From Ramlibacter monticola (lineage in GTDB: Bacteria; Pseudomonadota; Gammaproteobacteria; Burkholderiales; Burkholderiaceae_C), in NCBI RefSeq assembly GCF_016722785.1, contig NZ_JAEQNE010000001.1, positions 1,054,001 to 1,118,000 on the forward strand: a stretch of DNA of 64,000 bases, given 5' to 3'. Within the stretch, counting starts at the first letter, position 1. Each line of letters opens with the position of its first letter. Below are positions 1 to 64,000 of the stretch, piece after piece. The translations under genes were made by a program, and so were the position numbers. The notes below the pieces were generated by a model, which saw only the letters and a list, made by a program, of their open reading frames with translations, was not told where the DNA came from and did not search any database.

Positions 1-129
1 GCCATTGAGGAACACCACGCTGAAGCGTTCCCGCAGCGCCCGGGCCAGCGCGAAACTGCGCGTGAGGTGCCCGATGCCCAGCGAGTGCTGGCAGTAGAAC
101 AGGAGGTTCGGCGGGGAAGATTCAGTCAT
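1..129 (-). CDS. Glycosyltransferase N-terminus, MurG/MGT-like (partial, runs off left edge)
   Basis: Only the first 43 codons are inside the window. The start ATG lies at 129-127 and overlaps the end of the ABC exporter gene by 8 nt, so translation is probably coupled. The visible N-terminus has a beta strand (LLFYCQHS) followed by a glycine-rich loop GIGHLTR and a helix. This is the N-terminal Rossmann signature of GT-B glycosyltransferases of the MurG/GT28 or MGT type. It resembles the start of the protein at 9152-10408 (ILIYSHDTFGLGN), so the operon seems to carry two members of this family. The sugar donor and acceptor cannot be told from this fragment. Confidence 0.72.
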   Translation of the reverse strand, partial: MTESSPPNLLFYCQHSLGIGHLTRSFALARALRERFSVVFLNG

Positions 130-1876
130 GGCGTCGTTCCATCAGGGTCCAGGACACCGGCGCGGGGACGGGGGCGCCAGCGATGCGCCCCTGCTCCAGC
201 GTCAGGACCCGGTCGTATCCCGCCAGCGAGGCGGTGTCGTGGGTAATCACGATGAGCGTGCGGTCGCGGTGGACCCGCATCACCGCTTCGAGAATCACGC
301 GCGCGGACCGCTGGTCCACCGCGGCCGTGGGCTCGTCCATCAGCAGGACCGCCGGCTCCTTGATGAGGGCCCGCGCCAGGCACAGGCGCTGGCGCTGGCC
401 GCCCGAGAGGGTGGCGGCGCGCTCGCCGAGTTCGGTGTCGTAGCCCTCGGGCAGGTCGATCACGAATTCGTGCGCGCGGGCCGCGCGGGCGGCCGCCTCG
501 ATGTCTTCCATCGAGGCCTCGGGCCGGCCGTAGGCGATGTTCTCGCGCACCGAGACGGCGAACAGCATCGGCTCCTGCGGCACCACGCCAAGCACGCGGC
601 GCAGGCTGGCGCGCGTGTAGCGCCGGATGTCGACGCCGTCGATCAGGATGCGTCCGGTGCTCGGCTCCGCCAGCCGCAGCAGCAGGTTCATGAAGGTGGA
701 CTTGCCGGCGCCCGAGGCGCCGACGAGGGCGACGTGCTCGCCGGGGGCGATGCGCAGGTTGAGGCGGTCCAGCACCTTCCTGCCCGGCTGGTACTCGAAG
801 CTCACGTCCTCGAAGGTGATCTCGCCCAGGGTCTGCGTGAGTTCCACCGCATCGGGCGCATCTGCGGCGTCCGGCGCGATGTCGAGGATCTGCGCCACCC
901 GCTCGGCGCTGATGCCGGCGCGCGAGAACTTGCCGGCCAGGCGACCCAGGTCGCGCACCGGCTTGTAGAGCGCGGTCACGTAGGTCACGAACACCAGCAG
1001 CTCGCCCGGCGTCAGCCGGCCCGCCAGCACCTCGCGCGCGCCCAGCAGCACGGTGATGGCGGTGCCGAGAGCGGTGACCACGGCGATGGCGCGCACGATG
1101 GCGCCATTGACCCGCGCGCTGCGCATGCCGCTTTCGTAGTTGGCGGCGATCTCGCGCCGGAAGCGCTCTTCCTCTTCCTCGTGGCGGCCGAAGGCCTGCA
1201 CCAGCGCGATCTGGCTCAGGACCTCGTTCAGGCGCGAGGCCATGCGGCCTTCGTGCTTGCGCTGCTCCCGGGCCGCGGACTTGACGCGGCGGTTCAGCAC
1301 GAAGATCACCCCCAGCAGCGGCGGCAGCGTGGCGGCCACCGCCAGCGCCAGCGGCGGGTTGAGCCAGAACATCACGGCCAGCATCGCCAGCACCGTGGCG
1401 ATGTGGCGGCCCAGCGTCAGCAGCCAGTCGCTGAACATGTCGCGCAGCAGGTTGGTGTCGCCCGCCACCTTGGTGATCAGCTCGCCGACCCGCGTGGTGC
1501 GGTGGTGCGCCAGCGACAGGCGCTGCAGGTGCGCGAACAGCTCGCCGCGCAGGCGCCAGGTGATGCGGTGGCCCACCTTGGCGCTGGTGTAGAGCTCCAG
1601 GTAGGACAGCGCGCCCGAAGCCAGCGCGATCGCCGCGATCGACAGCGCGCAGGCCACCAGGGCCGGCCAGGCGCCCAGCCCCAGCAGCGGCTGCAGCATC
1701 GCCATCGAGGGCGGCAGCGGCTTCGCCAGCAGGATGTGGTCGAAGATCAGCTTCATCGGCCACGGCACCAGCAGGTCGCACAGCACCACGCCGCCCAGCG
1801 CGAGCGCGGCCACCAGCAGCGCCAGCCGCTGTTCCCACAGGCACTCGGCGATGAGGGTGCGCATGCGGCGGTTCAT
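122..1876 (-). CDS. ABC exporter, fused permease and ATPase (MsbA-like)
   Basis: This 584-residue half transporter has the usual length of a homodimeric type IV exporter. Hydrophobic segments lie within residues 1-310. The ATPase domain carries Walker A GASGAGKST at about 386-394, the ABC signature LSGGQ at about 490-494, Walker B LLMDEP at about 511-516 and the switch histidine near 546. The D-loop reads TAAVD rather than the common TSALD, a mild variation. All catalytic residues are present. It starts at ATG 1876 inside the stop of the upstream phosphotransferase gene (ATGA overlap) and overlaps the next glycosyltransferase by 8 nt. Its place in a glycosyltransferase operon suggests it flips or exports a lipid-linked or otherwise amphiphilic glycoconjugate across the inner membrane. 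The substrate is inferred only from context. Confidence 0.93.
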   Translation of the reverse strand: MNRRMRTLIAECLWEQRLALLVAALALGGVVLCDLLVPWPMKLIFDHILLAKPLPPSMAMLQPLLGLGAWPALVACALSIAAIALASGALSYLELYTSAKVGHRITWRLRGELFAHLQRLSLAHHRTTRVGELITKVAGDTNLLRDMFSDWLLTLGRHIATVLAMLAVMFWLNPPLALAVAATLPPLLGVIFVLNRRVKSAAREQRKHEGRMASRLNEVLSQIALVQAFGRHEEEEERFRREIAANYESGMRSARVNGAIVRAIAVVTALGTAITVLLGAREVLAGRLTPGELLVFVTYVTALYKPVRDLGRLAGKFSRAGISAERVAQILDIAPDAADAPDAVELTQTLGEITFEDVSFEYQPGRKVLDRLNLRIAPGEHVALVGASGAGKSTFMNLLLRLAEPSTGRILIDGVDIRRYTRASLRRVLGVVPQEPMLFAVSVRENIAYGRPEASMEDIEAAARAARAHEFVIDLPEGYDTELGERAATLSGGQRQRLCLARALIKEPAVLLMDEPTAAVDQRSARVILEAVMRVHRDRTLIVITHDTASLAGYDRVLTLEQGRIAGAPVPAPVSWTLMERRHD

Positions 1877-3123
1877 CGCGCGCCCTCCACCTGCGCCTGC
1901 AGCGCCAGCGCTTCGGCATAGGCCAGGCGCCGCTCCACCTCGGCGCGCCAGTCGGGGACCTGGAACACGAAGGCGCGGCTGGCGCGCAGCAGCTGCTGCA
2001 CCGCCAGGTGCCAGGCCAGGCGGATCGGGCAGAACAGCCGCGGCGCGTGCTGCGCGTAGGCGCGGATCCAGGGTGTGCCCAGCGATTGCGCGTCCGCTTC
2101 CTCCGGCAGGCGCACCAGGAAGGCGGCCAGGTCCTGCATCGGGTCGCCGAGCACGAACTCGTCGAAGTCGAACAGCACGATGCGCCCGCCGTCGAACCAG
2201 GCCTGGTCGACGTGGAAGTCGCCGTGGAGCGTCACCGGCGCATGCGCCGGCAGCTGCGAGGCCGCCTGCTCGATGGCCGCGACCGTGCCGTCGGCGCGGC
2301 GCGCGAGCGCCGGCAGCGCGCGGACGATCTTCTGGCGCCGGCGGTGCGCCTCGACGAGCCAGTGGGCGGTGTCGTGCCGCCGGGCGCCGGCGAGTTCGCT
2401 CGGGACCTCGTGCACGGTGGCGATGGCGCGCGCCAGGGGCTGCAGCCAGGCGTCGCCGCGGTGCAGCCAGTCGCGCAGTGGCGTGCCGGTGGCGGCGTCC
2501 TGCCAGAGCGTGCGGTCGCCGGCGGAATACCGCAGGGGCCGCGCCACCAGCGGCGCGCCGGCGTCCTCCTGCGCGCGGGCCCAGAACCAGTCGAAGCGGC
2601 GGTGGATCGCCGCGCCGCTCTCGTCGCTGAAGGTCTTGGCGTACAGGGCGTCGCCGCGCGCTCGCGTGTAGCGCAGGGTGGCGCGGCGTTCCGGTTCGTA
2701 GCGCACCGCCTCCACGGCCCGCGCGGCCTCGCCCCAGAAGGGGCGCGCGGCCTCGGGATCCAGCAGGCGCGGCAGTTGCGGCAGGCCGGCGTCGTCGGGC
2801 CAGGCCCACAGCAGCATCGCGAGGGCGGGCAGCGGGGTCGCGTTGCCGGCGGCCAGCGGCGCGGCGGCTTCGACGCCGGCGCGGCAGACCTTGCCGTAGC
2901 AGCGCAGGGTGCGCGGGGCCGCGCCGCCGGCGTCCCGCACTTCGACCTCGTAGAGGGCGAGCAGGGGATGCGGGTCGCGCCGCCGGGAGGCGCTGCGGTG
3001 TGCCTTGGCGATGCGCACCGCCTCGACGGTGCCGTGCGGCGCGAGCAGCGGTTGCAGGTGGGCGCGCATCTGCTCGGGGTCGAGGCAGGTCTCGACGGAG
3101 CGGTCCAGGTCGAGGTTCAGCAT
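1873..3123 (-). CDS. Phosphotransferase family protein (APH/choline kinase fold), copy 2
   Basis: The protein has 416 residues. The C-terminal half carries the kinase-fold catalytic loop LHGDFHVDQ, followed by the metal-binding strand LFDFDEF; these are the Brenner-type and DFG-equivalent motifs of aminoglycoside phosphotransferase-like enzymes. The usual loop Asn is replaced by Gln here, whereas the neighbouring paralogue has Asn. The N-terminal half is poorly conserved and may bind the acceptor. The start at ATG 3123 overlaps the stop of the upstream paralogue by 7 nt. Known enzymes of this fold phosphorylate small molecules such as choline, sugars or antibiotics. In this operon a sugar or lipid-head acceptor is more likely than antibiotic resistance, but that is inference. 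Confidence 0.82.
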   Translation of the reverse strand: MLNLDLDRSVETCLDPEQMRAHLQPLLAPHGTVEAVRIAKAHRSASRRRDPHPLLALYEVEVRDAGGAAPRTLRCYGKVCRAGVEAAAPLAAGNATPLPALAMLLWAWPDDAGLPQLPRLLDPEAARPFWGEAARAVEAVRYEPERRATLRYTRARGDALYAKTFSDESGAAIHRRFDWFWARAQEDAGAPLVARPLRYSAGDRTLWQDAATGTPLRDWLHRGDAWLQPLARAIATVHEVPSELAGARRHDTAHWLVEAHRRRQKIVRALPALARRADGTVAAIEQAASQLPAHAPVTLHGDFHVDQAWFDGGRIVLFDFDEFVLGDPMQDLAAFLVRLPEEADAQSLGTPWIRAYAQHAPRLFCPIRLAWHLAVQQLLRASRAFVFQVPDWRAEVERRLAYAEALALQAQVEGAR

Positions 3124-4487
3124 GCGAGCTCCGTGGCGGCGTGGCCGCGGGCCAGGTCGGTCGCCAGGCGGACGAGGCGCGGCGCGATCTCGAAGCGGCC
3201 GGGCTTCAGGTTGACGACGCAGCGCCAGGCACGCTGCGTCAGCAGGTTCCAGGCGACGGACCAGGCGAGCGCGGCCGGCTCCGGCCGCTGGCCACCGGCG
3301 TCCACGTAGCCGGCGATCAGGCTGCGCCACGCCGCCTGTTCGCGCTCCGCCGGGGCGCCCTCCAGCAGGGCGCGGTAGATCGCATCGGCCACGCAGGCCC
3401 CGAGTTCGAGCAGCGCCGGGCCGCGGCGCAGGCCGTCGAGATCGATCAGCGCGACCCGCGCTCCGGCGGGCCGGTCCTCGACCAGGATGTTGCGGCCGTG
3501 GAAGTCCCCGTGCAGCGTGCTCGCCGCCGCCCCGTGCGCGAGGGCGGGCCAGCCCTCCTCCAGCGCCTGGGCCGCGGCGCCCAGGACGGACGCGCCGAGG
3601 ACGGGCGACAGGACGCGCACGACTTCGGCCAGGCGTTCGCGCATCCACTCGGGCGTCACCTCGCGGTGCGTCACCGTCGGCGTGGCGTGCAGCGCGGCCA
3701 GCTGCGCACCGACCGCGGGCGCGCAGGCGGCCTGCAGCGCGGGCGGCGCGTCGAGCAGCGGCTGGCCGGGCATTCCCTCCTGCCAGGCCGTCTCGGTCGG
3801 CGCGTGCCACAGGAGCGCGCGCGGCGTGCGCAGCCGTCCCCCGCGCCAGGCGGCGGATCCCTGCAGCTGCAGCAGCAGCGCGTGGATCGTCGCGCCATCG
3901 GGCTCGCGCCCGGCCTTGCAGTAGACCCGCTGGGCCTGCATGGCGATGCCGTCGTGCCAGCGCAGGTCGACCCGGGCGCACAGGCGGTGCTCGGGCACGT
4001 ACTGCGCGATCTCGAGCTCGCCCGCGTGGATGGCGCCGGGGTCGGCGCCGAGGGCGCGGGCCAGCTCCGGCAGCACGTGCTCGCGCAGGACCGAGGGATC
4101 GGACAGCGTCCGCGGGGCAGGCAGCTTGGGATCGTTGGGCCACCACCAGGTGAGCATGTCCAGCGCCGGCAGCCAGTGCAGGCCCGGCCCCGCGGGCGAG
4201 GGGCCCAGCGCGGTGGCGCTGCTGCGCACGATGCGGTCCGCGTCGCGGTCGCCGCACAGGCGCGCGGCCACGTGCTGCTCGAAGGCGTTCCAGCCGCCGT
4301 CGCGCAGCGCCAGCCGGTAGCCGAGCGTCGCATTGCGGCCGGGGCGGTACTTGACGCGGTCGACGTGGCAGGCGTCGACCTGCACGCCGTGCGGGCGCAG
4401 CACGTCCGCGAAGGCCTGCGCCATCGCCGCGGGGTCGAGCGCGACGGCCAGTTGCGGCAGCACGGGATCGTGGGGCAGCCGGTTCAT
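3117..4487 (-). CDS. Phosphotransferase family protein (APH/choline kinase fold), copy 1
   Basis: This 456-residue protein is paralogous to the next gene. The catalytic loop LHGDFHGRN matches the HGDxxxxN consensus exactly and the following strand LIDLDGL supplies the metal-binding aspartate. A shared upstream motif (WWWPNDPKLP here, WAWPDDAGLPQLPRLL in the other copy) and the phrase Y-x-P-E-R/H link the two copies. It begins at ATG 4487 in a 4-nt overlap with the heparinase-like gene and ends in a 7-nt overlap with its paralogue. This copy keeps all expected catalytic residues and is the better candidate for an active kinase. The acceptor is unknown. Confidence 0.82.
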   Translation of the reverse strand: MNRLPHDPVLPQLAVALDPAAMAQAFADVLRPHGVQVDACHVDRVKYRPGRNATLGYRLALRDGGWNAFEQHVAARLCGDRDADRIVRSSATALGPSPAGPGLHWLPALDMLTWWWPNDPKLPAPRTLSDPSVLREHVLPELARALGADPGAIHAGELEIAQYVPEHRLCARVDLRWHDGIAMQAQRVYCKAGREPDGATIHALLLQLQGSAAWRGGRLRTPRALLWHAPTETAWQEGMPGQPLLDAPPALQAACAPAVGAQLAALHATPTVTHREVTPEWMRERLAEVVRVLSPVLGASVLGAAAQALEEGWPALAHGAAASTLHGDFHGRNILVEDRPAGARVALIDLDGLRRGPALLELGACVADAIYRALLEGAPAEREQAAWRSLIAGYVDAGGQRPEPAALAWSVAWNLLTQRAWRCVVNLKPGRFEIAPRLVRLATDLARGHAATELAC

Positions 4488-6541
4488 GCCGTCTCCACCC
4501 GGGCGAGGCCCAGCGCCGTGCGCAGCTGCGCGCCCGGATGGGAGACGGCCCGCAGCAGGCGGCCCTGGGCGTCGCAGCGCCAGTGCAGCCAGCGGCCGCT
4601 GAACTGCCAGTCGCCGATCCGCCAGCCGGCCTGCGCCACGCCGTGGGCATGGAACCAGCCGTCGTGCAGGTCCCCGAGTTCGATGCGCAGCGCGGTGGCC
4701 TGCGCGCCCTCGGCGCCCATCACCGGCAGGTCGGTCACGCGCAGCGTCGGCGCGCTTTCGCGCGAGGGGAGCAGCACGGTAGCGAAGCTGGTGCAGCTCG
4801 CCCGCGCGCTCGTCAGCAGCGCCGGGGCCGCGCGCTTGTGGCCGTAGTCGCGCGAGACCCAGCCGGCCGCCAGCCCGGTGTGCTGGCCGGCGCGGCGCGG
4901 CTGGGCGGCGACCAGCCCGGGGCTTTCCAGCCGCACGCAGGCGTCGTCGCCGCAGAGGACGGCATGGTCCTGCGCGTCGGGGCCGAGCTGGAAGCGCAGG
5001 GCGTAGTCGTGGTGCTCCTGCGCCTCCAGCCAGTCGGAAACGATCCAGTAGCGGCGGTCGACGAACACGATGCAGCGCTCGTGGACCGCATCGTACTCGT
5101 GGCTGGCGCAGCGCCCGTGCAGCAGGTCCAGGTGGGCGCCGCTGCACGATTCCAGCAGCGCCGTGTCCGGGGCAGGACCGGAAATCTTGTGCCGCACCGA
5201 TCCGGCGGCGTGCCGCGAGGCGTCCTTGATGGCCTTGGGCACGTAGCGCGTCTGGTTGCGGCCGTCGACGCACACCGTGTTGTGCGCCGCGGTGCCGCGG
5301 AAGTGCACGCGCCAGTTGCAGGGATCTGCCGGCGTGGTCGCTTCGCTGTACGTGTAGCGGCCCGGGTCGACCACCAGCGGGCGGCCGAAGGCGGCCAGCT
5401 CGAAGGACAGGGCGTCGAAGTGGCCGTGGTTGCCCTCGCCCAGCGGGCCGCAGTCGAACACGAGATGCTGCGCGTCGGCGCCGTCCCAGTCGCTGCGCAC
5501 CACGTGGTAGCCGCTGGCCGGGAAGTGCGCGACGCGCTCCCGCGGCGGCCGGCCGTGCCGCCCGCCGCTGGCGACGAAGCGCATGTCCTCGCGCCCGAAC
5601 AGGGCCGCGCCCTGCGCCAGCAGCGGCAGGAAGCCGCGCACGTCGCCGTCGGACAGGCTGGGCGCCACGCCCGCGGGCTGGTGCACGTGCAGGCTGAAGG
5701 CGAGCGCGGCTTCGAGGGCGCGGTCCAGCGCGGTGGGCACGGCATGTCCGTTGTCCGCGGCGAGATGGCGCACCTGCAGCCAGTTGCGCAGGGCCAGGTG
5801 GTGGTAGTCGGTCGACAGCTCGCAATGCACGCCGTCCGGCAGCAGGTCGGCCTGCACGTTGGCCAGCGTCTCGGCCAGCGCGAACTCGCGCCAGTGGGCG
5901 GCGCGCCCGAACTCGGGGAACACCACGCCGGCCAGGAAGATCGCCAGCAGTTCCAGCGTGCGGTGGTTGCGCTTGGGCGTCAGGTGGGCGCACAGGTACT
6001 CGACCTGCAGGTGCAGCGAGTGCAGCAGCCGGCGGAAGAACGCCGCATCGATGGGCGCCGGCCGCGCCGCGTCCAGCACCAGCGCATGCAGGCTGTAGAT
6101 CCAGTTCTGCACGCGCCGCCCCGTCACGTCCGCGGCGATGAAGCCGGGCGGCGTGACCTGCATCCAGCCGTCGACCAGCCGGACCCAGCGCCGCAGCGCC
6201 GGGGCGTCGCCCTCTTCCTGCCAGAGCTGGGCGAGGCCCACCGCGTAGTAGAACTTGTGCAGCAGGATGTGCCACTCGACGTCGCGGCTCGGGTTGGCGA
6301 GCCAGTCCACCGCGTCGCCGAGATGGTGCGTCTCGCCGTTGAACTCGAAGCGGCCCGCCATCACGCCGGCCAGCTTTTCGGGCCGGCACTCGTCGGCATC
6401 GACGATGGGGGCGAAGCGGATGCCGCGGTCGCCCTGGAAATGGGCCAGCAGCGCCGCATCGTCGAGAGCTTCCCAGGGCGAAAGGAACAGCGCGTCGGTC
6501 CGCGCTTCGGAGCGGACCGGCGACAGGACAGCGGCGTTCAC
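4484..6541 (-). CDS. Heparinase II/III-like protein
   Basis: The 685-residue protein has the two-part layout of heparinase II/III and alginate-lyase-like proteins. An alpha/alpha-toroid N-terminal part contains the family-typical stretches NWIYSLHAL and ELSTDYHHLALRN. A beta-sandwich C-terminal part begins near GHFDALSFEL, followed by FRGTAAHNTVCVDG, the hallmark of the Hepar_II_III domain. The Tyr/His pair in DYHHLA and the histidine of GHFDAL are candidate catalytic residues. The start is GTG 6541, in a GTGA overlap with the glycosyltransferase gene. No signal peptide is visible, which is odd for a polysaccharide lyase and points to action in the cytoplasm or export by another route. In polysaccharide operons such enzymes trim or remodel the polymer; the polymer here is unknown. 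Confidence 0.85.
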   Translation of the reverse strand: MNAAVLSPVRSEARTDALFLSPWEALDDAALLAHFQGDRGIRFAPIVDADECRPEKLAGVMAGRFEFNGETHHLGDAVDWLANPSRDVEWHILLHKFYYAVGLAQLWQEEGDAPALRRWVRLVDGWMQVTPPGFIAADVTGRRVQNWIYSLHALVLDAARPAPIDAAFFRRLLHSLHLQVEYLCAHLTPKRNHRTLELLAIFLAGVVFPEFGRAAHWREFALAETLANVQADLLPDGVHCELSTDYHHLALRNWLQVRHLAADNGHAVPTALDRALEAALAFSLHVHQPAGVAPSLSDGDVRGFLPLLAQGAALFGREDMRFVASGGRHGRPPRERVAHFPASGYHVVRSDWDGADAQHLVFDCGPLGEGNHGHFDALSFELAAFGRPLVVDPGRYTYSEATTPADPCNWRVHFRGTAAHNTVCVDGRNQTRYVPKAIKDASRHAAGSVRHKISGPAPDTALLESCSGAHLDLLHGRCASHEYDAVHERCIVFVDRRYWIVSDWLEAQEHHDYALRFQLGPDAQDHAVLCGDDACVRLESPGLVAAQPRRAGQHTGLAAGWVSRDYGHKRAAPALLTSARASCTSFATVLLPSRESAPTLRVTDLPVMGAEGAQATALRIELGDLHDGWFHAHGVAQAGWRIGDWQFSGRWLHWRCDAQGRLLRAVSHPGAQLRTALGLARVETA

Positions 6542-7887
6542 GTGGTGGCCTCGCGCGAGGAGGCCGCCGCCGGGGGTTGCTCCGAGGCGCGCAGCTGGCG
6601 CAGGAACAGGTCGCGCAGCGCCGCGGTGGTCTGGCGCGAGTCGAAGCGCTCGCAGATGCGCTCGCGCGCGGCGCCCGCCAGCCGCGCATGCAGCTGCGGT
6701 TCGGTCAGCAGCAGTTCGATGGCCGCGGCCAGCGACTCCGGGCTGCCGTCCACCAGCATGCCGTGCACGCCGTCGTCGATCATCTCGGGGATGCCGGAGA
6801 TCGGCGTGGAGACCACCGGCACGCCCATGGCCATGGCTTCGGCCAGCACGTTGGGGAAGCCGTCGCGGTCGCCGTCCTCCATCACGCGGCAAGGCAGCGC
6901 GAACACCGAGGCGCCGCGGTAGACCTCGCGCAGGCGGTCCTGCGGGACGGCCGCGTGCAGCTGCACGCACTCCGCCAGCCCGAGCCCGGCGATCTGCGCG
7001 CGCAGGGCGGGGCCGGCGCTGCCCTCCTCGCCCACGATGACGCAGCGGAAGGACACGCCGCGCCGGCGCAGCAGGGCGCAGGCGTCCACCAGGCGGTCGA
7101 AGCCCTTCTTCTCCACCAGGCGGCCCACCGCCAGCAGCAGCGGCGCTTCCTCGCGGGCCAGCCGGACGCGGGGCGAGAACCAGTCGGTGTCCAGCCCGTG
7201 GTAGATGGCATGCACGTCGTCGGGCCGCGGATGGCGGGCCCGCAGGACCTCCGCGTTGGCGCAGGTGCAGGTGGCGACGAAGCGGGCCGCGCCCAGCTTG
7301 CGTTCGAGCAGCCGGCCGGGGTTCAGCTCCGTCTGGTAGATGTCCTTCGCATGGGCGGTGAAGCTGAAGGGCAGGCCCGAGAGGCGGCTGGCGAACCAGG
7401 TGATCGTCGCCACGCCGTGGCAGAAGTGCCCGTGCAGGTGCGACACGTCCCCGGCCCGCAGCACGGCCTGCGCGATCCAGCCGGCCTGCAGGAATTCCTT
7501 GATGAAGACCTTCTTCAGCGCGAAGGGGGCGCCCGCCTCCCGCGAACGGTGCTTCCACGCCAGCCCGAAGGCGGCGCCCAGCGTGGCCAGCCACGCCAGC
7601 GGACGCCGGCGCGCCACCTCGGCGTGCGCGGCCCAGAAGGTGCCCAGGTTGTCGCGCAGCCACTGCCGCAGGGTGGTGGCGGACAGCGACGTCGCCTCGG
7701 GCAGGTAGGTGAGCGGCGCGCGGATCGCGCCGACGACCGGATGCACGACCGGCTCGCGCTCGTCCTTCACCGAATACAGGCGCATCTCCAGGCCGAGGCG
7801 CTCGAGCTGGTGGATCTCGTTGGCGATGAAGGTCTCCGACAGGCGCGGGAAGCCGTTCATCACGTAGGCGACCTTGCTGCGCTTCAT
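6538..7887 (-). CDS. Glycosyltransferase family 4
   Basis: This 449-residue GT-B enzyme starts with the acceptor-side motif NGFPRLSETFI, typical of WcaL-like and colanic-acid-type GT4 proteins. The donor-binding half shows LLLAVGRLVEKKGFDRL and the E-x7-E region DGFPNVLAEAMAMGVPVV, which holds the nucleotide-sugar ligands. It is clearly related to the next gene, so an ancient duplication within the operon is likely. It starts at ATG 7887, overlapping the previous stop as ATGA, and its own stop overlaps the GTG start of the heparinase-like gene. A cytoplasmic enzyme that adds one sugar to a growing glycan is expected. The sugar specificity cannot be read from sequence alone. Confidence 0.92.
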   Translation of the reverse strand: MKRSKVAYVMNGFPRLSETFIANEIHQLERLGLEMRLYSVKDEREPVVHPVVGAIRAPLTYLPEATSLSATTLRQWLRDNLGTFWAAHAEVARRRPLAWLATLGAAFGLAWKHRSREAGAPFALKKVFIKEFLQAGWIAQAVLRAGDVSHLHGHFCHGVATITWFASRLSGLPFSFTAHAKDIYQTELNPGRLLERKLGAARFVATCTCANAEVLRARHPRPDDVHAIYHGLDTDWFSPRVRLAREEAPLLLAVGRLVEKKGFDRLVDACALLRRRGVSFRCVIVGEEGSAGPALRAQIAGLGLAECVQLHAAVPQDRLREVYRGASVFALPCRVMEDGDRDGFPNVLAEAMAMGVPVVSTPISGIPEMIDDGVHGMLVDGSPESLAAAIELLLTEPQLHARLAGAARERICERFDSRQTTAALRDLFLRQLRASEQPPAAASSREATT

Positions 7888-9137
7888 CGGGCGGCCTCCA
7901 GCAGGTCGCAGTGGGTGCCGCAGACGTGCGACGGCTCCAGCAGCTGCATCAGGGTGCGCAGGTTGGCGTCGTTGTCGAAGGCTTTCGCGACCGTGGCGCG
8001 GGCGCGCCGGCCGAAGGCCGCGGCGAGCTCCGGGCTCTGCAGCAGGCGCTCGATCCCGTTCGCCAGCGCCAGGGGCGCGTCGGGCTCGACCAGCAGCCCG
8101 TTCACGCCGTCGCGCACGAGTTCGGGGATGCCGGAGACCCGCGTCGCCACCACCGGCAGGCCCATGGCCATCGCTTCCAGCAGCACGTTGGGGATGCCGT
8201 CGCGGTCGCCGTCGGCGGCGATGCGCGAGGGCTGCACGAACACGGTGGCGCGGGAATAGCGCTCCAGCACCTGGTCGCGCGCCAGCTTGCCGGCCAGGTG
8301 GACGTGGCCCGCGAGGCCGGTGCGCAGGATGTGGTCGGCCAGTGCATCGTGCTCCTCGCCGTAGCCGACGATCTCGCAGCGCACCCGCTTCCCGCGCTGG
8401 TGCAGCAGGCGGCAGGCCTCCAGCAGGGTGTCCAGCCCCTTCTTCGCGCGCAGGCGGCCGACGGCCACGATGAGGGGGGCGTCCTGCTCCTGCGGGCCGG
8501 TGCGCCGCGACGGGTGGAACACCTCGCGATCGACGCCGTGGTACATGAGCCGGATGGCGGCCCGCGGCGCGATCGCGGCGAGGGTGGCCCGGTTGGCCTC
8601 GGTGCAGGTCACGGTGAAGCGCGCCGCGTTCAGCTTGCGCCGCAGGTCGGCCGGCCGCGACAGGTAGATGTCCTTGGCGTGCGCCGAGATCGAGAACGGG
8701 ATCCCGCTCATGCGGGAGGCCAGCTGCGCGATGTCCGTCGGGCCGTTGATGAAGTGGACGTGCAGGTGGCCGACGCCGTCGCGGCGCAGCTGCGCGGCCA
8801 GCCAGCCGGCGCGCAGGAAATCGCGCCAGCCGCCCTGCCCCCGCCGCAGCGCCTGCCCCAGCGACTGCAGGTAGCCGATCGGCTCCGAGACCGCCAGCGA
8901 CGCGTGGCGCGCCAGCATTTCGCGCAGCGTGTGGCCGGACGGCACGCGCGCCACGGGCGAGCGGACGCGGGCCACGGCGTCGTGCGTGACGTCGTCGGTC
9001 GGCGCATCCAGCGCGTACAGGCGCAGCGCGAGGCCCCTGCGCTCGAGACCCAGGATCTCTTCCAGGATGAAGGTTTCGGACAGCTTGGGCCAGACGCGGA
9101 CCAGCACGCCCAGAGGGGCGGAGGAATGCATGTTCAT
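7884..9137 (-). CDS. Glycosyltransferase family 4 (paralogue of the downstream gene)
   Basis: The 417-residue protein has N-terminal VWPKLSETFILEE, a central SAHAKDIYL motif shared with the neighbouring paralogue, LIVAVGRLRAKKGLDTL in the donor domain, and DGIPNVLLEAMAMGLPVV containing the E-x7-E residues. The two most plausible start codons are ATG 9137 and ATG 9131; the first is used here. A 14-nt gap separates it from the upstream glycosyltransferase gene and a 4-nt ATGA overlap joins it to the next one, so all are likely co-transcribed. The donor and linkage are unknown. Confidence 0.92.
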   Translation of the reverse strand: MNMHSSAPLGVLVRVWPKLSETFILEEILGLERRGLALRLYALDAPTDDVTHDAVARVRSPVARVPSGHTLREMLARHASLAVSEPIGYLQSLGQALRRGQGGWRDFLRAGWLAAQLRRDGVGHLHVHFINGPTDIAQLASRMSGIPFSISAHAKDIYLSRPADLRRKLNAARFTVTCTEANRATLAAIAPRAAIRLMYHGVDREVFHPSRRTGPQEQDAPLIVAVGRLRAKKGLDTLLEACRLLHQRGKRVRCEIVGYGEEHDALADHILRTGLAGHVHLAGKLARDQVLERYSRATVFVQPSRIAADGDRDGIPNVLLEAMAMGLPVVATRVSGIPELVRDGVNGLLVEPDAPLALANGIERLLQSPELAAAFGRRARATVAKAFDNDANLRTLMQLLEPSHVCGTHCDLLEAAR

Positions 9138-9151
9138 CGGGGGTCCTGCGT

Positions 9152-10408
9152 TCAGGCGACGGTGAAGACGATCTCGCCGGCGCGGCGCGAGCGGATGCGC
9201 ATCGGCGACGTGGTGCGCTGCTCCTCGAGGTCGACCAGCGTGCGCAGCGCGCGCGACACCTTGTCCAGGCCGTTCATGGCCTTCAGCCGCGGCAGGGGTT
9301 CGGAGCGGGCCAGCGCATCGAACTGGTGCTGCACCTCCGCCATCAGCGCCGAGGGCGACAGCGCGTCCGGCGACACCATGCGCAGCAGGCCGCGCTCCGC
9401 CATGCGCTCGGCGCGAAGCAGCTGCTCCACGCCGGGCTCGCAGCGCGGCACGATCACGCCGCGGCGGCCGCTGGTGAGGAGCTCGCAGACGGTGTTGTAG
9501 CCGCCCATGGTCACCGCCACGTCGGCGGAGCCGATCAGGGACATCATGTCGTCGCTGAAGGCTTCCACGCTGACCTGGGGCAGGTCCGCCGCGGCGGATT
9601 CGACCGCGGTGCGGTGATGCTCGGGCATCTCCGGCCCGCACACCACGTGCGTGCGCGGCCGGCGGTGGGCGGGCGTGCGCGCCAGCCCTTCCAGCGCGGT
9701 CGCCACGAGGCGGAATCCGTCCTCGCCGCCGCCGGGGGTCACCAGCAGCATCGGCTCGTGCGGGTCCACGCCGAGCGCGGCGCGCACGTGCGCCCGGCTG
9801 CGTTTCGCCGCTTCCCGCGCGATGTAGCCGCAGAAGCGCACCTTGGCGGCCGCGAAGGGCGGGAAGGCATATTCGCGCCGCAGGTCGAAGATCTCGGGGC
9901 TGCCCACGACGAGCACTTCGTCGTAGTAGGTGTCGACGGCCTCGTAGTAGCCGTTCTTCTGCCACACGGAGCGGGTCGCCTCGGCGCTGTCCAGGATGTC
10001 GCGCAGCAGCAGCACGAAGCGGGGCCGGTGCGCCACGCGGGACAGCATCTCCAGCACGCCGGCCAGTTCGTCCTGCACGCCGAAGGGCTTCTTGTCCACC
10101 AGCACGAGGTCGGGCGCGAAATCGAGCGTGGCGCTCTTGATCAGGTTGGCGCGCAGGCGCACCAGTTCGGGCAGGTCCACCGCCAGCGAGCGCGCACCGT
10201 AGCGGCCCGTCGTGTCCCGCGCGAGGCAGGGCAGCTTGACGTAGTCGATGCGCGGCGGAATGCGGAAGGCATGCAGCATCGGGCTGCCCGTGAGCAGCAG
10301 CACCGTGATCTCGGGCGAACTCGCCACCAGGTGCCGCGCGATCTCCAGCATGCGGCGGACATTGCCCAGGCCGAACGTGTCGTGCGAATAGATCAGAATT
10401 CTTTTCAC
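9152..10408 (-). CDS. MurG/MGT-like glycosyltransferase, first gene of the operon
   Basis: The 418-residue protein begins ILIYSHDTFGLGN, the GT28/MGT nucleotide-fold loop. It has a C-terminal GT-B donor site around LLVTPGGGEDG and VTMGGYNTVCELL, the latter matching the glycine-rich donor-binding segment of MurG-like enzymes. An ATG exists upstream at 10531, but the protein similarity starts only at GTG 10408. This GTG has a purine-rich ribosome site (AGAGGCAGG) about 6 nt ahead, so GTG is preferred. It is the first gene of the eight-gene operon and the only one with a sizeable upstream region. Its role is probably transfer of a sugar to a lipid or other carrier. Confidence 0.85.
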   Translation of the reverse strand: MKRILIYSHDTFGLGNVRRMLEIARHLVASSPEITVLLLTGSPMLHAFRIPPRIDYVKLPCLARDTTGRYGARSLAVDLPELVRLRANLIKSATLDFAPDLVLVDKKPFGVQDELAGVLEMLSRVAHRPRFVLLLRDILDSAEATRSVWQKNGYYEAVDTYYDEVLVVGSPEIFDLRREYAFPPFAAAKVRFCGYIAREAAKRSRAHVRAALGVDPHEPMLLVTPGGGEDGFRLVATALEGLARTPAHRRPRTHVVCGPEMPEHHRTAVESAAADLPQVSVEAFSDDMMSLIGSADVAVTMGGYNTVCELLTSGRRGVIVPRCEPGVEQLLRAERMAERGLLRMVSPDALSPSALMAEVQHQFDALARSEPLPRLKAMNGLDKVSRALRTLVDLEEQRTTSPMRIRSRRAGEIVFTVA

Positions 10409-10689
10409 CGGAACCTGCCTCTCGTGGGTGTGAAACTTTGGTGACGGTGACCAAGAGGGCAAGTGGCATGCCACGTCCGATCTGAATGCTGAACGTTGGA
10501 CCGCGTTTCCAAACGTTCGTGAATGCGGCACTGCGACATGACTGGTTGCATGCCCATTACAAGTTGGGGGGGAATCGCACCCACACCGCCTGGGTCAGGA
10601 CACCCAAGACCCACGCAGTGGGGGCAAGCGCCACGGCCTCGCGCTCGCGTTGCAGAGCAGGCGATGAAACCTTTGGTGCTACGAGCTGT
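10409..10689 (-). promoter_or_regulatory. Leader of the glycan operon with two inverted repeats
   Basis: This 281-bp gene-free stretch precedes the glycan operon. It holds a perfect 12-bp palindrome GTGGCATGCCAC at 10463-10474. A near-palindrome, AACGTTGGA at 10492-10500 and TCCAAACGTT at 10508-10517, differs by one inserted base. Both look like operators for dimeric regulators. I see no convincing -35/-10 pair, no tRNA and no riboswitch. The repeats are direct observations; their regulatory role is inference. Confidence 0.45.
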
Positions 10690-11427
10690 TCAGCCGCCGA
10701 GGTACGCGCCGCCGTTCACGTGCATCACCTGCCCCGTGACATAGCGCGCGTTCGGGCCGGCCAGCCAGCACACCGCCGCGGCCACTTCCTCCGGCAGGCC
10801 GGCGCGGCCGACCAGGTTGCGCTGCGCCGCATGGTGGTGCGGCACCTTGGTGCCGACGCGCGCCGTGTCGATCAGCCCCGGCGCCACGCAGTTGACGGTG
10901 ATGCCCTGCGGCGACAGCTCGGTCGCCAGCGCGCGTGTCATGCCCACCAGGCCGGCCTTGGCCGTGACGACGTGCACCCGCCGGCTCGCGCCCGTGTGCG
11001 CGGTGAGCCCGCCGATGTTGATCACGCTCGCCTGGCCGCTCGCCTTCAGCAGCGGCAGCGCCGCCTGCGTGCAATGGAAGGCGCCATCCAGGCACACCCC
11101 CAGCGCGTTGCGCCACGCCTCGAACTCCATGGCCTCGAAAGGAGACTCCTCCCGCACGGCGGCGTTGTTCACCAGCACGTCGAGCCGACCGTAGCGCTGG
11201 CGCACTTCGTCCACCATGGCGTCGACCGCCTCGCGCTCGCTCACGTCGGCCAGGCTGGCGACCGCCTGCCCGCCCTGCGCCTCGATCTCGCGCACCACCG
11301 CCTGGGCCTCGGAGGCGTTGGAGCGCACGTTGACCACCACCGCGGCGCTCTCGCGCGCCAGGGCCAGGGCGATGGCGCGGCCGATGTTGCGTCCCGCGCC
11401 GGTGACGAGGGCGACCCGCGAGATCAT
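10690..11427 (-). CDS. Short-chain dehydrogenase/reductase with altered catalytic site
   Basis: The 245-residue protein has the NAD(P)-binding motif VTGAGRNIGRA, the structural NNAAV motif and the C-terminal pattern VNGGAYLGG of classical SDRs. At the active site the usual Ser is Gly (VINIGG). The YxxxK motif reads VVTAK, so the catalytic Tyr is missing while the Lys is kept. It may use different chemistry, for example as a dehydratase, epimerase or binding protein. It is the last gene of the MmgE/PrpD-TctABC operon (ATGA overlap) and probably acts on the carboxylic acid that the operon imports. The residue replacements are visible in the sequence; their effect is inferred. Confidence 0.87.
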   Translation of the reverse strand: MISRVALVTGAGRNIGRAIALALARESAAVVVNVRSNASEAQAVVREIEAQGGQAVASLADVSEREAVDAMVDEVRQRYGRLDVLVNNAAVREESPFEAMEFEAWRNALGVCLDGAFHCTQAALPLLKASGQASVINIGGLTAHTGASRRVHVVTAKAGLVGMTRALATELSPQGITVNCVAPGLIDTARVGTKVPHHHAAQRNLVGRAGLPEEVAAAVCWLAGPNARYVTGQVMHVNGGAYLGG

Positions 11428-12800
11428 GCGCAGCGCAGCGCGCGCAAGTCCATGCGCGGCGCGTCCAGGAGATTGGAGAGCAGCTCCAGCAGCTCGCCCG
11501 CGCGGTCCGCGTCGACTCCGCCGTAGCCGCAATTCGCGCGGAACTTCTTCACCAGGTCCTCGAATGAGAGCGGCTCCTCCACGCCGCCGCGGAAGTGCCC
11601 CTGCCGGATCTCCAGCACCTCGCCGCTGCGCAGCGTGACGCGAAGGTGGCCGGTGAACTGGCGCGGATAGGGATTCTCCGGGTCGACGACATAGCGGACC
11701 CGGCCGGCCAGCGCGCGCACCGCCGGATCGTGCACCACGGCCTCCTCGTACTCGCCCAGGCCCGCGTCGTCGCGCAGCAGGCCCACCGCGATCGCGTACG
11801 GGATGCTGAACTTCGCCGCATAGCCGTTGGGCGGGTTCTGCTTGTTGGCCAGCGGCTCCCACAGGCGGTGCACGATGCCTTCGGCCGTCTCGCACTCGAT
11901 GCCCTCGACCTCGGAAGGATCCAGCCCCTGCGCCACCAGCCGGCGCGCGCAGTCGATATAGGGATGCGCCATGGTGCCGCAGGCATAGGGCTTGAAGGCG
12001 ATGTCGGCGGCCAGCCAGCGGGTGCCGAAGCCCTCCAGCATGAGGTCGAAGCGCCCCTCGTGCGTGCGTGCGAAGGCGTGGAAGAAGCCGTGCTCGCCCT
12101 CGAACAGGGTGCGCGGCCCCGTGAAGCCGGCCTGCGCCAGGCGCGCGGCGCGGTAGCCCGCCTGCGCGGCCCAGCCGGGATGCATGCGCTTGGTCCAGGC
12201 GCCTTCGGCCAGGTACTCGATGATCCCGGAGGCCATGCTGCCGGCAACGCCCATCGCGTCCACCAGCTGCCGCGCGTCCAGGCGCAGCGCCGCGCCGACC
12301 CCGGCGGCCGCGCCGATCGCGCCGAACACCGCGGTCGGATGGAAGCCCGCCTTGTGCACCAGTTTCGGCGCGACCAGGCACAGGCGGCAGATCACCTCGG
12401 CGCCCACGGCAAGCCCGCGGCCCAGGTCGGCGCCCCCGAGGCCGTGGCGTTCCGCCGTCGCCAGCAGGGCGGGCACCACCACCGCGCCCGCGTGGGCCGG
12501 TCCGCCCTCGAAGGTGTCGTCGTAGTCCTCGCCGTGCGCCGCCGTGCCGTTGCACAGCGCCGCCATCGCCACGCTGCGCGGCTGCGCCTGCCCGATCACG
12601 GTGCACTCGCCGGGGTCGTCGCTCGCCTGCACCGTGGCGCGCATGAAGTCGGTGCGGCGCGCCGCGATGCAGATGCCGGCGACGTCCACCAGCAGCGACC
12701 CGCAGGCCTGCCGCATGGCGGGCGGCGTGCCCTCCGGCAATGCGGCGATGCCTTGCGCCAGCCCTTGCGCCACGGACACTTCGGGAAGTCTCTCGCTCAC
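11424..12800 (-). CDS. MmgE/PrpD family protein
   Basis: The 458-residue protein matches MmgE/PrpD enzymes (2-methylcitrate dehydratase and relatives such as cis-aconitate decarboxylase). Characteristic stretches are NGTAAHGEDYDDTF near residue 85, FHPTAVFGAIGAAAG near residue 155, and FKPYACGTMAHPYID in the second half. Family length is normal. The start is GTG 12800, overlapping the TctA stop as GTGA. Genes of this family occur very often beside TctC/Bug-type transporters in Burkholderiales, where they are thought to dehydrate or isomerise the imported tricarboxylate-like substrate. The actual substrate is unknown. Confidence 0.9.
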   Translation of the reverse strand: MSERLPEVSVAQGLAQGIAALPEGTPPAMRQACGSLLVDVAGICIAARRTDFMRATVQASDDPGECTVIGQAQPRSVAMAALCNGTAAHGEDYDDTFEGGPAHAGAVVVPALLATAERHGLGGADLGRGLAVGAEVICRLCLVAPKLVHKAGFHPTAVFGAIGAAAGVGAALRLDARQLVDAMGVAGSMASGIIEYLAEGAWTKRMHPGWAAQAGYRAARLAQAGFTGPRTLFEGEHGFFHAFARTHEGRFDLMLEGFGTRWLAADIAFKPYACGTMAHPYIDCARRLVAQGLDPSEVEGIECETAEGIVHRLWEPLANKQNPPNGYAAKFSIPYAIAVGLLRDDAGLGEYEEAVVHDPAVRALAGRVRYVVDPENPYPRQFTGHLRVTLRSGEVLEIRQGHFRGGVEEPLSFEDLVKKFRANCGYGGVDADRAGELLELLSNLLDAPRMDLRALRCA

Positions 12801-14302
12801 GTGGTCTGCTCCTCCAGCGCCGCGCGCCGGCGCCGCGGGCGGCGGATTTCCTGCCAGGTCGAATAGATGGCGAGCGCGGCGGCGGCCAGCAGCAGCCCCA
12901 GCGACACGCGGTCGGTGATGAAGATCGAATGGTCGCCGCCGGACAGCAGCAGGCTGCGCCGGTAGTTCGACTCGATCATGAAGCCGAGCACCACGCCCAG
13001 CACCATCGGCAGCATGGGCACGCCGGCCAGCCGCAGGACGTAACCCAGCGCGCCGATCCTCAGCACCAGCCCCACTTCGAACAGGCTCTGGTGCACCGAG
13101 TACACGCCGGACACGACCAGCGCCAGGATGAAGGCGATCAGCCAGGGCTTGGGCCGGTTCACCAGCCAGATGCAGGGCGTGAGGATCACCAGCCCGATCA
13201 GCAGCATCGCGAGGTTCGCGACCAGCAGCCCCGCGTAGAGGCCGTACACCACCTGCGGCGCCTTCTCGAACAGCATCGGGCCAGGCTGCAGCCCGTGCAC
13301 CAGGAAGCCCCCGAGCAGGACGGCCGCGGAGTTGGACCCCGGGATGCCGAGGCTCAGGAGGGGCACCAGCGCCGTCGCGGTCACGACGTTGTTGGCCGAC
13401 TCGGGCGCGGCCACGCCCTCGGGCGAGCCCTGGCCGAATTCCTCGGGCTTCTTGGACCAGCGCCGGGCCTCCGAATAGGACATGAACGCGGCGACCGTGC
13501 CGCCGGCACCGGGCGTCACGCCCTCGAAGGTGCCGATCGCGCAGCCGATCGCCGTGGGCCGCGCCAGCCGCTTCATCATCGGCCCGTCCGGCAGCTTCAG
13601 CCGCGTGTTGCGCGCGTCGGCGCGGGCCCAGGGCGGTTCGCTGACCTGCACCAGCATTTCGGAGACGGCGAACAGGCCCACCATCACCAGCAGCGGCTTG
13701 ATGCCCCCGAGCAGCTCCGGCTGGTCGAAGGTGAAGCGCGACACGCCGGAGACGGGGTCGGACCCCACCATCGCCAGCATCAGGCCGAGCAGCGCCGCCA
13801 GCAGGCCCTTCAGCAGCGACCCGCCCGAAAGGCTGGCGATGACCGAGATGCCGAGGATGCCCAGCGCGAAGTAGGCCATGGGCGTGAAGGACAGCGCCAC
13901 GTTGGCGAGCGGCCGGGTCGCGGTGACCAGCACCACGAGCCCGAACAGGCCGCCCACCAGCCCGGCGACGAGCGAGATGCCCAGCGCCTCGCCGGCGCGG
14001 CCCTGGCGCGCCATCTCGTAGCCGTCCACCGTGGTGGCGGCGGCGGAATTGGTGCCGGGCGTGCGGATCAGGATGGCGGGGATCGAGCCGCCGTACTCCG
14101 CCCCGACGTAGACGCTGGCCAGCAGCACCATCGCCGTCACCGGCTGCATGCCGTAGGTCATGGGCAGCAGGATGGCCATCGCGATCGAGGGCGAGATGCC
14201 GGGCAGCGCCCCGCCCAGGATGCCCCACAGCACGCCGAGGAAGGCCGCCGGGATCGCCCAGCTACCGGTGAGTGCGCCCAGGGCCTGCAGCAGGGCTTCC
14301 AT
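12797..14302 (-). CDS. tctA: Tripartite tricarboxylate transporter, large membrane subunit TctA
   Basis: The 501-residue protein is almost entirely hydrophobic with about 10-12 membrane segments. It carries the TctA repeat motifs GALPGISPSIAMA near residue 32 and GSIPAILIRTPGTNS near residue 72, repeated in part in the second half as VTPGAGGTVAAFMSYSEA and LSLGIPGSNSAAVLLG. It forms the translocation pore with TctB, energised by an ion gradient and fed by the periplasmic TctC. It lies between TctB (3-nt gap) and the MmgE/PrpD gene (GTGA overlap). Confidence 0.95.
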   Translation of the reverse strand: MEALLQALGALTGSWAIPAAFLGVLWGILGGALPGISPSIAMAILLPMTYGMQPVTAMVLLASVYVGAEYGGSIPAILIRTPGTNSAAATTVDGYEMARQGRAGEALGISLVAGLVGGLFGLVVLVTATRPLANVALSFTPMAYFALGILGISVIASLSGGSLLKGLLAALLGLMLAMVGSDPVSGVSRFTFDQPELLGGIKPLLVMVGLFAVSEMLVQVSEPPWARADARNTRLKLPDGPMMKRLARPTAIGCAIGTFEGVTPGAGGTVAAFMSYSEARRWSKKPEEFGQGSPEGVAAPESANNVVTATALVPLLSLGIPGSNSAAVLLGGFLVHGLQPGPMLFEKAPQVVYGLYAGLLVANLAMLLIGLVILTPCIWLVNRPKPWLIAFILALVVSGVYSVHQSLFEVGLVLRIGALGYVLRLAGVPMLPMVLGVVLGFMIESNYRRSLLLSGGDHSIFITDRVSLGLLLAAAALAIYSTWQEIRRPRRRRAALEEQTT

Positions 14303-14305
14303 GCC

Positions 14306-14773
14306 TCACGCGCCTCCGAGCAGCACGCTCCCCGGCATCGGGATGCCGAAGGCGTGCACGAACAGCAGCCAGAACACCAGCGCCGCGATGGCCGGGACCA
14401 GCACCAGCTCGCGCGCCCGTCGCGCACCGGCGTAGGCCGCGCCCGCCGCAAGCAGCAGCCCGGTGGCGAGCGCGTACCCGAGCCAGGGCGCGAGCAGCAC
14501 GTAGCCGAACAGGATCGCGAGCAGGCCCAGGGCGCGCAGGTGGGGGCGCCAGCCCCCGCCCGGCTCCTTGGCCGGCGCGGCACCCAGCAGGCTACGCACG
14601 CACAGCAGCACGCCGACGCAGCCCAGCGCCCATCCCACCGCACGCGGCAGGCCGGCCGCGCCGACGGTGTCCGAGAGCAGGCTTTCCGGGATGCGGCCGG
14701 CCAGCCCCAGCCAGGCGGCGGCCAGCACGATCGCGGCCAGGCCCAGCGCGAGATCGCCGCGGGCCACCCTCAT
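14306..14773 (-). CDS. tctB: Tripartite tricarboxylate transporter, small membrane subunit TctB
   Basis: The 155-residue protein has four predicted membrane helices, with the characteristic end FWLLFVHAFGIPMPGSVL seen in TctB proteins. Length and position between tctC and tctA are as expected. It starts at ATG 14773, overlapping the tctC stop by 4 nt. It supports TctA in the membrane complex; no catalytic residues are known for the family. Confidence 0.9.
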   Translation of the reverse strand: MRVARGDLALGLAAIVLAAAWLGLAGRIPESLLSDTVGAAGLPRAVGWALGCVGVLLCVRSLLGAAPAKEPGGGWRPHLRALGLLAILFGYVLLAPWLGYALATGLLLAAGAAYAGARRARELVLVPAIAALVFWLLFVHAFGIPMPGSVLLGGA

Positions 14774-15732
14774 CGGGGCGTGATCCCGAGTTCGCGGAAG
14801 GTCTGGGCGATGTCGGTGGCGACTTCGCCGGTGAAGCGCACCGCCTCGTCGTGCCCCATCATCATGGGCACTAGGTTGCTCTCCGTGTAGCTCTTCTGGT
14901 ATCCGGGCGCGGCCAGCACCTTGCGCAGGCCGGCCTCCAGCGCCTTCACGGCCTCTGGCGACACGCCCCGGGGCGCCGCGAGCCCGCGGAACTTGCGCAC
15001 CACCACGTCCACGCCCTGCTCCCGCGCCGTGGGCACCTGGGGCAGCAGCGCCATGCGCTTGTCGGAGAACACGGCGAGGATGCGCACCTTGCCGGCCTGC
15101 AACTGCCCCTTCAGTTCCTCGACTTCGCCGACGCCGATGTCCAGCGTGCCGTTCAGGACGTTGATCATCAGGTCGCCGCCGCCCTCGTGCGGCACCACCG
15201 CCACCTTGACGTTCATCCGGCGCGACATGCGCTCCAGCGCGATGCGCTCCAGCGAGGTGGGGTTGGCCGCACCCCAGCGCGCCTTGCCCGGGTTGCGCCG
15301 GGCGTGCTCGATCACGTCGCCGAGAGTCTTGAAGGGCGCCTCGGCGCGCGTGAAGACCACCTCCGGGTCCTCGAACAGGATCGCCACCGGCTCCAGCGCG
15401 GTGTAGCCCACGTCGGGCTTCGCCAGCAGCGTGGTCTGGATGTAGGTCGGCGTGGTGGCGTAGAAGACGCTGCCATCGGGCTTGCCGCGCGCCACCGTGG
15501 CCATGGCCTTGGCGCCGCTGCCGCCGGTGACGTTCTCGATTGCGAAGTTGACGCCCATCGTGGGCCCGAGGTGGCGCGCGAGTTCGCGCAGGAACACGTC
15601 GCTGCCGCCACCGGGACTCGAATGGGTCACCAGGGTCACCCGGCTCTGCGGGTAGGCCGCCTGCGCGGACGCGGCCGCAGCGACGCCCACGGCCAGCAGG
15701 GCGAGGACGGCGGCTCGAAGCGGGTGCGTCAT
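14770..15732 (-). CDS. tctC: Periplasmic solute-binding protein TctC (Bug family)
   Basis: The 320-residue protein has a Sec signal peptide ending near ASAQA, followed by the Bug-family start YPQSRVTLVTHSSPGGGSD and the ligand-loop motif GGSGAKAMATVARGKPDG. Start ATG 15732 has a GGGAG ribosome site. The reading frame extends further upstream, but those residues precede the signal peptide and are not credible. It is the first gene of the operon and should capture a carboxylic acid in the periplasm and deliver it to TctAB. Bug proteins bind very varied ligands, so the substrate is left open. Confidence 0.94.
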   Translation of the reverse strand: MTHPLRAAVLALLAVGVAAAASAQAAYPQSRVTLVTHSSPGGGSDVFLRELARHLGPTMGVNFAIENVTGGSGAKAMATVARGKPDGSVFYATTPTYIQTTLLAKPDVGYTALEPVAILFEDPEVVFTRAEAPFKTLGDVIEHARRNPGKARWGAANPTSLERIALERMSRRMNVKVAVVPHEGGGDLMINVLNGTLDIGVGEVEELKGQLQAGKVRILAVFSDKRMALLPQVPTAREQGVDVVVRKFRGLAAPRGVSPEAVKALEAGLRKVLAAPGYQKSYTESNLVPMMMGHDEAVRFTGEVATDIAQTFRELGITPR

Positions 15733-15847
15733 GCGGACTCCCTTTCGCGGCGCAGTGTGCCAGCGGGGCCTGGGGGCGGCATCAGGGTTGACCCCCCGCG
15801 CCGGCGGAATACGCATATAGCTTTCAGTCATCAGTGCTCTGGGACAA
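15733..15847. promoter_or_regulatory. Divergent intergenic region tctC / ybiB
   Basis: This 115-bp spacer separates two diverging operons and must hold both promoters. On the plus strand TTGACC (15788-15793) is a fair -35 and TATAGC (15816-15821) a fair -10, but the spacing of 22 bp is too long for a standard sigma-70 promoter. No operator-like palindrome stands out. Confidence 0.35.
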
Positions 15848-16759
15848 TTGCGCGTGGGCATCTCGCACTACCTCAAGGAAATCGGCCGCGGCAAGCAGGG
15901 CGCCCGCCCGCTCGCGCGCGAACAGGCGGCCGACCTCTTCGGCCAGATCCTCGATGGCGGCGTGACCGACCTCGAGGTCGGCGCCTTCTGCATCGCCATG
16001 CGCGTCAAGGGCGAGACGCCCGAGGAGATGTGCGGCTTCCTCGATGCCGCCCATGCGCGGCTGCAGCGCGTCTCCTCGGCCAGCGGCAAGGCCGTGGTCG
16101 TGCTGCCGAGCTACAACGGCGCGCGCCGGCTGCCGGTGCTGACGCCCCTGCTGGCAGGGCTGGTCGCCCGGCGCGGCCTGCCGGTGCTGATCCACGGCAC
16201 GGCCACCGAATCCAGCCGCGTGTTCGTCCGCGAGGTGCTGCACGCGATGGACGTGCAGGCGCACGACGCCGCGCCCGTCCTGCGCGACGGCGAGGTCGCC
16301 TTCGTGCCCACCGAAGTGCTGAGCCCCGGGCTCAAGCGCCTGCTGGATGCGCGCCGCCAGATCGGCCTGCGCAACAGCGCGCACAGCCTGGTGAAGCTGA
16401 TGAATCCCGTCGCCGGCCCGGCCGTGATCGTCAGCAGCTACACCCATCCCGAATACGCCCTCTCCATGGGTGCGGTGTTCGAGGCGATCGGCGCCACCGC
16501 GCTGCTGCTGCGCGGCACAGAGGGCGAGGTGGTGGCCGACGCCCGCCGCCTGCCCCAGATGGACGGCTTCCGCGACGGGCGCCGCGTGACGCTGCAGGAG
16601 GGCCGCAAGGGCACGCTGGCCGAACTGCCGGAACTACCGAAGCAGGTGGACCCCGACACCACCGCCGCCTACATCCGCGACGTGCTCGCCGGGCGCAAGC
16701 CGGTGCCCGAATCGATGGCGCTCCAGGTGGAACACATCTTGCACCTGGCCACCGCATGA
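15848..16759 (+). CDS. ybiB: DNA-binding protein YbiB (TrpD2-like)
   Basis: About 303 residues with the anthranilate phosphoribosyltransferase (TrpD) fold: an N-terminal helical domain (EEMCGFLDAAHARL) and a second domain with the altered substrate loop LPSYNGARRLPVLTPLLA. YbiB proteins of Burkholderiales and enterobacteria lack phosphoribosyltransferase activity and bind nucleic acids. The start is uncertain: TTG 15848 or GTG 15854 would both give the conserved N-terminus (VGISHYLKEIGRGKQGARP). The stop overlaps the cobA ATG by 4 nt. In related bacteria the ybiB-cobA pair often follows nitrate or nitrite assimilation genes; none are seen here. Confidence 0.9.
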   Translation: MRVGISHYLKEIGRGKQGARPLAREQAADLFGQILDGGVTDLEVGAFCIAMRVKGETPEEMCGFLDAAHARLQRVSSASGKAVVVLPSYNGARRLPVLTPLLAGLVARRGLPVLIHGTATESSRVFVREVLHAMDVQAHDAAPVLRDGEVAFVPTEVLSPGLKRLLDARRQIGLRNSAHSLVKLMNPVAGPAVIVSSYTHPEYALSMGAVFEAIGATALLLRGTEGEVVADARRLPQMDGFRDGRRVTLQEGRKGTLAELPELPKQVDPDTTAAYIRDVLAGRKPVPESMALQVEHILHLATA

Positions 16760-17523
16760 ACACAGGCAAAGTCACCCTGGTGGGCGCCGGTCCCGGCGAT
16801 CCGGAACTGCTGACCCTGAAGGCGCTGAAGGCCATCCAGGCCGCGACCGTGCTGCTGGTCGACGACCTCGTGAGCCCCGAGGTGGTGGCCCACGCGCCCC
16901 CGGGCGCGCGCATCATCCAGGTCGGCAAGCGCGGCGGCTGCAAGAGCACGCCGCAGGCCTTCATCGAGCGGCTGATGGTGATGGCCGCGCGCGAAGGCGA
17001 GAACGTGGTGCGGCTCAAGGGCGGCGACCCCTTCATCTTCGGCCGCGGCGGCGAGGAGGTGGAGCACCTGCGCGCCGCCGGCATCCACGTCGAGGTGGTC
17101 AACGGCATCACCTCGGGCCTGGCGGCGGTGACCTCGCTGGGCGTGCCGCTCACGCACCGGGATCATGCGCAGGGCGTGATCTTCCTCACGGGCCATGCCC
17201 AAAGAGGTGCACGCCCGCCCGATTGGAAGGCCCTCGCGGCGACCGCGCGGGATGCGCACCTCACGCTGGTGATCTACATGGGTGTGAGCAGCGCCGGCCG
17301 CATCCAGGAGGAACTGCTCTCGGGCCTGCCCGCCGCGACGCCCGTCGCAATCGTGCAGCGCGCCTCGATGCCGGAGCAGCGCCACGCCGTCACAACGCTG
17401 GGCGGACTGGCCGCCACGATCGAACGCGAAGGACTGGCCAGCCCCTCGGTGATCGTGGTCGGCGACGTGGTGCGCGGCATCGCCGTGGCCGGCCAGGCAC
17501 TGCCGAATTCGCGCGCGGCCTGA
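16756..17523 (+). CDS. cobA: Uroporphyrinogen-III C-methyltransferase
   Basis: The 255-residue single-domain SUMT lacks the CysG oxidase/ferrochelatase part. It shows the SAM-binding motifs VGAGPGDPELLTLKA at the N-terminus, VRLKGGDPFIFGRGGEE near residue 95, and the GITSGLAA and PLTHRDHA motifs that follow. It methylates uroporphyrinogen III twice to precorrin-2 for sirohaem or cobalamin. Sirohaem is needed by assimilatory nitrite and sulfite reductases. It is translationally coupled to ybiB and followed by an intrinsic terminator. Confidence 0.95.
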   Translation: MNTGKVTLVGAGPGDPELLTLKALKAIQAATVLLVDDLVSPEVVAHAPPGARIIQVGKRGGCKSTPQAFIERLMVMAAREGENVVRLKGGDPFIFGRGGEEVEHLRAAGIHVEVVNGITSGLAAVTSLGVPLTHRDHAQGVIFLTGHAQRGARPPDWKALAATARDAHLTLVIYMGVSSAGRIQEELLSGLPAATPVAIVQRASMPEQRHAVTTLGGLAATIEREGLASPSVIVVGDVVRGIAVAGQALPNSRAA

Positions 17524-17544
17524 GCGGCCCAGGGCTTTCGCAAG

Positions 17545-17568
17545 AGAAGCGCGGCAGCCGCTTCTTTT
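17545..17568 (+). terminator. Intrinsic terminator after cobA
   Basis: The stem AGAAGCG (17545-17551) pairs with CGCTTCT (17559-17565) around a 7-nt loop and runs into TTTT. Upstream AAG can pair with the T-run to lengthen the stem. It begins about 20 nt after the cobA stop codon. Confidence 0.75.
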
Positions 17569-17625
17569 GGTTCGCTAGCGGCACGCGTCAACGGAGCCCC
17601 TGCGCACGAACCTGCCGCGGCGCAC

Positions 17626-17749
17626 GACCAGAGCGGGGCTGTCCGGCTCGGCGACATAAAGGAGGAGGCGCGGGCGCCGCGCTCACCCGAGGCGCGGTTC
17701 TCATCCGCGCCGGGGGACAGTCGCAGAGACGGACAGCCCCGCTCTGGTC
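17626..17749. repeat. 20-bp perfect inverted repeat enclosing 84 bp
   Basis: The arms at 17626-17645 and 17730-17749 are perfect reverse complements, both built around GAGCGGGGCTGTCC. The 84-bp interior is very GC-rich and contains no credible gene. The layout resembles a small non-autonomous element or a very large hairpin. No matching transposase is present in the window. Confidence 0.6.
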
Positions 17750-17760
17750 CGGCAAGAAGG

Positions 17761-17813
17761 CCACTGCGCCCCCCGGGCCACTGCGCGCCCCCGCGCCACT
17801 ACGCGCCCCCGCG
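17761..17813 (+). repeat. Three tandem degenerate repeats of about 17-18 bp
   Basis: Units beginning CCACTGCGC, CCACTGCGCG and CCACTACGCG, each followed by a C-run, occupy 17761-17777, 17778-17795 and 17796-17813. They lie directly beside the inverted repeat and upstream of the chemotaxis promoter. Their function is unknown. Confidence 0.5.
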
Positions 17814-17899
17814 GATTCCCTCATCCGGCGGAAATGAACCTCTCCACAGCCTCCCCGTAGATCGGCGAGAACTTTTTCGCGTCCGCGCGACAGCTTTTC

Positions 17900-17926
17900 T
17901 AAGTCATTTTCCTAAGAGGCCGCCAA
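17900..17926 (+). promoter_or_regulatory. Candidate sigma-28 (FliA) promoter
   Basis: TAAG (17900-17903), 15 bp, GCCGCCAA (17919-17926) fits the flagellar sigma-28 pattern TAAA-N15-GCCGATAA with three mismatches and exact spacing. It lies 106 nt ahead of the cache-protein start and would drive the cache-chemoreceptor pair. This is a pattern match by eye, not a measured start site. Confidence 0.5.
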
Positions 17927-17960
17927 TCACGTGATGTGCTCCGCAAACCGGCTTCTGTTC

Positions 17961-18000
17961 CTCCCATTGGGAGATGGGGAGCTCGGCCAGAATGGCCGAG
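17961..18000 (+). promoter_or_regulatory. Two hairpins in the leader of the cache gene
   Basis: CTCCC-ATT-GGGAG at 17961-17973 and CTCGGCC-AGAAT-GGCCGAG at 17982-18000 are consecutive perfect stems in the presumed 5' untranslated region. The second ends 32 nt before the start codon. They could affect mRNA stability or translation. No known riboswitch is recognised. Confidence 0.4.
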
Positions 18001-18032
18001 TTGTATCCAATTCAATCAGAGAGGACGGAGCT

Positions 18033-18503
18033 ATGAAGCACATGAACCATTCGATGCTGCCCCTGGCCCTGGCGGCGGTGCTGGGCGCCGGCGCGGCCCA
18101 TGCCGCGGACGACGCGGCGACGGCCAGGGAAGCCGAGGCGATGGTGAAGAAGGGCGTGGCCTACATCAAGGCCAACGGCAAGGACAAGGGCTTCGCCGAG
18201 ATCACCCGCCGCGACAGCAAGGAATTCCACGACCGCGACCTGTACCTGGCCGCGCACAAGCTCGATGGCACCTGCGTGGCGCACGGCACCAACGAGAAGA
18301 TGGTCGGCAAGAACTTCATCGACATGCGCGACATCGACGGCAAGGAATACATCAAGGAGCGCGTCGACCTCGGCAAGACCAAGACCAGCTTCTACACGGA
18401 CTACAAGTTCGTCAACCCGGTGAGCAAGAAAATCGAGCCGAAGACGGCCTACTGCGAACGACTGGACGACTACGTCGTCTGCGGCGGCATCTACAAGAAG
18501 TAA
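18033..18503 (+). CDS. Secreted single-cache-domain protein
   Basis: The 156-residue protein has an N-terminal signal peptide ending AAHAADD. A cache-type ligand fold follows, with DLYLAAHKLDGTCVAHG and NFIDMRDIDGKEYIKE, the beta-sheet and loop pattern of sCache_2 domains. It has no membrane anchor, so it should be periplasmic. Start ATG 18033 has a strong ribosome site (GGACGGAG). It lies 36 bp ahead of a chemoreceptor gene whose own sensor region has no cache domain. It may therefore be a periplasmic co-sensor for that receptor, which is inference. Confidence 0.85.
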   Translation: MKHMNHSMLPLALAAVLGAGAAHAADDAATAREAEAMVKKGVAYIKANGKDKGFAEITRRDSKEFHDRDLYLAAHKLDGTCVAHGTNEKMVGKNFIDMRDIDGKEYIKERVDLGKTKTSFYTDYKFVNPVSKKIEPKTAYCERLDDYVVCGGIYKK

Positions 18504-18539
18504 GCCGAAGGCCCGCCGAGGGCCCGGAGGGAGGAAAAC

Positions 18540-20183
18540 ATGAAGCTCTGGCAAAAAGTGGCCGTGGCCCCGCTGGTGGCCATGGTGTTCCTGCTCACGC
18601 TGGCGGTGGTCTCCTACGGGGTGCTCGGCATGCAGTCGCGCACCCTGGAGCAGTTGTACAAGGAGCGCTTCAGCGCCTACAAGAGCGCCGCGCAGGCCGC
18701 GCAGGCGATCAGCGAAGTCCACTCCAACGTCTACCGCCTGTTCACCTGGGTCCAGAACCTGAAGCCGGAACAGGTGGAGCGCACGACGGCGGAACAGAAG
18801 AAGAAGATCGACGGCATCGCCGCCACGCTGGAGACCCTGGGCCGGCTGCCGCTGGAGGACGAAGACCGCAAGCTGCTGCAGGACTTGTCGGGGCGGCTGG
18901 CGAAGTACCGCGACTCCATGCTGAAGGCCATCGACCTGAGCACCGTGGACGTGAGCATCGGCGCCATGCAGATGCAGAACGCCGACACCGCCTTCCAGGA
19001 CATGGTGCACGTGTTCGCGCAGCTGGTGGCGCGGCAGGAAGCGCATGCCCAGAGCGCCTACGAGCGCGCCGACGCCGCCTTCAACAAGGCGGTGGCGGCG
19101 CTGCTGGTGCTGGGTGCGCTCGCGCTGGTGATCTCCGCCATGGTGGCGGTCGCGATGAGCCGCAACCTCGTGCGGCCGCTGAAGACGGCGATAGCGCACG
19201 CCGGGCGCATCGCCGGAGGCGACCTGACGGCCGAAATCCGCACCGATGCGTCCGACGAAACCGGCGACCTGCTGCGGGCCCTGGACGGCATGAACCGCGG
19301 CCTGGTCTCCATCGTCGGCCACGTGCGGGCCGGCACGGAGGCGATCTCCGCGGCCTCGACGCAGATCTCCTCGGGCAGCCAGGACCTGTCGCAGCGCACC
19401 GAGGAACAGGCCAGTTCCCTGGAGGAGACGGCCGCGTCGATGGAGGAGTTGACCAGCACGGTGAAGCAGAACGCCGACAGCGCGCGCGAGGCGCACCAGC
19501 TGGCCGCGCAGGCCTCGCAGACCGCGCAGCAGGGCGGCGAGGTGATGCGCAACGTGGTCGACACGATGGGGCGCATCGAAGGCTCCGCGCGGCGCATCAC
19601 CGACATCATCAGCGTGATCGACGGCATCGCCTTCCAGACCAACATCCTGGCGCTCAACGCCGCGGTGGAAGCCGCGCGGGCGGGCGACCAGGGCCGCGGC
19701 TTCGCCGTGGTGGCGGCGGAGGTGCGCAACCTGGCCCAGCGCTCCGCGGCGGCCGCCAGGGAGATCAAGGCGCTGATCGACGAGTCCACCGGCAACGTCG
19801 CGGCGGGCAGCAGCCTCGTCGGGCAGGCCGGCCACACCATGCAGGACGTGGTGGAGAGCATCCGGCGCGTGAGCACGATCGTGGCCGAGATCTCCGCCGC
19901 GACCCTGGAGCAGACGCGCGGCATCGAGCAGGTCAACCAGGCCATCGCCGACATGGAAGGGGTCACCCAGCAGAACGCCAGCCTGGTGGAGGAAGCCTCC
20001 GCCGCCGCGCACGCCATGCGCGAGCAGGCCGGCGACCTGCTCAAGTCGGTCAGCGTGTTCCGGCTGGCGGACCGGCAGGCGGTGACGCTCGCCCCGCGCG
20101 GCCCGGGCGCGGGCGGCCTGCTGCCGGCGCGGCCGGCTGCTTCCGCCGCGGGGCCTCTGGCGCTTGCGCCGGCAGCCGCCTGA
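18540..20183 (+). CDS. Methyl-accepting chemotaxis protein
   Basis: The 547-residue chemoreceptor starts with a transmembrane helix (about residues 9-30), followed by a four-helix-bundle periplasmic domain to about 178. A second membrane helix ([21 protein letters not shown]) leads to HAMP ([18 protein letters not shown]). The signalling domain contains the invariant hairpin tip [22 protein letters not shown]. Methylation-type Glu/Gln pairs occur on both sides ([18 protein letters not shown]). It relays ligand binding to CheA/CheW. There is no C-terminal CheR/CheB docking pentapeptide. It is co-oriented with the cache gene 36 bp upstream, and flhC follows after 94 bp. Confidence 0.95.
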
Positions 20184-20220
20184 CGAGGAAGTGACAATCC
20201 CGGGTCCTGGAGGTCCTTGA

Positions 20221-20242
20221 GCGCCCGGCGCGAGCCGGGCGC
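20221..20242 (+). promoter_or_regulatory. Strong GNRA-capped hairpin upstream of flhC
   Basis: A perfect 9-bp stem, GCGCCCGGC with GCCGGGCGC, closes a GCGA tetraloop. No T-run follows, so it is not a standard terminator. It lies between the receptor gene and flhC, 36 nt before the flhC start, and could be a processing or attenuation element. Confidence 0.5.
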
Positions 20243-20277
20243 CCCGAGGCCTCTCCGGCAGTTCGCGGAGAGGATGG

Positions 20278-20808
20278 ATGTCGCAGAAGAGTGTGTTGCA
20301 GGAGGCGCGCGAGGTGCAGCTCGCCGTCCAGTTGATCGAGCTGGGCGCGCGCCTGCAGTTCCTGGAAGCCGAGGTGGACCTCAGCCGGGAGCGGCTGGTG
20401 CGCCTGTACAAGGAGATCCGCGGCGTCTCGCCGCCCAAGGGCCTGCTGCCCTTCTCCACCGACTGGTACATGACGTGGATGGCCAACATCCACGCCTCGA
20501 TGTTCTACAACGTCTACCTGCACATGCAGGCCCATGCCGAAGGGCGGCTCGAGGCACTGATGAAGGCCTTCCGCATGTACCGCCAGCAGGTGCAGGCGCA
20601 CGGCGACGAGCAGGTGCTGGACTTCACCCGCGCTTGCATGCTGGTGCGCTTCTTCGACAGCCGCATGCTGGACCTGGCCAGCTGCACCCGCTGCACCGGC
20701 CGCTTCGTGGTCCACGCCAACGAGGACCGGCGCGATTACGTCTGCGTTCTGTGCCGGCCGCCGTCGCGGGCCGGGAAGAAGAAGTCCAGCCCGGCCCCGG
20801 CCGCCTAG
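20278..20808 (+). CDS. flhC: Flagellar transcriptional activator FlhC
   Basis: The 176-residue protein matches FlhC through its helical N-terminus, the central GLLPFSTDWY motif and the C-terminal zinc site CTRCTGRF...CVLC (two CxxC pairs) that holds the FlhD4C2 complex on DNA. It is slightly shorter than the enterobacterial protein (about 192). Start ATG 20278 has GGAGAGG just upstream. With FlhD it activates class II flagellar promoters. Unusually, flhC comes before flhD here, with a 117-bp gap instead of the usual close flhD-flhC order. Confidence 0.95.
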   Translation: MSQKSVLQEAREVQLAVQLIELGARLQFLEAEVDLSRERLVRLYKEIRGVSPPKGLLPFSTDWYMTWMANIHASMFYNVYLHMQAHAEGRLEALMKAFRMYRQQVQAHGDEQVLDFTRACMLVRFFDSRMLDLASCTRCTGRFVVHANEDRRDYVCVLCRPPSRAGKKKSSPAPAA

Positions 20809-20857
20809 CGGCTGTGGTGCGGCTCACGGGAGCTGCCACTGGTCCGGAGCGGGCTGC

Positions 20858-20876
20858 CTCCCGTCCAGCACGGGAG
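20858..20876 (+). promoter_or_regulatory. Hairpin between flhC and flhD
   Basis: CTCCCGT (20858-20864) and ACGGGAG (20870-20876) form a perfect 7-bp stem around a 5-nt loop, 49 nt before the flhD start. No T-run follows. It could separate expression of the two subunits. Confidence 0.4.
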
Positions 20877-20925
20877 TTCCGGGCCGAGTAACAGACTGTC
20901 ACACTCGCGCCCCGGAGACACCAAA

Positions 20926-21243
20926 ATGCCAGCTGCGGACGCGACCAAGGAAATTGCCGACCTCAACCTGACGTACCTGCTGCTCGCGCAGAAGCTGCTG
21001 CGGCAGGACCGCGCCGCGGCGATGCTGTGCCTGGGCCTTGGTGCCGAGATGGCGGACGTGCTGGTCGCCATGTCGCTGTCGGAAGTGGTCAAGCTCGCGA
21101 CGAGCAACTTCGTGCTGTGCGCCTTCCGCCTCGGCGAACTGCCGATCGCGCGCACCGTGATGCAGGACGCCCGCGAGCGCGCGCTGCAGCATGCGCACCT
21201 GTCCATCGTGCTGGCGGCCCAGGGCGCCGCGGTGGCCGCCTGA
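20926..21243 (+). CDS. flhD: Flagellar transcriptional activator FlhD
   Basis: The 105-residue protein has the conserved FlhD core IADLNLTYLLLAQKLLRQDR, then EVVKLATSNFVLCAFRL and a C-terminal helix QHAHLSIVLA. Length is close to the family norm of about 110. Start ATG 20926 is preceded by GGAGA. It dimerises and binds FlhC as the master regulator of flagellar gene expression. It ends 36 bp from a convergent gene. Confidence 0.93.
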   Translation: MPAADATKEIADLNLTYLLLAQKLLRQDRAAAMLCLGLGAEMADVLVAMSLSEVVKLATSNFVLCAFRLGELPIARTVMQDARERALQHAHLSIVLAAQGAAVAA

Positions 21244-21279
21244 GGCGGCGCCCCGCGCGCCGCCCCTCCCCCTTTCCTT

Positions 21280-21681
21280 TCAGGGATCCTGGCGGATCAC
21301 GTCGCGCAGCGTGGCGCCCACCTGGCGCAGCAGCGCGCTGCTGCCGGCGGCCGATCCGAAGCCCGTGAGCTGGGCCAGCGGCGCCCAGCGCAGCAGGTCG
21401 CCGTCGGCGAGCTGCTTCTCGATGGCGGCGCGGAAGGTGTACACGTAGCGCCGCGCCTTGCCGGCGCTGCCTTCCGGCGCGCAGCGCAGTTCGGCGCGCA
21501 GGGCCATGTCCCTCGGCAGGTCGAGGCCGGTGGCCGCGCCCACCTTGCGGATCTCCTGCAGCAGTGCGTCGGCGCTGATGCCGGGACAGTCGGATTCCTG
21601 CTGGATCGCATAGGTGCCGGCCCGGGCCGCACCGCTTGCCGCGCAAGCCAGCGCCAGCAGCAAGATCGAGGCTTTCTTCAT
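21280..21681 (-). CDS. Secreted hypothetical protein
   Basis: The 133-residue protein has a signal peptide (about residues 1-21, ending AARAG). The mature part is about 110 residues with two cysteines (SDCPG and LRCAP), likely a disulfide in the periplasm. I recognise no family. Start ATG 21681 has a strong GGAGAG ribosome site. It faces flhD convergently and shares a 144-bp divergent spacer with the flavoprotein gene. Confidence 0.75.
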   Translation of the reverse strand: MKKASILLLALACAASGAARAGTYAIQQESDCPGISADALLQEIRKVGAATGLDLPRDMALRAELRCAPEGSAGKARRYVYTFRAAIEKQLADGDLLRWAPLAQLTGFGSAAGSSALLRQVGATLRDVIRQDP

Positions 21682-21825
21682 TCGCTCTCCTTCTCCACCT
21701 TCTGGATGTAAAGAATCGTAGGAGCGGACCCGCGAGAGCAATCGGTCGAACAGGGACCGGAAGGGGGTCCACCTCGCCCGAGGCGGCGCGGAGCGTGAAG
21801 GGCTTCACGGCCATAATGCGCGCCC

Positions 21826-23058
21826 ATGTCCGACGCACCCGCCCCTTCCGCTTTCGATGCCGTGGTGATCGGCGCGGGGGCCGCCGGCCTGTACTGCGCC
21901 GCCGTGGCGGGGCAGCTCGGGGTGAAGGTGCTGCTGGTGGACCACGCCGACAAGCTGGCGGAGAAGATCCGCATCTCCGGCGGCGGCCGCTGCAACTTCA
22001 CCAACCGCGATCTCGATCCGCGCGCGCCGCACAAGCACTTCCTGGGCGACAACCCGAACTTCTGCCGCTCGGCGCTGGCGCGCTTCACGCCCGCCGACTT
22101 CATCGCGCTGGTGCAGAAGCACGGCATTCCCTTCCACGAGAAGCACAAGGGCCAGCTGTTCGGCGACCGCGCCTCGGAGGACTTCATCCGCATGCTGCAG
22201 GACGAGTGCGGCGCCGGCGACGTCGCGCACTGGCAGCCGTGCAGCGTGCGGGAGCTTGCCGCCGACGGCGCGGGGTACGTCCTGCAGACCAGCCGCGGCA
22301 CCGTGCGGGCGCGGCGCGTGGTGATCGCCACCGGCGGGCTGTCGATCCCGAAGATCGGCGCCAGCGACTTCGGCTACCGAATCGCGCAGCAGTTCGGGCT
22401 GCGCGTGGTGCCGCCGAGGCCGGCGCTGGTGCCGCTCACCTTCGACGGCGAGGCGTGGGCGCCGTTCGCGCAGCTCGCGGGCCTCTCGCTGCCGGTGCGC
22501 ATCGAGACCGGCGAAAAGAAGGACCGCATGGCCTTCGACGAGGACCTGCTGTTCACGCACCGCGGCCTCAGCGGCCCGGCGGTGCTGCAGATATCCAGCT
22601 ACTGGCGCGAAGGCCAGCCCCTGCGCATCGACCTCGCTCCCGGCGTGGACGTGGCGGGCGAACTGGCGCGTGCCAAGACGCGTTCGCGCAAGCTGCTCGC
22701 CAACGAACTCGCGCAGTGGGTGCCGGCGCGGCTGGCCGAGGCGTGGGTGCAGCAGGATCCGGCATGGCAGCGCCCGGTCAACGAAGCCGGCGACAAGGCG
22801 CTGCAGCAGCTGGCGCAGCGGCTTTCCCGCTGGGAGCTGGTGCCCACCGGCACCGAGGGCTACCGCAAGGCGGAAGTGACCGCGGGCGGGGTGGACACCC
22901 GGGAACTCTCCTCGCAGACGCTCGAATCGAGGCAGGCGGGCCTCTATTTCATCGGCGAGGTGGTGGACGTGACCGGGTGGCTGGGCGGCTACAACTTCCA
23001 GTGGGCGTGGGCCAGCGCCCGGGCCTGCGCCCAGGCCCTGGCCGCGACGAACGGCTGA
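21826..23058 (+). CDS. HI0933/YhiN-family FAD-dependent oxidoreductase
   Basis: The 410-residue flavoprotein has the N-terminal dinucleotide fold VVIGAGAAGLYCAAVAG, the family fingerprint ISGGGRCNFTN near residue 53, and the C-terminal FAD motif IGEVVDVTGWLGGYNFQWAW. The family also contains TVTAGGV-type motifs, seen here as VTAGGVDTREL. It is widespread, and its physiological role is mostly uncharacterised. It seems monocistronic, ahead of the rpsU promoter. Confidence 0.93.
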   Translation: MSDAPAPSAFDAVVIGAGAAGLYCAAVAGQLGVKVLLVDHADKLAEKIRISGGGRCNFTNRDLDPRAPHKHFLGDNPNFCRSALARFTPADFIALVQKHGIPFHEKHKGQLFGDRASEDFIRMLQDECGAGDVAHWQPCSVRELAADGAGYVLQTSRGTVRARRVVIATGGLSIPKIGASDFGYRIAQQFGLRVVPPRPALVPLTFDGEAWAPFAQLAGLSLPVRIETGEKKDRMAFDEDLLFTHRGLSGPAVLQISSYWREGQPLRIDLAPGVDVAGELARAKTRSRKLLANELAQWVPARLAEAWVQQDPAWQRPVNEAGDKALQQLAQRLSRWELVPTGTEGYRKAEVTAGGVDTRELSSQTLESRQAGLYFIGEVVDVTGWLGGYNFQWAWASARACAQALAATNG

Positions 23059-23076
23059 GGTACGTTTCTGCCCATC

Positions 23077-23104
23077 TTGAAGTACCGGCCGAGAAGGCTA
23101 TAAT
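23077..23104 (+). promoter_or_regulatory. Sigma-70 promoter of rpsU
   Basis: TTGAAG (23077-23082), 16 bp, TATAAT (23099-23104) is a near-consensus promoter with a perfect -10. Transcription would start near 23111, giving a leader of about 100 nt before the rpsU ATG. It is the best sigma-70 promoter match in the window. Confidence 0.85.
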
Positions 23105-23124
23105 CTTGGGCTTTGCTGGCAAAC

Positions 23125-23156
23125 CCCCACCGGCCTGATCGAACCTACAGGTGGGG
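23125..23156 (+). promoter_or_regulatory. Leader hairpin of rpsU
   Basis: CCCCACC (23125-23131) pairs with GGTGGGG (23150-23156) across an 18-nt loop. It lies in the presumed rpsU leader, 54 nt before the start codon. Ribosomal protein genes are often self-regulated through leader structures, so it is a candidate for that; no known family is recognised. Confidence 0.45.
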
Positions 23157-23210
23157 AACCCCCGGCGGATGTCCTCGATCTTCATCCGCCAACTGAATAT
23201 TCAGGAAGTC

Positions 23211-23423
23211 ATGACGACCATTCGAGTCAAGGAAAACGAGCCGTTTGACGTGGCGCTGCGCCGCTTCAAGCGGACCATCGAGAAGCTGGGCCTGCTGACC
23301 GAGCTGCGCGCCCGCGAGTTCTACGAGAAGCCCACCGCCGAACGCAAGCGCAAGAAGGCTGCCGCCGTGAAGCGCCACTTCAAGCGCGTTCGCAGCATGC
23401 AGCTGCCGAAGAAGCTCTACTGA
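23211..23423 (+). CDS. rpsU: 30S ribosomal protein bS21
   Basis: The 70-residue basic protein begins [20 protein letters not shown], the standard bS21 start, and ends in a basic tail ([17 protein letters not shown]). The frame is open upstream to 23151, but family alignment and the AGGAAG ribosome site support ATG 23211. bS21 acts in translation initiation. It is followed by a terminator and yqeY, a common pairing in proteobacteria. Confidence 0.96.
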
Positions 23424-23447
23424 GCCCCGGCGGAACGCCTCTCGAGA

Positions 23448-23479
23448 AAGCCCGTTGGGGACGCCCGGCGGGCTTTTTT
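23448..23479 (+). terminator. Intrinsic terminator between rpsU and yqeY
   Basis: AAGCCCG (23448-23454) pairs with CGGGCTT (23469-23475) around a GC-rich 14-nt loop, followed by a run of six T (23474-23479). It sits 25 nt after the rpsU stop, so yqeY is expressed by read-through or from its own promoter. Confidence 0.85.
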
Positions 23480-23502
23480 GCTTTGTTACGAGGAAACACG
23501 AC

Positions 23503-23952
23503 ATGAGCACGCTCAAGGAACGCATCACCGAAGACATGAAGGCCGCCATGCGCGCCAAGGACGCCGAGCGCCTCGGGGCCATCCGCATGCTGACCGCCGC
23601 GATCAAGCAGAAGGAAGTGGACGAGCGCGTGGAGCTCGATGACGCGGGCGTGGTCGGCATCGTCGACAAGCTGCTGAAGCAGCGCAAGGACAGCATCGAG
23701 GCCTTCGAGAAGGCCAATCGCCAGGACCTGGCCGACAAGGAAAAGGCCGAAGTCGCGGTGCTGCAGGCCTACCTGCCCGCCCGCCTCTCGGCCGACGAGA
23801 TCGCCGCCGAAGTCCGCGCCATCGTGGCCGAAACCGGCGCCAAGGGCCCCGCCGACATGGGCAAGGTCATGGGCGCCGCCAAGTCCCGCCTGGCAGGCAA
23901 GGCGGACATGGGCCAGGTCAGTGCGGCGGTGAAGGCGGCGCTGGCGGGATGA
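23503..23952 (+). CDS. yqeY: GatB/YqeY domain protein
   Basis: The 149-residue protein matches YqeY: LKERITEDMKAAMRAKD at the start, QYLP-type motif AYLPARLSADEI in the middle and KGPADMGKVMGAAKSRLAGKADM at the C-terminus. The family resembles the tRNA-binding tail of GatB amidotransferase; its own function is unclear, though it may bind tRNA. Start ATG 23503 has GAGGAAA upstream. The downstream end is followed by repeat copy A. Confidence 0.93.
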   Translation: MSTLKERITEDMKAAMRAKDAERLGAIRMLTAAIKQKEVDERVELDDAGVVGIVDKLLKQRKDSIEAFEKANRQDLADKEKAEVAVLQAYLPARLSADEIAAEVRAIVAETGAKGPADMGKVMGAAKSRLAGKADMGQVSAAVKAALAG

Positions 23953-23976
23953 GGCGCGCGGGTCTGATGGGCCGCT

Positions 23977-24096
23977 AAACCAAACGGCCGAACGCAGAGG
24001 GCGCAAAGGAACGCAAAAGACGCAGAAGAAACCTTTAAAGGTATTTTCTGCGTCCTCTGCGAGCTTTTGCGCCCTCTGCGTTCGGCCGTGCTGTTT
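23977..24096. repeat. Palindromic intergenic repeat, copy A (120 bp)
   Basis: The perfect 24-bp arms at 23984-24007 and 24066-24089 contain GAACGCAGAGGGCGCAAA. The interior continues as imperfectly paired CGCARAG-type units to a short AT-rich centre near 24035. It fills the gap between convergent yqeY and pmbA. It is the same family as copies at 26775 and 28483, and a transcript would fold into a long hairpin. Confidence 0.9.
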
Positions 24097-24122
24097 CCAG
24101 GCGGCCCCTTACGAGCCCCAGC

Positions 24123-25499
24123 TCACGACCCCGCCACCTTCATGCGGTTGATCAGGATCGAGCCCACCGTCTTGGCGCCGTAGTTGTAGACGTCGGCGCC
24201 CACGGCCTCGATCCCCTGGAACATGTCCCTGAGGTTGCCCGCGATGGTGATCTCCTGCACCGGAAAGGCGATCTCGCCGTTTTCGACCCAGAAGCCGCTC
24301 GCGCCGCGCGAATAGTCGCCGGTCACGTAGTTGACGCCCTGCCCCATCAGCTCGATCACGAACAGGCCCGTGCCCAGTTTCTTCAGCATCTGCACCAGGT
24401 CGTCGCCCGGCTCCGTGCGGCGCGAGGTGAAGGTCAGGTTGTGCGAGCCGCCGGCGTTCCCGGTGGTCTTCATTCCCAGCTTGCGCGCCGAATAGCTGCT
24501 GAGGAAGTAGCCTTCCACGCGGCCGCCGGCGATCACCTTGCGCGCCTTGGTGCGCACGCCCTCTTCGTCGAAGGCGGCGCTGCCCTTGCCGCGCCGCACG
24601 AAGGGGTCCTCGTTGATGTCGATGTGGTCCGCGAACACCTGCTTGCCCAGCGAGTCGACCAGGAAGGTGCTCTTGCGGTACAGCGCGCCGCCGCTGGTGG
24701 ACTGCACGTACGAGCCCATCAGGCCGGCCGCCAGCGGCGATTCGAACAGCACCGGGCACTGGGTCGTCGGGATCTTGCGCGCATTCAGGCGCGCCAGCGC
24801 CCGCTCGGCGGCATAGCGGCCCACCGCCTCCGGCGAGGCCAGTTCCTTGGCCGAACGCATGGAGCTGTACCAGGCGTCGCGCTGCATCTGCTCGGCGCGG
24901 CCGGCGATCGGGGCGACCGAGATGGAATGGCGCGAACTCGCGTAGCCGCCGCGGAACCCGTGCGTGTGGGCGCTGAAGAAATGGCTCTGCTGGGCCGAGA
25001 CGCCGGCGCCCTCGCTGTTGATGATGCGCGCATCGGTGTCGAACGCGGCGCGCTCGCAGCGCAGCGCCAGCTCGGCCGCCTGCTCGCTGGTGACCTGCCA
25101 GGGGTGGAACAGGTCCAGGTCCGGCTGCTCCTGCAAGGGCGCGATTTCCTCGGGATCGGGCAGGCCGGCCACCGGGTCCTGCGCGGTGAAGCGCGCGATG
25201 TCGTAGGCGGCCTGCACGGTGCGCTCGATGGCCTCGCGCGAGAAGTCCGAGGTGCTCGCATTGCCGCGCTGGCTTCCCACGTACACCGTGATGCCCAGCG
25301 ACTTGTCGCGATTGCGCTCGACGGTCTCGAGTTCCCCCTTGCGGACCGACACGCTCAGGCCGCAGCCTTCCGAAGCCTCGGCTCCGGCGTCGGTGGCACC
25401 CAGCCGGCGGGCATGCTCCAGGGCGGAATCGACCAGTTCTTCGAAATCGGCGCGGCTGTAGCTGAATCCGGATCCGTTCGGTGCGGGAGTCTTGTTCAT
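24123..25499 (-). CDS. pmbA: PmbA/TldE family metalloprotease subunit
   Basis: The 458-residue protein matches TldE/PmbA: GLSVSVRKGELETVERNRDK near the N-terminus, SDFSREAIERTVQAAYDIARF, and the C-terminal ENGEIAFPVQEITIAGNL. As in other PmbA proteins, the HExxxH zinc site of the partner TldD is absent; the two form a heterodimeric protease that processes modified peptides such as microcin or CcdA. No tldD gene is in the window. It diverges from yjgA across 63 bp. Confidence 0.95.
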   Translation of the reverse strand: MNKTPAPNGSGFSYSRADFEELVDSALEHARRLGATDAGAEASEGCGLSVSVRKGELETVERNRDKSLGITVYVGSQRGNASTSDFSREAIERTVQAAYDIARFTAQDPVAGLPDPEEIAPLQEQPDLDLFHPWQVTSEQAAELALRCERAAFDTDARIINSEGAGVSAQQSHFFSAHTHGFRGGYASSRHSISVAPIAGRAEQMQRDAWYSSMRSAKELASPEAVGRYAAERALARLNARKIPTTQCPVLFESPLAAGLMGSYVQSTSGGALYRKSTFLVDSLGKQVFADHIDINEDPFVRRGKGSAAFDEEGVRTKARKVIAGGRVEGYFLSSYSARKLGMKTTGNAGGSHNLTFTSRRTEPGDDLVQMLKKLGTGLFVIELMGQGVNYVTGDYSRGASGFWVENGEIAFPVQEITIAGNLRDMFQGIEAVGADVYNYGAKTVGSILINRMKVAGS

Positions 25500-25562
25500 G
25501 GCGGGCTATGATACTTGGCGCTTGTCGGGCACCGACTTCCGCTTTTTCCAGTTACCCGTCGC

Positions 25563-26183
25563 ATGTCCCGCAAACCGAAAAAAGGCTACTACGTCAAAGG
25601 TCACTTCGTGGCCGAAGGCAGCGAACTCGATCTCGAACTGCGCGCCGAGCAGACCGGCGGCGAGCCGAGCAAGACCGAGTTGAAGAAAGAAAGCGCCGAA
25701 CTGCAGAAGCTCGGGGAAGATCTGCTCGCGCTGCGTGCCGACCTGTTCGCGCGCCTCGAGCTCCCCGAAGGACTCGTCACCGCGCTCGACGAGCTCCGGC
25801 GCATCACCAATTTCGAAGGGCGCCGCCGGCAGTTCCAGTACGTCGGCAAGCTGATGCGCGGGCTCGATCCCGAGACGCTGCAGGCCGCCCGCGACGCGCT
25901 GGACGAACAGCGCGGCGGCTCGGCGCAGCAGACGCTCGCCCTGCACGCAGCGGAGAAGTGGCGCGACGACCTGGTCGCACGCGACGAAGCACTGCAGAAC
26001 TGGCTGCAGGCGCATCCCGGCACCGACGCGCAGCAGCTGCGCGCGCTCATTCGCCAGGCCCGCAAGGACGGCGCGCCGACGCAGGACGAGGTCTCGAAGG
26101 GGCAGGCGCCGCGGCGCGGGCGCGCCTACCGCGAGATCTTCCAGCTCGTGCGCGAGCAACTGGAGCAGGAAGAACATGGCTGA
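25563..26183 (+). CDS. yjgA: YjgA/DarP family ribosome-associated protein
   Basis: The 206-residue acidic helical protein contains KTELKKESAELQKLGEDLL and RRQFQYVGKLMR, the YjgA signature, and ends with a Gln/Glu-rich helix. YjgA (DarP) helps late 50S subunit assembly in E. coli. The frame is open from 25515, but ATG 25563 begins the conserved MSRKPKKGYYVKG and is preferred. Its last 8 nt overlap mog. It is usually next to pmbA in Burkholderiales, as here. Confidence 0.92.
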   Translation: MSRKPKKGYYVKGHFVAEGSELDLELRAEQTGGEPSKTELKKESAELQKLGEDLLALRADLFARLELPEGLVTALDELRRITNFEGRRRQFQYVGKLMRGLDPETLQAARDALDEQRGGSAQQTLALHAAEKWRDDLVARDEALQNWLQAHPGTDAQQLRALIRQARKDGAPTQDEVSKGQAPRRGRAYREIFQLVREQLEQEEHG

Positions 26184-26763
26184 CCACGATCCCGTCACCA
26201 TCGGCATCGTCTCGATCAGCGACCGCGCATCGAGCGGCGTCTACGAAGACAAGGGCCTGCCCGCGCTCAAGGAGTGGCTGGGGCGCGCGCTGCGCAACCC
26301 GATCGCCTTCCAGGAGCGGCTGATCCCCGACGAGAAGGAGCGCATCAGCGCCACCCTGATCGAGCTGGTGGACGCGGGCTGCGCGCTGGTGCTCACCACC
26401 GGCGGCACCGGCCCGGCACCGCGCGACGTCACGCCCGAAGCGACGCTCGCCGTCGCCGACAAGGAGATGCCCGGCTTCGGCGAGCAGATGCGCCAGGTCA
26501 GCCTGCGCTTCGTGCCCACCGCGATCCTGTCGCGCCAGGTCGCCGTCATCCGCGGCAAGAGCCTGATCATCAACCTGCCAGGGCAGCCGAAGGCCATCCA
26601 GGAGACCCTGGAGGGCCTGAAGGAAGACGGCAGGCAGGTGGTGCCGGGGATCTTCGCGGCGGTGCCTTACTGCGTGGATTTGATCGGTGGGCCCTACCTC
26701 GAGACGGACGACGCGGTGTGCAAGGCGTTCCGGCCGAAGACGGCGATCCGGCAGCGGCCTTAG
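26176..26763 (+). CDS. mog: Molybdopterin adenylyltransferase
   Basis: The 195-residue MoCF-domain protein has IVSISDRASSGVYEDKG at the start, the nucleotide loop LTTGGTGPAPRDVTPEA near residue 75 and LPGQPKAIQETL. This is the Mog/MogA pattern. It adenylylates molybdopterin before molybdate insertion. Its start overlaps the yjgA end by 8 nt, so both are probably translated together. Repeat copy B follows after 11 bp. Confidence 0.94.
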   Translation: MADHDPVTIGIVSISDRASSGVYEDKGLPALKEWLGRALRNPIAFQERLIPDEKERISATLIELVDAGCALVLTTGGTGPAPRDVTPEATLAVADKEMPGFGEQMRQVSLRFVPTAILSRQVAVIRGKSLIINLPGQPKAIQETLEGLKEDGRQVVPGIFAAVPYCVDLIGGPYLETDDAVCKAFRPKTAIRQRP

Positions 26764-26774
26764 GCTTCGGGTCA

Positions 26775-26895
26775 AAACCAGACAGCCGAACGCAGAGGGC
26801 GCAAAGGAACGCAAAAGACGCAGAAGAATACCTTTAAGGGTTTTTTCTGCGTCTTTTGCGTATCTCTGCGCCCTCTGCGTTCGGCTGTCTGGTTT
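26775..26895. repeat. Palindromic intergenic repeat, copy B (121 bp)
   Basis: This copy has perfect 28-bp terminal arms (26775-26802 and 26868-26895), the longest in the family, with ends AAACC and GGTTT. The interior has the same CGCARAG-type units. It separates the convergent genes mog and cysE. Confidence 0.92.
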
Positions 26896-26914
26896 GAATG
26901 CTCCCGACCGCCAC

Positions 26915-27688
26915 CTACTTCCCCACCAGCTGCGTCAGCTTCTCGGCTTCGAAGGATTCCTTCGTCTGCGCATCCGCCGGCACGCAGTCCTCGCCGCGGC
27001 GCTGGCTGGACAGCTGTTCGATCGCCTGCCACAGCAGCGCGATCTGGTGCTCGTGGGAAGAGGCGTTGTCGATCAGGCCCTTCATGGCCTGCGACAGCGG
27101 GTCGTCCGAATTCGTCACGCCGTAGGCGGAGAAGCCCATCTTCGCGGCCGCTTCCTCGCGCCGGGCGATGTCCTCGGCCTGGATGATCCGGGCCGGGATG
27201 CCCACGGCCGTCGCGCCCTCGGGCACCGGCTTGGTGACCACCGCGTTGGAGCCGATCGCGGCATTGTCGCCCACGACGAAGCCGCCCAGCACCTTGGCCC
27301 CGGCGCCGACGATCACGTTGCGGCCCAGGGTCGGGTGGCGCTTGGCGCCCTTGGTCAGGGAGGTGCCGCCCAGGGTGACGCCCTGGTAGATCGTGCAGCC
27401 GTCGCCCACTTCGGCCGTCTCGCCGATCACGATGCCCATGCCGTGGTCGATGAAGACGTTGGCGCCGATCTTCGCGCCCGGGTGGATCTCGATGCCGGTG
27501 AGCCAGCGCGAGAATTGGGAGATCCAGCGGGCCAGCCAGCGCAGTTCGCGCTGCCACAGCCCGTGCGACAGCCGGTGCAGCAGGATCGCGTGCAGCCCCG
27601 GATAACACGTGAGCACCTCCCACTTGCTGCGCGCGGCAGGGTCGCGGTCGAGGATGCACTGGATGTCGGAACGCAGGCGGCTGAACAT
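26915..27688 (-). CDS. cysE: Serine O-acetyltransferase
   Basis: The 257-residue protein has the N-terminal SATase helical domain ([20 protein letters not shown]). The left-handed beta-helix has hexapeptide repeats and the active-site signature [17 protein letters not shown], then GVTLGGTSL. The C-terminus ends with a non-conserved lysine-containing tail without the usual terminal Ile. It makes O-acetylserine for cysteine synthesis, usually feedback-inhibited by cysteine. It lies 26 bp downstream of trmJ, which is a frequent pair. Confidence 0.95.
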
Positions 27689-27714
27689 GGCTCTTCGCGG
27701 GTTGCAGCTCTAGT

Positions 27715-28440
27715 CTAAGGCTTTGCCTTGCGGGCCGCCTCGGACATGGCCTTGGCGACACCGCGCAGGATGTGGATTTCCTCGGGCGTGGGCTGCGCCC
27801 GGTTGAACAACTGCTGCAGGCGCGGCATCAGCTTCTTCGGCGCGGCCGGGTCCAGGAAGCCGACTTCCACCAGGGCCTGCTCCCAGTGCCGCAGCATGCC
27901 GGCCACGGCCGCGGCATCGGCGGCCGCCGGCGAGGCGGGCGGCGGCGCGTCGAAGCCGCCCAGGGCCATCCGCCACTCGTAGGCGATCACCTGGATCGCC
28001 GCAGCCAGGTTGAGGGAGCCGTAGTCCGGCGAGACCGGGATGCGCAGCGCCGCATGGCAGCGGTACACGTCCTCGTTGCGCATGCCGTAGCGCTCGGACC
28101 CGAACAGGAAGGCCACGCGCTGGGCGCCGCCGGCGGCCAGCGGGCCCAGGTGCTCGCGCGGGGTGGCGGTGGGCGGGCCGAAGTCGCGCGCCGTCATCAC
28201 GGTGGCGCAGACGTGCGTCATCCCCTCCAGCGCCTCGTCCAGGGTGTCGACGGCGCGGGCCTTCCCCAGCACGTCGCCGGCGCCGCTGGCCCGCTCGATC
28301 GTCTCGTCGCGCGCCAGCACGTCGTCCCAGCGGGGCTTCACCAGCACCAGATCGTCGAAACCCATCACCTTGAGGGCGCGGGCGGCGGCACCGACGTTGC
28401 CGGCGTGGCTGGGCTGGATCAGGACGAAGCGGGTGGACAT
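27715..28440 (-). CDS. trmJ: tRNA (cytidine/uridine-2'-O-)-methyltransferase TrmJ
   Basis: The 241-residue SPOUT methyltransferase has motif 1 LIQPSHAGNVGAAARALK and the knot motifs LFGSERYGMRNEDV and IPVSPDYGSLNLAAAIQV. It 2'-O-methylates position 32 of several tRNAs. The length fits the family and the start ATG 28440 is unambiguous. Repeat copy C lies 42 bp upstream and may form the end of the preceding transcript. Confidence 0.94.
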   Translation of the reverse strand: MSTRFVLIQPSHAGNVGAAARALKVMGFDDLVLVKPRWDDVLARDETIERASGAGDVLGKARAVDTLDEALEGMTHVCATVMTARDFGPPTATPREHLGPLAAGGAQRVAFLFGSERYGMRNEDVYRCHAALRIPVSPDYGSLNLAAAIQVIAYEWRMALGGFDAPPPASPAAADAAAVAGMLRHWEQALVEVGFLDPAAPKKLMPRLQQLFNRAQPTPEEIHILRGVAKAMSEAARKAKP

Positions 28441-28482
28441 GCCCCGATTGTCCCCGGGCGGGGGTGGCCGGAACGGGCCTCC

Positions 28483-28604
28483 AAACCGAACAGCCGAACG
28501 CAGAGGGCGCAGAGAAGACGCAGCGGACGCAGAAAAATCCTCTAAAGGATTCTTCTGCGCCCTCTGTGAGTCCTCTGCGTCCTCTGCGTTCGGCTGTCTG
28601 GTTT
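28483..28604. repeat. Palindromic intergenic repeat, copy C (122 bp)
   Basis: The ends AAACC and GGTTT, and a shared inner arm CAGCCGAACGCAGAGG with its reverse complement, identify the same family as copies A and B. The arms are less perfect, with a two-base difference near the left tip and a swapped unit inside. Unlike A and B it lies between two co-oriented genes (flavoprotein and trmJ). Confidence 0.9.
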
Positions 28605-28623
28605 TGCTGCTCCTCGAGAAGAC

Positions 28624-30252
28624 CTAAACCTCTTCCGGCCGCATCTCGATAGCGCCGCACGGGCACTCCGAGACGCAGACTCCGCAGCCCTTGCAGTAGT
28701 CGTAGTTGAACTGGAAGCGCTTGCCGGGCCCCAGCTTGATCACCGCGTTGTCGGGGCAGACGCCGTAGCAGTTGTCGCACTCGAAGCAGTTGCCGCACGA
28801 CAGGCAGCGGCGCGCCTCGTACAGCGCGTTGGCCTCGGTCAGGCCGCCCTGCACCTCGTCGAAGCTGCTGGTGCGGCGGGCCGCGTCCAGCTGCGGGCGC
28901 ATGGTCTTGGGCGCGTCGCTGTAGTACCAGGGGTTCAGGCGCTCGAAGGTGGCGACCGGCGCCTTGGCCTTGGGCTCCAGCTTCGCATCGCGCAGCCAGG
29001 CGTCGATGTGGCGCGCGGCCTTCTTGCCGTGGCCCACCGCCACCGTGACGTTGCGTTCGGCCGGCACCATGTCGCCGCCCGCGAACAGGCCGGGGTGCCC
29101 GGTCATCATGGTCTGCGGGTCGACCTGCACCACGCCGTCCTTGAGTTCCAGGCCCGGCACGCCGTCCAGCAGCGACAGGTCCACGTCCTGGCCCAGGGCC
29201 AGGATCAGCGAATCGGCATGCAGCGTCTCGAACTCGCCGGTCGGCTGCGGCATGCCCTTTTCGTCCAGGCGCATCTTCTCGATGGTGAGCGCGTCGAAAT
29301 CGGCCTCGCGGATGGTGGACAGCCACTTGACCATCACGCCCTCTTCCAGCGCCTCTTCCACCTCGAAATCGTGGGCCGGCATCTTGTCGCGCGTGCGGCG
29401 GTAGACGATCACCGCCTCGGTGGCGCCCAGGCGCTTGGCCGTACGGGCCACGTCGATGGCGGTGTTGCCACCGCCGTAGACCGCCACGCGGCGGCCCAGC
29501 AGGGGCTGGTCGCCCTCTTCCATCGAACGCAGGACCTGCACGGCGTCGAGGATGCGCGCCGAGTCCTTGGCCGGGATGAAGGCGCGCTTGGCGATGTGGG
29601 CGCCGACGGCCAGGAAGGCGGCGTCGAAGCCGCCCTCGCGCATGGCCTCGTCGATGCGGTCCACCCGCGTGTTCAGCTCCACCTTGACGCCCATCGCCAC
29701 GATGCGCTGCATCTCGGCTTCCAGCACGTCGCGCGGCAGGCGGTACTTCGGAATGCCGAAGCGCATCATGCCGCCCAGCACGGGACCGGCTTCCTTGACG
29801 GTCACGCGATGGCCCAGCCGGCGCAGCTGGTAGGCCGCCGACATGCCGGAGGGCCCGGCGCCGACGATCAGCACGTGCTTGCCGGTCTCGGCCGCGGGGG
29901 CCTCGAACTGCCAGCCGCGCTTGATGGCCTCGTCGCCGAGGAAGCGCTCGACCGAGTTGATGCCCACCGAGTCGTCGACCTTGGCGCGGTTGCAGGCGCC
30001 TTCGCAGGTGTGGTAGCAGACCCGGCCCATGGTCGCGGGGAACGGGTTGTCGCGCGTCAGGTGGCGCCAGGCGGACTCGTACTCGCCGCTCTCGGCGTGG
30101 AACAGCCAGCCCTGGATGTCCTCGCCGGCGGGGCACTGCGCATTGCAGGGCGGCAGGCGGTTGATGTAGACCGGGCGCTCGGTGCGCCAGGAGCCGGTGC
30201 GGTTCGCCAGCGAGGAACCGGGGTCGAGGGTGATGGCAAAGGGTTTCTGCAT
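28624..30252 (-). CDS. GltD-like NAD(P)/FAD oxidoreductase fused to a 4Fe-4S ferredoxin domain
   Basis: The 542-residue protein starts with a Fer4_20-type cysteine domain (CNAQCPAG, CYHTCEGAC). An FAD motif IVGAGPSGMSAAYQL near residue 124 and an NAD(P) motif VYGGGNTAIDVARTA near residue 265 follow. The C-terminus is a bi-cluster ferredoxin: CLSCGNCFECDNC and the canonical CKGCGVCVSECP. The start MQKPF at ATG 30252 fits the family; the frame is open further upstream inside the beta gene but without similarity. It ends the 2-oxoacid oxidoreductase operon, so it probably passes electrons from the TPP subunits to NAD(P). Confidence 0.88.
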   Translation of the reverse strand: MQKPFAITLDPGSSLANRTGSWRTERPVYINRLPPCNAQCPAGEDIQGWLFHAESGEYESAWRHLTRDNPFPATMGRVCYHTCEGACNRAKVDDSVGINSVERFLGDEAIKRGWQFEAPAAETGKHVLIVGAGPSGMSAAYQLRRLGHRVTVKEAGPVLGGMMRFGIPKYRLPRDVLEAEMQRIVAMGVKVELNTRVDRIDEAMREGGFDAAFLAVGAHIAKRAFIPAKDSARILDAVQVLRSMEEGDQPLLGRRVAVYGGGNTAIDVARTAKRLGATEAVIVYRRTRDKMPAHDFEVEEALEEGVMVKWLSTIREADFDALTIEKMRLDEKGMPQPTGEFETLHADSLILALGQDVDLSLLDGVPGLELKDGVVQVDPQTMMTGHPGLFAGGDMVPAERNVTVAVGHGKKAARHIDAWLRDAKLEPKAKAPVATFERLNPWYYSDAPKTMRPQLDAARRTSSFDEVQGGLTEANALYEARRCLSCGNCFECDNCYGVCPDNAVIKLGPGKRFQFNYDYCKGCGVCVSECPCGAIEMRPEEV

Positions 30253-30254
30253 GG

Positions 30255-31256
30255 TCAGGCCTCCACCTCGTCGAGCAGGCCGAAGCGGCGGATGTTGCGG
30301 TCGGCATCGGCCTGGATGCGCGCGATGACTTCGGGCCGGCCGGGCTTGCCGAACAAGTGGGCGAAGCGCTTCTGCGGCTTGAGGTATTCCTCGACCGGCA
30401 GGTGGCGGCGGATCTTCGTCACGGCGGTGACTTCGCCGCGCTCCGCTTCGAACACCGGGAAGATGCCGGTTTCGCGCGCCAGCCGCGCCAGCCGGATCGT
30501 GTCGTTGCTGGCCGAGCCCCAGCCCAGCGGGCAAGGCACCAGCACGTGGAGGTAGCGGGCGCCGCGCAGCGTCATGGCCTTTTCGACCTTCGCTTCCAGG
30601 TCGCGCAGGTCGGCCACCGTGGCCGTGGCGACGTAGGGGATCTCGTGCGCCATCGCGATCAGCGGCAGGTTCTTGCCCTGCCCGAATGTCGCGCCCGGGT
30701 CGGTGCCCACGGCCATCGTGGTCGCGGTGCGGGCGGCGGCCGGCGTGGCGGAAGAACGCTGCACGCCGGTGTTCATGTACGCCTCGTTGTCGTAGCAGAT
30801 GTACAGCACGTCGTCGTTGCGCTCGAACATGCCCGAGAGGCAGCCGAAGCCGATGTCGGTGGTGCCGCCGTCGCCGCCCTGCGCGATCACCCGCACGTCC
30901 TGGCGGCCCTTGACCTTCAGGGCCGCCGCGATGCCGGTGCCCACCGCCGCGGTGTTGCCGAACAGCGAGTGGATCCAGGGCAGCTGCCAGGAGGTTTCCG
31001 GGTAGGGCGTGGAGAACACCTCCAGGCAGCCCGTGGCATTGGCCGCGATCAGGCGGCGGTCCGTGGCACGCATCGCCGCGTCCACCGCGTAGCGGGCGCC
31101 CAGGGCTTCGCCGCAGCCCTGGCAGGCGCGGTGCCCCGAGTTGAGCGAGTTGCTGCGGTCGACGCTCGCCTGCACCGAGCGCTGTTCCGGCGCCAGCAGG
31201 CGGTTGCCCACCGTGAAGGTGCCGGTCTGGTAGAACTTGATGGGTTGCATGGCCAT
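30255..31256 (-). CDS. 2-oxoacid:acceptor oxidoreductase, beta (TPP-binding) subunit
   Basis: The 333-residue protein has the TPP-binding pattern AQGGDGGTTDIGFGCL near residue 124 with CYDNEAYMNTG following. This is the GDG-x24-27-N motif of PorB proteins. It also has CQGCGEALG near residue 46, the cysteine pair that helps bind a 4Fe-4S cluster. Start is ATG 31256 or ATG 31250; both give nearly the same protein. It sits between alpha and the flavoprotein gene with 1-2 nt gaps. Pyruvate is a likely substrate, but phenylglyoxylate or branched oxoacids cannot be excluded. Confidence 0.9.
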   Translation of the reverse strand: MAMQPIKFYQTGTFTVGNRLLAPEQRSVQASVDRSNSLNSGHRACQGCGEALGARYAVDAAMRATDRRLIAANATGCLEVFSTPYPETSWQLPWIHSLFGNTAAVGTGIAAALKVKGRQDVRVIAQGGDGGTTDIGFGCLSGMFERNDDVLYICYDNEAYMNTGVQRSSATPAAARTATTMAVGTDPGATFGQGKNLPLIAMAHEIPYVATATVADLRDLEAKVEKAMTLRGARYLHVLVPCPLGWGSASNDTIRLARLARETGIFPVFEAERGEVTAVTKIRRHLPVEEYLKPQKRFAHLFGKPGRPEVIARIQADADRNIRRFGLLDEVEA

Positions 31257-31257
31257 G

Positions 31258-32511
31258 TCAGTGCACCTTTGCTGCCACAGTGCCGACGTCGCGCAGCAGG
31301 TTCTCGGCGATCGGGCCGCTGCGGCGCGTCTGGCGTTCGCGTTCGAGCTGGCGGTTGACGATGCGCCAGTCCAGGTCCATGAAGGTCAGCGGCTGCAGCT
31401 TGCCGGCGATCGCGTCGGCGAACGTGCGGGCCAGCGAGGCCTTGGTGATCGCGCGGCCGCCCAGGCCGGCGATGACGGTGTAGCCCTGCAGCTGGATGCC
31501 GGAGAGCGCCACCCGCACGTCGGTGGAGACGATGCCGCCCAGGCCGACGGAGAAGCTCTTCTCCAGCACGACGACGCGCTTGGCTTCCTGCAGCGCGGCC
31601 CGCACGGCGGCGAGCGGGAACGGCCGGTAGGACTGGATGCCCAGCACGCCGATCTTGATGCCGGCCGCGCGCATGTCGTCCACGGTGTCCTTGATGGTGC
31701 CGAGCACCGAGCCGAGCGCCACCACGATGGTCTCGGCGTCCTCGCAGCGGTAGGGCCGCACCAGGCCGCCCGAGGCGCGGCCGAAGCGCTCCTCGAACTC
31801 CTGCGCGATCACCGGGATGCGCTCCAGCGCCATCGTCTGCTTGGCGTGCGCGAGGTAGCGCACTTCCATGAAGGCTTCGGGTCCGACCATGGCGCCGATC
31901 GACACCGGCTCGGTGGGATCGAGCACCTGGCGCGGCTCGTAGGGCGGCAGGAAGGCGTCGACCTCGGCCTGCGCCGGGATGTCGACCCGCTCCACCGCGT
32001 GCGTCAGGATGAAGCCGTCCATGCACACCATCACCGGCATCGACAGTTCCTCGCCGAGGCGGAAGGCCTGCAGGTGCAGGTCCGCCGCTTCCTGGTTGGT
32101 CTCGGCGAACAGCTGCAGCCAGCCGCAGTCGCGCTGGCTCATCGAGTCGCTGTGGTCGTTCCAGATGTTGATCGGCGCGCCGATCGCCCGGTTGGCCACC
32201 GTCATCACGATCGGGAGGCCCAGGCCGGACGCGTTGTAGACGGCCTCGGCCATGAACAGCAGGCCCTGGCTGGCCGTCGCGGTGTAGCTGCGCGCGCCGG
32301 CGGCGCTGGCGCCGATCGCCACGCTCATGGCGGCGAATTCGCTTTCCACGTTGATGAACTCGCAGGGCGAGAGCTCACCGCTCTTCACGATCTCGCCCAG
32401 GCCTTCCACGATGTGGGTCTGCGGCGAGATGGGATAGGCGCAGATCACCTCGGGGCGGCACAGCGCCACCGCTTCGGCGACGGCACGCGAGCCTTCGATC
32501 TGTTTCAGCAT
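31258..32511 (-). CDS. 2-oxoacid:acceptor oxidoreductase, alpha subunit
   Basis: The 417-residue protein matches PorA. The N-terminal pyrimidine-binding domain has [19 protein letters not shown] and [23 protein letters not shown] transketolase-C-like domain has [22 protein letters not shown] and [13 protein letters not shown]. It pairs with beta to bind TPP and the oxoacid. It overlaps the gamma gene by 7 nt upstream. Confidence 0.92.
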
Positions 32512-33086
32512 GCCTTGAGCTCCTGCAGTTCACGGGTGACGTAGTCGAAGGCTTCGGCGGCGGCGGCCTCGTTGGCCGCGGCCACCTTGCCGGCGAAGGT
32601 GTGGCGGATCGCGTGCTGCACGGCGTCGAGCGTCACGATGCCGGAAAGCGCCGCCAGTCCGCCCAGCAGCACCGCGTTGGGCAGCGGGCGTCCCAGGTGG
32701 CGCATCGCGATCTCGGTCGCGGGCACAGTCGCCACCCGCTCCGGCTGGAACGTGCGCGAGACCTCGCCCACGCCCAGTTCCTCGAAGCCGCGCTTGCTGT
32801 TGATCAGGACGTAGCCGCCCTGCTGGAGGCCCTGGAACACGTCGACCTGGTGCAGCAGGGTCGGGTCCTGCACGATCAGCACGTCGGGCTGCAGCACCGG
32901 TTCGCGCAGCCGGATCGGCGTGTCGGCGATCCGGCAGAACGCCACCACGGGCGCTCCCGTGCGTTCCGATCCGAAGGAGGGGAAGGCCTGCGCATGGCGG
33001 CCCTGTTCGAACGCGGCGAGGGAGAGCATTTCGGCCGCCGTCACCACGCCTTGGCCGCCGCGGCCATGAAGGCGGATCTGCAACAT
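32505..33086 (-). CDS. 2-oxoacid:acceptor oxidoreductase, gamma subunit
   Basis: The 193-residue PorG-type protein starts with [21 protein letters not shown], the family signature, and contains [20 protein letters not shown]. It is the first gene of the gamma-alpha-beta-flavoprotein operon. Separate gamma, alpha and beta chains are typical of bacterial and archaeal oxygen-sensitive enzymes; many aerobic betaproteobacteria use pyruvate dehydrogenase instead. An FNR-type box lies 56 bp upstream. Confidence 0.92.
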
Positions 33087-33141
33087 GGGGATCCTTTAGT
33101 TCGTCAGGTGGAAATTGTTTGCACCAAGCGAAAAGTCGCCC

Positions 33142-33155
33142 TTGACGTGCATCAA
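33142..33155 (-). promoter_or_regulatory. FNR/Anr-type box upstream of the 2-oxoacid oxidoreductase operon
   Basis: TTGACGTGCATCAA matches the FNR consensus TTGAT-N4-ATCAA with one mismatch, and the flanks extend the dyad to CTTGA...TCAAG. It is centred about 62 bp from the gamma start, plausible for activation. It would fit anaerobic expression of an oxygen-sensitive enzyme. The divergent suhB gene is farther away (about 200 bp). Confidence 0.65.
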
Positions 33156-33356
33156 GCGGCCCGGTGCCGGCGCGGGCGCACGTGCGAGAAGCATGAGCCC
33201 GCTCAAAAACCGAAGGATCAGGGAAACGCGCAGCAGGGGTATTGCCGGACGTCGGCTGCGGCCGACATGCCGCGCCAAGTAAAATCTGGTTATCGTGGCA
33301 CCCCGCATCGCCGGTGTGCGTCCCGCGCCCCCGTGTGCGCCGCTCTTGAACAACTC

Positions 33357-34289
33357 ATGTCGTCCAACCAGCACCCCATGCTCAACGTGGCCGTCAAGGC
33401 CGCCCGCGCTGCCGGCGCGATCATCAACCGCGCCGCGCTCGACGTCGAAGCCGTGCGGATCTCGCAGAAGCAGACCAACGATTTCGTCACCGAGATCGAC
33501 CACGCCGCCGAGCACGCCATCATCGACACGCTGCTCGGCGCCTACCCCGACCACGGCATCTGGGCCGAGGAATCGGGGCGCGAACACGGGAGGGCGGCGT
33601 CCGATCACGTGTGGCTGATCGACCCGCTGGACGGCACGACCAACTTCATCCACGGCTTTCCCGTCTACTGCGTCAGCATCGCGCTGCTCGTGAAGGGACG
33701 CGTCGAGCAGGCCGTGATCTACGACCCCACCCGCAACGACCTCTTCACCGCCACGCGCGGCCGCGGCGCCTTCCTCAACGACCGCCGCATCCGCGTGAGC
33801 AAGCGCACCCAGCTGAAGGAGTCGCTCATCTCCACCGGCTTCCCGTTCCGGCCGGGCGACAACTTCAACGTGTACCTGCGCATGATGGCCGACGTCATGA
33901 AGCGCACCGCCGGCCTGCGCCGCCCGGGCGCCGCCGCGCTGGACCTCGCCTACGTGGCGGCCGGCTACACCGAAGGCTTCTTCGAGACCGGCCTGTCGCC
34001 GTGGGACGTGGCCGCGGGCTCCCTGCTCGTGACCGAGGCGGGCGGGCTGATCGGCAACTTCACGGGCGAGGCCGACTTCCTGGAGCAGCGCGAGGTCGTC
34101 GCGGGCACCCCCCGCATCTACGGGCAGCTGGTGAAGCTGCTGTCGAAGTACAGCAAGTTCGCCAGCGCCGGCGAGAAGGCCGAGGTGCGGCAGAACACGC
34201 CGCAGGTCGTCGAACCCGCGCTGGAGGCGGGCATCCAGGCCGACGACCCGCCGCCCGAAGCCATTCCGCCGCAACCCGCGGGCGAATGA
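33357..34289 (+). CDS. suhB: Inositol-1-monophosphatase SuhB
   Basis: The 310-residue protein has the metal-site signatures WAEESG near residue 65, [17 protein letters not shown] near residue 85 and [15 protein letters not shown] near residue 220. It is about 40 residues longer than E. coli SuhB because of a C-terminal Pro/Glu-rich tail. Start ATG 33357 gives [20 protein letters not shown]; an internal ATG at 33378 is also possible. SuhB hydrolyses inositol phosphate and also joins rRNA antitermination complexes. It overlaps mscS by 4 nt. Confidence 0.95.
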
Positions 34290-35335
34290 ACGGGCTGTCG
34301 CCGACGCCCTGGACCGGCACCGCGCTGTTCGCGCTCGCGGCCGTCGTGGCCGCGATCGTCGTGCGACGCCTGGTGCGGACCGTGCTTCTGCGACTTTCCA
34401 CGGGCCACCCCCTGGTGCACGGCGCCCTGCAGGCGACCGAGCGCGCCGGCGCGGCGGCCTTCCCCGCGCTGGCGCTGCTGCTCGTGTGGCAGGTCGCTCC
34501 GGCCGACCTCCCGTTCCTGCCGATCGTGCGGCAGGTGACGGTGCTGCTCTTCATCGGATCGCTCACCTGGTTCACGGTGGCGGTGATCGGCGGATTCGCC
34601 CAGGGGGTGATCGAGAAACACCCGGTGGGGGCCGGGGACAACCTGGCGGCCCGGCGCATCCAGACGCAGACCAACGTCCTGAGCCGCAGTGCGCAGGTGG
34701 TCGTGGTGATCGCCGGCCTCGCCCTGGCCCTCATGACCTTCCCGGCGGCGCGCCAGGTCGGCGCCAGCCTGCTGGCCTCCGCCGGCGTGCTGGGGATCAT
34801 CGGCGGCCTTGCCGCCCGGCCGGTCTTCAGCAACCTGATCGCAGGCCTGCAGCTGGCGTTGGCGCAGCCGATCCGGCTGGACGACGTGCTGATCGTCAAC
34901 GGCGAATGGGGCAACGTGGAGGAGATCACCGGGACCTACGTGGTGTTCCGGATCTGGGACGAGCGCCGGATGATCATCCCGCTGCAGTGGTTCATCGAGA
35001 ACCCGTTCCAGAACTGGACCCGCACCAGCGCCGACATCATGGGCACGGTGTTCCTCCACGTGGACTACGCCGCCCCGATCGAGGCGATCCGCGCCGAGGC
35101 GAAGCGGCTGGTGGAAGCGGCCCCGGAGTGGGACGGGCGCGTGTTCAACCTGCAGGTCACGGACGCCCGGGAGCGGTGCCTGCAGCTGCGGGTGCTGGTC
35201 TCGTCCGCCAATGCGGGCAGGAACTGGGACCTGCGCTGCAAGGTCCGCGAGGGGCTGGTGGGCTTCCTCGCGCGGGAGCATCCGCAGGCGCTGCCGCTGG
35301 TGCGGAACGAACTGCGGGAGACGCCGGCGGAGTAA
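34286..35335 (+). CDS. MscS-type mechanosensitive ion channel
   Basis: The 349-residue protein has four N-terminal membrane helices, then the pore helix and channel region [21 protein letters not shown]. The MscS beta domain [20 protein letters not shown] and the alpha/beta C-terminus follow. The position of the gene directly coupled to suhB (ATGA overlap) is common in the family. It should release ions during osmotic downshift. Confidence 0.93.
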
Positions 35336-35342
35336 GCAGTTC

Positions 35343-35368
35343 TTCTCCCATCCCGGGGTGGGGGAGAA
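35343..35368 (+). terminator. Terminator-like hairpin after mscS
   Basis: TTCTCCC (35343-35349) pairs with GGGAGAA (35362-35368) around a GC-rich 12-nt loop, beginning 8 nt after the mscS stop. No T-run follows on either strand, so it may only protect the 3' end. Confidence 0.45.
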
Positions 35369-35495
35369 ATGCCCGAAAATCGCGCCTTCATGTCCGCCCG
35401 TCCCGACTTCAGCGCCCACACCCCCATGATGGCGGGGCGGCTTCTCCTATGAAGCTGAGCCGAAAAGCGCAAAACCCACGCCGAAACCTACGCTC

Positions 35496-35729
35496 ATGCG
35501 TCGCATCACATTCGCCCGGTACTACCTGCCGCCCGGCCCGGGCCGGCGCAAGCCCTACCCCAGCACCTGGAAGATGAGCCCGGAGGAGGCGGCGGAGCGC
35601 GGCGCGACGGAGATCGTCCAGGGCAGCGAGGAGGTGCGGGACGTGCCCGAGTCCGACGAGGAGATCCGCCGGGCCCAGACGCACTACCAGTCCGCCGGCC
35701 GGGACAGCGTGAAGCCACCGCAGAAGTGA
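35496..35729 (+). CDS. Small hypothetical protein (77 aa)
   Basis: The short, charged protein begins MRRITFARYYLPPGPGRRKP and ends in a hydrophilic tail. It has no signal peptide or membrane segment. I recognise no function. The 160 bp upstream hold only the hairpin after mscS. It lies at the boundary between host genes and the prophage, and its GC content looks host-like, so it is placed with the host tentatively. Confidence 0.6.
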   Translation: MRRITFARYYLPPGPGRRKPYPSTWKMSPEEAAERGATEIVQGSEEVRDVPESDEEIRRAQTHYQSAGRDSVKPPQK

Positions 35730-35730
35730 A

Positions 35731-35753
35731 AAAGCCCCCGAGCCCGCTCGGGG
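35731..35753 (-). terminator. Minus-strand intrinsic terminator at the prophage edge
   Basis: Read on the minus strand, CCCCGAG-CGGG-CTCGGGG forms a 7-bp stem with a 4-nt loop and is followed by GCTTTTTC, a good terminator. In the plus direction no T-run follows, so it stops transcripts coming from the right. The nearest minus-strand genes to the right are the phage tail genes ending at 37120. Confidence 0.75.
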
Positions 35754-35765
35754 CCCGGGGCAGAG

Positions 35766-35781
35766 GTTGACGACGGTCAAC
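35766..35781 (+). promoter_or_regulatory. Palindrome overlapping a candidate -35 of the SGNH lipoprotein gene
   Basis: GTTGAC-GACG-GTCAAC is a perfect dyad. It contains TTGACG (35767-35772), a near-consensus -35, but a convincing -10 is missing 16-18 bp downstream. It lies about 80-95 bp before the lipoprotein start and could be an operator. Confidence 0.4.
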
Positions 35782-35859
35782 ACGTAAGAGGTAGTACGCC
35801 GTTCGGGCGACGTGCGCTGCTCAGCCGCTGCGCACAATGGCGGTCCCGGAGGGAACAGA

Positions 35860-37110
35860 ATGAAAAGAACGATCGCCGTGATGGCGCTGCTCGCGGTCCT
35901 GGCTGGGTGTGGCGGCGGGGGCGGCGAAGCACCGCCAACCGCGAGCGCGCCAACACTGGAGCCGCCCGCCCCCGTGGCCACCATCGAGCCGCCTCCGGCA
36001 TCGCCTCCGCCGGCTGCCACCCCCACGCCTGAACCCGTGCCCGAGCCAGCTCCGGCCCCAACCGCAGAGCCCCCCGCCCCGCCCCCGGAACCTGAGCCGC
36101 CTGTCGTGCAGGCTGACTTGCCGCCCACCGTGACGGTCGTGGCGGCCGCCACGACAACGATCCAGAGCGCCCGAAAGGTTGCGCCCAGCGACGCCGCTTT
36201 CCGCTATCTAGGCGCCGCACCTGGCCCGTGGGCGAATGACAAACGCTTCTGGGTCGCGTCAGGCGACCTGGCGCAGCACCTGAAGGTGACCTTCAAGACG
36301 AATGCGCCGCGCGTCGACCTGTTCATGACCGAGTTCAATACCCGGTTCGAAATCCGAGTAGACGGGAAGACTGCGCCTGGCATGCCCGTCCGCTTTGGCA
36401 CAACTGGCACGCCCCGCGTCGTGCAGCTCGAGTTCCCCGCAGGCTCGCGCGAGCGCGTAATCGATGTCTACGGCCTGCTCATGCCATTCGGCGGTGTCTG
36501 GGTCCCCGACGGCTACACCGTCACGCAGCCCACCGAACTCGATGCGCTGCCCGTGATCGCCTTCGCCCCGGGCGACTCCTATACGCAAGGCACCGGGGCC
36601 GCGACGCCTCGGCAAACCTATGCCGGCTGGGCGGCCGATGCGCTGGGCTACGAAGGCTGGTCGGATGGCGTGGGCAGCACGGGCTGGCTCACCACGGGAG
36701 GGAATTCGCCCGCGCAGCGCGTGCAGAGCACGGCCGCCAAGCTCTCGCATAAGCCGGACATCATCGTGACGGCCATGGGGTTCAACGACGCTGGCGGCGA
36801 CCTCGCCCTAGTCGCCGCCAGCTACGACGCGACGATCGCGCAGCTCAAGGCCGCGTGGCCGACGGCGAAGCTCGCGACGCTGGGGCCGTGGACTCCGCGG
36901 GGGACGACCACCGCCGCCCTGACGGCCATGAAGCAGACGCTGCAGGCCCGCGCGGCGGCGAACGACGTGGCGTTCATCGACGTGGAGGGAATCATCACGC
37001 CAGAGAATGCAGCGCAGTACACGGGCAGCGACAACACACACCCGACCGCCGCCGGCCATCGTTACCTGGGCGAGCAGATCTCGATCAGGATGAAGGCCAT
37101 GGGGCTCTAG
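35860..37110 (+). CDS. SGNH/GDSL hydrolase lipoprotein with proline-rich linker (candidate phage moron)
   Basis: The 416-residue protein has a lipobox VLAGC near residue 17. A linker of about 70 residues made of Pro/Ala/Glu repeats follows, then an SGNH domain: catalytic Ser in APGDSYTQG near residue 233, block III GFND near residue 306 and block V DNTHPTAAGH near the C-terminus with Asp/His. Between linker and catalytic domain lies a jelly-roll-like region. Start ATG 35860 has GGAGGG upstream. It is the only plus-strand phage-region gene and sits at the prophage edge. It is probably displayed on the cell surface and may deacetylate surface glycan. Confidence 0.85.
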   Translation: MKRTIAVMALLAVLAGCGGGGGEAPPTASAPTLEPPAPVATIEPPPASPPPAATPTPEPVPEPAPAPTAEPPAPPPEPEPPVVQADLPPTVTVVAAATTTIQSARKVAPSDAAFRYLGAAPGPWANDKRFWVASGDLAQHLKVTFKTNAPRVDLFMTEFNTRFEIRVDGKTAPGMPVRFGTTGTPRVVQLEFPAGSRERVIDVYGLLMPFGGVWVPDGYTVTQPTELDALPVIAFAPGDSYTQGTGAATPRQTYAGWAADALGYEGWSDGVGSTGWLTTGGNSPAQRVQSTAAKLSHKPDIIVTAMGFNDAGGDLALVAASYDATIAQLKAAWPTAKLATLGPWTPRGTTTAALTAMKQTLQARAAANDVAFIDVEGIITPENAAQYTGSDNTHPTAAGHRYLGEQISIRMKAMGL

Positions 37111-37119
37111 TCGGCCGGA

Positions 37120-37893
37120 TCACGAGAACCGGCCCACACCAGCGGCGTAGTCGGCGGCCACGATCTGCGCCACGGTCTGGCCGCCGCTCAGGTCGTCGAA
37201 CAGCGTTCGATAGATGGTTCCGTCGTAGGCATCCGTGCTGAATGCGGGCAGCTTGCCCACGCGCGGCAACGAACTGGAAGGTTGGTAGATGCTGGCCGCT
37301 GCCGCGGCGGTTCCAGTGCCGTTCTGCACACCATTGACCCAGGCGCTACGGGTGAAGGTGCCCGCTCCGTTGCCTTGGTAGCCGACAGCCACCTGGTAGA
37401 CCGTGCCGGACACCACGCCGTTGTAGGTCGTAGCGCTCAGCGTGTTGGCAATGAAGGCGAAGGAGGCGGCAGACTGATAGATCAGGTATTGCGAAGTCCC
37501 AGCCGCGCCATCCGTCATGCCGACGATGAACTTGTTGCTGGACACCGCCGAGGGCTTGACCCAGGCGATCACCACGAACCCTGTGAGCTGGCCGGACGCC
37601 ACCTTGCCGGTGGTGGGCAGGCGGATCTCAGGGCCCGTAGCAGCGGCGGAGGTGAACCCCCCCGCTCCGCCCCATCCCGACGTGCCGGCGAAAAAGCTTC
37701 CGTCCGCACCGGTCACCAGATTCACCCATGAATTCCCAACGGACGGCGCCGCTTGGGACGGCCACGAGTAAGAGTCGAGGGCATCCAGAACCCACTTCGA
37801 CCCGGAGGAGGCCGCCGGGTCGCGGTAAAGGATCGGCAGGCTGGTGTCGGTGCAAGCCCCGCCGGACTTGAAGACGGAAGTGTTGCTGGGCAT
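37120..37893 (-). CDS. Phage tail-associated LamG/concanavalin-like protein
   Basis: The 257-residue protein is Gly/Ser/Ala/Thr-rich. Its predicted beta-sandwich includes FVVIAWVKPSAVSSNKFIVGMTD and TYNGVVSGTVYQVAVGYQG, a LamG-type pattern. It lies 2 bp after the fibre gene and is the last late gene. It may be a carbohydrate-binding fibre accessory or virion decoration. The assignment relies on fold-like patterns and location. Confidence 0.6.
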   Translation of the reverse strand: MPSNTSVFKSGGACTDTSLPILYRDPAASSGSKWVLDALDSYSWPSQAAPSVGNSWVNLVTGADGSFFAGTSGWGGAGGFTSAAATGPEIRLPTTGKVASGQLTGFVVIAWVKPSAVSSNKFIVGMTDGAAGTSQYLIYQSAASFAFIANTLSATTYNGVVSGTVYQVAVGYQGNGAGTFTRSAWVNGVQNGTGTAAAAASIYQPSSSLPRVGKLPAFSTDAYDGTIYRTLFDDLSGGQTVAQIVAADYAAGVGRFS

Positions 37894-37895
37894 GG

Positions 37896-39722
37896 TCAGA
37901 ATCCTTTGCTGTCGAAGATGCGCTTGATCTCAGCGGCCACAACGCCGTAGCCGGCGGTATTCAGGTGGTAGCGGTCGGTGTGCAGGAGGCTGCGCGGAGG
38001 CAGGCCCGCAGCGATGTCCGCGAGGTCGTTGCCGCTGCCGTCGTTGTGTCGCTGGAGCAGCCCGCGCAGGTCGATGTACTCGTAGGGGTAGGCTTCCTTC
38101 ACCAGCGCCAGGAGGCTGTCGTAGGTCGCCTTGATCGTCGCCACGCTGCCACTCAGGCAGTCGATGGCCGGCATGACGACCACGCGCCGCTTCTGCGTCG
38201 TTGCCTGCCAGGACAGGTACTGCCCGATGTACGCGAGGATTTCCGCCGCCGTGTTGGACAGCATGTTGTTGGTGCCGATCCAGCACACCAGAGTATGAAA
38301 ACGGTGCGCCTCGGTAGCCGGGACGAATGGAATGGCCGAATCGCACACGACGATGCTGCCGGCAGCGGTGCGCGCGAAGCTGTACTGCCCGGTGACGCCA
38401 GCCTTGGACAGCGTTCCCGGAATGCCGGCCAGCGTACCGGTAATGGACTTGGTTTGCGAAGCGTCGGCGTAGGCCAGCGGCGCCTTCGTCACGGTAACGT
38501 TGACCGAGCCGCTAGCAGGGATCTCTGGGAAACCGCTGGCGCCAGTGGGCAGCGTGACCAGCGAAGGCACCGGGCCGAGTCGCGCAAGGATCGAGCTGGA
38601 GCTCTGCCCGCCGTAACCGGACTTGTAGATGGTGCGCGTATCGGCTGCCGCGACGTACAGGGCTTGGAGCTGCTCCCCCACGCTCTGCCCCGCAGAGGCG
38701 CCAGCGCCTTCGGTCAGCGAATCCCCGAAGATCACGCTGTCGGTGGACGGCTGGGTGTACGAGATCGCGGTCGGAACGCCCTCCACGGCCTGGGAGATGT
38801 TGACGCCTTTCACCTCCAGTTCGCCGTTCTTGAGGAAGCCTCCCAGGATGCGGCTTGCTGAGTCGGTGAAGGCGTGCAGGTACAGGCTGCGCTCGGGGCC
38901 AGCCAGCACCGTTGCCGCTGCGATGGCGGCCCCCTGGCCAGCCGTCAAGGCGGCAGCCGCATCCGCAAGCGCCTGCGTTACGCCGCCGGAGATGTTCACC
39001 CCCTTGGACCAGAACGTGCCATCCAGCTTGATGCCGCCCAGCAGCCGGCCCGCGGAGTCCTGCCAGGCATGCAGCCACCCCGTACGCGCCGAGCCGAATC
39101 CTTGGGGGAACAGCGCGTCGAAGAAGGACTTCACGTAGAAGCGCCCGACTTCGGTAGCGGACCCGCTGTCGTTGCGGTACTGAATGATGTAGTCGCCCGA
39201 GAAGACGCTGAACGTCTGGCCGTTCGTAGTTCCGGCGAGGCCGGCGGCAGTGCTTGCGTACACACGGCCCGAGGTGTTGGCAGCGTCACGCGCCGCTTCT
39301 GCCGCAACCTTCGCCGCAGTGGCCGTCGTCGCCTGCGCGGCGGCATCGACCGCTTGTGATGTCGCTATCCCGGCTTGTGTGGTCGCATCGAAAATAGCGG
39401 TGTCGACGTCCCCGAAGGCGGAGGCGATGCCGGCGACGGTCACAGCATCAGCCGCCACCTGAGCCGCATCGGTGGCCACCTGCGCCGACTTGGTGGAGAC
39501 GTCGGTCTGCAGCGCATTCATCTCCGTCACGTGCGTGCCGGCCCACGTGATGTACGTGGCCAGCCAGGCGCGCAGGTCGGAGACCGAGTTTCTGAAGCCG
39601 ACCAGCCACACGACGAAGGCGTCAGCCAGCGAGCGGAAGGATGACGGGTTGACGCGCGAAGGCGCATCACCAGGCGCTGTCGGGGACGCCGGTGGCGCGG
39701 AGGGCGGTGCGGTCAAAGGCAT
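37896..39722 (-). CDS. Phage tail fibre with C-terminal SGNH hydrolase
   Basis: The 608-residue protein begins with a Pro/Ala-rich leader and a long Ala-rich helical region (about residues 80-150). Two repeated modules around LHAWQDSAGRLLGGIKLDGTF and LHAFTDSASRILGGFLKNGEL follow, likely trimeric shaft segments. The C-terminal SGNH domain has VIFGDSLTEGAGAS near residue 320, GTNNM near 480 and DRYHLNTAG near 585 for the catalytic triad. Such domains remove acetyl groups from host glycan during adsorption. It starts 1 nt into the previous stop. Confidence 0.83.
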   Translation of the reverse strand: MPLTAPPSAPPASPTAPGDAPSRVNPSSFRSLADAFVVWLVGFRNSVSDLRAWLATYITWAGTHVTEMNALQTDVSTKSAQVATDAAQVAADAVTVAGIASAFGDVDTAIFDATTQAGIATSQAVDAAAQATTATAAKVAAEAARDAANTSGRVYASTAAGLAGTTNGQTFSVFSGDYIIQYRNDSGSATEVGRFYVKSFFDALFPQGFGSARTGWLHAWQDSAGRLLGGIKLDGTFWSKGVNISGGVTQALADAAAALTAGQGAAIAAATVLAGPERSLYLHAFTDSASRILGGFLKNGELEVKGVNISQAVEGVPTAISYTQPSTDSVIFGDSLTEGAGASAGQSVGEQLQALYVAAADTRTIYKSGYGGQSSSSILARLGPVPSLVTLPTGASGFPEIPASGSVNVTVTKAPLAYADASQTKSITGTLAGIPGTLSKAGVTGQYSFARTAAGSIVVCDSAIPFVPATEAHRFHTLVCWIGTNNMLSNTAAEILAYIGQYLSWQATTQKRRVVVMPAIDCLSGSVATIKATYDSLLALVKEAYPYEYIDLRGLLQRHNDGSGNDLADIAAGLPPRSLLHTDRYHLNTAGYGVVAAEIKRIFDSKGF

Positions 39723-40618
39723 CAGGTCAGCCCTTTCATGGAAACGTTGAAGACGTCCGTCCCCGGGTAGCTCAGGGTGCGCCGCCAGCTCTCCGCCAGG
39801 CCGAACACCTGAGCGTCGGGTCGCGCGTCGGAGGCGAGGACGAGGATCGGTCGCGCGCGGTTCTGGGTGAGGAAGCGCACCAGTGTCGGCGAGCGCACAA
39901 CCGGCACGTACACCGTGAACTCCATGTTGTCGGCGAAGTCTCTTTCAACGATGTCGCGCACACCGAACTCGTCCGCCGAGATTCGGGAGTAGTCATCAAT
40001 GCCGGTCGTGACGCCACCCTCGGTGATGCCCGCCTCCAGTGCCGGGCCCATCAAGACCTCGCCGCACTTGGCAGTTCCTCCCGTGTTGTCGACGGTGATC
40101 TTGTAGATCGCGTCGCCGAACGGAAGCATCCCCGTGAACACCACCTCGCTCTGGCGCGTGATGGGGTTGAAGAAGTACTCGAACCAATCTGACACCGGGT
40201 CGTCCAGGCTGATGGTTCGCGTGAAAATGACGCCGTCCGCCACCGTGCGCTGCTCCACCGTTACCGACGTTGCCTGCACGTTGCGCAGCGAGACAACGCC
40301 GATTACCTGTGCCGGCGTGACTTCGACGACGATCGTGTCCGCGCGCTCCGTCTGCGCCCCGACCTTCTGGTCGAACATGCGCATCTTGTTGATGGCGCCG
40401 ACGCGCACCCACCATGCGGCATCGGACACGGCGTGGCCGGTGTTCGCGGCTTGCAGGGATTGGTAGACCGACTCCCCGGACGTGGCTTGATCGCCGAGCC
40501 CGTATGCGTGCCCGGCGTCGTACGCCGCAGGGTCGAGTGAGCCGTCAACGTTGGTCGACGTGAGTGCCCCGCCAGTCGCAATGACGAGGGGCTCGACGAA
40601 AAGTGCTCCGCTTGCCAT
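39722..40618 (-). CDS. Phage tail-tip / virion structural protein
   Basis: The 298-residue protein has an N-terminal carbohydrate-binding-like segment (AYDAGHAYGLGDQATSGESVYQSL) with Trp pairs (WWVRVG). A beta-rich body ends VFNVSMKGLT. I recognise no standard tail-tip gene. It lies directly after the tape measure and before the fibre, the position of tail-tip proteins. Its start is preceded by AAAGGAAAACC. Confidence 0.6.
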   Translation of the reverse strand: MASGALFVEPLVIATGGALTSTNVDGSLDPAAYDAGHAYGLGDQATSGESVYQSLQAANTGHAVSDAAWWVRVGAINKMRMFDQKVGAQTERADTIVVEVTPAQVIGVVSLRNVQATSVTVEQRTVADGVIFTRTISLDDPVSDWFEYFFNPITRQSEVVFTGMLPFGDAIYKITVDNTGGTAKCGEVLMGPALEAGITEGGVTTGIDDYSRISADEFGVRDIVERDFADNMEFTVYVPVVRSPTLVRFLTQNRARPILVLASDARPDAQVFGLAESWRRTLSYPGTDVFNVSMKGLT

Positions 40619-40627
40619 GGTTTTCCT

Positions 40628-43600
40628 TTAAGCGCGCACCGCCGGCATGCCGTCGATGTCGAATTTCTTAAGCCGGGCTTCGATCTTCTGAAGGTTCGTG
40701 ACCGCAGCCACGTCGCCCACGCGGGTTTCATCGCGCAGGCCCCGGAGTTCCGCCTTGATGTCGCGCAGCAGAGGCTCCAGGGCAGCGTTCGATGCGAACA
40801 TCCCGCGGGTCTGCTCGTTCGTGTAAACGCGGCCGGGCGTCTCGAAATCGACGACCTCTTGGCCCAATTCGCCCACCAGCACCGGGCCCGCGCCGCGCCA
40901 GCCGCCCGTGGCAGCGCCAGAGCCCCGAAACTCGGCAGACCAGTCGATGTACGTGTTTTGGGCCGTCGTCGCGGCAGCCACGGCCGGAGCAACTACGGCT
41001 GCCGCAGCAGCCGCAGCAGCCGCTGCCGCTTGGCGGGCCACCTCGTCGGCCGACGCCTGCTCCGCAGCGATCTGCGCCGTATAGCGCAAGGTCTCCTGCT
41101 GGATGGCCGTCTGGGCGTTCAGGAACGCCGTCAGCGCATCGCCGACGGAGATCACGGTGGTGTTCAACAACCCCAGCGCCGTGAGCTGCTGCGTCATCGC
41201 ATCGAGCTGCTGCTGCGCGGTCGTCGCGCGGCCTTCCGCCGAGGATGCGGCAGTCGTGAGCCCTGCCTGCACGCGAGCCACTGCCGCGGCAACCTCCGCG
41301 GGGGTGCGCGCGGACTCCCTCGCCGCGTCGATCAGCGCCTTGCCGGAGGCGCCGAGGGCCTGCAGCGCCTGCTCGTTGCCGGCGACCGCGCTGGAGAGCG
41401 TTCCAGAGAAGACGCTGTTGGCTCGGGCCGTGCGCGTCGAGCGCGATGCGGGCGCCTCGTCGGCCAGGCTGTCGCGCACCTGGCGCAGTTGCTGCGCGTA
41501 GTTCGTGTGCCGCTCGACCACCCCGCGAAGGGCGTCGCTCTCGCGCTCGTAGGCGGCCATCAGGGCGCCGCGCGCCGCGGCTTCGGTCGCCTTCAGGTCC
41601 GACAGGGCCGCTATGTGGTCGTACAGGGCGCGGTTCGTGTCGTCGATCGCCTCGCGCTCCTTCGCACGCGCCGCGGCGACCTGTTCCAGATCGGTGTGCG
41701 TCAGGTCGAAGAGCTGCGCCTCGAGCGTCTGACGCTCGGTCATCGCCTTCTTCAGCTTCTGCACCGCAGCGTCCAGCGCGCCGCCTGAGAGGGCGTCGAC
41801 GTCGCCCAACTGGCGAAGGTACGCCCCGATCTTGTCCGGCAGGCCCGTTTCCTCCAGAGCCTTCAGGATCACGCGGTTCGCCTCGTCGGTCACCGCAGCG
41901 GTGAGCTCGGCCTCCGACCTGCCGACGTTCTCGGTCCCGCCCAAGCGGTCGCCACGGCTGCTGATCTTCTGGCCGTTCAGGAAGGCGTCGAAGGCGAGCT
42001 GGGTCTGCGCCGTTCCCTGCGGGTCGGCGGCGCTGAACACCCCGAGTTGCAGGTCCTTCGCCAGCTGGCCAGCGATGGCCTTGTAGGTCGCCTGCGTGGC
42101 CTCGACGATGGTCCGCGCCGCCGTCGGGTCGCCGCGCGTGGGCATGCCGACTCCGAAGCCGGACTCGGTCTTGGGTCCGCCGCCAGGGCTGACCAGCTTC
42201 CCGAAGATCGCGCCAGGGATGCCGCCGAACAGCGCCCCTCCAGCGCTGGCCACCTTCATCTGGTCGCCCTTGAGCCCCATCATCTGGCCGATGGTGGAGC
42301 CCACCATGGCGCCACCGGCGGCGATGGTGCCAAGGAACCCGAGTTGCGAGCCCGCAATAGTGCCCAGGCCGGGGATGGACATCGACCCGCCGAACGGGCT
42401 GGGCGGGCCCATGAGGTTGCCGGGCTGGCCGAACAAGCTGCCAAAGCCCTGTTGGCCGAAGCTGGCCAGCTGTCCCGCCACCGGCTGCAGCACCGCCTGG
42501 ATGACCGGCTTCAGCACCAGCGTCGCGAACATGTTCTTCAGCGTGTCGCGCAGGTTCTGGGCGAAGTCCTTGCCGCTCTCGAAGCCGCGCAGCAGAGCGT
42601 CCGTGAGGCTCTGGTTGATGCTGTCGGTGGTGCGCTGCCACTCGTCCAGAATCGTCTTCTGTTCGGCGTTCGCGGCCTGCACGCGCGCGTTCGAGCGCGC
42701 CTTGTCCTGCAGTTCCCGGCGCTTCGCATCCGCCTCCGGGCCCGTGCCGAGGTTCAGCCGCTCGATCTCGGCGAGTTCCTTCGCCAGCGCGACTTCCACG
42801 CGGCGCTGGGCGATGATCTTCTCCCGCTCCTGCTGCGTGCGACCGAGCAGGCTCACCTCCAGTTGCAGGGTCTGCGTCTCTTCGGCCGCCACGCGCCCGG
42901 CCTCGTCCAGGCTGCGCGACTTCTGCAGGAATTCCGCCTTCTGCAGCGCAGCGACGAAACGCTCCTGCGCCTCGGTCTTGGCGCGCAGGCCGGCAACGTA
43001 GCGCGGGTCGAACGTGTCCGACGAGTCCGCCTCGGCGAGTTGCAGCTTCAGCAGGGCGAGCGTCGACTCCTCGACGGCCGTCTTGCTCTTGCCGAACTGC
43101 GCGTTGGCGGCCTCCTGGCCGATCGCCTGCTGGCGGATCGCGTCGGCCTGCTGGCCCACCGCGTCGGCGTGCTTGGTGATGGTTGCGAGCGCGTCCTTGT
43201 AAGCCTTGTTCTGCTCTTCCTGCGCCTCGCGCTGGCGCTGCACGACGGCCAGGCTTTGCGCCGCGGCCAGCGCACGCTCCTTCTCCGCGCGCGCCACGCC
43301 AGTGATGCTGGTCTTCAACTCCTCCTGAATCTTGATGACCAGTTCTTCGCCCGCGGAGAGTTTGCGGTCGGAGAAGTTTCCCGAGGCGATCTGGTCTTGC
43401 AGGCGCTTGAGTTCGCGCTGCTCTGACTCAACGCGCGCACGGATGCCGGCAACTTCGCTTTGGCCGGTCGTCTCCGGCGCAAACGACTTGCGGATTCCGG
43501 CTTCTGTGCGGGCGATCGTCTTCGGATCAAGCTGCGCGCGGATGGCTGCAGTGCGCTCGTCGGCGGGGGTCTTGCGCAGTTCCGCGAGGCTGTCTCGGTA

Positions 43601-45070
43601 CTCCTTGAGCGCCTTGTTCAGCTTGGCCTGCTTGTCGGCGTACTGCTCCGAGGTCTTCGACGCCGCGTCGTATGCCGCGATGCCGGCCCGCGTGGCCGCC
43701 GCCGCCTGCTCTGCCGCCGCCGCCGAGCCGTTCTGGATCTCCAGCATGCGCAGCAGGCGGCGCTCGTCGGCAGCCAGCTCCTGCTCGCTCTTCTGCCACG
43801 GCAGACGGAAACGCCGATTCGGGTCTTGACCCCGCACGGACTTGAGTTCCGCCTGCACCCCGGCAAGCTCTTGCGCCGTCGACTGCTGCCGGCCGATCTC
43901 CAGAGTCTTGTCGCCGACCTCCTTGAGGACGCCGAGCACGCCTTTCCATGCGGCCTCGATGTACCCGACGTTCTCCACGATGGCCTTGGAGCGATCCTTC
44001 GTGGTGTCAGCCAGTTGCTTCGTGGCGAGGTCGGCCGCCTTCTGCTTCTCGCCCTGCTCCTCCAGCGCCTTGATCTGCGCGTAAATCGCCGTGGACAGGA
44101 AGTTGTACTGCTTGTTCAGCTCCGCAGCCGCCTTAGCCGGCTCGTCCTGCAGCTTCACGAAGTCGGCGAGCGTCTTGGACACGGCCTGCCCCGTGGCCTT
44201 CTCCATCAGGACCGCGGCTTCGGCGATGGCGGAGATGTTCTGGCCGGCGAGCTGCCCGTTCTTCGCGATCTCCGCCAGGACTTCGGCCGCCTTGCCCTTG
44301 GTGCCGGCCACGCTCGCGAGCGAGTCGCGCAGCTCGCCGAAACGGCTGGCCGACACGCCGATGGCATTGCCAGAGAGCGTGGCAGCGTTCTGGAACGACC
44401 TCAGCTCCTCGCTGCCCGCATGCGCCGCAAAGGCGATGCCGGCGATGGCCGCGGCCCCGATGGTCAGCGGGTTGACCAAGCCGACGATGTAGCCGCCCAG
44501 CGCGCGCGCCGCCGGCCCGATGCCGCCGAACATATCTTTGAGCTGGCCGCCTTGCTGCAGCAAAACCTGCAGGGGCCGTTGGCCAGAGGCGAGGCTCGTC
44601 GCGATGTCCGTCATCTGCGCCGGCACGCCGCGCAGCGCGAACTGCAGCTGCTTGGCGGACTGCGCGGTGCCGGCCATGGCGGCCGCCTGCGACTGCAGGC
44701 CCGAGGTGGCCTGCGCCTGCTTCGCCTGCACCGCCTCGAGCTGCGCCAGGTAGGGCTTCAGCGCGTCGACGCTCACCCCGCGCTGCGCGGCCAGGGCCTC
44801 GTAATACTTGGCAGTGGTGCGACCGCCCGCCTCCATGACAGCGGTGGTGCGCTGGATGCTGCCGATGATGCTGCGCGTGGCGCCGTCCAACTTCGCCGCA
44901 GCCGGAGCACTGCCGTCGCCGATCTTCTGGACGGCCTGCCCCGCCTGCTGGGCGGACTGCTGCAGGGCCTGGGCCATGTCCCGCCCACCCTGCTTGACCT
45001 CTTCGAAGCCGGCCTTCGCCCCGGAGCCGTCGACGACAACGGGAACGACGACCTTGCGGTTTTCGGACAT
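40628..45070 (-). CDS. Phage tail tape measure protein
   Basis: The 1480-residue protein is the longest in the phage. It has an N-terminal coiled-coil region typical of lambda gpH-like proteins, a hydrophobic segment (GYIVGLVNPLTIGAAAIAGI) near residue 200, long alpha-helical stretches, and a glycine-rich hydrophobic segment near residue 920. A C-terminal poly-Ala run precedes the tape-measure ending GWRGAGPVLVGELGQEVVDF. Length sets tail length, here roughly 200 nm by the 0.15 nm per residue rule. Confidence 0.93.
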   Translation of the reverse strand: MSENRKVVVPVVVDGSGAKAGFEEVKQGGRDMAQALQQSAQQAGQAVQKIGDGSAPAAAKLDGATRSIIGSIQRTTAVMEAGGRTTAKYYEALAAQRGVSVDALKPYLAQLEAVQAKQAQATSGLQSQAAAMAGTAQSAKQLQFALRGVPAQMTDIATSLASGQRPLQVLLQQGGQLKDMFGGIGPAARALGGYIVGLVNPLTIGAAAIAGIAFAAHAGSEELRSFQNAATLSGNAIGVSASRFGELRDSLASVAGTKGKAAEVLAEIAKNGQLAGQNISAIAEAAVLMEKATGQAVSKTLADFVKLQDEPAKAAAELNKQYNFLSTAIYAQIKALEEQGEKQKAADLATKQLADTTKDRSKAIVENVGYIEAAWKGVLGVLKEVGDKTLEIGRQQSTAQELAGVQAELKSVRGQDPNRRFRLPWQKSEQELAADERRLLRMLEIQNGSAAAAEQAAAATRAGIAAYDAASKTSEQYADKQAKLNKALKEYRDSLAELRKTPADERTAAIRAQLDPKTIARTEAGIRKSFAPETTGQSEVAGIRARVESEQRELKRLQDQIASGNFSDRKLSAGEELVIKIQEELKTSITGVARAEKERALAAAQSLAVVQRQREAQEEQNKAYKDALATITKHADAVGQQADAIRQQAIGQEAANAQFGKSKTAVEESTLALLKLQLAEADSSDTFDPRYVAGLRAKTEAQERFVAALQKAEFLQKSRSLDEAGRVAAEETQTLQLEVSLLGRTQQEREKIIAQRRVEVALAKELAEIERLNLGTGPEADAKRRELQDKARSNARVQAANAEQKTILDEWQRTTDSINQSLTDALLRGFESGKDFAQNLRDTLKNMFATLVLKPVIQAVLQPVAGQLASFGQQGFGSLFGQPGNLMGPPSPFGGSMSIPGLGTIAGSQLGFLGTIAAGGAMVGSTIGQMMGLKGDQMKVASAGGALFGGIPGAIFGKLVSPGGGPKTESGFGVGMPTRGDPTAARTIVEATQATYKAIAGQLAKDLQLGVFSAADPQGTAQTQLAFDAFLNGQKISSRGDRLGGTENVGRSEAELTAAVTDEANRVILKALEETGLPDKIGAYLRQLGDVDALSGGALDAAVQKLKKAMTERQTLEAQLFDLTHTDLEQVAAARAKEREAIDDTNRALYDHIAALSDLKATEAAARGALMAAYERESDALRGVVERHTNYAQQLRQVRDSLADEAPASRSTRTARANSVFSGTLSSAVAGNEQALQALGASGKALIDAARESARTPAEVAAAVARVQAGLTTAASSAEGRATTAQQQLDAMTQQLTALGLLNTTVISVGDALTAFLNAQTAIQQETLRYTAQIAAEQASADEVARQAAAAAAAAAAAVVAPAVAAATTAQNTYIDWSAEFRGSGAATGGWRGAGPVLVGELGQEVVDFETPGRVYTNEQTRGMFASNAALEPLLRDIKAELRGLRDETRVGDVAAVTNLQKIEARLKKFDIDGMPAVRA

Positions 45071-45103
45071 GGAGTGTTTCCTGAGAAGCCGCCCGGGGGC
45101 GGG

Positions 45104-45418
45104 TCAGTTGGAGCGCATGACGGTCAGGGCTTCCTGCTCCATCACGCGGATGTCGGCTTTGGTCTGCTGGCGCTCGTCACCGGAGAGCCCGAGGTCGTCG
45201 AGCTCGCGGTGCAGGACGGAGTAGTCCAGCCCCGTGGGACCGTTCATGCCGACGCGCCATTGAGTAGAGAGCGAGGCGAACAGCTCGAAGGACTGCCAGT
45301 TCTCCGGCCAGACCTCGAACTCGACGCGCTGCTGCGCGGCGAGAATGGCCTGGCCGATCAGGTCTCCGGCTGCTGGCTGCGGCAGGCGCTGATACAGCGC
45401 CGCAGCCGCCTCCTTCAG
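45104..45418 (-). CDS. Tail assembly chaperone frameshift extension (gpT-like, DUF1799)
   Basis: This 104-codon stretch lies in the -1 frame after the gpG-like gene. The DUF1799 features are VEFEVWPENWQSFELFASL and TQWRVGMNGPTGLDYSVL. It has no start codon of its own with a good ribosome site. The slippery heptamer at 45418-45424 would fuse it to the upstream chaperone, giving about 232 residues. This copies the lambda G/G-T arrangement. Confidence 0.8.
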   Translation of the reverse strand: MKEAAAALYQRLPQPAAGDLIGQAILAAQQRVEFEVWPENWQSFELFASLSTQWRVGMNGPTGLDYSVLHRELDDLGLSGDERQQTKADIRVMEQEALTVMRSN

Positions 45419-45424
45419 TTTCCC
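45375..45424 (-). promoter_or_regulatory. Programmed -1 ribosomal frameshift signal
   Basis: On the minus strand the slippery heptamer GGGAAAC (45424-45418) sits in frame just before the TGA stop (45417-45415). After 10 nt a strong stem-loop spans 45407-45375: GGCTGC, GGCGCTG, loop TAT, CAGCGCC, a 4-nt bulge, GCAGCC. All elements of a -1 frameshift are present with correct phase. Confidence 0.85.
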
Positions 45425-45801
45425 AGCCGGCCCTCGTTGATCGCGACGCGGTAGATCTCCATGACGGCGTTCGCCGCGCCGGGGAGCTCGTCGCACAACT
45501 GCAGCACGTTCGCGTGGCTGAATTCCTCGTCGAGGTTCCAGCCATCGGCGATCTGCAGGATGTAGTCGGTGTTCGCCGCCGCGGTGCGCTTGTGCAGCTC
45601 CTCGACGCTCAGGTCTTCGGAGGGCTGCTCCTGGGCGCGAGCCTTGCCGGCGGCCATCACCTCGTCGAGGAAGGCGCCGAATTCGGAGCGGGTGCGGTAC
45701 TTGAAGGAGACCTCGATGGCGCCTTCGCCACCTTCGAGCATCGGGAATTTGACGGTACGCTTGAACGACTTCGGGCGGGCGCCCAGCTTGATCTTGGCCA
45801 T
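45415..45801 (-). CDS. Tail assembly chaperone (gpG-like)
   Basis: The 128-residue acidic protein starts MAKIKLGARPKSFKRTVKFP and contains VSFKYRTRSEFGAFLDEVMAAG, the pattern of phage tail assembly chaperones. It precedes the tape measure, which these proteins keep soluble. Start ATG 45801 is chosen over TTG 45813. It ends exactly after the slippery site GGGAAAC, so a fraction of ribosomes makes a longer form. Confidence 0.87.
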   Translation of the reverse strand: MAKIKLGARPKSFKRTVKFPMLEGGEGAIEVSFKYRTRSEFGAFLDEVMAAGKARAQEQPSEDLSVEELHKRTAAANTDYILQIADGWNLDEEFSHANVLQLCDELPGAANAVMEIYRVAINEGRLGN

Positions 45802-45916
45802 GTGTGTTTCCAATCGCGGGAGGAGGGAATCGCCCGTGCCCGAGCCGCCGCTCTCCCGCGACGGAGAGACGACAGCCCGGGTCGGTGCTCTGGATGGGGC
45901 TCGCGCCCCGGTGGGA

Positions 45917-46720
45917 TCAGGTCGAGTAGGAGATCTGGCGGCCCTGGAACGACAGGACCACGCTCACGGCGTTGACCTGGTTCTGGTTCAGCTGCGGCTG
46001 CTCGTTGCAGGCCATGTACCCGTAGCCGTAGGTCGTGCCGCCGCCGCCCAGCACCATCTTGAACGCCACCGGCGTGAGGGTGCGGGAGATGTCCACCATG
46101 GCCAGCCAGTTCACGTCCGCCGGGTCGTGGCCCAGCGACAGCGTCGTCGTCGACGGGTTGAAACCGGTGGGGATGTTCTGCGAGTTGCGGCTCGCCAGCG
46201 GGCTGACCTGCGTGAAGCGCGGGTCGCCGCCGGAGGTCTGGATGCCGAGAACCTGCGGGATCTGGACCCAGGAGCCGACCTTCTTCGCGGTGCCCGTTCC
46301 GCTGCCGGCCGGGTAGAAGCTGGTGCTGCTGGTGTTCAGGCCCAGGACCTGGAAGCCGTTGACGTCCTGCTGGTCGACTCGGTAGATCGCGTTCTTCGCA
46401 TCTTCCCAGCCCGAGTCCAGGAAGATCTCGTCGTTGTCGACATACCCGTGCGAGGTGGAAGTCGCCAGCGCGGGGTTCGCGTTGGTCAGGGCCGTGATGG
46501 TCTTGGCGGCCGCGAAGTTCGCCGAGGAGCAGAAATAGAACCGCGTGCCCTCGGGGAAGTTGTAGGTGCCCAGCACCAGGCCGTTGCGCGTCATGTGGCC
46601 GAAGATGGCCTGCGAGACACGGTCGCCGAAGTCGCGCGCGAGATCGCGGCCGGAGGGGGTGAACAGCGCGAAGGCGATGACCGCCAGCGCCAGGACGGAC
46701 AGCAGGAGCAGGAGTTTCAT
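45917..46720 (-). CDS. Phage major tail tube protein with hydrophobic N-terminus
   Basis: The 267-residue protein has a tail-tube body beginning near LVLGTYNFPEGTRFYF, with repeated NANPALATSTSHGYVDNDEIF and a beta-rich C-terminus ending VSVVLSFQGRQISYST. The ribosome site AAAGGAAACC supports ATG 46720. That start adds about 40 residues starting MKLLLLLSVLALAVIAFALF, a signal-like or membrane helix that tail-tube proteins normally lack. An internal ATG at 46594 would remove most of it but has no ribosome site. Confidence 0.78.
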   Translation of the reverse strand: MKLLLLLSVLALAVIAFALFTPSGRDLARDFGDRVSQAIFGHMTRNGLVLGTYNFPEGTRFYFCSSANFAAAKTITALTNANPALATSTSHGYVDNDEIFLDSGWEDAKNAIYRVDQQDVNGFQVLGLNTSSTSFYPAGSGTGTAKKVGSWVQIPQVLGIQTSGGDPRFTQVSPLASRNSQNIPTGFNPSTTTLSLGHDPADVNWLAMVDISRTLTPVAFKMVLGGGGTTYGYGYMACNEQPQLNQNQVNAVSVVLSFQGRQISYST

Positions 46721-46722
46721 GG

Positions 46723-46738
46723 TTTCCTTTCGGGAATG
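46723..46738 (-). promoter_or_regulatory. Shared leader motif CATTCCCGAAAGGAAA (tail tube copy)
   Basis: The minus-strand 16-mer, ending 3 nt before the start codon, is identical to the one before the major capsid gene (50225-50240). It contains the ribosome-binding site and follows a U-tract hairpin in both places. Confidence 0.75.
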
Positions 46739-46808
46739 AAAAAACCGCCCGAGGGCGGCTGGTGGGTTGCCCTGGCGGGCACATGGGAAAGCCCGCCGAG
46801 GGCGGGCA
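46739..46808 (-). terminator. Two tandem intrinsic terminators ahead of the tail tube gene
   Basis: On the minus strand GCCCGCC-CTC-GGCGGGC-TTTC (46808-46787) is followed by CCGCC-CTCG-GGCGG-TTTTTT (46758-46739). Both have strong stems and T-tracts. They lie between the tail completion gene and the tail tube gene inside the late operon. Confidence 0.75.
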
Positions 46809-46827
46809 ATCTCATTCGGTGGAGCTG

Positions 46828-47193
46828 CTAGGTCGTGTGCCAGCAGCCGAAGGACTGCAGACACCCATAGACCGGGATGTCGGCGTCGTAGTCGGAGACC
46901 GCCGCGGCGATGGGCCGGGCCTGGAACGCGGTCGCGGCGCGCATGGCGTCCTCAATGGCGCGCGAGATCTGCAACGCCTCGGAGCGCGTGTTGCTCCAGA
47001 CGTTGATCTGGATTTCGGAATTGCGCTTCCCGGGCGCGCCGTTCGCGATCGGGTTCAGCACATCGCCTCCGACCTGCTGGAAGGTGACATAGGGCCGCGT
47101 CGCGCTCACCGGAGCGAAGTCAGGGAAGACGCGCGTCCCGAGAGCCGGTGCGGCTGCCTTCAGGAGGGTGACGAGATCGGCTTCGAAGGTCAT
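46828..47193 (-). CDS. Phage tail completion/terminator protein (DUF3168)
   Basis: The 121-residue protein has the DUF3168 pattern PYVTFQQVGGDVL near residue 33 and EIQINVWSNTRSEALQISRAI near residue 60. Members close the tail at the head end. It overlaps the gp10-like gene by 4 nt and is followed by tandem terminators. Confidence 0.8.
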   Translation of the reverse strand: MTFEADLVTLLKAAAPALGTRVFPDFAPVSATRPYVTFQQVGGDVLNPIANGAPGKRNSEIQINVWSNTRSEALQISRAIEDAMRAATAFQARPIAAAVSDYDADIPVYGCLQSFGCWHTT

Positions 47194-47723
47194 TTCTGCA
47201 TCGCCTTCCAGAAGGCTGCCTCAACGGCGGCCGCGGCCTCGCCCTGCTTGTACGCGGCGGGGCGCATGAAGGGCCGCGCCGCGATCTGCTTCGGCGCGGG
47301 CAGCGGAGCCTTCTTGTTCGTGTACCACTTGCCGTCAGCGCCCAGGTACACCTTGAATTTCTGGATGTGGCCGTACTCGATCAAGTGCGCGTGCGGCGCC
47401 TTCACCGGGTTCCATGACACGTCGTAGCGGACCCTCGAATACCCGCCGCTGGGAAGCTCGACGCTGTCCTTTTCCACGAACGCCTGATAGATGGAGGAGC
47501 GCAGGCTGCCGGAGACGCTGCCGATCCGGTCCACGTTCTGCAGCACCGCCCGGTAGATCACCTCCGCGCCGGCCTGCGCCGCCGGCCGCAGGGCTTGCGA
47601 GATGTCCTCCTCCAGGCCAGCGAGCATGTCGTTGAAGGCGGACAGGTCCACCGGCATCTGCACCGGAGGGTGCTGGCGGGCGTAGGCCGCGCTCCGGTTC
47701 GCTGACGTGCGACTCGGCTTCAC
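47190..47723 (-). CDS. HK97 gp10-like head-tail connector protein
   Basis: The 177-residue protein shows SGSLRSSIYQAFVEKDSVEL and the gp10 ending IAARPFMRPAAYKQGE near the C-terminus. The start is GTG 47723 in a GTGA overlap with the head closure gene. It joins tail to head. Confidence 0.83.
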   Translation of the reverse strand: MKPSRTSANRSAAYARQHPPVQMPVDLSAFNDMLAGLEEDISQALRPAAQAGAEVIYRAVLQNVDRIGSVSGSLRSSIYQAFVEKDSVELPSGGYSRVRYDVSWNPVKAPHAHLIEYGHIQKFKVYLGADGKWYTNKKAPLPAPKQIAARPFMRPAAYKQGEAAAAVEAAFWKAMQK

Positions 47724-48040
47724 GCAACCACCTCGCACGCTAGGTCCACATGTTGCCGGCCCGCCTCGTCCGGCAGCACCGCCTTGATCTGGTACGTCGT
47801 GGCGCCGTGCACCACCCGCATCGCCGCGGTCACGTCGGTGCGGTAGCGGATCCGGATGGAGGCGCGCACCGTAGCCGTCTCCGCGCCGGCCTTCACGGTT
47901 TCGAGGCCGTTCAGATGGCGGATGTTCGCCCAGACCGTCGCAAGCGTCGTCCAATCGCCGGGGATGGGCTGGCCGAGTTCGTCCTGCGTGGCCCCAGGCT
48001 GCTGGATCGTGACCTGGCGGTTCAGCGTGCCCGCGCGCAT
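47720..48040 (-). CDS. Phage head closure protein
   Basis: The 106-residue protein starts MRAGTLNRQVTIQQPG, the standard head-closure (SPP1 gp16-like) N-terminus, and has WTTLATVWANIRHLNGLE. ATG 48040 and GTG 48043 are alternative starts. It overlaps the connector gene by one base and the gp10-like gene by 4. Confidence 0.87.
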   Translation of the reverse strand: MRAGTLNRQVTIQQPGATQDELGQPIPGDWTTLATVWANIRHLNGLETVKAGAETATVRASIRIRYRTDVTAAMRVVHGATTYQIKAVLPDEAGRQHVDLACEVVA

Positions 48041-48480
48041 CACGCCCCCAGGCGCCGGTACGGCTGCAGCAGCGCAGCGGCTGCCTTGTCCGTGTCCGAG
48101 CCGTCGTACAGGTGCTCGAGTTGCAGCAGGATGCCGGCGGTGATGTCCGCGTTCAGGACGATCCCGAACTGCGCGCGGTCGGAGGCGGCCTGCGCGGCGC
48201 GCCAGGCGCTCGCGGCGTAGTCCTCCGCCTTCGCGCGGAGCTCGCAGTCCGTCAGCGTCGCCGCGGCGATCATGGCGGCGTCATAGGCGGCCTTCGCTGC
48301 AGCCAGCGCCGCGGGCGCGGCGGCAATCGCGGTGGACAGCGCCCCAGCGTCCGCGTACACGTTTCGGTCCAGGAGCTCGAAGGCGAACCGCTCCGCAGCA
48401 TCCAGCAGCGGCTGCACGCGCGGGTCGCCGGCTTCTGCGCGAAGGTGCGCGATGGCGGTGTTCAGGTCCACCAGGGGCAT
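48040..48480 (-). CDS. Phage head-tail connector (gp6-like)
   Basis: The 146-residue protein is mainly alpha-helical and Ala-rich with an insertion around AAPAALAAAKAAYDAAMI. The ending QLEHLYDGSDTDKAAAALLQPYRRL matches gp6-like connectors, which add to the portal after packaging. It is slightly long for the family because of the Ala-rich insertion. Confidence 0.78.
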   Translation of the reverse strand: MPLVDLNTAIAHLRAEAGDPRVQPLLDAAERFAFELLDRNVYADAGALSTAIAAAPAALAAAKAAYDAAMIAAATLTDCELRAKAEDYAASAWRAAQAASDRAQFGIVLNADITAGILLQLEHLYDGSDTDKAAAALLQPYRRLGA

Positions 48481-48701
48481 TACTTGCTCCGGACCTTGCG
48501 GGGGGTCGGGGTCGGCGCGGGCGCGGGGGCCTCAGCGGGCTGCGGGGCCGGCGCGGGCGCCTTTGGCTGCACGTACTCGGCGACCTGCGCCTCCTCCACG
48601 AGATGGCGGGCCAGCGCGTCCGGGGCGCGCATCGTGTCGCCAGGGGCAAAGCCCCCGAACGCGGAGTGAGCGCCGAACTTGGTGAACTTGATCTGGATCA
48701 T
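48480..48701 (-). CDS. Small phage head protein with Pro/Ala tail
   Basis: The 73-residue protein has a conserved-looking start MIQIKFTKFGAHSAFGGFAPGD and a proline/alanine-rich C-terminus (PAPAPQPAEAPAPAPTPTP). It lies among head genes with overlaps at both ends (4 nt and 1 nt). It could be a decoration or joining protein; the function is unknown. Confidence 0.65.
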   Translation of the reverse strand: MIQIKFTKFGAHSAFGGFAPGDTMRAPDALARHLVEEAQVAEYVQPKAPAPAPQPAEAPAPAPTPTPRKVRSK

Positions 48702-49012
48702 GTCGAGAACCACGGCAGATAGCCCACGACGCCGCCGATCGTGACCTTGATCCACTTCTTCGGGCTGATCGCGGCCGGGGCATTGGTGGCGGTGAAGGTC
48801 GCCGTCCCCGACCCGGTGGAATCGCATCCATCGACGATGAGGGTGTCGCTCGGTTCGTCCACATCGAGACGCGGCGTCGCGTCGGCCACGCCGGACTCGT
48901 TGATCAGGCCCTGCGCCGCGAGCTCGTCGAGCAGGCCCTGGGCCCCGGTGACTGTCGCCCCCTTCGGGACAGCGCCCAAAAGGTGGTGCGAGAAGTTGGC
49001 GGTTGCCTTCAT
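48698..49012 (-). CDS. Hypothetical phage head protein
   Basis: The 104-residue protein is predicted mainly beta-strand (IVDGCDSTGSGTATFTATNA, WIKVTIGGVVGYLPWF). It is the first gene after the capsid and has its own ribosome site following the capsid terminator. It is a candidate capsid decoration protein by location only. Confidence 0.6.
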   Translation of the reverse strand: MKATANFSHHLLGAVPKGATVTGAQGLLDELAAQGLINESGVADATPRLDVDEPSDTLIVDGCDSTGSGTATFTATNAPAAISPKKWIKVTIGGVVGYLPWFST

Positions 49013-49028
49013 TGCGTCTCCTTCAGCG

Positions 49029-49054
49029 AAAAGGGGCGGCCCGGGAGCCGCCCC
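49029..49054 (-). terminator. Intrinsic terminator after the major capsid gene
   Basis: On the minus strand the 8-bp stem GGGGCGGC/GCCGCCCC around a 6-nt loop is followed by TTTT (49032-49029). It begins 7 nt after the capsid stop and 17 nt before the next start codon. Confidence 0.8.
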
Positions 49055-49061
49055 TGTCTCA

Positions 49062-50219
49062 TTACGCCGGGGTCAGGTCGCCGGCGCGGATGGCCGCCGG
49101 GACTTCGCTGGTCAGCGCCAGGCGCCGCTCGGCGCGCAGGGTGATCAGGTTCTTCGTGAAGTTGTCCGAATCGCTCTCGGACAGCTGCACCACCACGCCC
49201 TCGCGGTCGTAGATGTTGCCGTGCTGCGTGAAGTCGCCCACCGCGAAGGTGTCGGCCGTCATGCCCACCGACTTCACCACCGGGACGCCCCACAGCATCG
49301 GCTGGCCCGCCTGGTTGTAGGCCACGCGCACGGCGTTGACCGCCGACACCAGCAGGTCCGTCTCGATCGTGGCCCAGTCCGCGGGGTTCAGCACGATGGC
49401 GTTCGGCGCGTAGCCGGCCACTTCCAGGTCACCGATGATCTTGCGGATCAGGACAAGCTTCTTCAGCGCCGAGCCGAGCGCCGCGTCGGCGATGCCGTGC
49501 GCGGTGTAGTTGCCCGAGTCCATGAAGCCGCTGATGTTCGGGGCGGTGCCGTCGCCGGAGACGAGCTGCGTCTCGACCTTGCGCTGAACGCCGTAGCGCA
49601 TGCGGGCATCGACGTAGGCGGCCAGGGCGACGTTGTCCATGGCGAGCTGGCGCGAGATCTTGATCCAGTGGGCCACCGTGCTCACCGGCATGTTCACCAG
49701 CGACCAGGTCAGCGCGGACTCGGCCTTCGCCGCGCCTTCCGCTGCTTCCGCCGCGTTGTTCGTGAAGGAGGCTTCCTTCGTGTACTCGATGGCGTTGCTG
49801 CTGCACGGGATGTGCGAGTACAGCGATTCGATGGTCAGGATGTTGTGCGCGCCCGGGACGATGCCGGTGGTGCGGTGCGGGGCCACGTTGGCATCGGAGC
49901 CGGTCAGGGTGTTCTTCACCTCGACACGGACCTTCTGGGCGCCGCCGTCGGCGAACGCCTTGAAGCTGGGCGACTTCACCAGCTGGTCACCCCAGCCGTC
50001 CGCCTTGGCCTCGCCTTCGGGGCGCAGCACGCCCTTCTGCTCCAGCGCGGTCAGGCGGTCGGCCAGCTCGCGCTGCTGCGTGCCGATGTTGTCCAGGGCG
50101 GCCTTGGTGTCGGCGGACACCTTGCCAAGGGTCTTCAGTTCGCCGTCGGCCTTCTCCGACATGGCGGCCAGGTTGCGCTCGACGGTTTCGAGCGACTTCA
50201 TGATGACTTCGAGAGACAT
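49062..50219 (-). CDS. HK97-type major capsid protein
   Basis: The 385-residue protein starts with an N-terminal coiled-coil delta domain (about residues 1-100, e.g. ALDNIGTQQRELADRLTALE). The HK97 fold follows, with ILTIESLYSHIPCSSNAIEYTKE, APNAIVLNPADWATIE and PMLWGVPVVKSVGMTAD. The delta domain acts as a built-in scaffold cut by the upstream protease. It has a U-tract hairpin leader and a terminator behind it. Confidence 0.95.
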   Translation of the reverse strand: MSLEVIMKSLETVERNLAAMSEKADGELKTLGKVSADTKAALDNIGTQQRELADRLTALEQKGVLRPEGEAKADGWGDQLVKSPSFKAFADGGAQKVRVEVKNTLTGSDANVAPHRTTGIVPGAHNILTIESLYSHIPCSSNAIEYTKEASFTNNAAEAAEGAAKAESALTWSLVNMPVSTVAHWIKISRQLAMDNVALAAYVDARMRYGVQRKVETQLVSGDGTAPNISGFMDSGNYTAHGIADAALGSALKKLVLIRKIIGDLEVAGYAPNAIVLNPADWATIETDLLVSAVNAVRVAYNQAGQPMLWGVPVVKSVGMTADTFAVGDFTQHGNIYDREGVVVQLSESDSDNFTKNLITLRAERRLALTSEVPAAIRAGDLTPA

Positions 50220-50224
50220 TGCCT

Positions 50225-50262
50225 TTTCCTTTCGGGAATGGGAAAGGGCCCCGAAGGGCCCC
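50225..50262 (-). promoter_or_regulatory. Hairpin and shared leader motif ahead of the capsid gene
   Basis: On the minus strand GGGCCC-TTCG-GGGCCC (50261-50246) forms a 6-bp stem with a stable UUCG loop, followed by TTTCC. The 16-mer CATTCCCGAAAGGAAA (50240-50225) follows directly, identical to that before the tail tube gene. Confidence 0.75.
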
Positions 50263-50284
50263 TGTGTGGTTGCGGAATGCGCGC

Positions 50285-50986
50285 CTACGCGCCGATCGTT
50301 GCCAGCCGCTGGAAATGGGCCGTCAGGTCGGCGATTTGCTTCGCGTCGAGCGGCTCGCCACCAGCATCCCGCTGGCCGAACAGCACCTTCACGCGGGCGG
50401 TCAGCGCCTTCGCCGCCCCTTTGCTGAGGCCGCCTGCATCCCGCAAGAAGCTCTCGAACTCGCGCAGGGTTTCGAGCCCCGCGATTTCCTCCTCCAGCGC
50501 CGCGGCGAACTCCTCGCCCTTGACGCTGGACAGGTCGATCCTGGCGGCGCCGTCGGCGGGGAAGACCACCGGGGACACCTCCATCAGGTTGGACCAGCGG
50601 CGGATCACCCGGCCGCCCTCGGTCTCTTCGTAGTCGCCCTTCTTCAGGAAGCCGCCGATCGACAGGCCATCCAGCGTGCCGTGCTTCATCGCCGCGCGCA
50701 CGTCGGACGCCAGCATCAGGCCGGGCGTCAACTCGCCCTCCACGAACAGGCCGTGGTCATCTTCCCTCACCATGGGCCACTTTCCGATGGGCATGCCCCA
50801 CTCGTGGTTGAAGAACATCTTCGGCTTGCCGTTCTTCTTCAGCGAGTACTCGAAGGCGCCCTTCACGATGGTGTCGCCGTAGCTGTCCACCCCGCCGAAC
50901 ACGGAGGCGTAGCCGGAGAACTTCCCGGTGTCGCCTTCCATCTTCAGGGACACGTCACTGAGCGAGATCGTCTTGCGAAGAAGCAT
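50285..50986 (-). CDS. HK97-family prohead protease
   Basis: The 233-residue protein has the HK97 protease core: GYASVFGGVDSYGDTIVKGAF, the His-containing FNHEWGMPIGKW and the Ser-containing GLSIGGF. A helical C-terminus of about 80 residues may target it into the prohead. It overlaps the portal gene by 32 nt. It matures the capsid by removing delta domains and then itself. Confidence 0.9.
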   Translation of the reverse strand: MLLRKTISLSDVSLKMEGDTGKFSGYASVFGGVDSYGDTIVKGAFEYSLKKNGKPKMFFNHEWGMPIGKWPMVREDDHGLFVEGELTPGLMLASDVRAAMKHGTLDGLSIGGFLKKGDYEETEGGRVIRRWSNLMEVSPVVFPADGAARIDLSSVKGEEFAAALEEEIAGLETLREFESFLRDAGGLSKGAAKALTARVKVLFGQRDAGGEPLDAKQIADLTAHFQRLATIGA

Positions 50987-52202
50987 TTGCGGCTCCCTTG
51001 GGTTGCACCTTGCCCAGCATGGACAGCGGCACGAGGTTGGTCTGGGCGGTGAGGTCGTCGCCGCCGGCTATCGGCGGATCGTTTTCGAGTTGGCGGCACT
51101 CGTTGCGGGACTTCAGGCCGTTCTGCACCGCCTTGGCGTAAAGCTCGAAGCGGTCCTTGGCGTTGCCCCGCAGCAGAGCGTCGAAGTTGAACTCGGCGGA
51201 CTGTCTGGCGCGCTGGGCCGGCGTCATCACCTGTTTGCGCACCGCCTGCTCGATACTCACGAGGATGGGGCGGATGGCCAGCTTGTACCAGCCGTCCAGG
51301 ATCGACTCGATGCCGCTTCCCCAGGTCGTGACGTTGGAGTGATAGGCCAGCACCGGCGGGACGTCCATCCAGCGGCACAACTCCTCGACGCCGAACTGGC
51401 GCGACTCGAGCAGCTGCTGGTCCTCGGGGGACATGGCCAGCTGCTTGTATTCCATCTTCGCCTCGAGAACGTAGAGGCGGCCGGTGTTGCCGGCGGCCAT
51501 CTCGCCGAAATTCTGGCGAATCGCGTCGCGCTGGGTCTTGTTCAGGACCGAATCGACCATCAGCACGCCAGTTGGCTTGCCGTGGGCGCCGAATAGGCGG
51601 CTGGCGGTCGTCTGTGCCTTCGCCGCCTCGTCGGTCGTCGGCCGCATGAACTCCAGCTTCGACAGGCCGGTCGTGCCGTTACCCAACCCCTTCAGGTGCA
51701 GGACGTTCTCCGCGCTCAGCACGGCCACGTCGTTGCTGATCCGGTAGACGTAGACGCAACTGCCGTCCTCGAGCACGTGCTGCGTGACCTGGTCGGCCGG
51801 CATGGGCCACAAGGAGAGTGCCTCGCCCGTCCGCTCGTCCCGGTCGATCCGCGCGTAAGCGTTGCCGCGCAGGTCGTGGTTCATCATCATCGCGCGCCAG
51901 AACTCGAAAGGCGTCATACGCGCGTTCGGGCTCTCGTGCAGGAGCGAGTACAGACGCGAGCTGCGCGCCAGCGTCTTCTGCCCGTTCGCCTGTTCGTACG
52001 CGAAGAACGGCAGCGACGCGACCACGTTGGCGCGGCGCTCCACGCAGGACCAGATCGTCGCGATCTGCAGCGCGCCGTCCGCCCCGATCTGCTGCGTGTC
52101 CTCGACGAGGGCACCGGCCGGTATGGGCCGTTGCTCGCCGACCGTCTCGGCCAGCGCACCGCCGCCCCGGAACCAGCCGAGGAAAGTCTGAAGTAGTGCC
52201 AT
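50955..52202 (-). CDS. HK97-family portal protein
   Basis: The 415-residue protein matches phage portal HK97 type: IATIWSCVERRANVVASLPF, FWRAMMMNHDLRGNAYARI near residue 102 and the C-terminal ECRQLENDPPIAGGDDL, which fits the ending of the family. It forms the dodecameric DNA entry ring. It overlaps terminase by 1 nt and protease by 32 nt. Confidence 0.95.
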   Translation of the reverse strand: MALLQTFLGWFRGGGALAETVGEQRPIPAGALVEDTQQIGADGALQIATIWSCVERRANVVASLPFFAYEQANGQKTLARSSRLYSLLHESPNARMTPFEFWRAMMMNHDLRGNAYARIDRDERTGEALSLWPMPADQVTQHVLEDGSCVYVYRISNDVAVLSAENVLHLKGLGNGTTGLSKLEFMRPTTDEAAKAQTTASRLFGAHGKPTGVLMVDSVLNKTQRDAIRQNFGEMAAGNTGRLYVLEAKMEYKQLAMSPEDQQLLESRQFGVEELCRWMDVPPVLAYHSNVTTWGSGIESILDGWYKLAIRPILVSIEQAVRKQVMTPAQRARQSAEFNFDALLRGNAKDRFELYAKAVQNGLKSRNECRQLENDPPIAGGDDLTAQTNLVPLSMLGKVQPKGAANASSQDDLAQ

Positions 52203-53872
52203 CAGCCGAACACCGGGTTATTGAGGAATTCGTCCAGGTTCATGCCCGCTGGGTTCAGCGACATGAGGGACACCGCGTTGAAGGTGGCCATCAGTGGGTC
52301 GATCTTGGCCGACCCGGATGCCTGCTTCGTGATCAGGATGGCGTTGCCTTTCGGCTCCACCCTGGCGTTTCCGACGCACCAGTTCATGAGGCGCTGGCCG
52401 CCGTGCACCAGCCCGCCCTCGGCGAGCTTGCGCTCCGTCGTCTTGATCGCGCCGCCAAGGCGCCAGCCCTGGCTGACGCCGATGATCTTGTCCTGCGGCA
52501 CATCCGCCGCGACCAGCGCGTCCAGGATGCCGCCTATGCCGGCCGGGTCCGCTCCCACCTTGTCCAGCGTGCCGGCCGACTCGCACCGGGCGACGATCTC
52601 CGCCACCCCCAGCACGTCGTCGCCCATCTGGCGCACCAGCGTGAGGTCGCCATCCTTCTGGAAGTCCAGGAACCGCGGCGCCTCTTGCTTCCGGCGCTCG
52701 AGCACACTCGGATGCGCCCAGGCATGCGTCCAGAGCAACCACTCGCGCGTCTCCCGGTCGCGCCCCAGCACCGCCAGCCCCAGCAGGTCGTCCAGGCCGC
52801 CGCCGTCGATCCCAACGTCGACCACCTCGGAGCGCTCCAGCAGGTCGTCCAGTGACAGCTTCCGCGCCTGTGCCTCGAAGAAGTCTGCGCCGGCCCACCG
52901 GTTGGACATCAGCGCCAGGCCGATCTCGACGTTCCCATGCTTGGCCAGGAAGCCGCGGATCTCCTCTTCGCCCGCCTCCTGCGCCTTCGCGTACTCGCGC
53001 TCGATGAACTCGGCGTCCACCGACCGGCCCCAGTTCGGGTTCACCAGCCGGAAGTTCGCCGGGTTCCGGTGCTCTCCGGCGGCGATCATGTCCGCCGGGA
53101 ACTCGTAGATCACCGGGACGAACTTCGTATCCTTGATCCGTCCGTCCCGCACGCCGCGCGCGTAGTCCAGCTTCTGCTTGAACACCCCTGCCGGCGGGTC
53201 GTCAGACTGCGTGGTCAGGTAGATCACGAAGCCCTCGGGCCGCGACGCCAGTCCGCCGATCGCCTCGCGCAGCATGTTCGCCGCGTGCGGCTGGCTGCCG
53301 AATAGCCAGAGCTCGTCGACCAGCGTGCCGACCGACTTCGCGCCGCCGACCGTGTTGGAGTCCGCCGCCAGCACCTTCAGGGAAGCGTTGCTCTCCCGGT
53401 GGGTGATGGTCTTGATGTGCGTCTGCACGTGCATGAGCGCGGACAGCTCGACGTCAGCGTTCTCGCTGCACATGTCCCGGCTCGGGTCGAACGAATTCGA
53501 GGCAATCTCGACGGTCGGCGCCAGGATCGTGAACTTCGCCGACTGTCGCCAGTTCAGGATCAGCGCCGTCATCATGATCCCGGCGGCGATCGTGCTCTTA
53601 CCGTTCTTCTTCGGCAGGAGGATGAACCACTCGGTGATCAGCCGCCGGCCGCTGTCCGGGTCGTAGGCGCCGAACACCGACGCAACCAGGTCGAACACCC
53701 ACTGCTCGCAGATCTCGCCGAACGTCGGCGAGCCCGGCGCGTCCACCATGCGCAGGGACTTGAACACCTCCAGCGCCTGCTCCGCCACCTCCGGGAAGAT
53801 CGGCGGCGGGATGATCGACTCGCCGGCGCGCAGCCGGGCCGCCCAGTCCGGGCAGGCCGTCGAGAACTTCAC
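52202..53872 (-). CDS. Phage terminase large subunit
   Basis: The 556-residue protein has the ATPase with Walker A LLPKKNGKST near residue 86, Walker B TLVDELWLFG near residue 183 and the coupling motif YLTTQSDDP. The C-terminal nuclease has acidic clusters GIDGGGLDDL near residue 360. It pumps DNA into proheads. It starts at ATG 53872, 2 nt after the small subunit stop. Confidence 0.95.
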   Translation of the reverse strand: MKFSTACPDWAARLRAGESIIPPPIFPEVAEQALEVFKSLRMVDAPGSPTFGEICEQWVFDLVASVFGAYDPDSGRRLITEWFILLPKKNGKSTIAAGIMMTALILNWRQSAKFTILAPTVEIASNSFDPSRDMCSENADVELSALMHVQTHIKTITHRESNASLKVLAADSNTVGGAKSVGTLVDELWLFGSQPHAANMLREAIGGLASRPEGFVIYLTTQSDDPPAGVFKQKLDYARGVRDGRIKDTKFVPVIYEFPADMIAAGEHRNPANFRLVNPNWGRSVDAEFIEREYAKAQEAGEEEIRGFLAKHGNVEIGLALMSNRWAGADFFEAQARKLSLDDLLERSEVVDVGIDGGGLDDLLGLAVLGRDRETREWLLWTHAWAHPSVLERRKQEAPRFLDFQKDGDLTLVRQMGDDVLGVAEIVARCESAGTLDKVGADPAGIGGILDALVAADVPQDKIIGVSQGWRLGGAIKTTERKLAEGGLVHGGQRLMNWCVGNARVEPKGNAILITKQASGSAKIDPLMATFNAVSLMSLNPAGMNLDEFLNNPVFG

Positions 53873-53874
53873 GG

Positions 53875-54267
53875 TCAGACCTTCTTACCGCCGGAGGCGA
53901 CCAGCTTCGGCGGCGCCGCGGCGGCGAACCGGCCGCCGGCTGCCTGCTTGGCCCTGCCTGCCGCCTCTTCCTTCTTGCCGCCGTCGCCCTTTTTCGTGTG
54001 CGTGTACTGCACCGCCGCAATGGCGGCGCGAACCTGCAGGGAGCTGGCTTCGACCTTCCCGAGCGCGACGTCCTGCAGCAACTGCAGCATGTCCCGGTCC
54101 GCCATCGGCACTGGCTCTGACCGGGAGCGCTTCAGCGCGCCGCCATGCCCCTGCGGCTCCAGTTCGACAGCCACGGCCGCCCCGGCGGGCGACTTCGGGG
54201 ACGGCATTTTCGGCTTCCGGCCAGCCCCCGGACGGGCGCCGCCGCTTCGTCCTTTGACTCCGGCCAT
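53875..54267 (-). CDS. Phage terminase small subunit
   Basis: The 130-residue protein begins MAGVKGRSGGARPGAGRKPK, the typical small-terminase start of this family. A short helical domain MADRDMLQLLQDVALGKVEA follows, with a Lys/Ala-rich C-terminus. Start ATG 54267 has AGGGGA upstream; the frame is open further upstream without similarity. It recognises the packaging site and is 2 nt from the large subunit. Confidence 0.82.
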   Translation of the reverse strand: MAGVKGRSGGARPGAGRKPKMPSPKSPAGAAVAVELEPQGHGGALKRSRSEPVPMADRDMLQLLQDVALGKVEASSLQVRAAIAAVQYTHTKKGDGGKKEEAAGRAKQAAGGRFAAAAPPKLVASGGKKV

Positions 54268-54358
54268 TTGATTCCCCTTTTGAAATGGGGGAAGTTTTGT
54301 CTCCGTGCGGAACCATGTGGTTTCGAGACCCGCATCGAGCCAGACTTCTTCCCGCCCC

Positions 54359-54991
54359 CTACCCCTCCAGCAGACCGGAACCCTTGGCCCGGTTGCACCT
54401 CCTGCACGCGCACCGCACGTTCTCGTAGCTGTGCGCTCCACCCTTGGCCAACGGCACAACGTGCTCGAGCTCCGGTGCGTTCGGCTCCGTGGTTCCGCTC
54501 AGTTCCTTTGGCGTGTCGCGCCCACACAGGTAACAGCTCCAGCCGTCCCTGTCGAAGACCCGCCACTTGCTCACGGGTTGGTACTCGCAGCCGAACTTCT
54601 CGGCTCGCCGCCTATGCGAACTGCCGCTCCTGACCTTCCGCGTCGCTGCGTCCCTGCACTCCGTGGTGCAGTAGTGCGTGCGCAGGCTTCCGTACTCTGG
54701 CGCGTACACGGTGCCACACCAGCGGCACGGCCTCGGATCGCTGTTCCTGGCCTGCTCCTGCTTGGCGCGGTTGCTGGCGGCATTTCTGCACTTATCCCCG
54801 CACCAACGCGCCGAGGCTTTCTTCACCGTTGCCAGCGAACCGCAGCGCTGGCACTTGATCTCGTACCTTGTGGACCACGAATGGCCTCCAGAGGTGCTGC
54901 CAAGCGGCCTACCTCTCCCGCGCTTCTGCGTGATCAGCGACGAAAAGCCTGCGCCGCCTGCGGTCAGGCGCGCATAATCCGTGTCAGCCAT
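54359..54991 (-). CDS. HNH endonuclease with three zinc-ribbon-like Cys groups
   Basis: The 210-residue protein has cysteine groups CQRC...CGDKC and CRWC...CTTEC. The HNH domain follows: CYLCGRD, LEHVVPLAKGG and NVRCACRRCNRAKG. The extra ribbons suggest DNA binding and possible homing. It lies between a canonical phage HNH gene and terminase. It may help packaging or be a selfish insertion. Confidence 0.85.
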   Translation of the reverse strand: MADTDYARLTAGGAGFSSLITQKRGRGRPLGSTSGGHSWSTRYEIKCQRCGSLATVKKASARWCGDKCRNAASNRAKQEQARNSDPRPCRWCGTVYAPEYGSLRTHYCTTECRDAATRKVRSGSSHRRRAEKFGCEYQPVSKWRVFDRDGWSCYLCGRDTPKELSGTTEPNAPELEHVVPLAKGGAHSYENVRCACRRCNRAKGSGLLEG

Positions 54992-55016
54992 GCCGACTCC
55001 TACTCGGTGGTGGTTA

Positions 55017-55051
55017 GAAGCCCGGGCGCTGCGTCAACAGCTCCGGGCTTC
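55017..55051 (-). terminator. Hairpin between two HNH genes
   Basis: GAAGCCCGG (55017-55025) and CCGGGCTTC (55043-55051) form a perfect 9-bp stem around a 17-nt loop. A T-rich tail follows only on the plus strand. It separates the two nuclease genes. Confidence 0.45.
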
Positions 55052-55062
55052 GGTCTTTCTGG

Positions 55063-55407
55063 TCAGTGCTGCCCGCAGATGCAGGGCGTCGAGAGCCAGC
55101 CTCCTGCAGCCCGCATACGGGCCTCGCACTTGGACTTGGCGTCGTGGTGCGATGCACAAAGGCTGTTGCCGTTCGCCTCGAGGTCGTCCGCGCCGCCGGC
55201 CCACAGCGGGACACGGTGATCGGGGACGGTCGATGCGCTCACCCGGCCGTCCTTGGTGCACTCCTCACAGAGCGGGCGGTCAGCCAAGAAGCGAGCCCGG
55301 CGCTTCACCGCGGCGCTTCCCCGCAGGCGATCGTCTCCGGCCTGCTGGGTGGGGATGCGCTGGGTCACCAGCGTGGCCAGCCGCGGCTTCAGCGTGGTCA
55401 GCTTCAC
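55063..55407 (-). CDS. Phage HNH endonuclease (HK97 gp74-like)
   Basis: The 114-residue protein has the compact HNH layout LCEECTKDGRV, PDHRVPLWAGGADDL and NSLCASHHDAK. Start is GTG 55407 in a GTGA overlap. In HK97-like phages an HNH nuclease next to terminase is required for genome packaging, and this gene fits that role by size and position. Confidence 0.88.
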   Translation of the reverse strand: MKLTTLKPRLATLVTQRIPTQQAGDDRLRGSAAVKRRARFLADRPLCEECTKDGRVSASTVPDHRVPLWAGGADDLEANGNSLCASHHDAKSKCEARMRAAGGWLSTPCICGQH

Positions 55408-55937
55408 GAGCCCTGCCGCGTGGCGATCTGGCGCAGCGCCTCGCTGGAGTCCTTGCTCCCGCGGCTGCTGCCGAACTCGAACTGGTGCGCATCGCGCAGG
55501 CACAGCCCGAAGATGCCGGCGATGGTGGACAGCAGGCCGACCACCTCACCGGGGATTTCCTTGCGGAACAGCGTGAGTACCACCAGGCAGGCGATGAGGC
55601 CGATGGCGTCCATCGCGACCATCGCGTTGGCGCGCGCGTTCACCTTGCCGGCCTGCAGGAAGGCGATGTCGCGCATGCGAGCGTCCTGCCTGTCGGCGAG
55701 GTATGCCTTGTCCAGGTCCGCCTCGTTCTGCATCAGGGCCGTCCGGAACTGGATGGCCAGCGCCGGGTCGGCTGTCACAGCGGCCAGCGCCTCGTCGCCC
55801 GTGCCCTTGCCGGTGACCTGCTTGGCGATCTCCACGACGGCGCCCGCGGCCTGTTCCGCCTTGTCGCTGCCGGTGAGCCACTTCACGATGGCGGGCGCGA
55901 ACTGCGCCAGGCCCATGGCGATGGTGATCGGATCCAT
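55404..55937 (-). CDS. Phage membrane protein, holin-like
   Basis: The 177-residue protein has an amphipathic N-terminus, a helical soluble middle with DKAYLADRQDARMRD, and two to three membrane segments (MVAMDAIGLIACLVVLTLF, VVGLLSTIAGIFGLCL). It lies directly after the endolysin and may be a second holin of the 3TM type or a membrane lysis accessory. Family assignment is tentative. Confidence 0.6.
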   Translation of the reverse strand: MDPITIAMGLAQFAPAIVKWLTGSDKAEQAAGAVVEIAKQVTGKGTGDEALAAVTADPALAIQFRTALMQNEADLDKAYLADRQDARMRDIAFLQAGKVNARANAMVAMDAIGLIACLVVLTLFRKEIPGEVVGLLSTIAGIFGLCLRDAHQFEFGSSRGSKDSSEALRQIATRQGS

Positions 55938-55939
55938 GT

Positions 55940-56503
55940 TCAGGCTCCCAGTACGTTCTTGGCGACAGCGAACCGAGCCAGCCGGTCGGCCAGGCCGTTC
56001 GTGCCGCCGTTGATCCTGCGCGTGATCTGCTCGAAGTTGCCGGCGTCGGCCAGCTCGTTCAGCCCCTTCCGGGCCCAGAAGTCGGCAGCGGACAGCGCCG
56101 CCCATTCCGGCTCGGCCAGGCGGTGCGGCTCCTGCTCGAAGTCGGGCACTCGGGTGCCGCACTTCACGCGGAGGTGATCACGCGCGGCTGCGTGGTTGGC
56201 GCGGCCGGTGACCTGGATCAGGCCGTGGCCGCGGAACTTGAAGCCGTCGCCCGGCTGGGTGTTGCCCAGGTCGGCGCGGCCTTCGTAGCGGGCCTGCGCG
56301 GGGACCTGCGCCGGGTTCCAGATCTCGGTCGTGAACCGCAGGCCGGCGGATTCGTGGCCGATCTGGGCCAGGAACGCGGCGGCGCGCGCGGGCGTGGTGA
56401 TCTCGAAGGCGTCCAGCGCCTGCTGCAGGTACGCGAGCCAGCTCTGGGCCCGCACGATGCCGGCGCCGGTGGCGCTGGCCAGGGTCTGCAGCGTGAGGAT
56501 CAT
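55940..56503 (-). CDS. Phage endolysin, glycoside hydrolase family 19
   Basis: The 187-residue protein has the GH19 catalytic segments FLAQIGHESAGLRFTTE (with the first catalytic Glu) and FRGHGLIQVTGRANH, then ITRRINGGTNGL. This is the chitinase-like muramidase fold of many lambdoid phages. Start ATG 56503 overlaps the holin stop by one base. It cleaves peptidoglycan at lysis. No signal peptide, so it needs the holin. Confidence 0.92.
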   Translation of the reverse strand: MILTLQTLASATGAGIVRAQSWLAYLQQALDAFEITTPARAAAFLAQIGHESAGLRFTTEIWNPAQVPAQARYEGRADLGNTQPGDGFKFRGHGLIQVTGRANHAAARDHLRVKCGTRVPDFEQEPHRLAEPEWAALSAADFWARKGLNELADAGNFEQITRRINGGTNGLADRLARFAVAKNVLGA

Positions 56504-56748
56504 CACCGCTCCATCAGCTTGGCCGCGGCGATCGCCTGTTCGCGCTGGTCGCGCCGCCAGTTGAACCAGAACTGCGTCAGGAAGCCCAGGACGGCGACGG
56601 CGAGGCCGGCGACGCCGACGACGCTCGTGATCTCGTCCCCGGTCAGGTTGAACTCGCACGCGCCCCATGCGCCACTGGCGACCGCTGAGCCGGCGTACAT
56701 GGCTTTGCTTGCCGCCTGGCTGGCGGCTTCTGCTGTTTCTCGGATCAT
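56503..56748 (-). CDS. Phage holin, single or double membrane-spanning
   Basis: The 81-residue protein has a soluble Ala-rich N-terminus and one clear membrane helix (SVVGVAGLAVAVLGFLTQFWF) followed by a basic tail NWRRDQREQ. It resembles class II/HP1-type holins. It immediately precedes the endolysin, as holins do. Confidence 0.75.
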   Translation of the reverse strand: MIRETAEAASQAASKAMYAGSAVASGAWGACEFNLTGDEITSVVGVAGLAVAVLGFLTQFWFNWRRDQREQAIAAAKLMER

Positions 56749-56750
56749 GG

Positions 56751-56852
56751 TCAGGTGAAGTCGAGGGGCCAGCAAACCATCGCGCCGCCGCACCACAGCA
56801 TGCAGCCGATCTGCGCGTAGGCGAGGGTCCAGCCGAGGAAGAGGATGGGCAT
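56751..56852 (-). CDS. Very small membrane protein (33 aa)
   Basis: A 33-codon ORF, MPILFLGWTLAYAQIGCMLW..., is a single hydrophobic helix with Cys residues. It starts at ATG 56852, overlaps neither neighbour in frame, and ends 3 nt before the holin start. It is tightly packed in the lysis cassette, so it may be a real lysis helper. It is too short for common ORF cutoffs. Confidence 0.5.
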   Translation of the reverse strand: MPILFLGWTLAYAQIGCMLWCGGAMVCWPLDFT

Positions 56853-56854
56853 GG

Positions 56855-56977
56855 TCAGGCCACCTTGGCGAACATCAGCGCGACGCGGGCCGCGTCGACC
56901 GGGCCGGCGTACCTGCGCGCGACGCGGTAGTGCGCGAAGAACAGCGCGATGCGATTCGGCTTCTTGCGTTGCAGCAT
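56855..56977 (-). CDS. Very small basic protein (40 aa)
   Basis: A 40-codon ORF starting MLQRKKPNRIALFFAHYRVA has an excellent ribosome site (AAGGA, 6 nt spacing) and ends 2 nt before the 33-residue ORF. It is the first gene behind the structured late leader. No homologue is known to me; coupling and the ribosome site argue that it is translated. Confidence 0.5.
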   Translation of the reverse strand: MLQRKKPNRIALFFAHYRVARRYAGPVDAARVALMFAKVA

Positions 56978-57398
56978 GGGCGTTCCTTGTAGGGGTCCAA
57001 CGCGCCGCCCGGCCGGGTGGAGAGGCCGGGTGATCCGGGCGGCGGTTGGTGCCTGCGATTGCGCGCATCGCAGGTAGCGCCCAGCGGGTTCCTCCGGGAA
57101 AGCGCCTAGAAGGACGCGCTCGGGAGGTGTGGGTGAGCTGGGGTTTGCGGCAAAGGGCGGGGCGCTGCTTGTGCGAGGTGGCGGTCAGGACTTGTGCTGC
57201 GCGAACTGCCTGCTGCCTTGGATTGCTATTCAGCGTCCCCGAAACGACGAAGCCCGCACGTGGCGGGCTTCAGATTCTGGAGGCAATTTCCCCGTCAGGT
57301 CGAGCCGAGGGCGCTACGGGCGCTGTCTCGGGTGTCCGGCGGAGAGGTGCCGCGCGACAGGCTCAGCGGCCTGTGCCATCGGCGAGGGCAAGTGTAAA
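56978..57398 (-). promoter_or_regulatory. Structured late leader between Q-like gene and lysis genes
   Basis: This 421-bp stretch without a credible gene holds at least three perfect stems: 57003-57012 with 57035-57044 (10 bp), 57052-57059 with 57067-57074 (8 bp) and 57249-57271 (9 bp). In lambdoid phages the late promoter, the Q-utilisation site and a terminator lie in this place. No clear promoter elements are recognised. Confidence 0.55.
57249..57271 (-). terminator. Candidate early late-leader terminator (tR'-like)
   Basis: GAAGCCCGC-ACGTG-GCGGGCTTC is a perfect 9-bp stem with a 5-nt loop. The minus-strand tail is GTCGTTTCG, weak in T. It lies about 130 nt from the end of the Q-like gene, the usual place of tR' in lambdoid phages. 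Confidence 0.45.
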
Positions 57399-58094
57399 TC
57401 AGCCGTCACGGTTGTGCAAGCGATTGCTGATGCCCTGTCGCGCGCGGTGCACGCAGGAGTCGAGGTAGTTCGCCAGCTTCCGACCTTCCTGCCCGTGCGG
57501 AACTGGCGCGACGCCGCTGCCCTGGCAGGTCGGGCAGGCGCGGTTCGACAGCTTCGGCGCACCCTGAATCAGGCGGAACTTCCGGCCGTCGCACGACTGG
57601 CACGTCTGGTCCAGCCAGTACCGAATGACGCCGGCCGCCTTCGACGCAGCATCCTCCATGCCCCACATCGCGGCCCGGATCGTGAGCTGCTCGCGCACCT
57701 CGGGCAGGGCCTTCAGCTTCTGCAACAGCAGCGCCGTCTCGTGGAGGTGCCACTGGTGGGCGGTGCGCTTCGCGGCCTCGGTCGGCTTCAGCCACACCGG
57801 CGCCTTGTCCGGCGCCTCGCGCCACGCGGTCAGGCCGTCGACCAGTTCCAGCGTCCCGGCCAGCCGGTCGACCGCCGCCGAGCCCATGCGCGCCGGCTTC
57901 TCCGAGCCCTCGTACTCGCTGTGCAGGCGCAGCAGCGCGCCGCCCAGCCGGGTCTCGCTCCAGGCGGCCGCGATCAGGATGTCCACGGCGCCGCGCCGGT
58001 GCGACTCCACCGACAGGTCGCTGGTGTTGCTCGCAGTCTCGTATTGCTCTTCGATACCCGGCCGCTCGTTGGCGGTGTTCGTGTCTGCCAGCAT
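57399..58094 (-). CDS. Q-like late-gene antitermination protein
   Basis: The 231-residue protein has a helical N-terminus and a C-terminal zinc finger CQSCDGRKFRL ... CPTCQGSG, the cysteine layout of phage Q-type antiterminators. A short helical end NYLDSCVHRARQGIS follows. Its position at the end of the early genes and just before the lysis cassette supports this role. Start ATG 58094 has AAAGGAAAAGG upstream. Functional proof is lacking. Confidence 0.62.
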   Translation of the reverse strand: MLADTNTANERPGIEEQYETASNTSDLSVESHRRGAVDILIAAAWSETRLGGALLRLHSEYEGSEKPARMGSAAVDRLAGTLELVDGLTAWREAPDKAPVWLKPTEAAKRTAHQWHLHETALLLQKLKALPEVREQLTIRAAMWGMEDAASKAAGVIRYWLDQTCQSCDGRKFRLIQGAPKLSNRACPTCQGSGVAPVPHGQEGRKLANYLDSCVHRARQGISNRLHNRDG

Positions 58095-58117
58095 CCTTTT
58101 CCTTTCGTGTTACTTCT

Positions 58118-58312
58118 TCAGCCGCCGCACATGGCGTGGGTGGCGCGCTCGCAGGCGTCCGGCGAGATCGGGCGGGCGTCCCAGACCGGCGGCGGAACCT
58201 GCGGTGCGGGCTTCGGGGCCGGCGCCGGCTGCGCGACCTCGGTCACCTCCACGCCGGGCATGTAGACGGCGCCGTCGAAAGCGCCGGGGATGTGTGCGAA
58301 GGCGAGATTCAT
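58118..58312 (-). CDS. Small hypothetical phage protein
   Basis: The 64-residue protein has a proline-rich middle (PAPAPKPAPQVPPPVW) and no membrane segment. It overlaps the upstream gene by 4 nt, is the last gene of the early run before the Q-like gene, and has unknown function. Confidence 0.55.
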   Translation of the reverse strand: MNLAFAHIPGAFDGAVYMPGVEVTEVAQPAPAPKPAPQVPPPVWDARPISPDACERATHAMCGG

Positions 58313-58797
58313 GCGGCCATCCTGTTCGTGTTCGTGTCCACAGCCAGCGCCTCGGGGCAGTACACCTCGCCCATCCTGATGCGGCGCAGCACCTCGTCCT
58401 GCGCGAGGTTCATCTGGCGCGGCGAGCTGGCGGCCAGGATCTCCTCGTAGAGGGCAATGGCTTCCTTCAGGGTCTCCAAGCCGGGCCCGGTGAATCCGAA
58501 GCGGCCGTGGTCGCAGCGGATGCGCGCGGCTTCCATCAGCGCCTTCTGGGCGGCCTGGAACAGCTCGACGCCCTGCTGCCCGATCTGCTCGCTGCGGATC
58601 AGGCCGACGTTGATGACGACGGCGATGCGGTCGAACAGATCCTGGTCGGCGCCGCCGCCGCGAAGTTGCGCGAAGGCGTCGTGAATGCGCAGCATGCAGC
58701 CCTGCACCTGGCGCGCGGACATCGGGCGGCATGCGGCGAGCAGGTCCAGCGGGTGCATGCCGGGCTGGTACTTGCGATGGGTGCGCTTGCGGCTCAT
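58309..58797 (-). CDS. Hypothetical phage protein (162 aa)
   Basis: The protein is mostly helical (LFDRIAVVINVGLIRSEQI, LKEAIALYEEILAA). It begins MSRKRTHRKYQPGMHPLDLL, a basic segment. It is coupled to both neighbours by 4-nt overlaps. I recognise no family; it lies in the nin-like early region. Confidence 0.65.
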   Translation of the reverse strand: MSRKRTHRKYQPGMHPLDLLAACRPMSARQVQGCMLRIHDAFAQLRGGGADQDLFDRIAVVINVGLIRSEQIGQQGVELFQAAQKALMEAARIRCDHGRFGFTGPGLETLKEAIALYEEILAASSPRQMNLAQDEVLRRIRMGEVYCPEALAVDTNTNRMAA

Positions 58798-59072
58798 TCC
58801 AGCCCCAGGAGTTCGTCCAGCCGGTGGAAGTACCACGCGGTCACCAGATGGATCGCGCCGAGGGCGCCGCCGAATGCGAGGATGATCGCCGCCGCCCAGT
58901 CCTGCCACGGGCCGCCGCGCTGCATCCACTGGAACGCAAACAGCGCGACGACGGCGCCTGCGGCGGTCGCCACGACGCTCATCTCCACGGCCAGCCAGAG
59001 CATGGACAGAACCGGGAGCCGGGAGCCGAGGGACTGGATTCGTTCCATGCGGCGGTGTTCTTTCGGGGTCAT
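58794..59072 (-). CDS. Small phage membrane protein (92 aa)
   Basis: The protein has a basic N-terminus MTPKEHRRMERIQ and two membrane helices (LWLAVEMSVVATAAGAVVAL, WAAAIILAFGGALGAIHLVT). It is not next to the lysis genes. It overlaps both neighbours by 4 nt. The function is unknown. Confidence 0.6.
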   Translation of the reverse strand: MTPKEHRRMERIQSLGSRLPVLSMLWLAVEMSVVATAAGAVVALFAFQWMQRGGPWQDWAAAIILAFGGALGAIHLVTAWYFHRLDELLGLE

Positions 59073-59590
59073 GCGGCCTCCAGAGGTGTTGCGTTCAGGT
59101 GGGCGAGCGCGCGGCCGGCGGCGCGCCGGAAGCGTTCGGGCTCGGTCGGGTCGGTGGCGATCTGGCGCCAGGCCAGCACCTGGCGGGCATGCCCGGACAT
59201 GAAGGCGAAGCGCTTCTGGCGGGCCGGGGCGGGGCCCTGGTCCAGCCACGCATGGCAGGCCGCGCAGCCCCAGGTGCTGTAGCAGTCGTCCGCCTTGCGG
59301 GCGCCGGCTTTGCCGTGCTCGCCGAGGTTGGAATGGCATGCCACCGTGGTGTCGGTCCGGTGGGTGCACACCGCCGGCACCAGCAGCAGGCAGGGGCGAT
59401 CGCGCGCCATCTCCAGCAGCGCGGCATCCCGGTAGGCTTCGTCCTTCGGTGCGGGCACGGGGACAGCGGCGGCCGGCGCGTACACGCCGCGGTGCAGGGC
59501 ACGCGTGGGCGTCGACAGCGCGCGCAGGTTCGCCTCGCGCTCGGCGGCGCGGCGCTCTTGACGGTCGGCCGGCTTGCGGAAGGCGCTCAT
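59069..59590 (-). CDS. DUF1364-like phage nuclease-fold protein
   Basis: The 173-residue protein has the cysteine/histidine layout CLLLVPAVC, TVACHSN and CAACHAWLDQG, which matches phage DUF1364 proteins, HNH-like metal-binding proteins of unknown role. An N-terminal basic region EERRAAEREANLRALS-like precedes it. It is coupled to neighbours by 4-nt overlaps. Confidence 0.68.
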   Translation of the reverse strand: MSAFRKPADRQERRAAEREANLRALSTPTRALHRGVYAPAAAVPVPAPKDEAYRDAALLEMARDRPCLLLVPAVCTHRTDTTVACHSNLGEHGKAGARKADDCYSTWGCAACHAWLDQGPAPARQKRFAFMSGHARQVLAWRQIATDPTEPERFRRAAGRALAHLNATPLEAA

Positions 59591-59766
59591 GCCCGCACTC
59601 CCCACAGCCACGCCCACAGCGGGATCGGGTTCAACTCCGGCAGCGCCGGCTCGGTGGTGCGCAGCTGCGGGACGGCCGGCGCCGGCTCGCGCTCCCACTC
59701 GGTGTGCAGGTCGCGCTCGATCTGGTCGATGCGGTCGCGCAGCTGCTCGCGGGGGACGGGCTTCAT
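59587..59766 (-). CDS. Small phage protein with Trp-rich C-terminus (59 aa)
   Basis: The protein starts MKPVPREQLRDRIDQIERD, a charged helix, and ends PLWAWLWGVRA, a short hydrophobic Trp-rich tail. It overlaps both neighbouring genes by 4 nt. The function is unknown. Confidence 0.5.
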   Translation of the reverse strand: MKPVPREQLRDRIDQIERDLHTEWEREPAPAVPQLRTTEPALPELNPIPLWAWLWGVRA

Positions 59767-60104
59767 CGCACCGGCTCCAGGTTGCCGTCCAGCCGCACCA
59801 CGCCGAAGCGGAGGTCCGCGGCCAGCCGCGACTCGATCGTGGCGCCGCGGGAGTGTTCCCACTCCGGCAGGCGACAGATGTGCGTGCAGCGCATCATGGC
59901 CACGAGGTCGGCGCGCATCGCCCGCACCCAGTACTCGGCCAGGTCGGCGTGGTCGGCCGGCGGCTCCTCCGTGAAGACCTCATGCGGGTTGACCACCTGG
60001 TAGCCGGCGGCGCGCAGGTTCTCCGCGGCGCGGTCGAAGGCGGGGCGGTTGCCCTCGGGGCGGCCGCTGATCGGCCCGGACAGGTAGACGACGTTGTTGC
60101 TCAT
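59763..60104 (-). CDS. DUF4406 protein (nucleoside deoxyribosyltransferase-like)
   Basis: The 113-residue protein has the DUF4406 signature VVYLSGPISGRPEGNRPAF at its start and YWVRAMRADLVAMMRCTHI in its centre. The fold resembles nucleoside 2-deoxyribosyltransferases. Phages may use it in nucleotide metabolism. It overlaps both neighbours by 4 nt. Confidence 0.82.
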   Translation of the reverse strand: MSNNVVYLSGPISGRPEGNRPAFDRAAENLRAAGYQVVNPHEVFTEEPPADHADLAEYWVRAMRADLVAMMRCTHICRLPEWEHSRGATIESRLAADLRFGVVRLDGNLEPVR

Positions 60105-60619
60105 TCGCTGAAGCCCTCCAGGATCTGATTCATCATTCCGTCCGCCCTGTCCTTCAGGTGCGGCCACAGGTAGCGCGCCGCGTGCGGGCCGCGCAGGAAG
60201 GCGACCACTCGCTGGTGGAAGTCCTCGAATGCCTCCTGATCGGCGGCCGCGAAGCTGACCGAGCGCGGGATCGGCACCACGCCACCGGCCGGGCCCGCGG
60301 CCCACGTCACCCATCCCGCGCCGACCTTGATCCAGTACAGGAACTGGTCGAAGTGTTCGAAGCGCTCCTGCGCCTCGAACAGCGCCTGCTCCAGGGCGAA
60401 GTGCCGGCGGTGGAAGGGACCGCTGCGCGCCTGGTGCGTCTTGATCTCCACCACCTCGCCGGGCTCCAGCCGGAACAGGCGGTTGATGAACCGGCGCCAG
60501 GACTTGCTGTGCTGCTCGCCGAGTCCATCGACAGTGCCGAACAGCACCCGGCGCGCGGCCTCCGCATCCGCCGGAGCGATCGGGGCGGCTTCCTGGCGAA
60601 CGAGCAGGATGTCAGGCAT
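60101..60619 (-). CDS. DUF1367-like phage protein
   Basis: The 172-residue protein starts MPDILLVRQEAAPIAPADAE and contains FHRRHFALEQALFEAQERFEH with FLYWIKVGAGW, close to phage DUF1367 proteins, common in nin regions, of unknown role. It overlaps the neighbours by 4 and 8 nt. Confidence 0.7.
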   Translation of the reverse strand: MPDILLVRQEAAPIAPADAEAARRVLFGTVDGLGEQHSKSWRRFINRLFRLEPGEVVEIKTHQARSGPFHRRHFALEQALFEAQERFEHFDQFLYWIKVGAGWVTWAAGPAGGVVPIPRSVSFAAADQEAFEDFHQRVVAFLRGPHAARYLWPHLKDRADGMMNQILEGFSE

Positions 60620-60839
60620 GGAACGCCTCCTCCAGTTCCAGCACCAGCTGCCGCGGATCGACCTCCCGGCCCGGGTCCACGACCGCGGCCGCGCGCCGGT
60701 GGCTGGGCGCCTCGAAGAACCGGCGGCCGCTCACCGCCGCGGCGCCGACGGCCCGGGCGCACTTCTCGCCCAGCACCAACCCGGCCCAGCGGATCGGGTG
60801 GCGCAGGGAGCGGCCGCAGCGAGAACAAACGGCAGTCAC
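60612..60839 (-). CDS. Small zinc-ribbon phage protein (75 aa)
   Basis: The protein starts at GTG 60839 (GTGA overlap). It has a CSRCGRSLRHP...LGEKCAR pattern, the four-ligand knuckle of DUF6011-like proteins. A helical tail VLELEEAFHA ends it. It could bind nucleic acid. No other motif is present. Confidence 0.6.
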   Translation of the reverse strand: MTAVCSRCGRSLRHPIRWAGLVLGEKCARAVGAAAVSGRRFFEAPSHRRAAAVVDPGREVDPRQLVLELEEAFHA

Positions 60840-61327
60840 AGCACATTCCCGTCGTGATGGGCGCGCTTCGCTGCCAGATATGCAGCGTGCGCCTCTTCCT
60901 GGCTGTCGAAAGTTCCGATGTGCACCGACCTGCCATCGATCCCGATGGTCGCCCTCCACTTACTGCGCTTCTTGCTGACGCCAAGCACCCCCGATCTATT
61001 CCGCCTCAGTGGCTCGATCACGTTTTGGTTGTTACCCACGACAGAAACGTCGCGCAGGTTTGCAAGTGCGTTATTGGCCCTGTTGTGGTCGATATGGTCG
61101 ATGACGCCCTTCGGCCATGCGCCATAGACGTGCATCCACGCCAATCGGTGCGCTCGATAGCTGCGGCCGTCCACGCTGATCGCCACGTATCCGAGCGGAG
61201 TAGTGCACCCTGCCTTCCTTCCGGACCACGCGGCCAAAGAACAGGCGGCCGTCCATGTGAATTCGCCCGTCTCGCGGTCGTATTGCAACAACGATCGCAG
61301 ACGCTCTACGGTCAGTTCGGTCGTCAT
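60836..61327 (-). CDS. HNH homing-endonuclease-like protein with AP2 domain
   Basis: The 163-residue protein starts MTTELTVERLRSLLQYDRETG. The HNH part has YRAHRLAWMHVYGAWPKGVIDHIDHNRANN, a typical phage intron-nuclease-like arrangement. The C-terminal AP2 DNA-binding part has SGVLGVSKKRSKWRATI and HIGTFDSQEEAHAAYLA. It starts 1 nt inside the stop of another nuclease-like gene. Confidence 0.88.
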   Translation of the reverse strand: MTTELTVERLRSLLQYDRETGEFTWTAACSLAAWSGRKAGCTTPLGYVAISVDGRSYRAHRLAWMHVYGAWPKGVIDHIDHNRANNALANLRDVSVVGNNQNVIEPLRRNRSGVLGVSKKRSKWRATIGIDGRSVHIGTFDSQEEAHAAYLAAKRAHHDGNVL

Positions 61328-61842
61328 CAGGCGGCCCTCGCGCCAAGCCCGGCGAACGGATCGCCGGCCTCTCGGCACCACTTGTTGGACCGAATCCCGC
61401 AGACGTGGCTCTTGCTCACCCCGAACCGTTCCGCCACCACATGCGACGGCTCGCTGCTGTAGCGAATCGCCCGGACCTGCTCCTGCGTCAGCTTGATGTT
61501 CTTCCGCGTGCGCGCGGCGGCCGTCATCCGTGCCCTGGCGGCGGCCGACAGCTTCCGCCCTCGGGCCATCTCGCCTCGGGTGACCTCGATCAGGTGGGAG
61601 GGCTCGACACACCCGCCGTTGCCGTGCTTGCACACGACGCATGCGTTCTTGTGCGCAGGCCGCCCCTCCCTCGCCTCGAAGACCATCCGCCGGACGTTGA
61701 TCGTTTCCTTCTTGCCGGACTGCGGGTTGATCCAGTTGGCCTGCGGAACGCCGGAGCGCTTGCAGAGCTTCCACACCAGGCAGCCGTCGTCCCTCGAGGC
61801 GCGCCCTGCGAGCCACTGGCGCCATTCGGCGATCGTCCTCAT
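61327..61842 (-). CDS. HNH-like nuclease with C-terminal helix-turn-helix
   Basis: The 171-residue protein has a cysteine knuckle CVVCKHGNGGCVEPSHLIEV with the conserved His. The C-terminal helix-turn-helix is LTQEQVRAIRYSSEPSHVVA with VSKSHVCGIRSNKWC, like intron-encoded nuclease repeats. It is adjacent to the AP2-HNH gene. Both may be freestanding homing endonucleases. Confidence 0.75.
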   Translation of the reverse strand: MRTIAEWRQWLAGRASRDDGCLVWKLCKRSGVPQANWINPQSGKKETINVRRMVFEAREGRPAHKNACVVCKHGNGGCVEPSHLIEVTRGEMARGRKLSAAARARMTAAARTRKNIKLTQEQVRAIRYSSEPSHVVAERFGVSKSHVCGIRSNKWCREAGDPFAGLGARAA

Positions 61843-62132
61843 GCGACGGTCACCTCCAGCGCGGCCAGCGCCTCCACGATGCTGCTCACCACCACGCACC
61901 GGCCACCGCGCCACGCGGCATGCCACTTGATCTGGTCGTCCGTGAGTTGCCGCGCGCTCGGGGGCTTGCTGCCGTCCTTGACTTCCAGCAGGTACGTCGT
62001 GCCGCGGAAACCCACCAGGAGATCCGGGATGCCGTCGCCCACCGCGGCCAGGCTGAACACGTCGGCGCCGATGCGGCGCAGCGCGGCGACGATCTCCGGC
62101 TGGTTTCGATCGACCTTCGCGGCGCGGCGCAT
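61839..62132 (-). CDS. PDDEXK/VRR-NUC-like nuclease
   Basis: The 97-residue protein has the PD-(D/E)xK pattern GDGIPDLLVGF followed by TYLLEVKDG, with Asp, Glu and Lys in the expected spacing. It begins MRRAAKVDRNQPEIVAAL at ATG 62132, 1 nt into the previous stop. Such proteins often act as phage recombination nucleases or resolvases. Confidence 0.72.
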   Translation of the reverse strand: MRRAAKVDRNQPEIVAALRRIGADVFSLAAVGDGIPDLLVGFRGTTYLLEVKDGSKPPSARQLTDDQIKWHAAWRGGRCVVVSSIVEALAALEVTVA

Positions 62133-62347
62133 CAGGCGGCCCTCCGGATCCGGTCCCACAGCACGGCGGCGCGCGCGATGTTCACGCCGCCCAGCCTCTG
62201 GCGCGCCAGGATCATGTGGTGCTCCACCGTGCGGTAGGCGACGCCGATCTCCCGGGCGATCTCCTTGCCGGTCAGGCCGGCGACGATCAGGTCCATCACG
62301 ACGGCTTGCCGCTCGGTGAGTCCGCCGGCTGGTTCGCCGCTATCCAC
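62132..62347 (-). CDS. LuxR-type helix-turn-helix protein (small)
   Basis: The 71-residue protein is almost only a LuxR HTH: GLTERQAVVMDLIVAGLTGK then EIAREIGVAYRTVEHHMILA. The start is uncertain: GTG 62347 is chosen because upstream residues belong to the neighbouring gene in another frame. It overlaps that gene by about 52 nt. It is probably a phage transcription factor. Confidence 0.7.
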   Translation of the reverse strand: MDSGEPAGGLTERQAVVMDLIVAGLTGKEIAREIGVAYRTVEHHMILARQRLGGVNIARAAVLWDRIRRAA

Positions 62348-62490
62348 TCCTGCAGATGCCGCCGCAGGTCCTTGAACAGCCAGGGTTCGTTCTGCGCATA
62401 CCACGCAGCGGCCGTCAGGGCATAGGCCGGATCCGACGTCGCCATCTCCCGGACGTGGTTCCAGATCGTTCGCTTGTGCTCTGGTGTCAT
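62296..62490 (-). CDS. Small hypothetical phage protein (64 aa)
   Basis: The protein starts MTPEHKRTIWNHVREMATSD and is helical (PAYALTAAAWYAQNEPWLF). It lies 8 nt downstream of the helicase gene and overlaps the HTH gene. The function is unknown. Confidence 0.5.
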   Translation of the reverse strand: MTPEHKRTIWNHVREMATSDPAYALTAAAWYAQNEPWLFKDLRRHLQEWIAANQPADSPSGKPS

Positions 62491-62498
62491 TCCGCACC

Positions 62499-63866
62499 TC
62501 AGACCTCCTGCGTGTATTGCCGGCGGACCGGCCGGCTGTATTCCTCGGGCGGCGCCACCGTGGCCGTCCACTCCTGGTACTGGCCTTGGAATCCCAGCGT
62601 CACCCCGCCGGTCTTGCCCTGCCGGTTCTTCGGGATGTCGCAGTGGATGACGCGGAAGCCGTCCTTCTCCTCCCCCATGCGGGAGAGCAGCATCACCACG
62701 TCGGCGTCTTCCTCGATGGAGCCGGACTCCTTCAAGTCGCTGAGCACCGGACGGCCGCTGGTGCGCTTCTCCACCTCGCGATTGAGCTGCGACAGCGTGA
62801 TGACCGTGATGTCCAACTGCATGGCCAGCGCCTTCAGCCCACGCGACAGCTGCTCGATCTGGTGGTGCCGGTTGTCCTTGTCTCCGGCCGCACAGAGCTG
62901 GATGTAGTCGAGGATCAGCACCTTCAGGTTGTGCTGGCGCTTCAGCGCGCGGGCCTTCGCCTGGATGTCGGCCAGCGTCAGCGCGGCCTGGTCGTCCAGG
63001 AACAGCGGCAGGCCGCGCATGTGCTCCACCGCCTCGGTGAGCCGGCTCCAGTCGTCGTCCGCCAGGTCACCGGAAATGATCCGGCTCAGGTCGAGGCGGC
63101 CCAGGTTCGCGGCGCCGCGCTCCACCAGATCGTCCTTCGGCATCTCCTGCGAGAGGATCGCCGCGGCATGGCCGGCGCGCGCCGCGTTCAAGGCGAACTG
63201 CTGCGCGAGCGACGACTTGCCGATGGAGGGCCGCGCCGCGACGATGACCTGCTTCCCGCCCTTGAGTCCGCCGCCCAGCAGCCGGTCGATGTCGCTGATT
63301 CCGGTGGAGATCCCGCGCGGCTCGGTGCCGTCGGCGCGGTTCTGGATGCGATCCAGCAGAGCTACCACCGACTCGGAGATCGCCGTCGGCATGGTGCGCC
63401 CGCCCTGAACCTGGACGGACTGCAGCGCGGACTGCGCCTGGTCCAGACGCTCGGCGACCGTCATCGGACCGGGCTCCAGCGCCAGGGCCTTGACCTTCTC
63501 CGCCGCCTCGATCAGCCCGCGAAGGAGAGCCTTCTCCAGCACGATCTCGGAGTAGCGCCGGACGTTGGCCGAGCTCATGACCGTCTGCTGCAGCGAGTTC
63601 AGGTACGACAGCCCGCCGACTTCCTCGGCCTTCCCGAGCTTCACCAACTCCTCGTAGACCGTCATCACGTCGGCCGGCTTGTTCGCGACCACCAGCGAGG
63701 CGATCACGTCGAAGATGACCGCGTGGTCGGCGCCGAAGTGCCGCGCCTGGAGGATGTCGCCGACGCGGTCCCACGCGCCGTTGTCCAGGAGAAGGCTCCC
63801 CAGCACGGATGCCTCGACCTCCGGCAGCCAGAGAAGCGAGCCGGGGTTCAGGTCACGCGGGTGCAT
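62499..63866 (-). CDS. Phage replicative DNA helicase, DnaB family
   Basis: The 455-residue protein has the DnaB N-terminal domain (EASVLGSLLLDNGAWDRVGD) and the RecA-like C-terminal domain. Walker A reads VAARPSIGKSSLAQQFA near residue 205, with the DEAD-like Walker B VLILDYIQL near residue 315 and the arginine-finger region RPVLSDLKESGSIEEDAD. It unwinds DNA at the phage origin. It starts at ATG 63866, overlapping the upstream gene by 14 nt. Confidence 0.94.
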   Translation of the reverse strand: MHPRDLNPGSLLWLPEVEASVLGSLLLDNGAWDRVGDILQARHFGADHAVIFDVIASLVVANKPADVMTVYEELVKLGKAEEVGGLSYLNSLQQTVMSSANVRRYSEIVLEKALLRGLIEAAEKVKALALEPGPMTVAERLDQAQSALQSVQVQGGRTMPTAISESVVALLDRIQNRADGTEPRGISTGISDIDRLLGGGLKGGKQVIVAARPSIGKSSLAQQFALNAARAGHAAAILSQEMPKDDLVERGAANLGRLDLSRIISGDLADDDWSRLTEAVEHMRGLPLFLDDQAALTLADIQAKARALKRQHNLKVLILDYIQLCAAGDKDNRHHQIEQLSRGLKALAMQLDITVITLSQLNREVEKRTSGRPVLSDLKESGSIEEDADVVMLLSRMGEEKDGFRVIHCDIPKNRQGKTGGVTLGFQGQYQEWTATVAPPEEYSRPVRRQYTQEV

Positions 63867-64000
63867 GTGCGCCCTCCTCCCGCGCCCGCTGGCGCTCCTC
63901 GAGAACCGTCTTCTCCTGCAGGCCGTTGGACGTCCACGCCGGGCCGTCGTCGCCGATGAACCAGAGCTGGTACCAGCGGCGCCGCACGCTGTTCGCGAAG
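63853..64000 (-). CDS. Phage early protein, C-terminal end (partial, runs off right edge)
   Basis: The last 48 codons are in the window, with an open frame to the right edge. The visible part contains RRRWYQLWFIGDDGPAW and a charged helix EKTVLEERQRAREEG. Position just upstream of the DnaB gene suggests a replication protein, but no motif identifies it. The stop TGA lies at 63855-63853. Confidence 0.6.
   Translation of the reverse strand, partial: FANSVRRRWYQLWFIGDDGPAWTSNGLQEKTVLEERQRAREEGAHAPA

Follow-up and report, generated by a model that had tools for sequence, protein, structure and literature searches.

A gene cluster at the left edge of the window (the whole stretch of 64,000 nucleotides analysed here, from the soil-type bacterium Ramlibacter monticola) may encode a system devoted to assembling and exporting a glycan that contains uronic acid, a reading to which we assign a probability of about 0.5. 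A secreted glycan of this kind was favoured because genes for UDP-uronate synthesis adjoin the cluster, related clusters encode a porin homologous to AlgE, and the cluster encodes a protein resembling lyases of the glycosaminoglycan/polyuronate type. Gene content, gene order and conservation, the folds of HEP and APH1, the retained catalytic residues, the absence of any evident signal peptide and that of the porin were computed directly; the substrate, product and mechanism are what we infer. According to the open reading frame calls and their translations, the eight genes lying in the window are real and are all on the minus strand:

9152..10408, minus strand: GT28a, the operon's first gene, encoding a GT-B glycosyltransferase of a conserved family whose C-terminal half is MurG-like (GT28_C)
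7884..9137, minus strand: GT4a, GT4 glycosyltransferase (Pfam Glycos_transf_1; top listed NCBIfam model EpsE, under its cut-off)
6538..7887, minus strand: GT4b, GT4 glycosyltransferase (Pfam Glycos_transf_1; top listed NCBIfam model EpsE, under its cut-off)
4484..6541, minus strand: HEP, heparinase II/III-like protein with a PL12-type fold, probably cytoplasmic (Pfam Hepar_II_III_N and Hepar_II_III_C)
3117..4487, minus strand: APH1, APH-fold kinase with an N-terminal extension (Pfam APH)
1873..3123, minus strand: APH2, second APH-like kinase (kinase residues present; Pfam below cut-off)
122..1876, minus strand: ABC, single-chain MsbA-like exporter, type 1 (Pfam ABC_membrane and ABC_tran on one chain)
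-1046..129 (L004:8954-10129), minus strand: GT28b, second GT28-like glycosyltransferase (Pfam GT28_C); only its first codons, 1..129, are in the window

The initial annotation had taken these as an eight-gene operon. The genes and their overlaps of 4-8 nt were borne out (GT4a/GT4b, GT4b/HEP, HEP/APH1, APH1/APH2, APH2/ABC and ABC/GT28b overlap by 4, 4, 4, 7, 4 and 8 nt, and GT28a and GT4a are 14 nt apart), but the full operon comprises 11 co-directional genes with intergenic gaps of no more than 16 nt, and its left end is at -4240. Left of position 1 there was no polymerase or Wzx gene, a neighbour that the annotation had regarded as incompatible with its proposal; the operon continues there with the rest of GT28b, followed by PDA (deacetylase-like), UGD (UDP-glucose dehydrogenase) and EPI (epimerase), and beyond EPI molybdopterin-oxidoreductase and nitrite/sulfite-reductase genes lie on the opposite strand. 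No sigma-70 or terminator consensus was found at 9000-11000. Third-position GC was uniform across all eleven genes (0.93-0.96) and the gene order was intact in loci whose HEP identity is just 41-50%, suggesting that the operon is not a product of chance.

At least four glycosyltransferases had been proposed, and the Pfam search agreed, with GT28_C in two proteins and Glycos_transf_1 in two others. In a profile search the best solved match of GT28a was MurG, with a weak match to MGDG synthase as well. When at most the best 25 NCBIfam models were considered per protein (the lists for GT4a, GT4b and ABC being longer), TIGR03026, for UGD, was the sole model above its cut-off among the matches listed. 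As originally stated, the operon has no standard polymerase, flippase or Wzm/Wzt genes: Wzx, Wzy, Wzm/Wzt and an initiating transferase were absent from its eleven proteins and from seven flanking ones, and no GT2 synthase was found among the eleven. No characterised locus with the same gene set or order was found in the open-access PMC text searched, in keeping with the earlier view that the pathway matches no described system. The loci for sheaths and stalks in iron bacteria were set aside, as passages on them describe or cite different genes, namely lthB GT8 (from a reference title) and sfz and xag with BcsB-like proteins (PMC11412304, PMC13386937, PMC8250860, PMC4643136).

The search for the same gene order elsewhere that had been called for did find it in other genomes. 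The core order GT28a-GT4a-GT4b-HEP-APH1-APH2-ABC-GT28b-PDA, in places with genes lost or rearranged, is found again in Burkholderiales, Rhodocyclaceae, methanotrophs and Nitrospirota, and the lineages bearing it include nitrifiers and methanotrophs (Nitrospira, Nitrosomonas and Methylomonas). The held-out genome G340 (locus L063) had all nine core genes in order together with the porin. The cluster is rare: when 398 further Burkholderiales genomes were sampled, five carried it. Among 32 loci, where a gene was scored only if the locus DNA reached far enough or the gene was found, order was kept for GT28a in 26/26, APH1 in 32/32, GT28b in 27/27, PDA in 24/24, GT4b in 29/31, ABC in 25/27, APH2 in 24/27 and GT4a in 24/29. 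ABC was absent in L029, reduced to a 96-aa piece in L031 and not seen in L053. UGD and EPI adjoin the cluster in the window genome; one or the other was near it in just nine of the 31 named loci (L025-L029, L031, L038, L041 and L045; some loci end early), so that uronate may not be universal. A distant cousin, L022 of genome G055, was partly surveyed and has GT28a-, HEP-, GT28b- and APH2-like genes at 28-39%. Heparinase-like matches in G120, G142 and G072 were discarded, the module being absent there; G070 and G133 also gave heparinase-like matches.

The AlphaFold model of HEP (pLDDT 90.9) showed the (alpha/alpha) toroid and antiparallel beta-sheet domain of PL12 members, and its nearest fold was the PL12 HepIII 5jmf (Z 41.7, rmsd 4.6, 562 residues aligned). 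N192, Y246 and H372 were invariant in 31 of 31 aligned sequences and align with Asn240, Tyr294 and His424 of HepC. Like the PL12 heparinase III (HepC / BT4657), HEP has the PL12 fold, shared over about 560 residues, the catalytic Asn/Tyr/His and both Pfam domains, but it shares only about 21% identity with that enzyme, shows no evident signal peptide and is encoded in a synthesis operon, not in a degradation locus. PL12 enzymes are typically secreted, and heparinase III acts on heparan sulfate/heparosan. A heparinase II/III-like protein without a signal peptide was what had first been described, and Hepar_II_III_N and Hepar_II_III_C were indeed present and no signal peptide was evident by a crude hydropathy test, in which the N-terminal value exceeded 2.0 in 0 of 35 HEP, 1 of 22 PDA and 20 of 22 ABC proteins and was 2.02-2.31 in three control porins. 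Judged by its sequence, HEP is probably cytoplasmic.

The name PDA (polysaccharide deacetylase) is our own motif-based guess. The protein (P0010) gave no Pfam match, and thus none to the NodB/CE4 deacetylases, and the profile search found no solved relatives, with best matches at E 0.4 or worse; D23, D24, H79 and H83 were invariant in 20 of 20 sequences. An AlgE-like porin was encoded directly downstream of PDA in 19 of the 23 named loci with a PDA match (31 named loci in all), and none was seen after PDA in L043, L045 and L051. L025, from the environmental species Ramlibacter alkalitolerans, has the porin. All three porins tested were above the Pfam cut-off, and the one tested by sequence matched AlgE 4afk (E=2e-19). 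PF13372 was found at the cluster in six of six other genomes, four of which repeat or closely resemble named loci. A PF13372 search of the window genome assembly found no porin gene; a remnant, the final ~15-17 codons, is fused to the PDA gene, as indicated by local matches and translations, the pairwise alignment giving no deletion junction. The window strain appears to have lost its outer-membrane exit pore, and this loss is a natural test of the role of the porin.

The two APH-fold phosphotransferases of the initial annotation were recovered, APH1 with 56.7 bits for Pfam APH (PF01636; cut-off 23.2) and APH2 under that cut-off (best match EcKL, E=0.006) with its kinase residues kept. K191, H326, D328, N333, D349 and D351 were invariant in 25 of 25 APH1 sequences, and K163, D302, D319 and D321 in 22 APH2 sequences; APH2 also gave weak profile matches to maltokinase and APH(2''). 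WbdD was absent among the fold matches listed for APH1. A duplicated kinase N-lobe in APH1, hinted at by secondary structure, was unproven (half-versus-half BLAST E=2.4 for APH1 and 0.013 for APH2). The single-chain exporter proposed at first was also found, with ABC_membrane and ABC_tran on one 584-aa chain, unlike the separate permease and ATPase of Wzm/Wzt. MsbA-type exporters are known for carrying lipids or short glycans and not long polymers, which speaks against the main reading. Exporter identity was 43-94% within type 1, 38-67% within type 2 and 22-34% between types. APH2 was present in 19 of 19 named type-1 loci, and a lone kinase gene in five of five type-2 loci within the locus DNA examined (L050 ends directly after ABC and L047 after GT28b). 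Because two kinases accompany one exporter type and one kinase the other, the kinases perhaps mark finished chains; by analogy with WbdD, whose kinase ends chains ahead of ABC export of the O9a O-antigen, this suggests that the APH2 product may be read by the type-1 exporter. The link is confounded by common ancestry, as three of the five type-2 loci are one clade, and an apparent loss of APH2 could equally be a missing duplication, since APH1 and APH2 are homologous (tblastn similarity of APH2 to APH1 genes). The phosphorylation targets of the kinases and the substrate of PDA are guesses.

The product first proposed seems rather unlikely; in that view the MsbA-like exporter would flip a phosphorylated glycolipid or a short oligosaccharide linked to a lipid. 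This view would agree with MsbA-related models scoring highest for ABC among the best 25 of 189 NCBIfam models (all under their cut-offs), with the MurG and MGDG synthase matches of GT28a and with an operon lacking a polymerase, but 19 of the 31 named relatives encode an AlgE-type porin alongside the cluster, and a short glycolipid would offer a glycosaminoglycan/polyuronate-type lyase little to act on. Together with the UDP-uronate genes, these features make the glycolipid less well supported, while a short lipid-linked chain is still compatible with the data. It is very improbable that the cluster belongs to an ordinary Wzx/Wzy or Wzm/Wzt pathway with its remaining genes elsewhere: a genome-wide search for flippase, polymerase and initiating functions, made with PF02397, PF13440 and PF04932, located such genes in the window genome on other contigs or far away, but none near the cluster in seven of seven cluster-bearing genomes, the nearest being ~137 kb off, and the cluster itself encodes an exporter and, in six of seven genomes, a porin.

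No signal sequence was evident in HEP, PDA or the kinases by crude N-terminal hydropathy, and a histidine phosphatase lies between APH1 and APH2 in six of the 31 named loci, as might be expected if HEP, PDA, the kinases and, in some loci, the phosphatase recycled a uronate glycan in the cytoplasm and the transferases rebuilt it. Such salvage or turnover is quite unlikely, because the presence of four glycosyltransferases and an ABC protein of the exporter type indicates synthesis, and a search of the eleven proteins turned up no importer, glycoside hydrolase or TonB receptor. About as improbable is that HEP, instead of being a lyase, works on the polymer as a uronate C5-epimerase comparable to dermatan sulfate epimerase and forms iduronate-type residues ahead of export. 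Human DS-epimerase 1 has the same fold (6hzn, Z 26.8), a destructive lyase would be odd in a synthesis operon with HEP probably cytoplasmic, and two tandem HEP copies occur in L042, L044, L046 and L051; however, the PL12 lyases are far closer in fold (Z 41.7), and the profile match to HepIII had E 6e-50, DS-epimerase not being among the matches listed.

If the cluster is indeed devoted to making and exporting a glycan with uronic acid, UGD and EPI would provide UDP-GlcA and UDP-GalA, from which four cytoplasmic GT-B enzymes (two GT28-like and two GT4) would build a uronate/hexosamine chain on an acceptor, and PDA may deacetylate the hexosamines. HEP would cleave the chain inside the cell, controlling its length or removing stalled chains, and phosphorylation of the glycan by APH1, plus APH2 where present, would mark the end of synthesis. 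The fused ABC exporter would carry the glycan over the inner membrane and, in relatives, the AlgE-type porin would release it; in the window strain, where the porin is missing, the product may fail to be released or may remain in the periplasm. A more specific version is possible but doubtful, namely that these genes form a distinct, horizontally spread secretion route in which a cytoplasmic glycosaminoglycan-like uronate polymer would be trimmed by an internal PL12-type lyase, capped with phosphate by APH-fold kinases, recognised through this mark by the fused ABC exporter and let out by an AlgE-type porin, without polymerase, flippase or membrane synthase.

Alginate secretion involves the AlgE porin, an AlgD-type dehydrogenase and the AlgL lyase, and the relatives' loci likewise encode an AlgE-homologous porin, a UDP-sugar dehydrogenase and a polyuronate-type lyase together. 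In contrast to that system, the cluster has an ABC exporter instead of a GT2 synthase and a lyase that is of another family and probably cytoplasmic, and the window genome lacks the AlgE-type porin. O-antigen export by an ABC transporter with a WbdD-type terminating kinase likewise brings together, in a single operon, cytoplasmic glycan synthesis, a kinase function and an ABC exporter, whereas the cluster differs from WbdD/Wzm/Wzt in its fused exporter chain, its APH-type kinases, the lack of a methyltransferase among the genes found and the AlgE-type porin of its relatives. The ABC protein shares the single-chain TMD and NBD architecture of the MsbA/HepA/ChvA-type glycan exporters but has different neighbours and does not reach the cut-offs noted above.

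If true, this would add a further secretion route for extracellular sugar polymers to the Wzx/Wzy, Wzm/Wzt and synthase-dependent systems, would put enzymes of the heparin-lyase and antibiotic-kinase types to biosynthetic use, and could offer a bacterial supply of glycosaminoglycan-like material. For the nitrifier and methanotroph lineages that bear the cluster, the nature of the matrix polymers is a practical question.

When 20 kb of the left flank was read in the 6.1 Mb genome, the operon was found to run on leftwards past the window start. The eight genes proposed in the initial annotation were all borne out by ORF reading, and the unit is completed or extended by the following genes (negative positions lie left of the window start):

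-1046 to 129, minus strand, GT28b, glycosyltransferase
-1843 to -1043, minus strand, PDA, deacetylase-like protein
-3224 to -1860, minus strand, UGD, nucleotide sugar dehydrogenase
-4240 to -3221, minus strand, EPI, epimerase family

The nearest solved entries to EPI were 5u4q and 6zl6, the latter of which we take to be a UDP-GlcA 4-epimerase. Adjacent genes in the order GT28a-GT4a-GT4b-HEP-APH1-APH2-ABC-GT28b-PDA-UGD-EPI overlap by 4-8 nt, except for gaps of 14 nt between GT28a and GT4a and 16 nt between PDA and UGD, and third-position GC is 0.93-0.96 across all eleven. Past EPI there are molybdopterin-oxidoreductase and nitrite/sulfite-reductase genes on the opposite strand, and an SDR gene lies beyond GT28a. 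The unit sharing one direction of transcription is thus of eleven genes.

Searching 147 relatives with the heparinase-like protein HEP matched 10 genomes, including that of the window, and the module was present in G025, G102 and G103. Of 399 genomes from the order, 6 carried the HEP family at E<=1e-60, as did 3 of 398 from the phylum; both counts include the window genome. Alignment A1, scanned against named genomes, retrieved 31 loci, of which 26 come from records with metagenome-bin titles. They lie in Ramlibacter, Ideonella, Piscinibacter, Polaromonas, Rubrivivax, Rhizobacter, Rhodocyclaceae, Aromatoleum, Methylomonas, Methylothermaceae, Nitrosomonas, Thiothrix, Parvularcula, Nitrospira, another Nitrospirota bin and a record titled plasmid of Candidatus Manganitrophus. 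The gene-order search called for at the outset showed that the order recurs, with local losses and rearrangements, in 32 loci (the 31 named and G102).

Presence of core genes in the 32 loci; a gene was scored only if the DNA was long enough or the gene was found, which is biased towards presence
GT28a, 26 of 26 scorable loci
GT4a, 24 of 29
GT4b, 29 of 31
APH1, 32 of 32
APH2, 24 of 27
ABC, 25 of 27
GT28b, 27 of 27
PDA, 24 of 24

The upstream part is rearranged in L050, no transferase was found in the 3.4 kb of upstream DNA of L049, and a GT4a match was absent from L042, L043 and L046. ABC follows PDA in L043 and L051 and is absent in L029 and L053, while L031 retains a 96-aa piece. Three further genomes were compared: G340 (L063) carried all nine core genes in order plus the porin, with no megablast match to the named loci; G350 matched L028 at 94% and G157 has the same sequence as L041, so that neither is independent. 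Four named loci and G350 have, for no evident reason, a cytochrome b561-like gene within the operon, separating GT28a from GT4a:

L026:288-830
L028:6819-7316
L032:6876-7373
L035:6804-7337
L061:3952-4455

In the HEP tree, where 15 of 32 inner branches were well supported, the Nitrospirota copies share one starred group with methanotroph copies, suggesting horizontal transfer. In the Manganitrophus plasmid record (L043, CP114562.1) the matches are split among several reading frames, which would fit either mobility or sequencing errors. The bin titled Bordetella parapertussis (L041, CAMDKM010000009.1) holds a distant copy (HEP identity 50%), and its species label is probably wrong. A divergent cousin cluster occurs within the genus (G055, L022:8413-14804), with GT28a-, HEP-, GT28b- and APH2-like genes at 28-39% identity.

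What is odd about the cluster is that a synthesis operon contains HEP. The predicted model (pLDDT 90.9) was nearest in fold to PL12 heparinase III (5jmf, Z 41.7, rmsd 4.6, 562 aligned, 21% identity), and reached Z 26.8 with DS-epimerase 1 (6hzn). HepC active-site residues Tyr294, His424 and Asn240, as tabulated in PMC12088678, correspond in a profile alignment to Y246, H372 and N192, assuming that chain index and residue number differ by 24, which fits all three. These were invariant in 31 of 31 aligned HEP sequences. By a crude test, with start codons chosen by rule, N-terminal hydropathy exceeded 2.0 in 0 of 35 HEP and 20 of 22 ABC proteins, and was 2.02-2.31 in three porins. From the invariant site residues and the N-terminal hydropathy, therefore, HEP is probably an active enzyme and probably cytoplasmic. 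Methylomonas fluvii and Nitrospirota loci (L042, L044, L046, L051) carry two HEP genes each, in tandem; the second copies cluster together in the tree, by either an old duplication or a shared acquisition.

In relatives an AlgE-like porin gene lies directly downstream of PDA. All three porins tested exceeded the Alginate_exp Pfam cut-off, and the one compared by sequence matched AlgE structures (4afk, E=2e-19). With tblastn the porin was found in 19 of the 31 named loci, 23 of which have a PDA match; among these 23 it was not found in L043, L045, L051 (DNA ending 1.3 kb past PDA) and L053 (ending after 50 bases), and the L042 match was partial (29%) as the stretch ends there. PF13372 was present at the cluster in G025, G103 and G157, which repeat named loci, in G350, close to L028, and in the new genomes G340 and G102, and was not found anywhere in the window genome assembly. 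G102 has, between its porin and PDA genes, an ORF (L017:3109-4722, minus strand) that resembles a nucleotidyltransferase by motif near its start; its product could activate a phosphorylated sugar. Local comparison with the Ramlibacter alkalitolerans locus L025 gave two collinear blocks (about 17511-18314 and 19719-20500 of L025), separated there by 1.4 kb; in the window genome the spacing shrinks to about 30 nt, and the second block extends about 47 nt into the PDA frame; a global alignment of the two regions did not place the junction. The C-terminus GRRESAHSLEPGMTLNF of PDA in the window genome matches the L025 porin end ARRDPARSIELGMTVNF:

L003:18157-18203 (about -1843 to -1797), last porin codons fused in frame to PDA, the AlgE-like porin gene being missing between PDA and UGD

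The collinear blocks and matching ends thus argue that the porin gene was deleted, its last codons being fused to PDA, with misassembly as a possible alternative.

The APH1 model (pLDDT 91.8) is that of an APH-fold kinase, and the 50 fold matches listed for it scored Z 18.5-21.7, mostly over residues 123-456. Residues 1-120 are modelled as strand-strand-strand-helix-strand-strand, the order of a kinase N-lobe; a duplicated N-lobe gained no support from BLAST of the two halves (E=2.4), and in APH2 the same comparison gave weak support (E=0.013). K191, D328, N333, D349 and D351 of APH1 were invariant (25 of 25), as were K163, D302, D319 and D321 of APH2 (22 of 22); in 21 of the APH2 sequences Q takes the place of the Asn. 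A histidine phosphatase gene separates the kinase genes in 6 of 31 named loci. The exporters form two subfamilies, with identities of 43-94% within type 1, 38-67% within type 2 and 22-34% between them. APH2 was present in all 19 named type-1 loci, and a single kinase gene was found in the DNA covered for each of the five type-2 loci (L045, L047, L050, L054, G102; several APH1/APH2 queries, E<=0.01), the DNA of L050 stopping directly after ABC and that of L047 after GT28b. L048, with no ABC match, likewise shows one in the DNA covered. Since three of the five type-2 loci form one clade, the tie between APH2 and exporter type 1 is suggestive only.

In the mechanism that we propose, UGD and EPI would supply UDP-uronates, four glycosyltransferases would build, in the cytoplasm, a glycan that is edited by PDA and HEP, the kinases would mark it, and ABC, then in relatives the porin, would export it. 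Polymer or short chain, acceptor, exact sugars and kinase target are all points that we infer. WbdD, which phosphorylates O-antigen chains of an ABC-dependent system and so terminates them (PMC3482155), serves as working model for the kinases by likeness of function, homology not being claimed.

The standard Wzx/Wzy and Wzm/Wzt genes, reported missing by the initial annotation, were indeed absent from the eleven operon proteins, and the features tested as hallmarks of the Wzx/Wzy, Wzm/Wzt and synthase-dependent pathways are lacking here, with Wzx, Wzy and initiating enzymes represented genome-wide by three families. All parts belong to known families, and a described system combining them was not found in open-access text. 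What is new for bacterial glycan export, by that literature search, is the combination, and there is a chance that the cluster represents a separate route.
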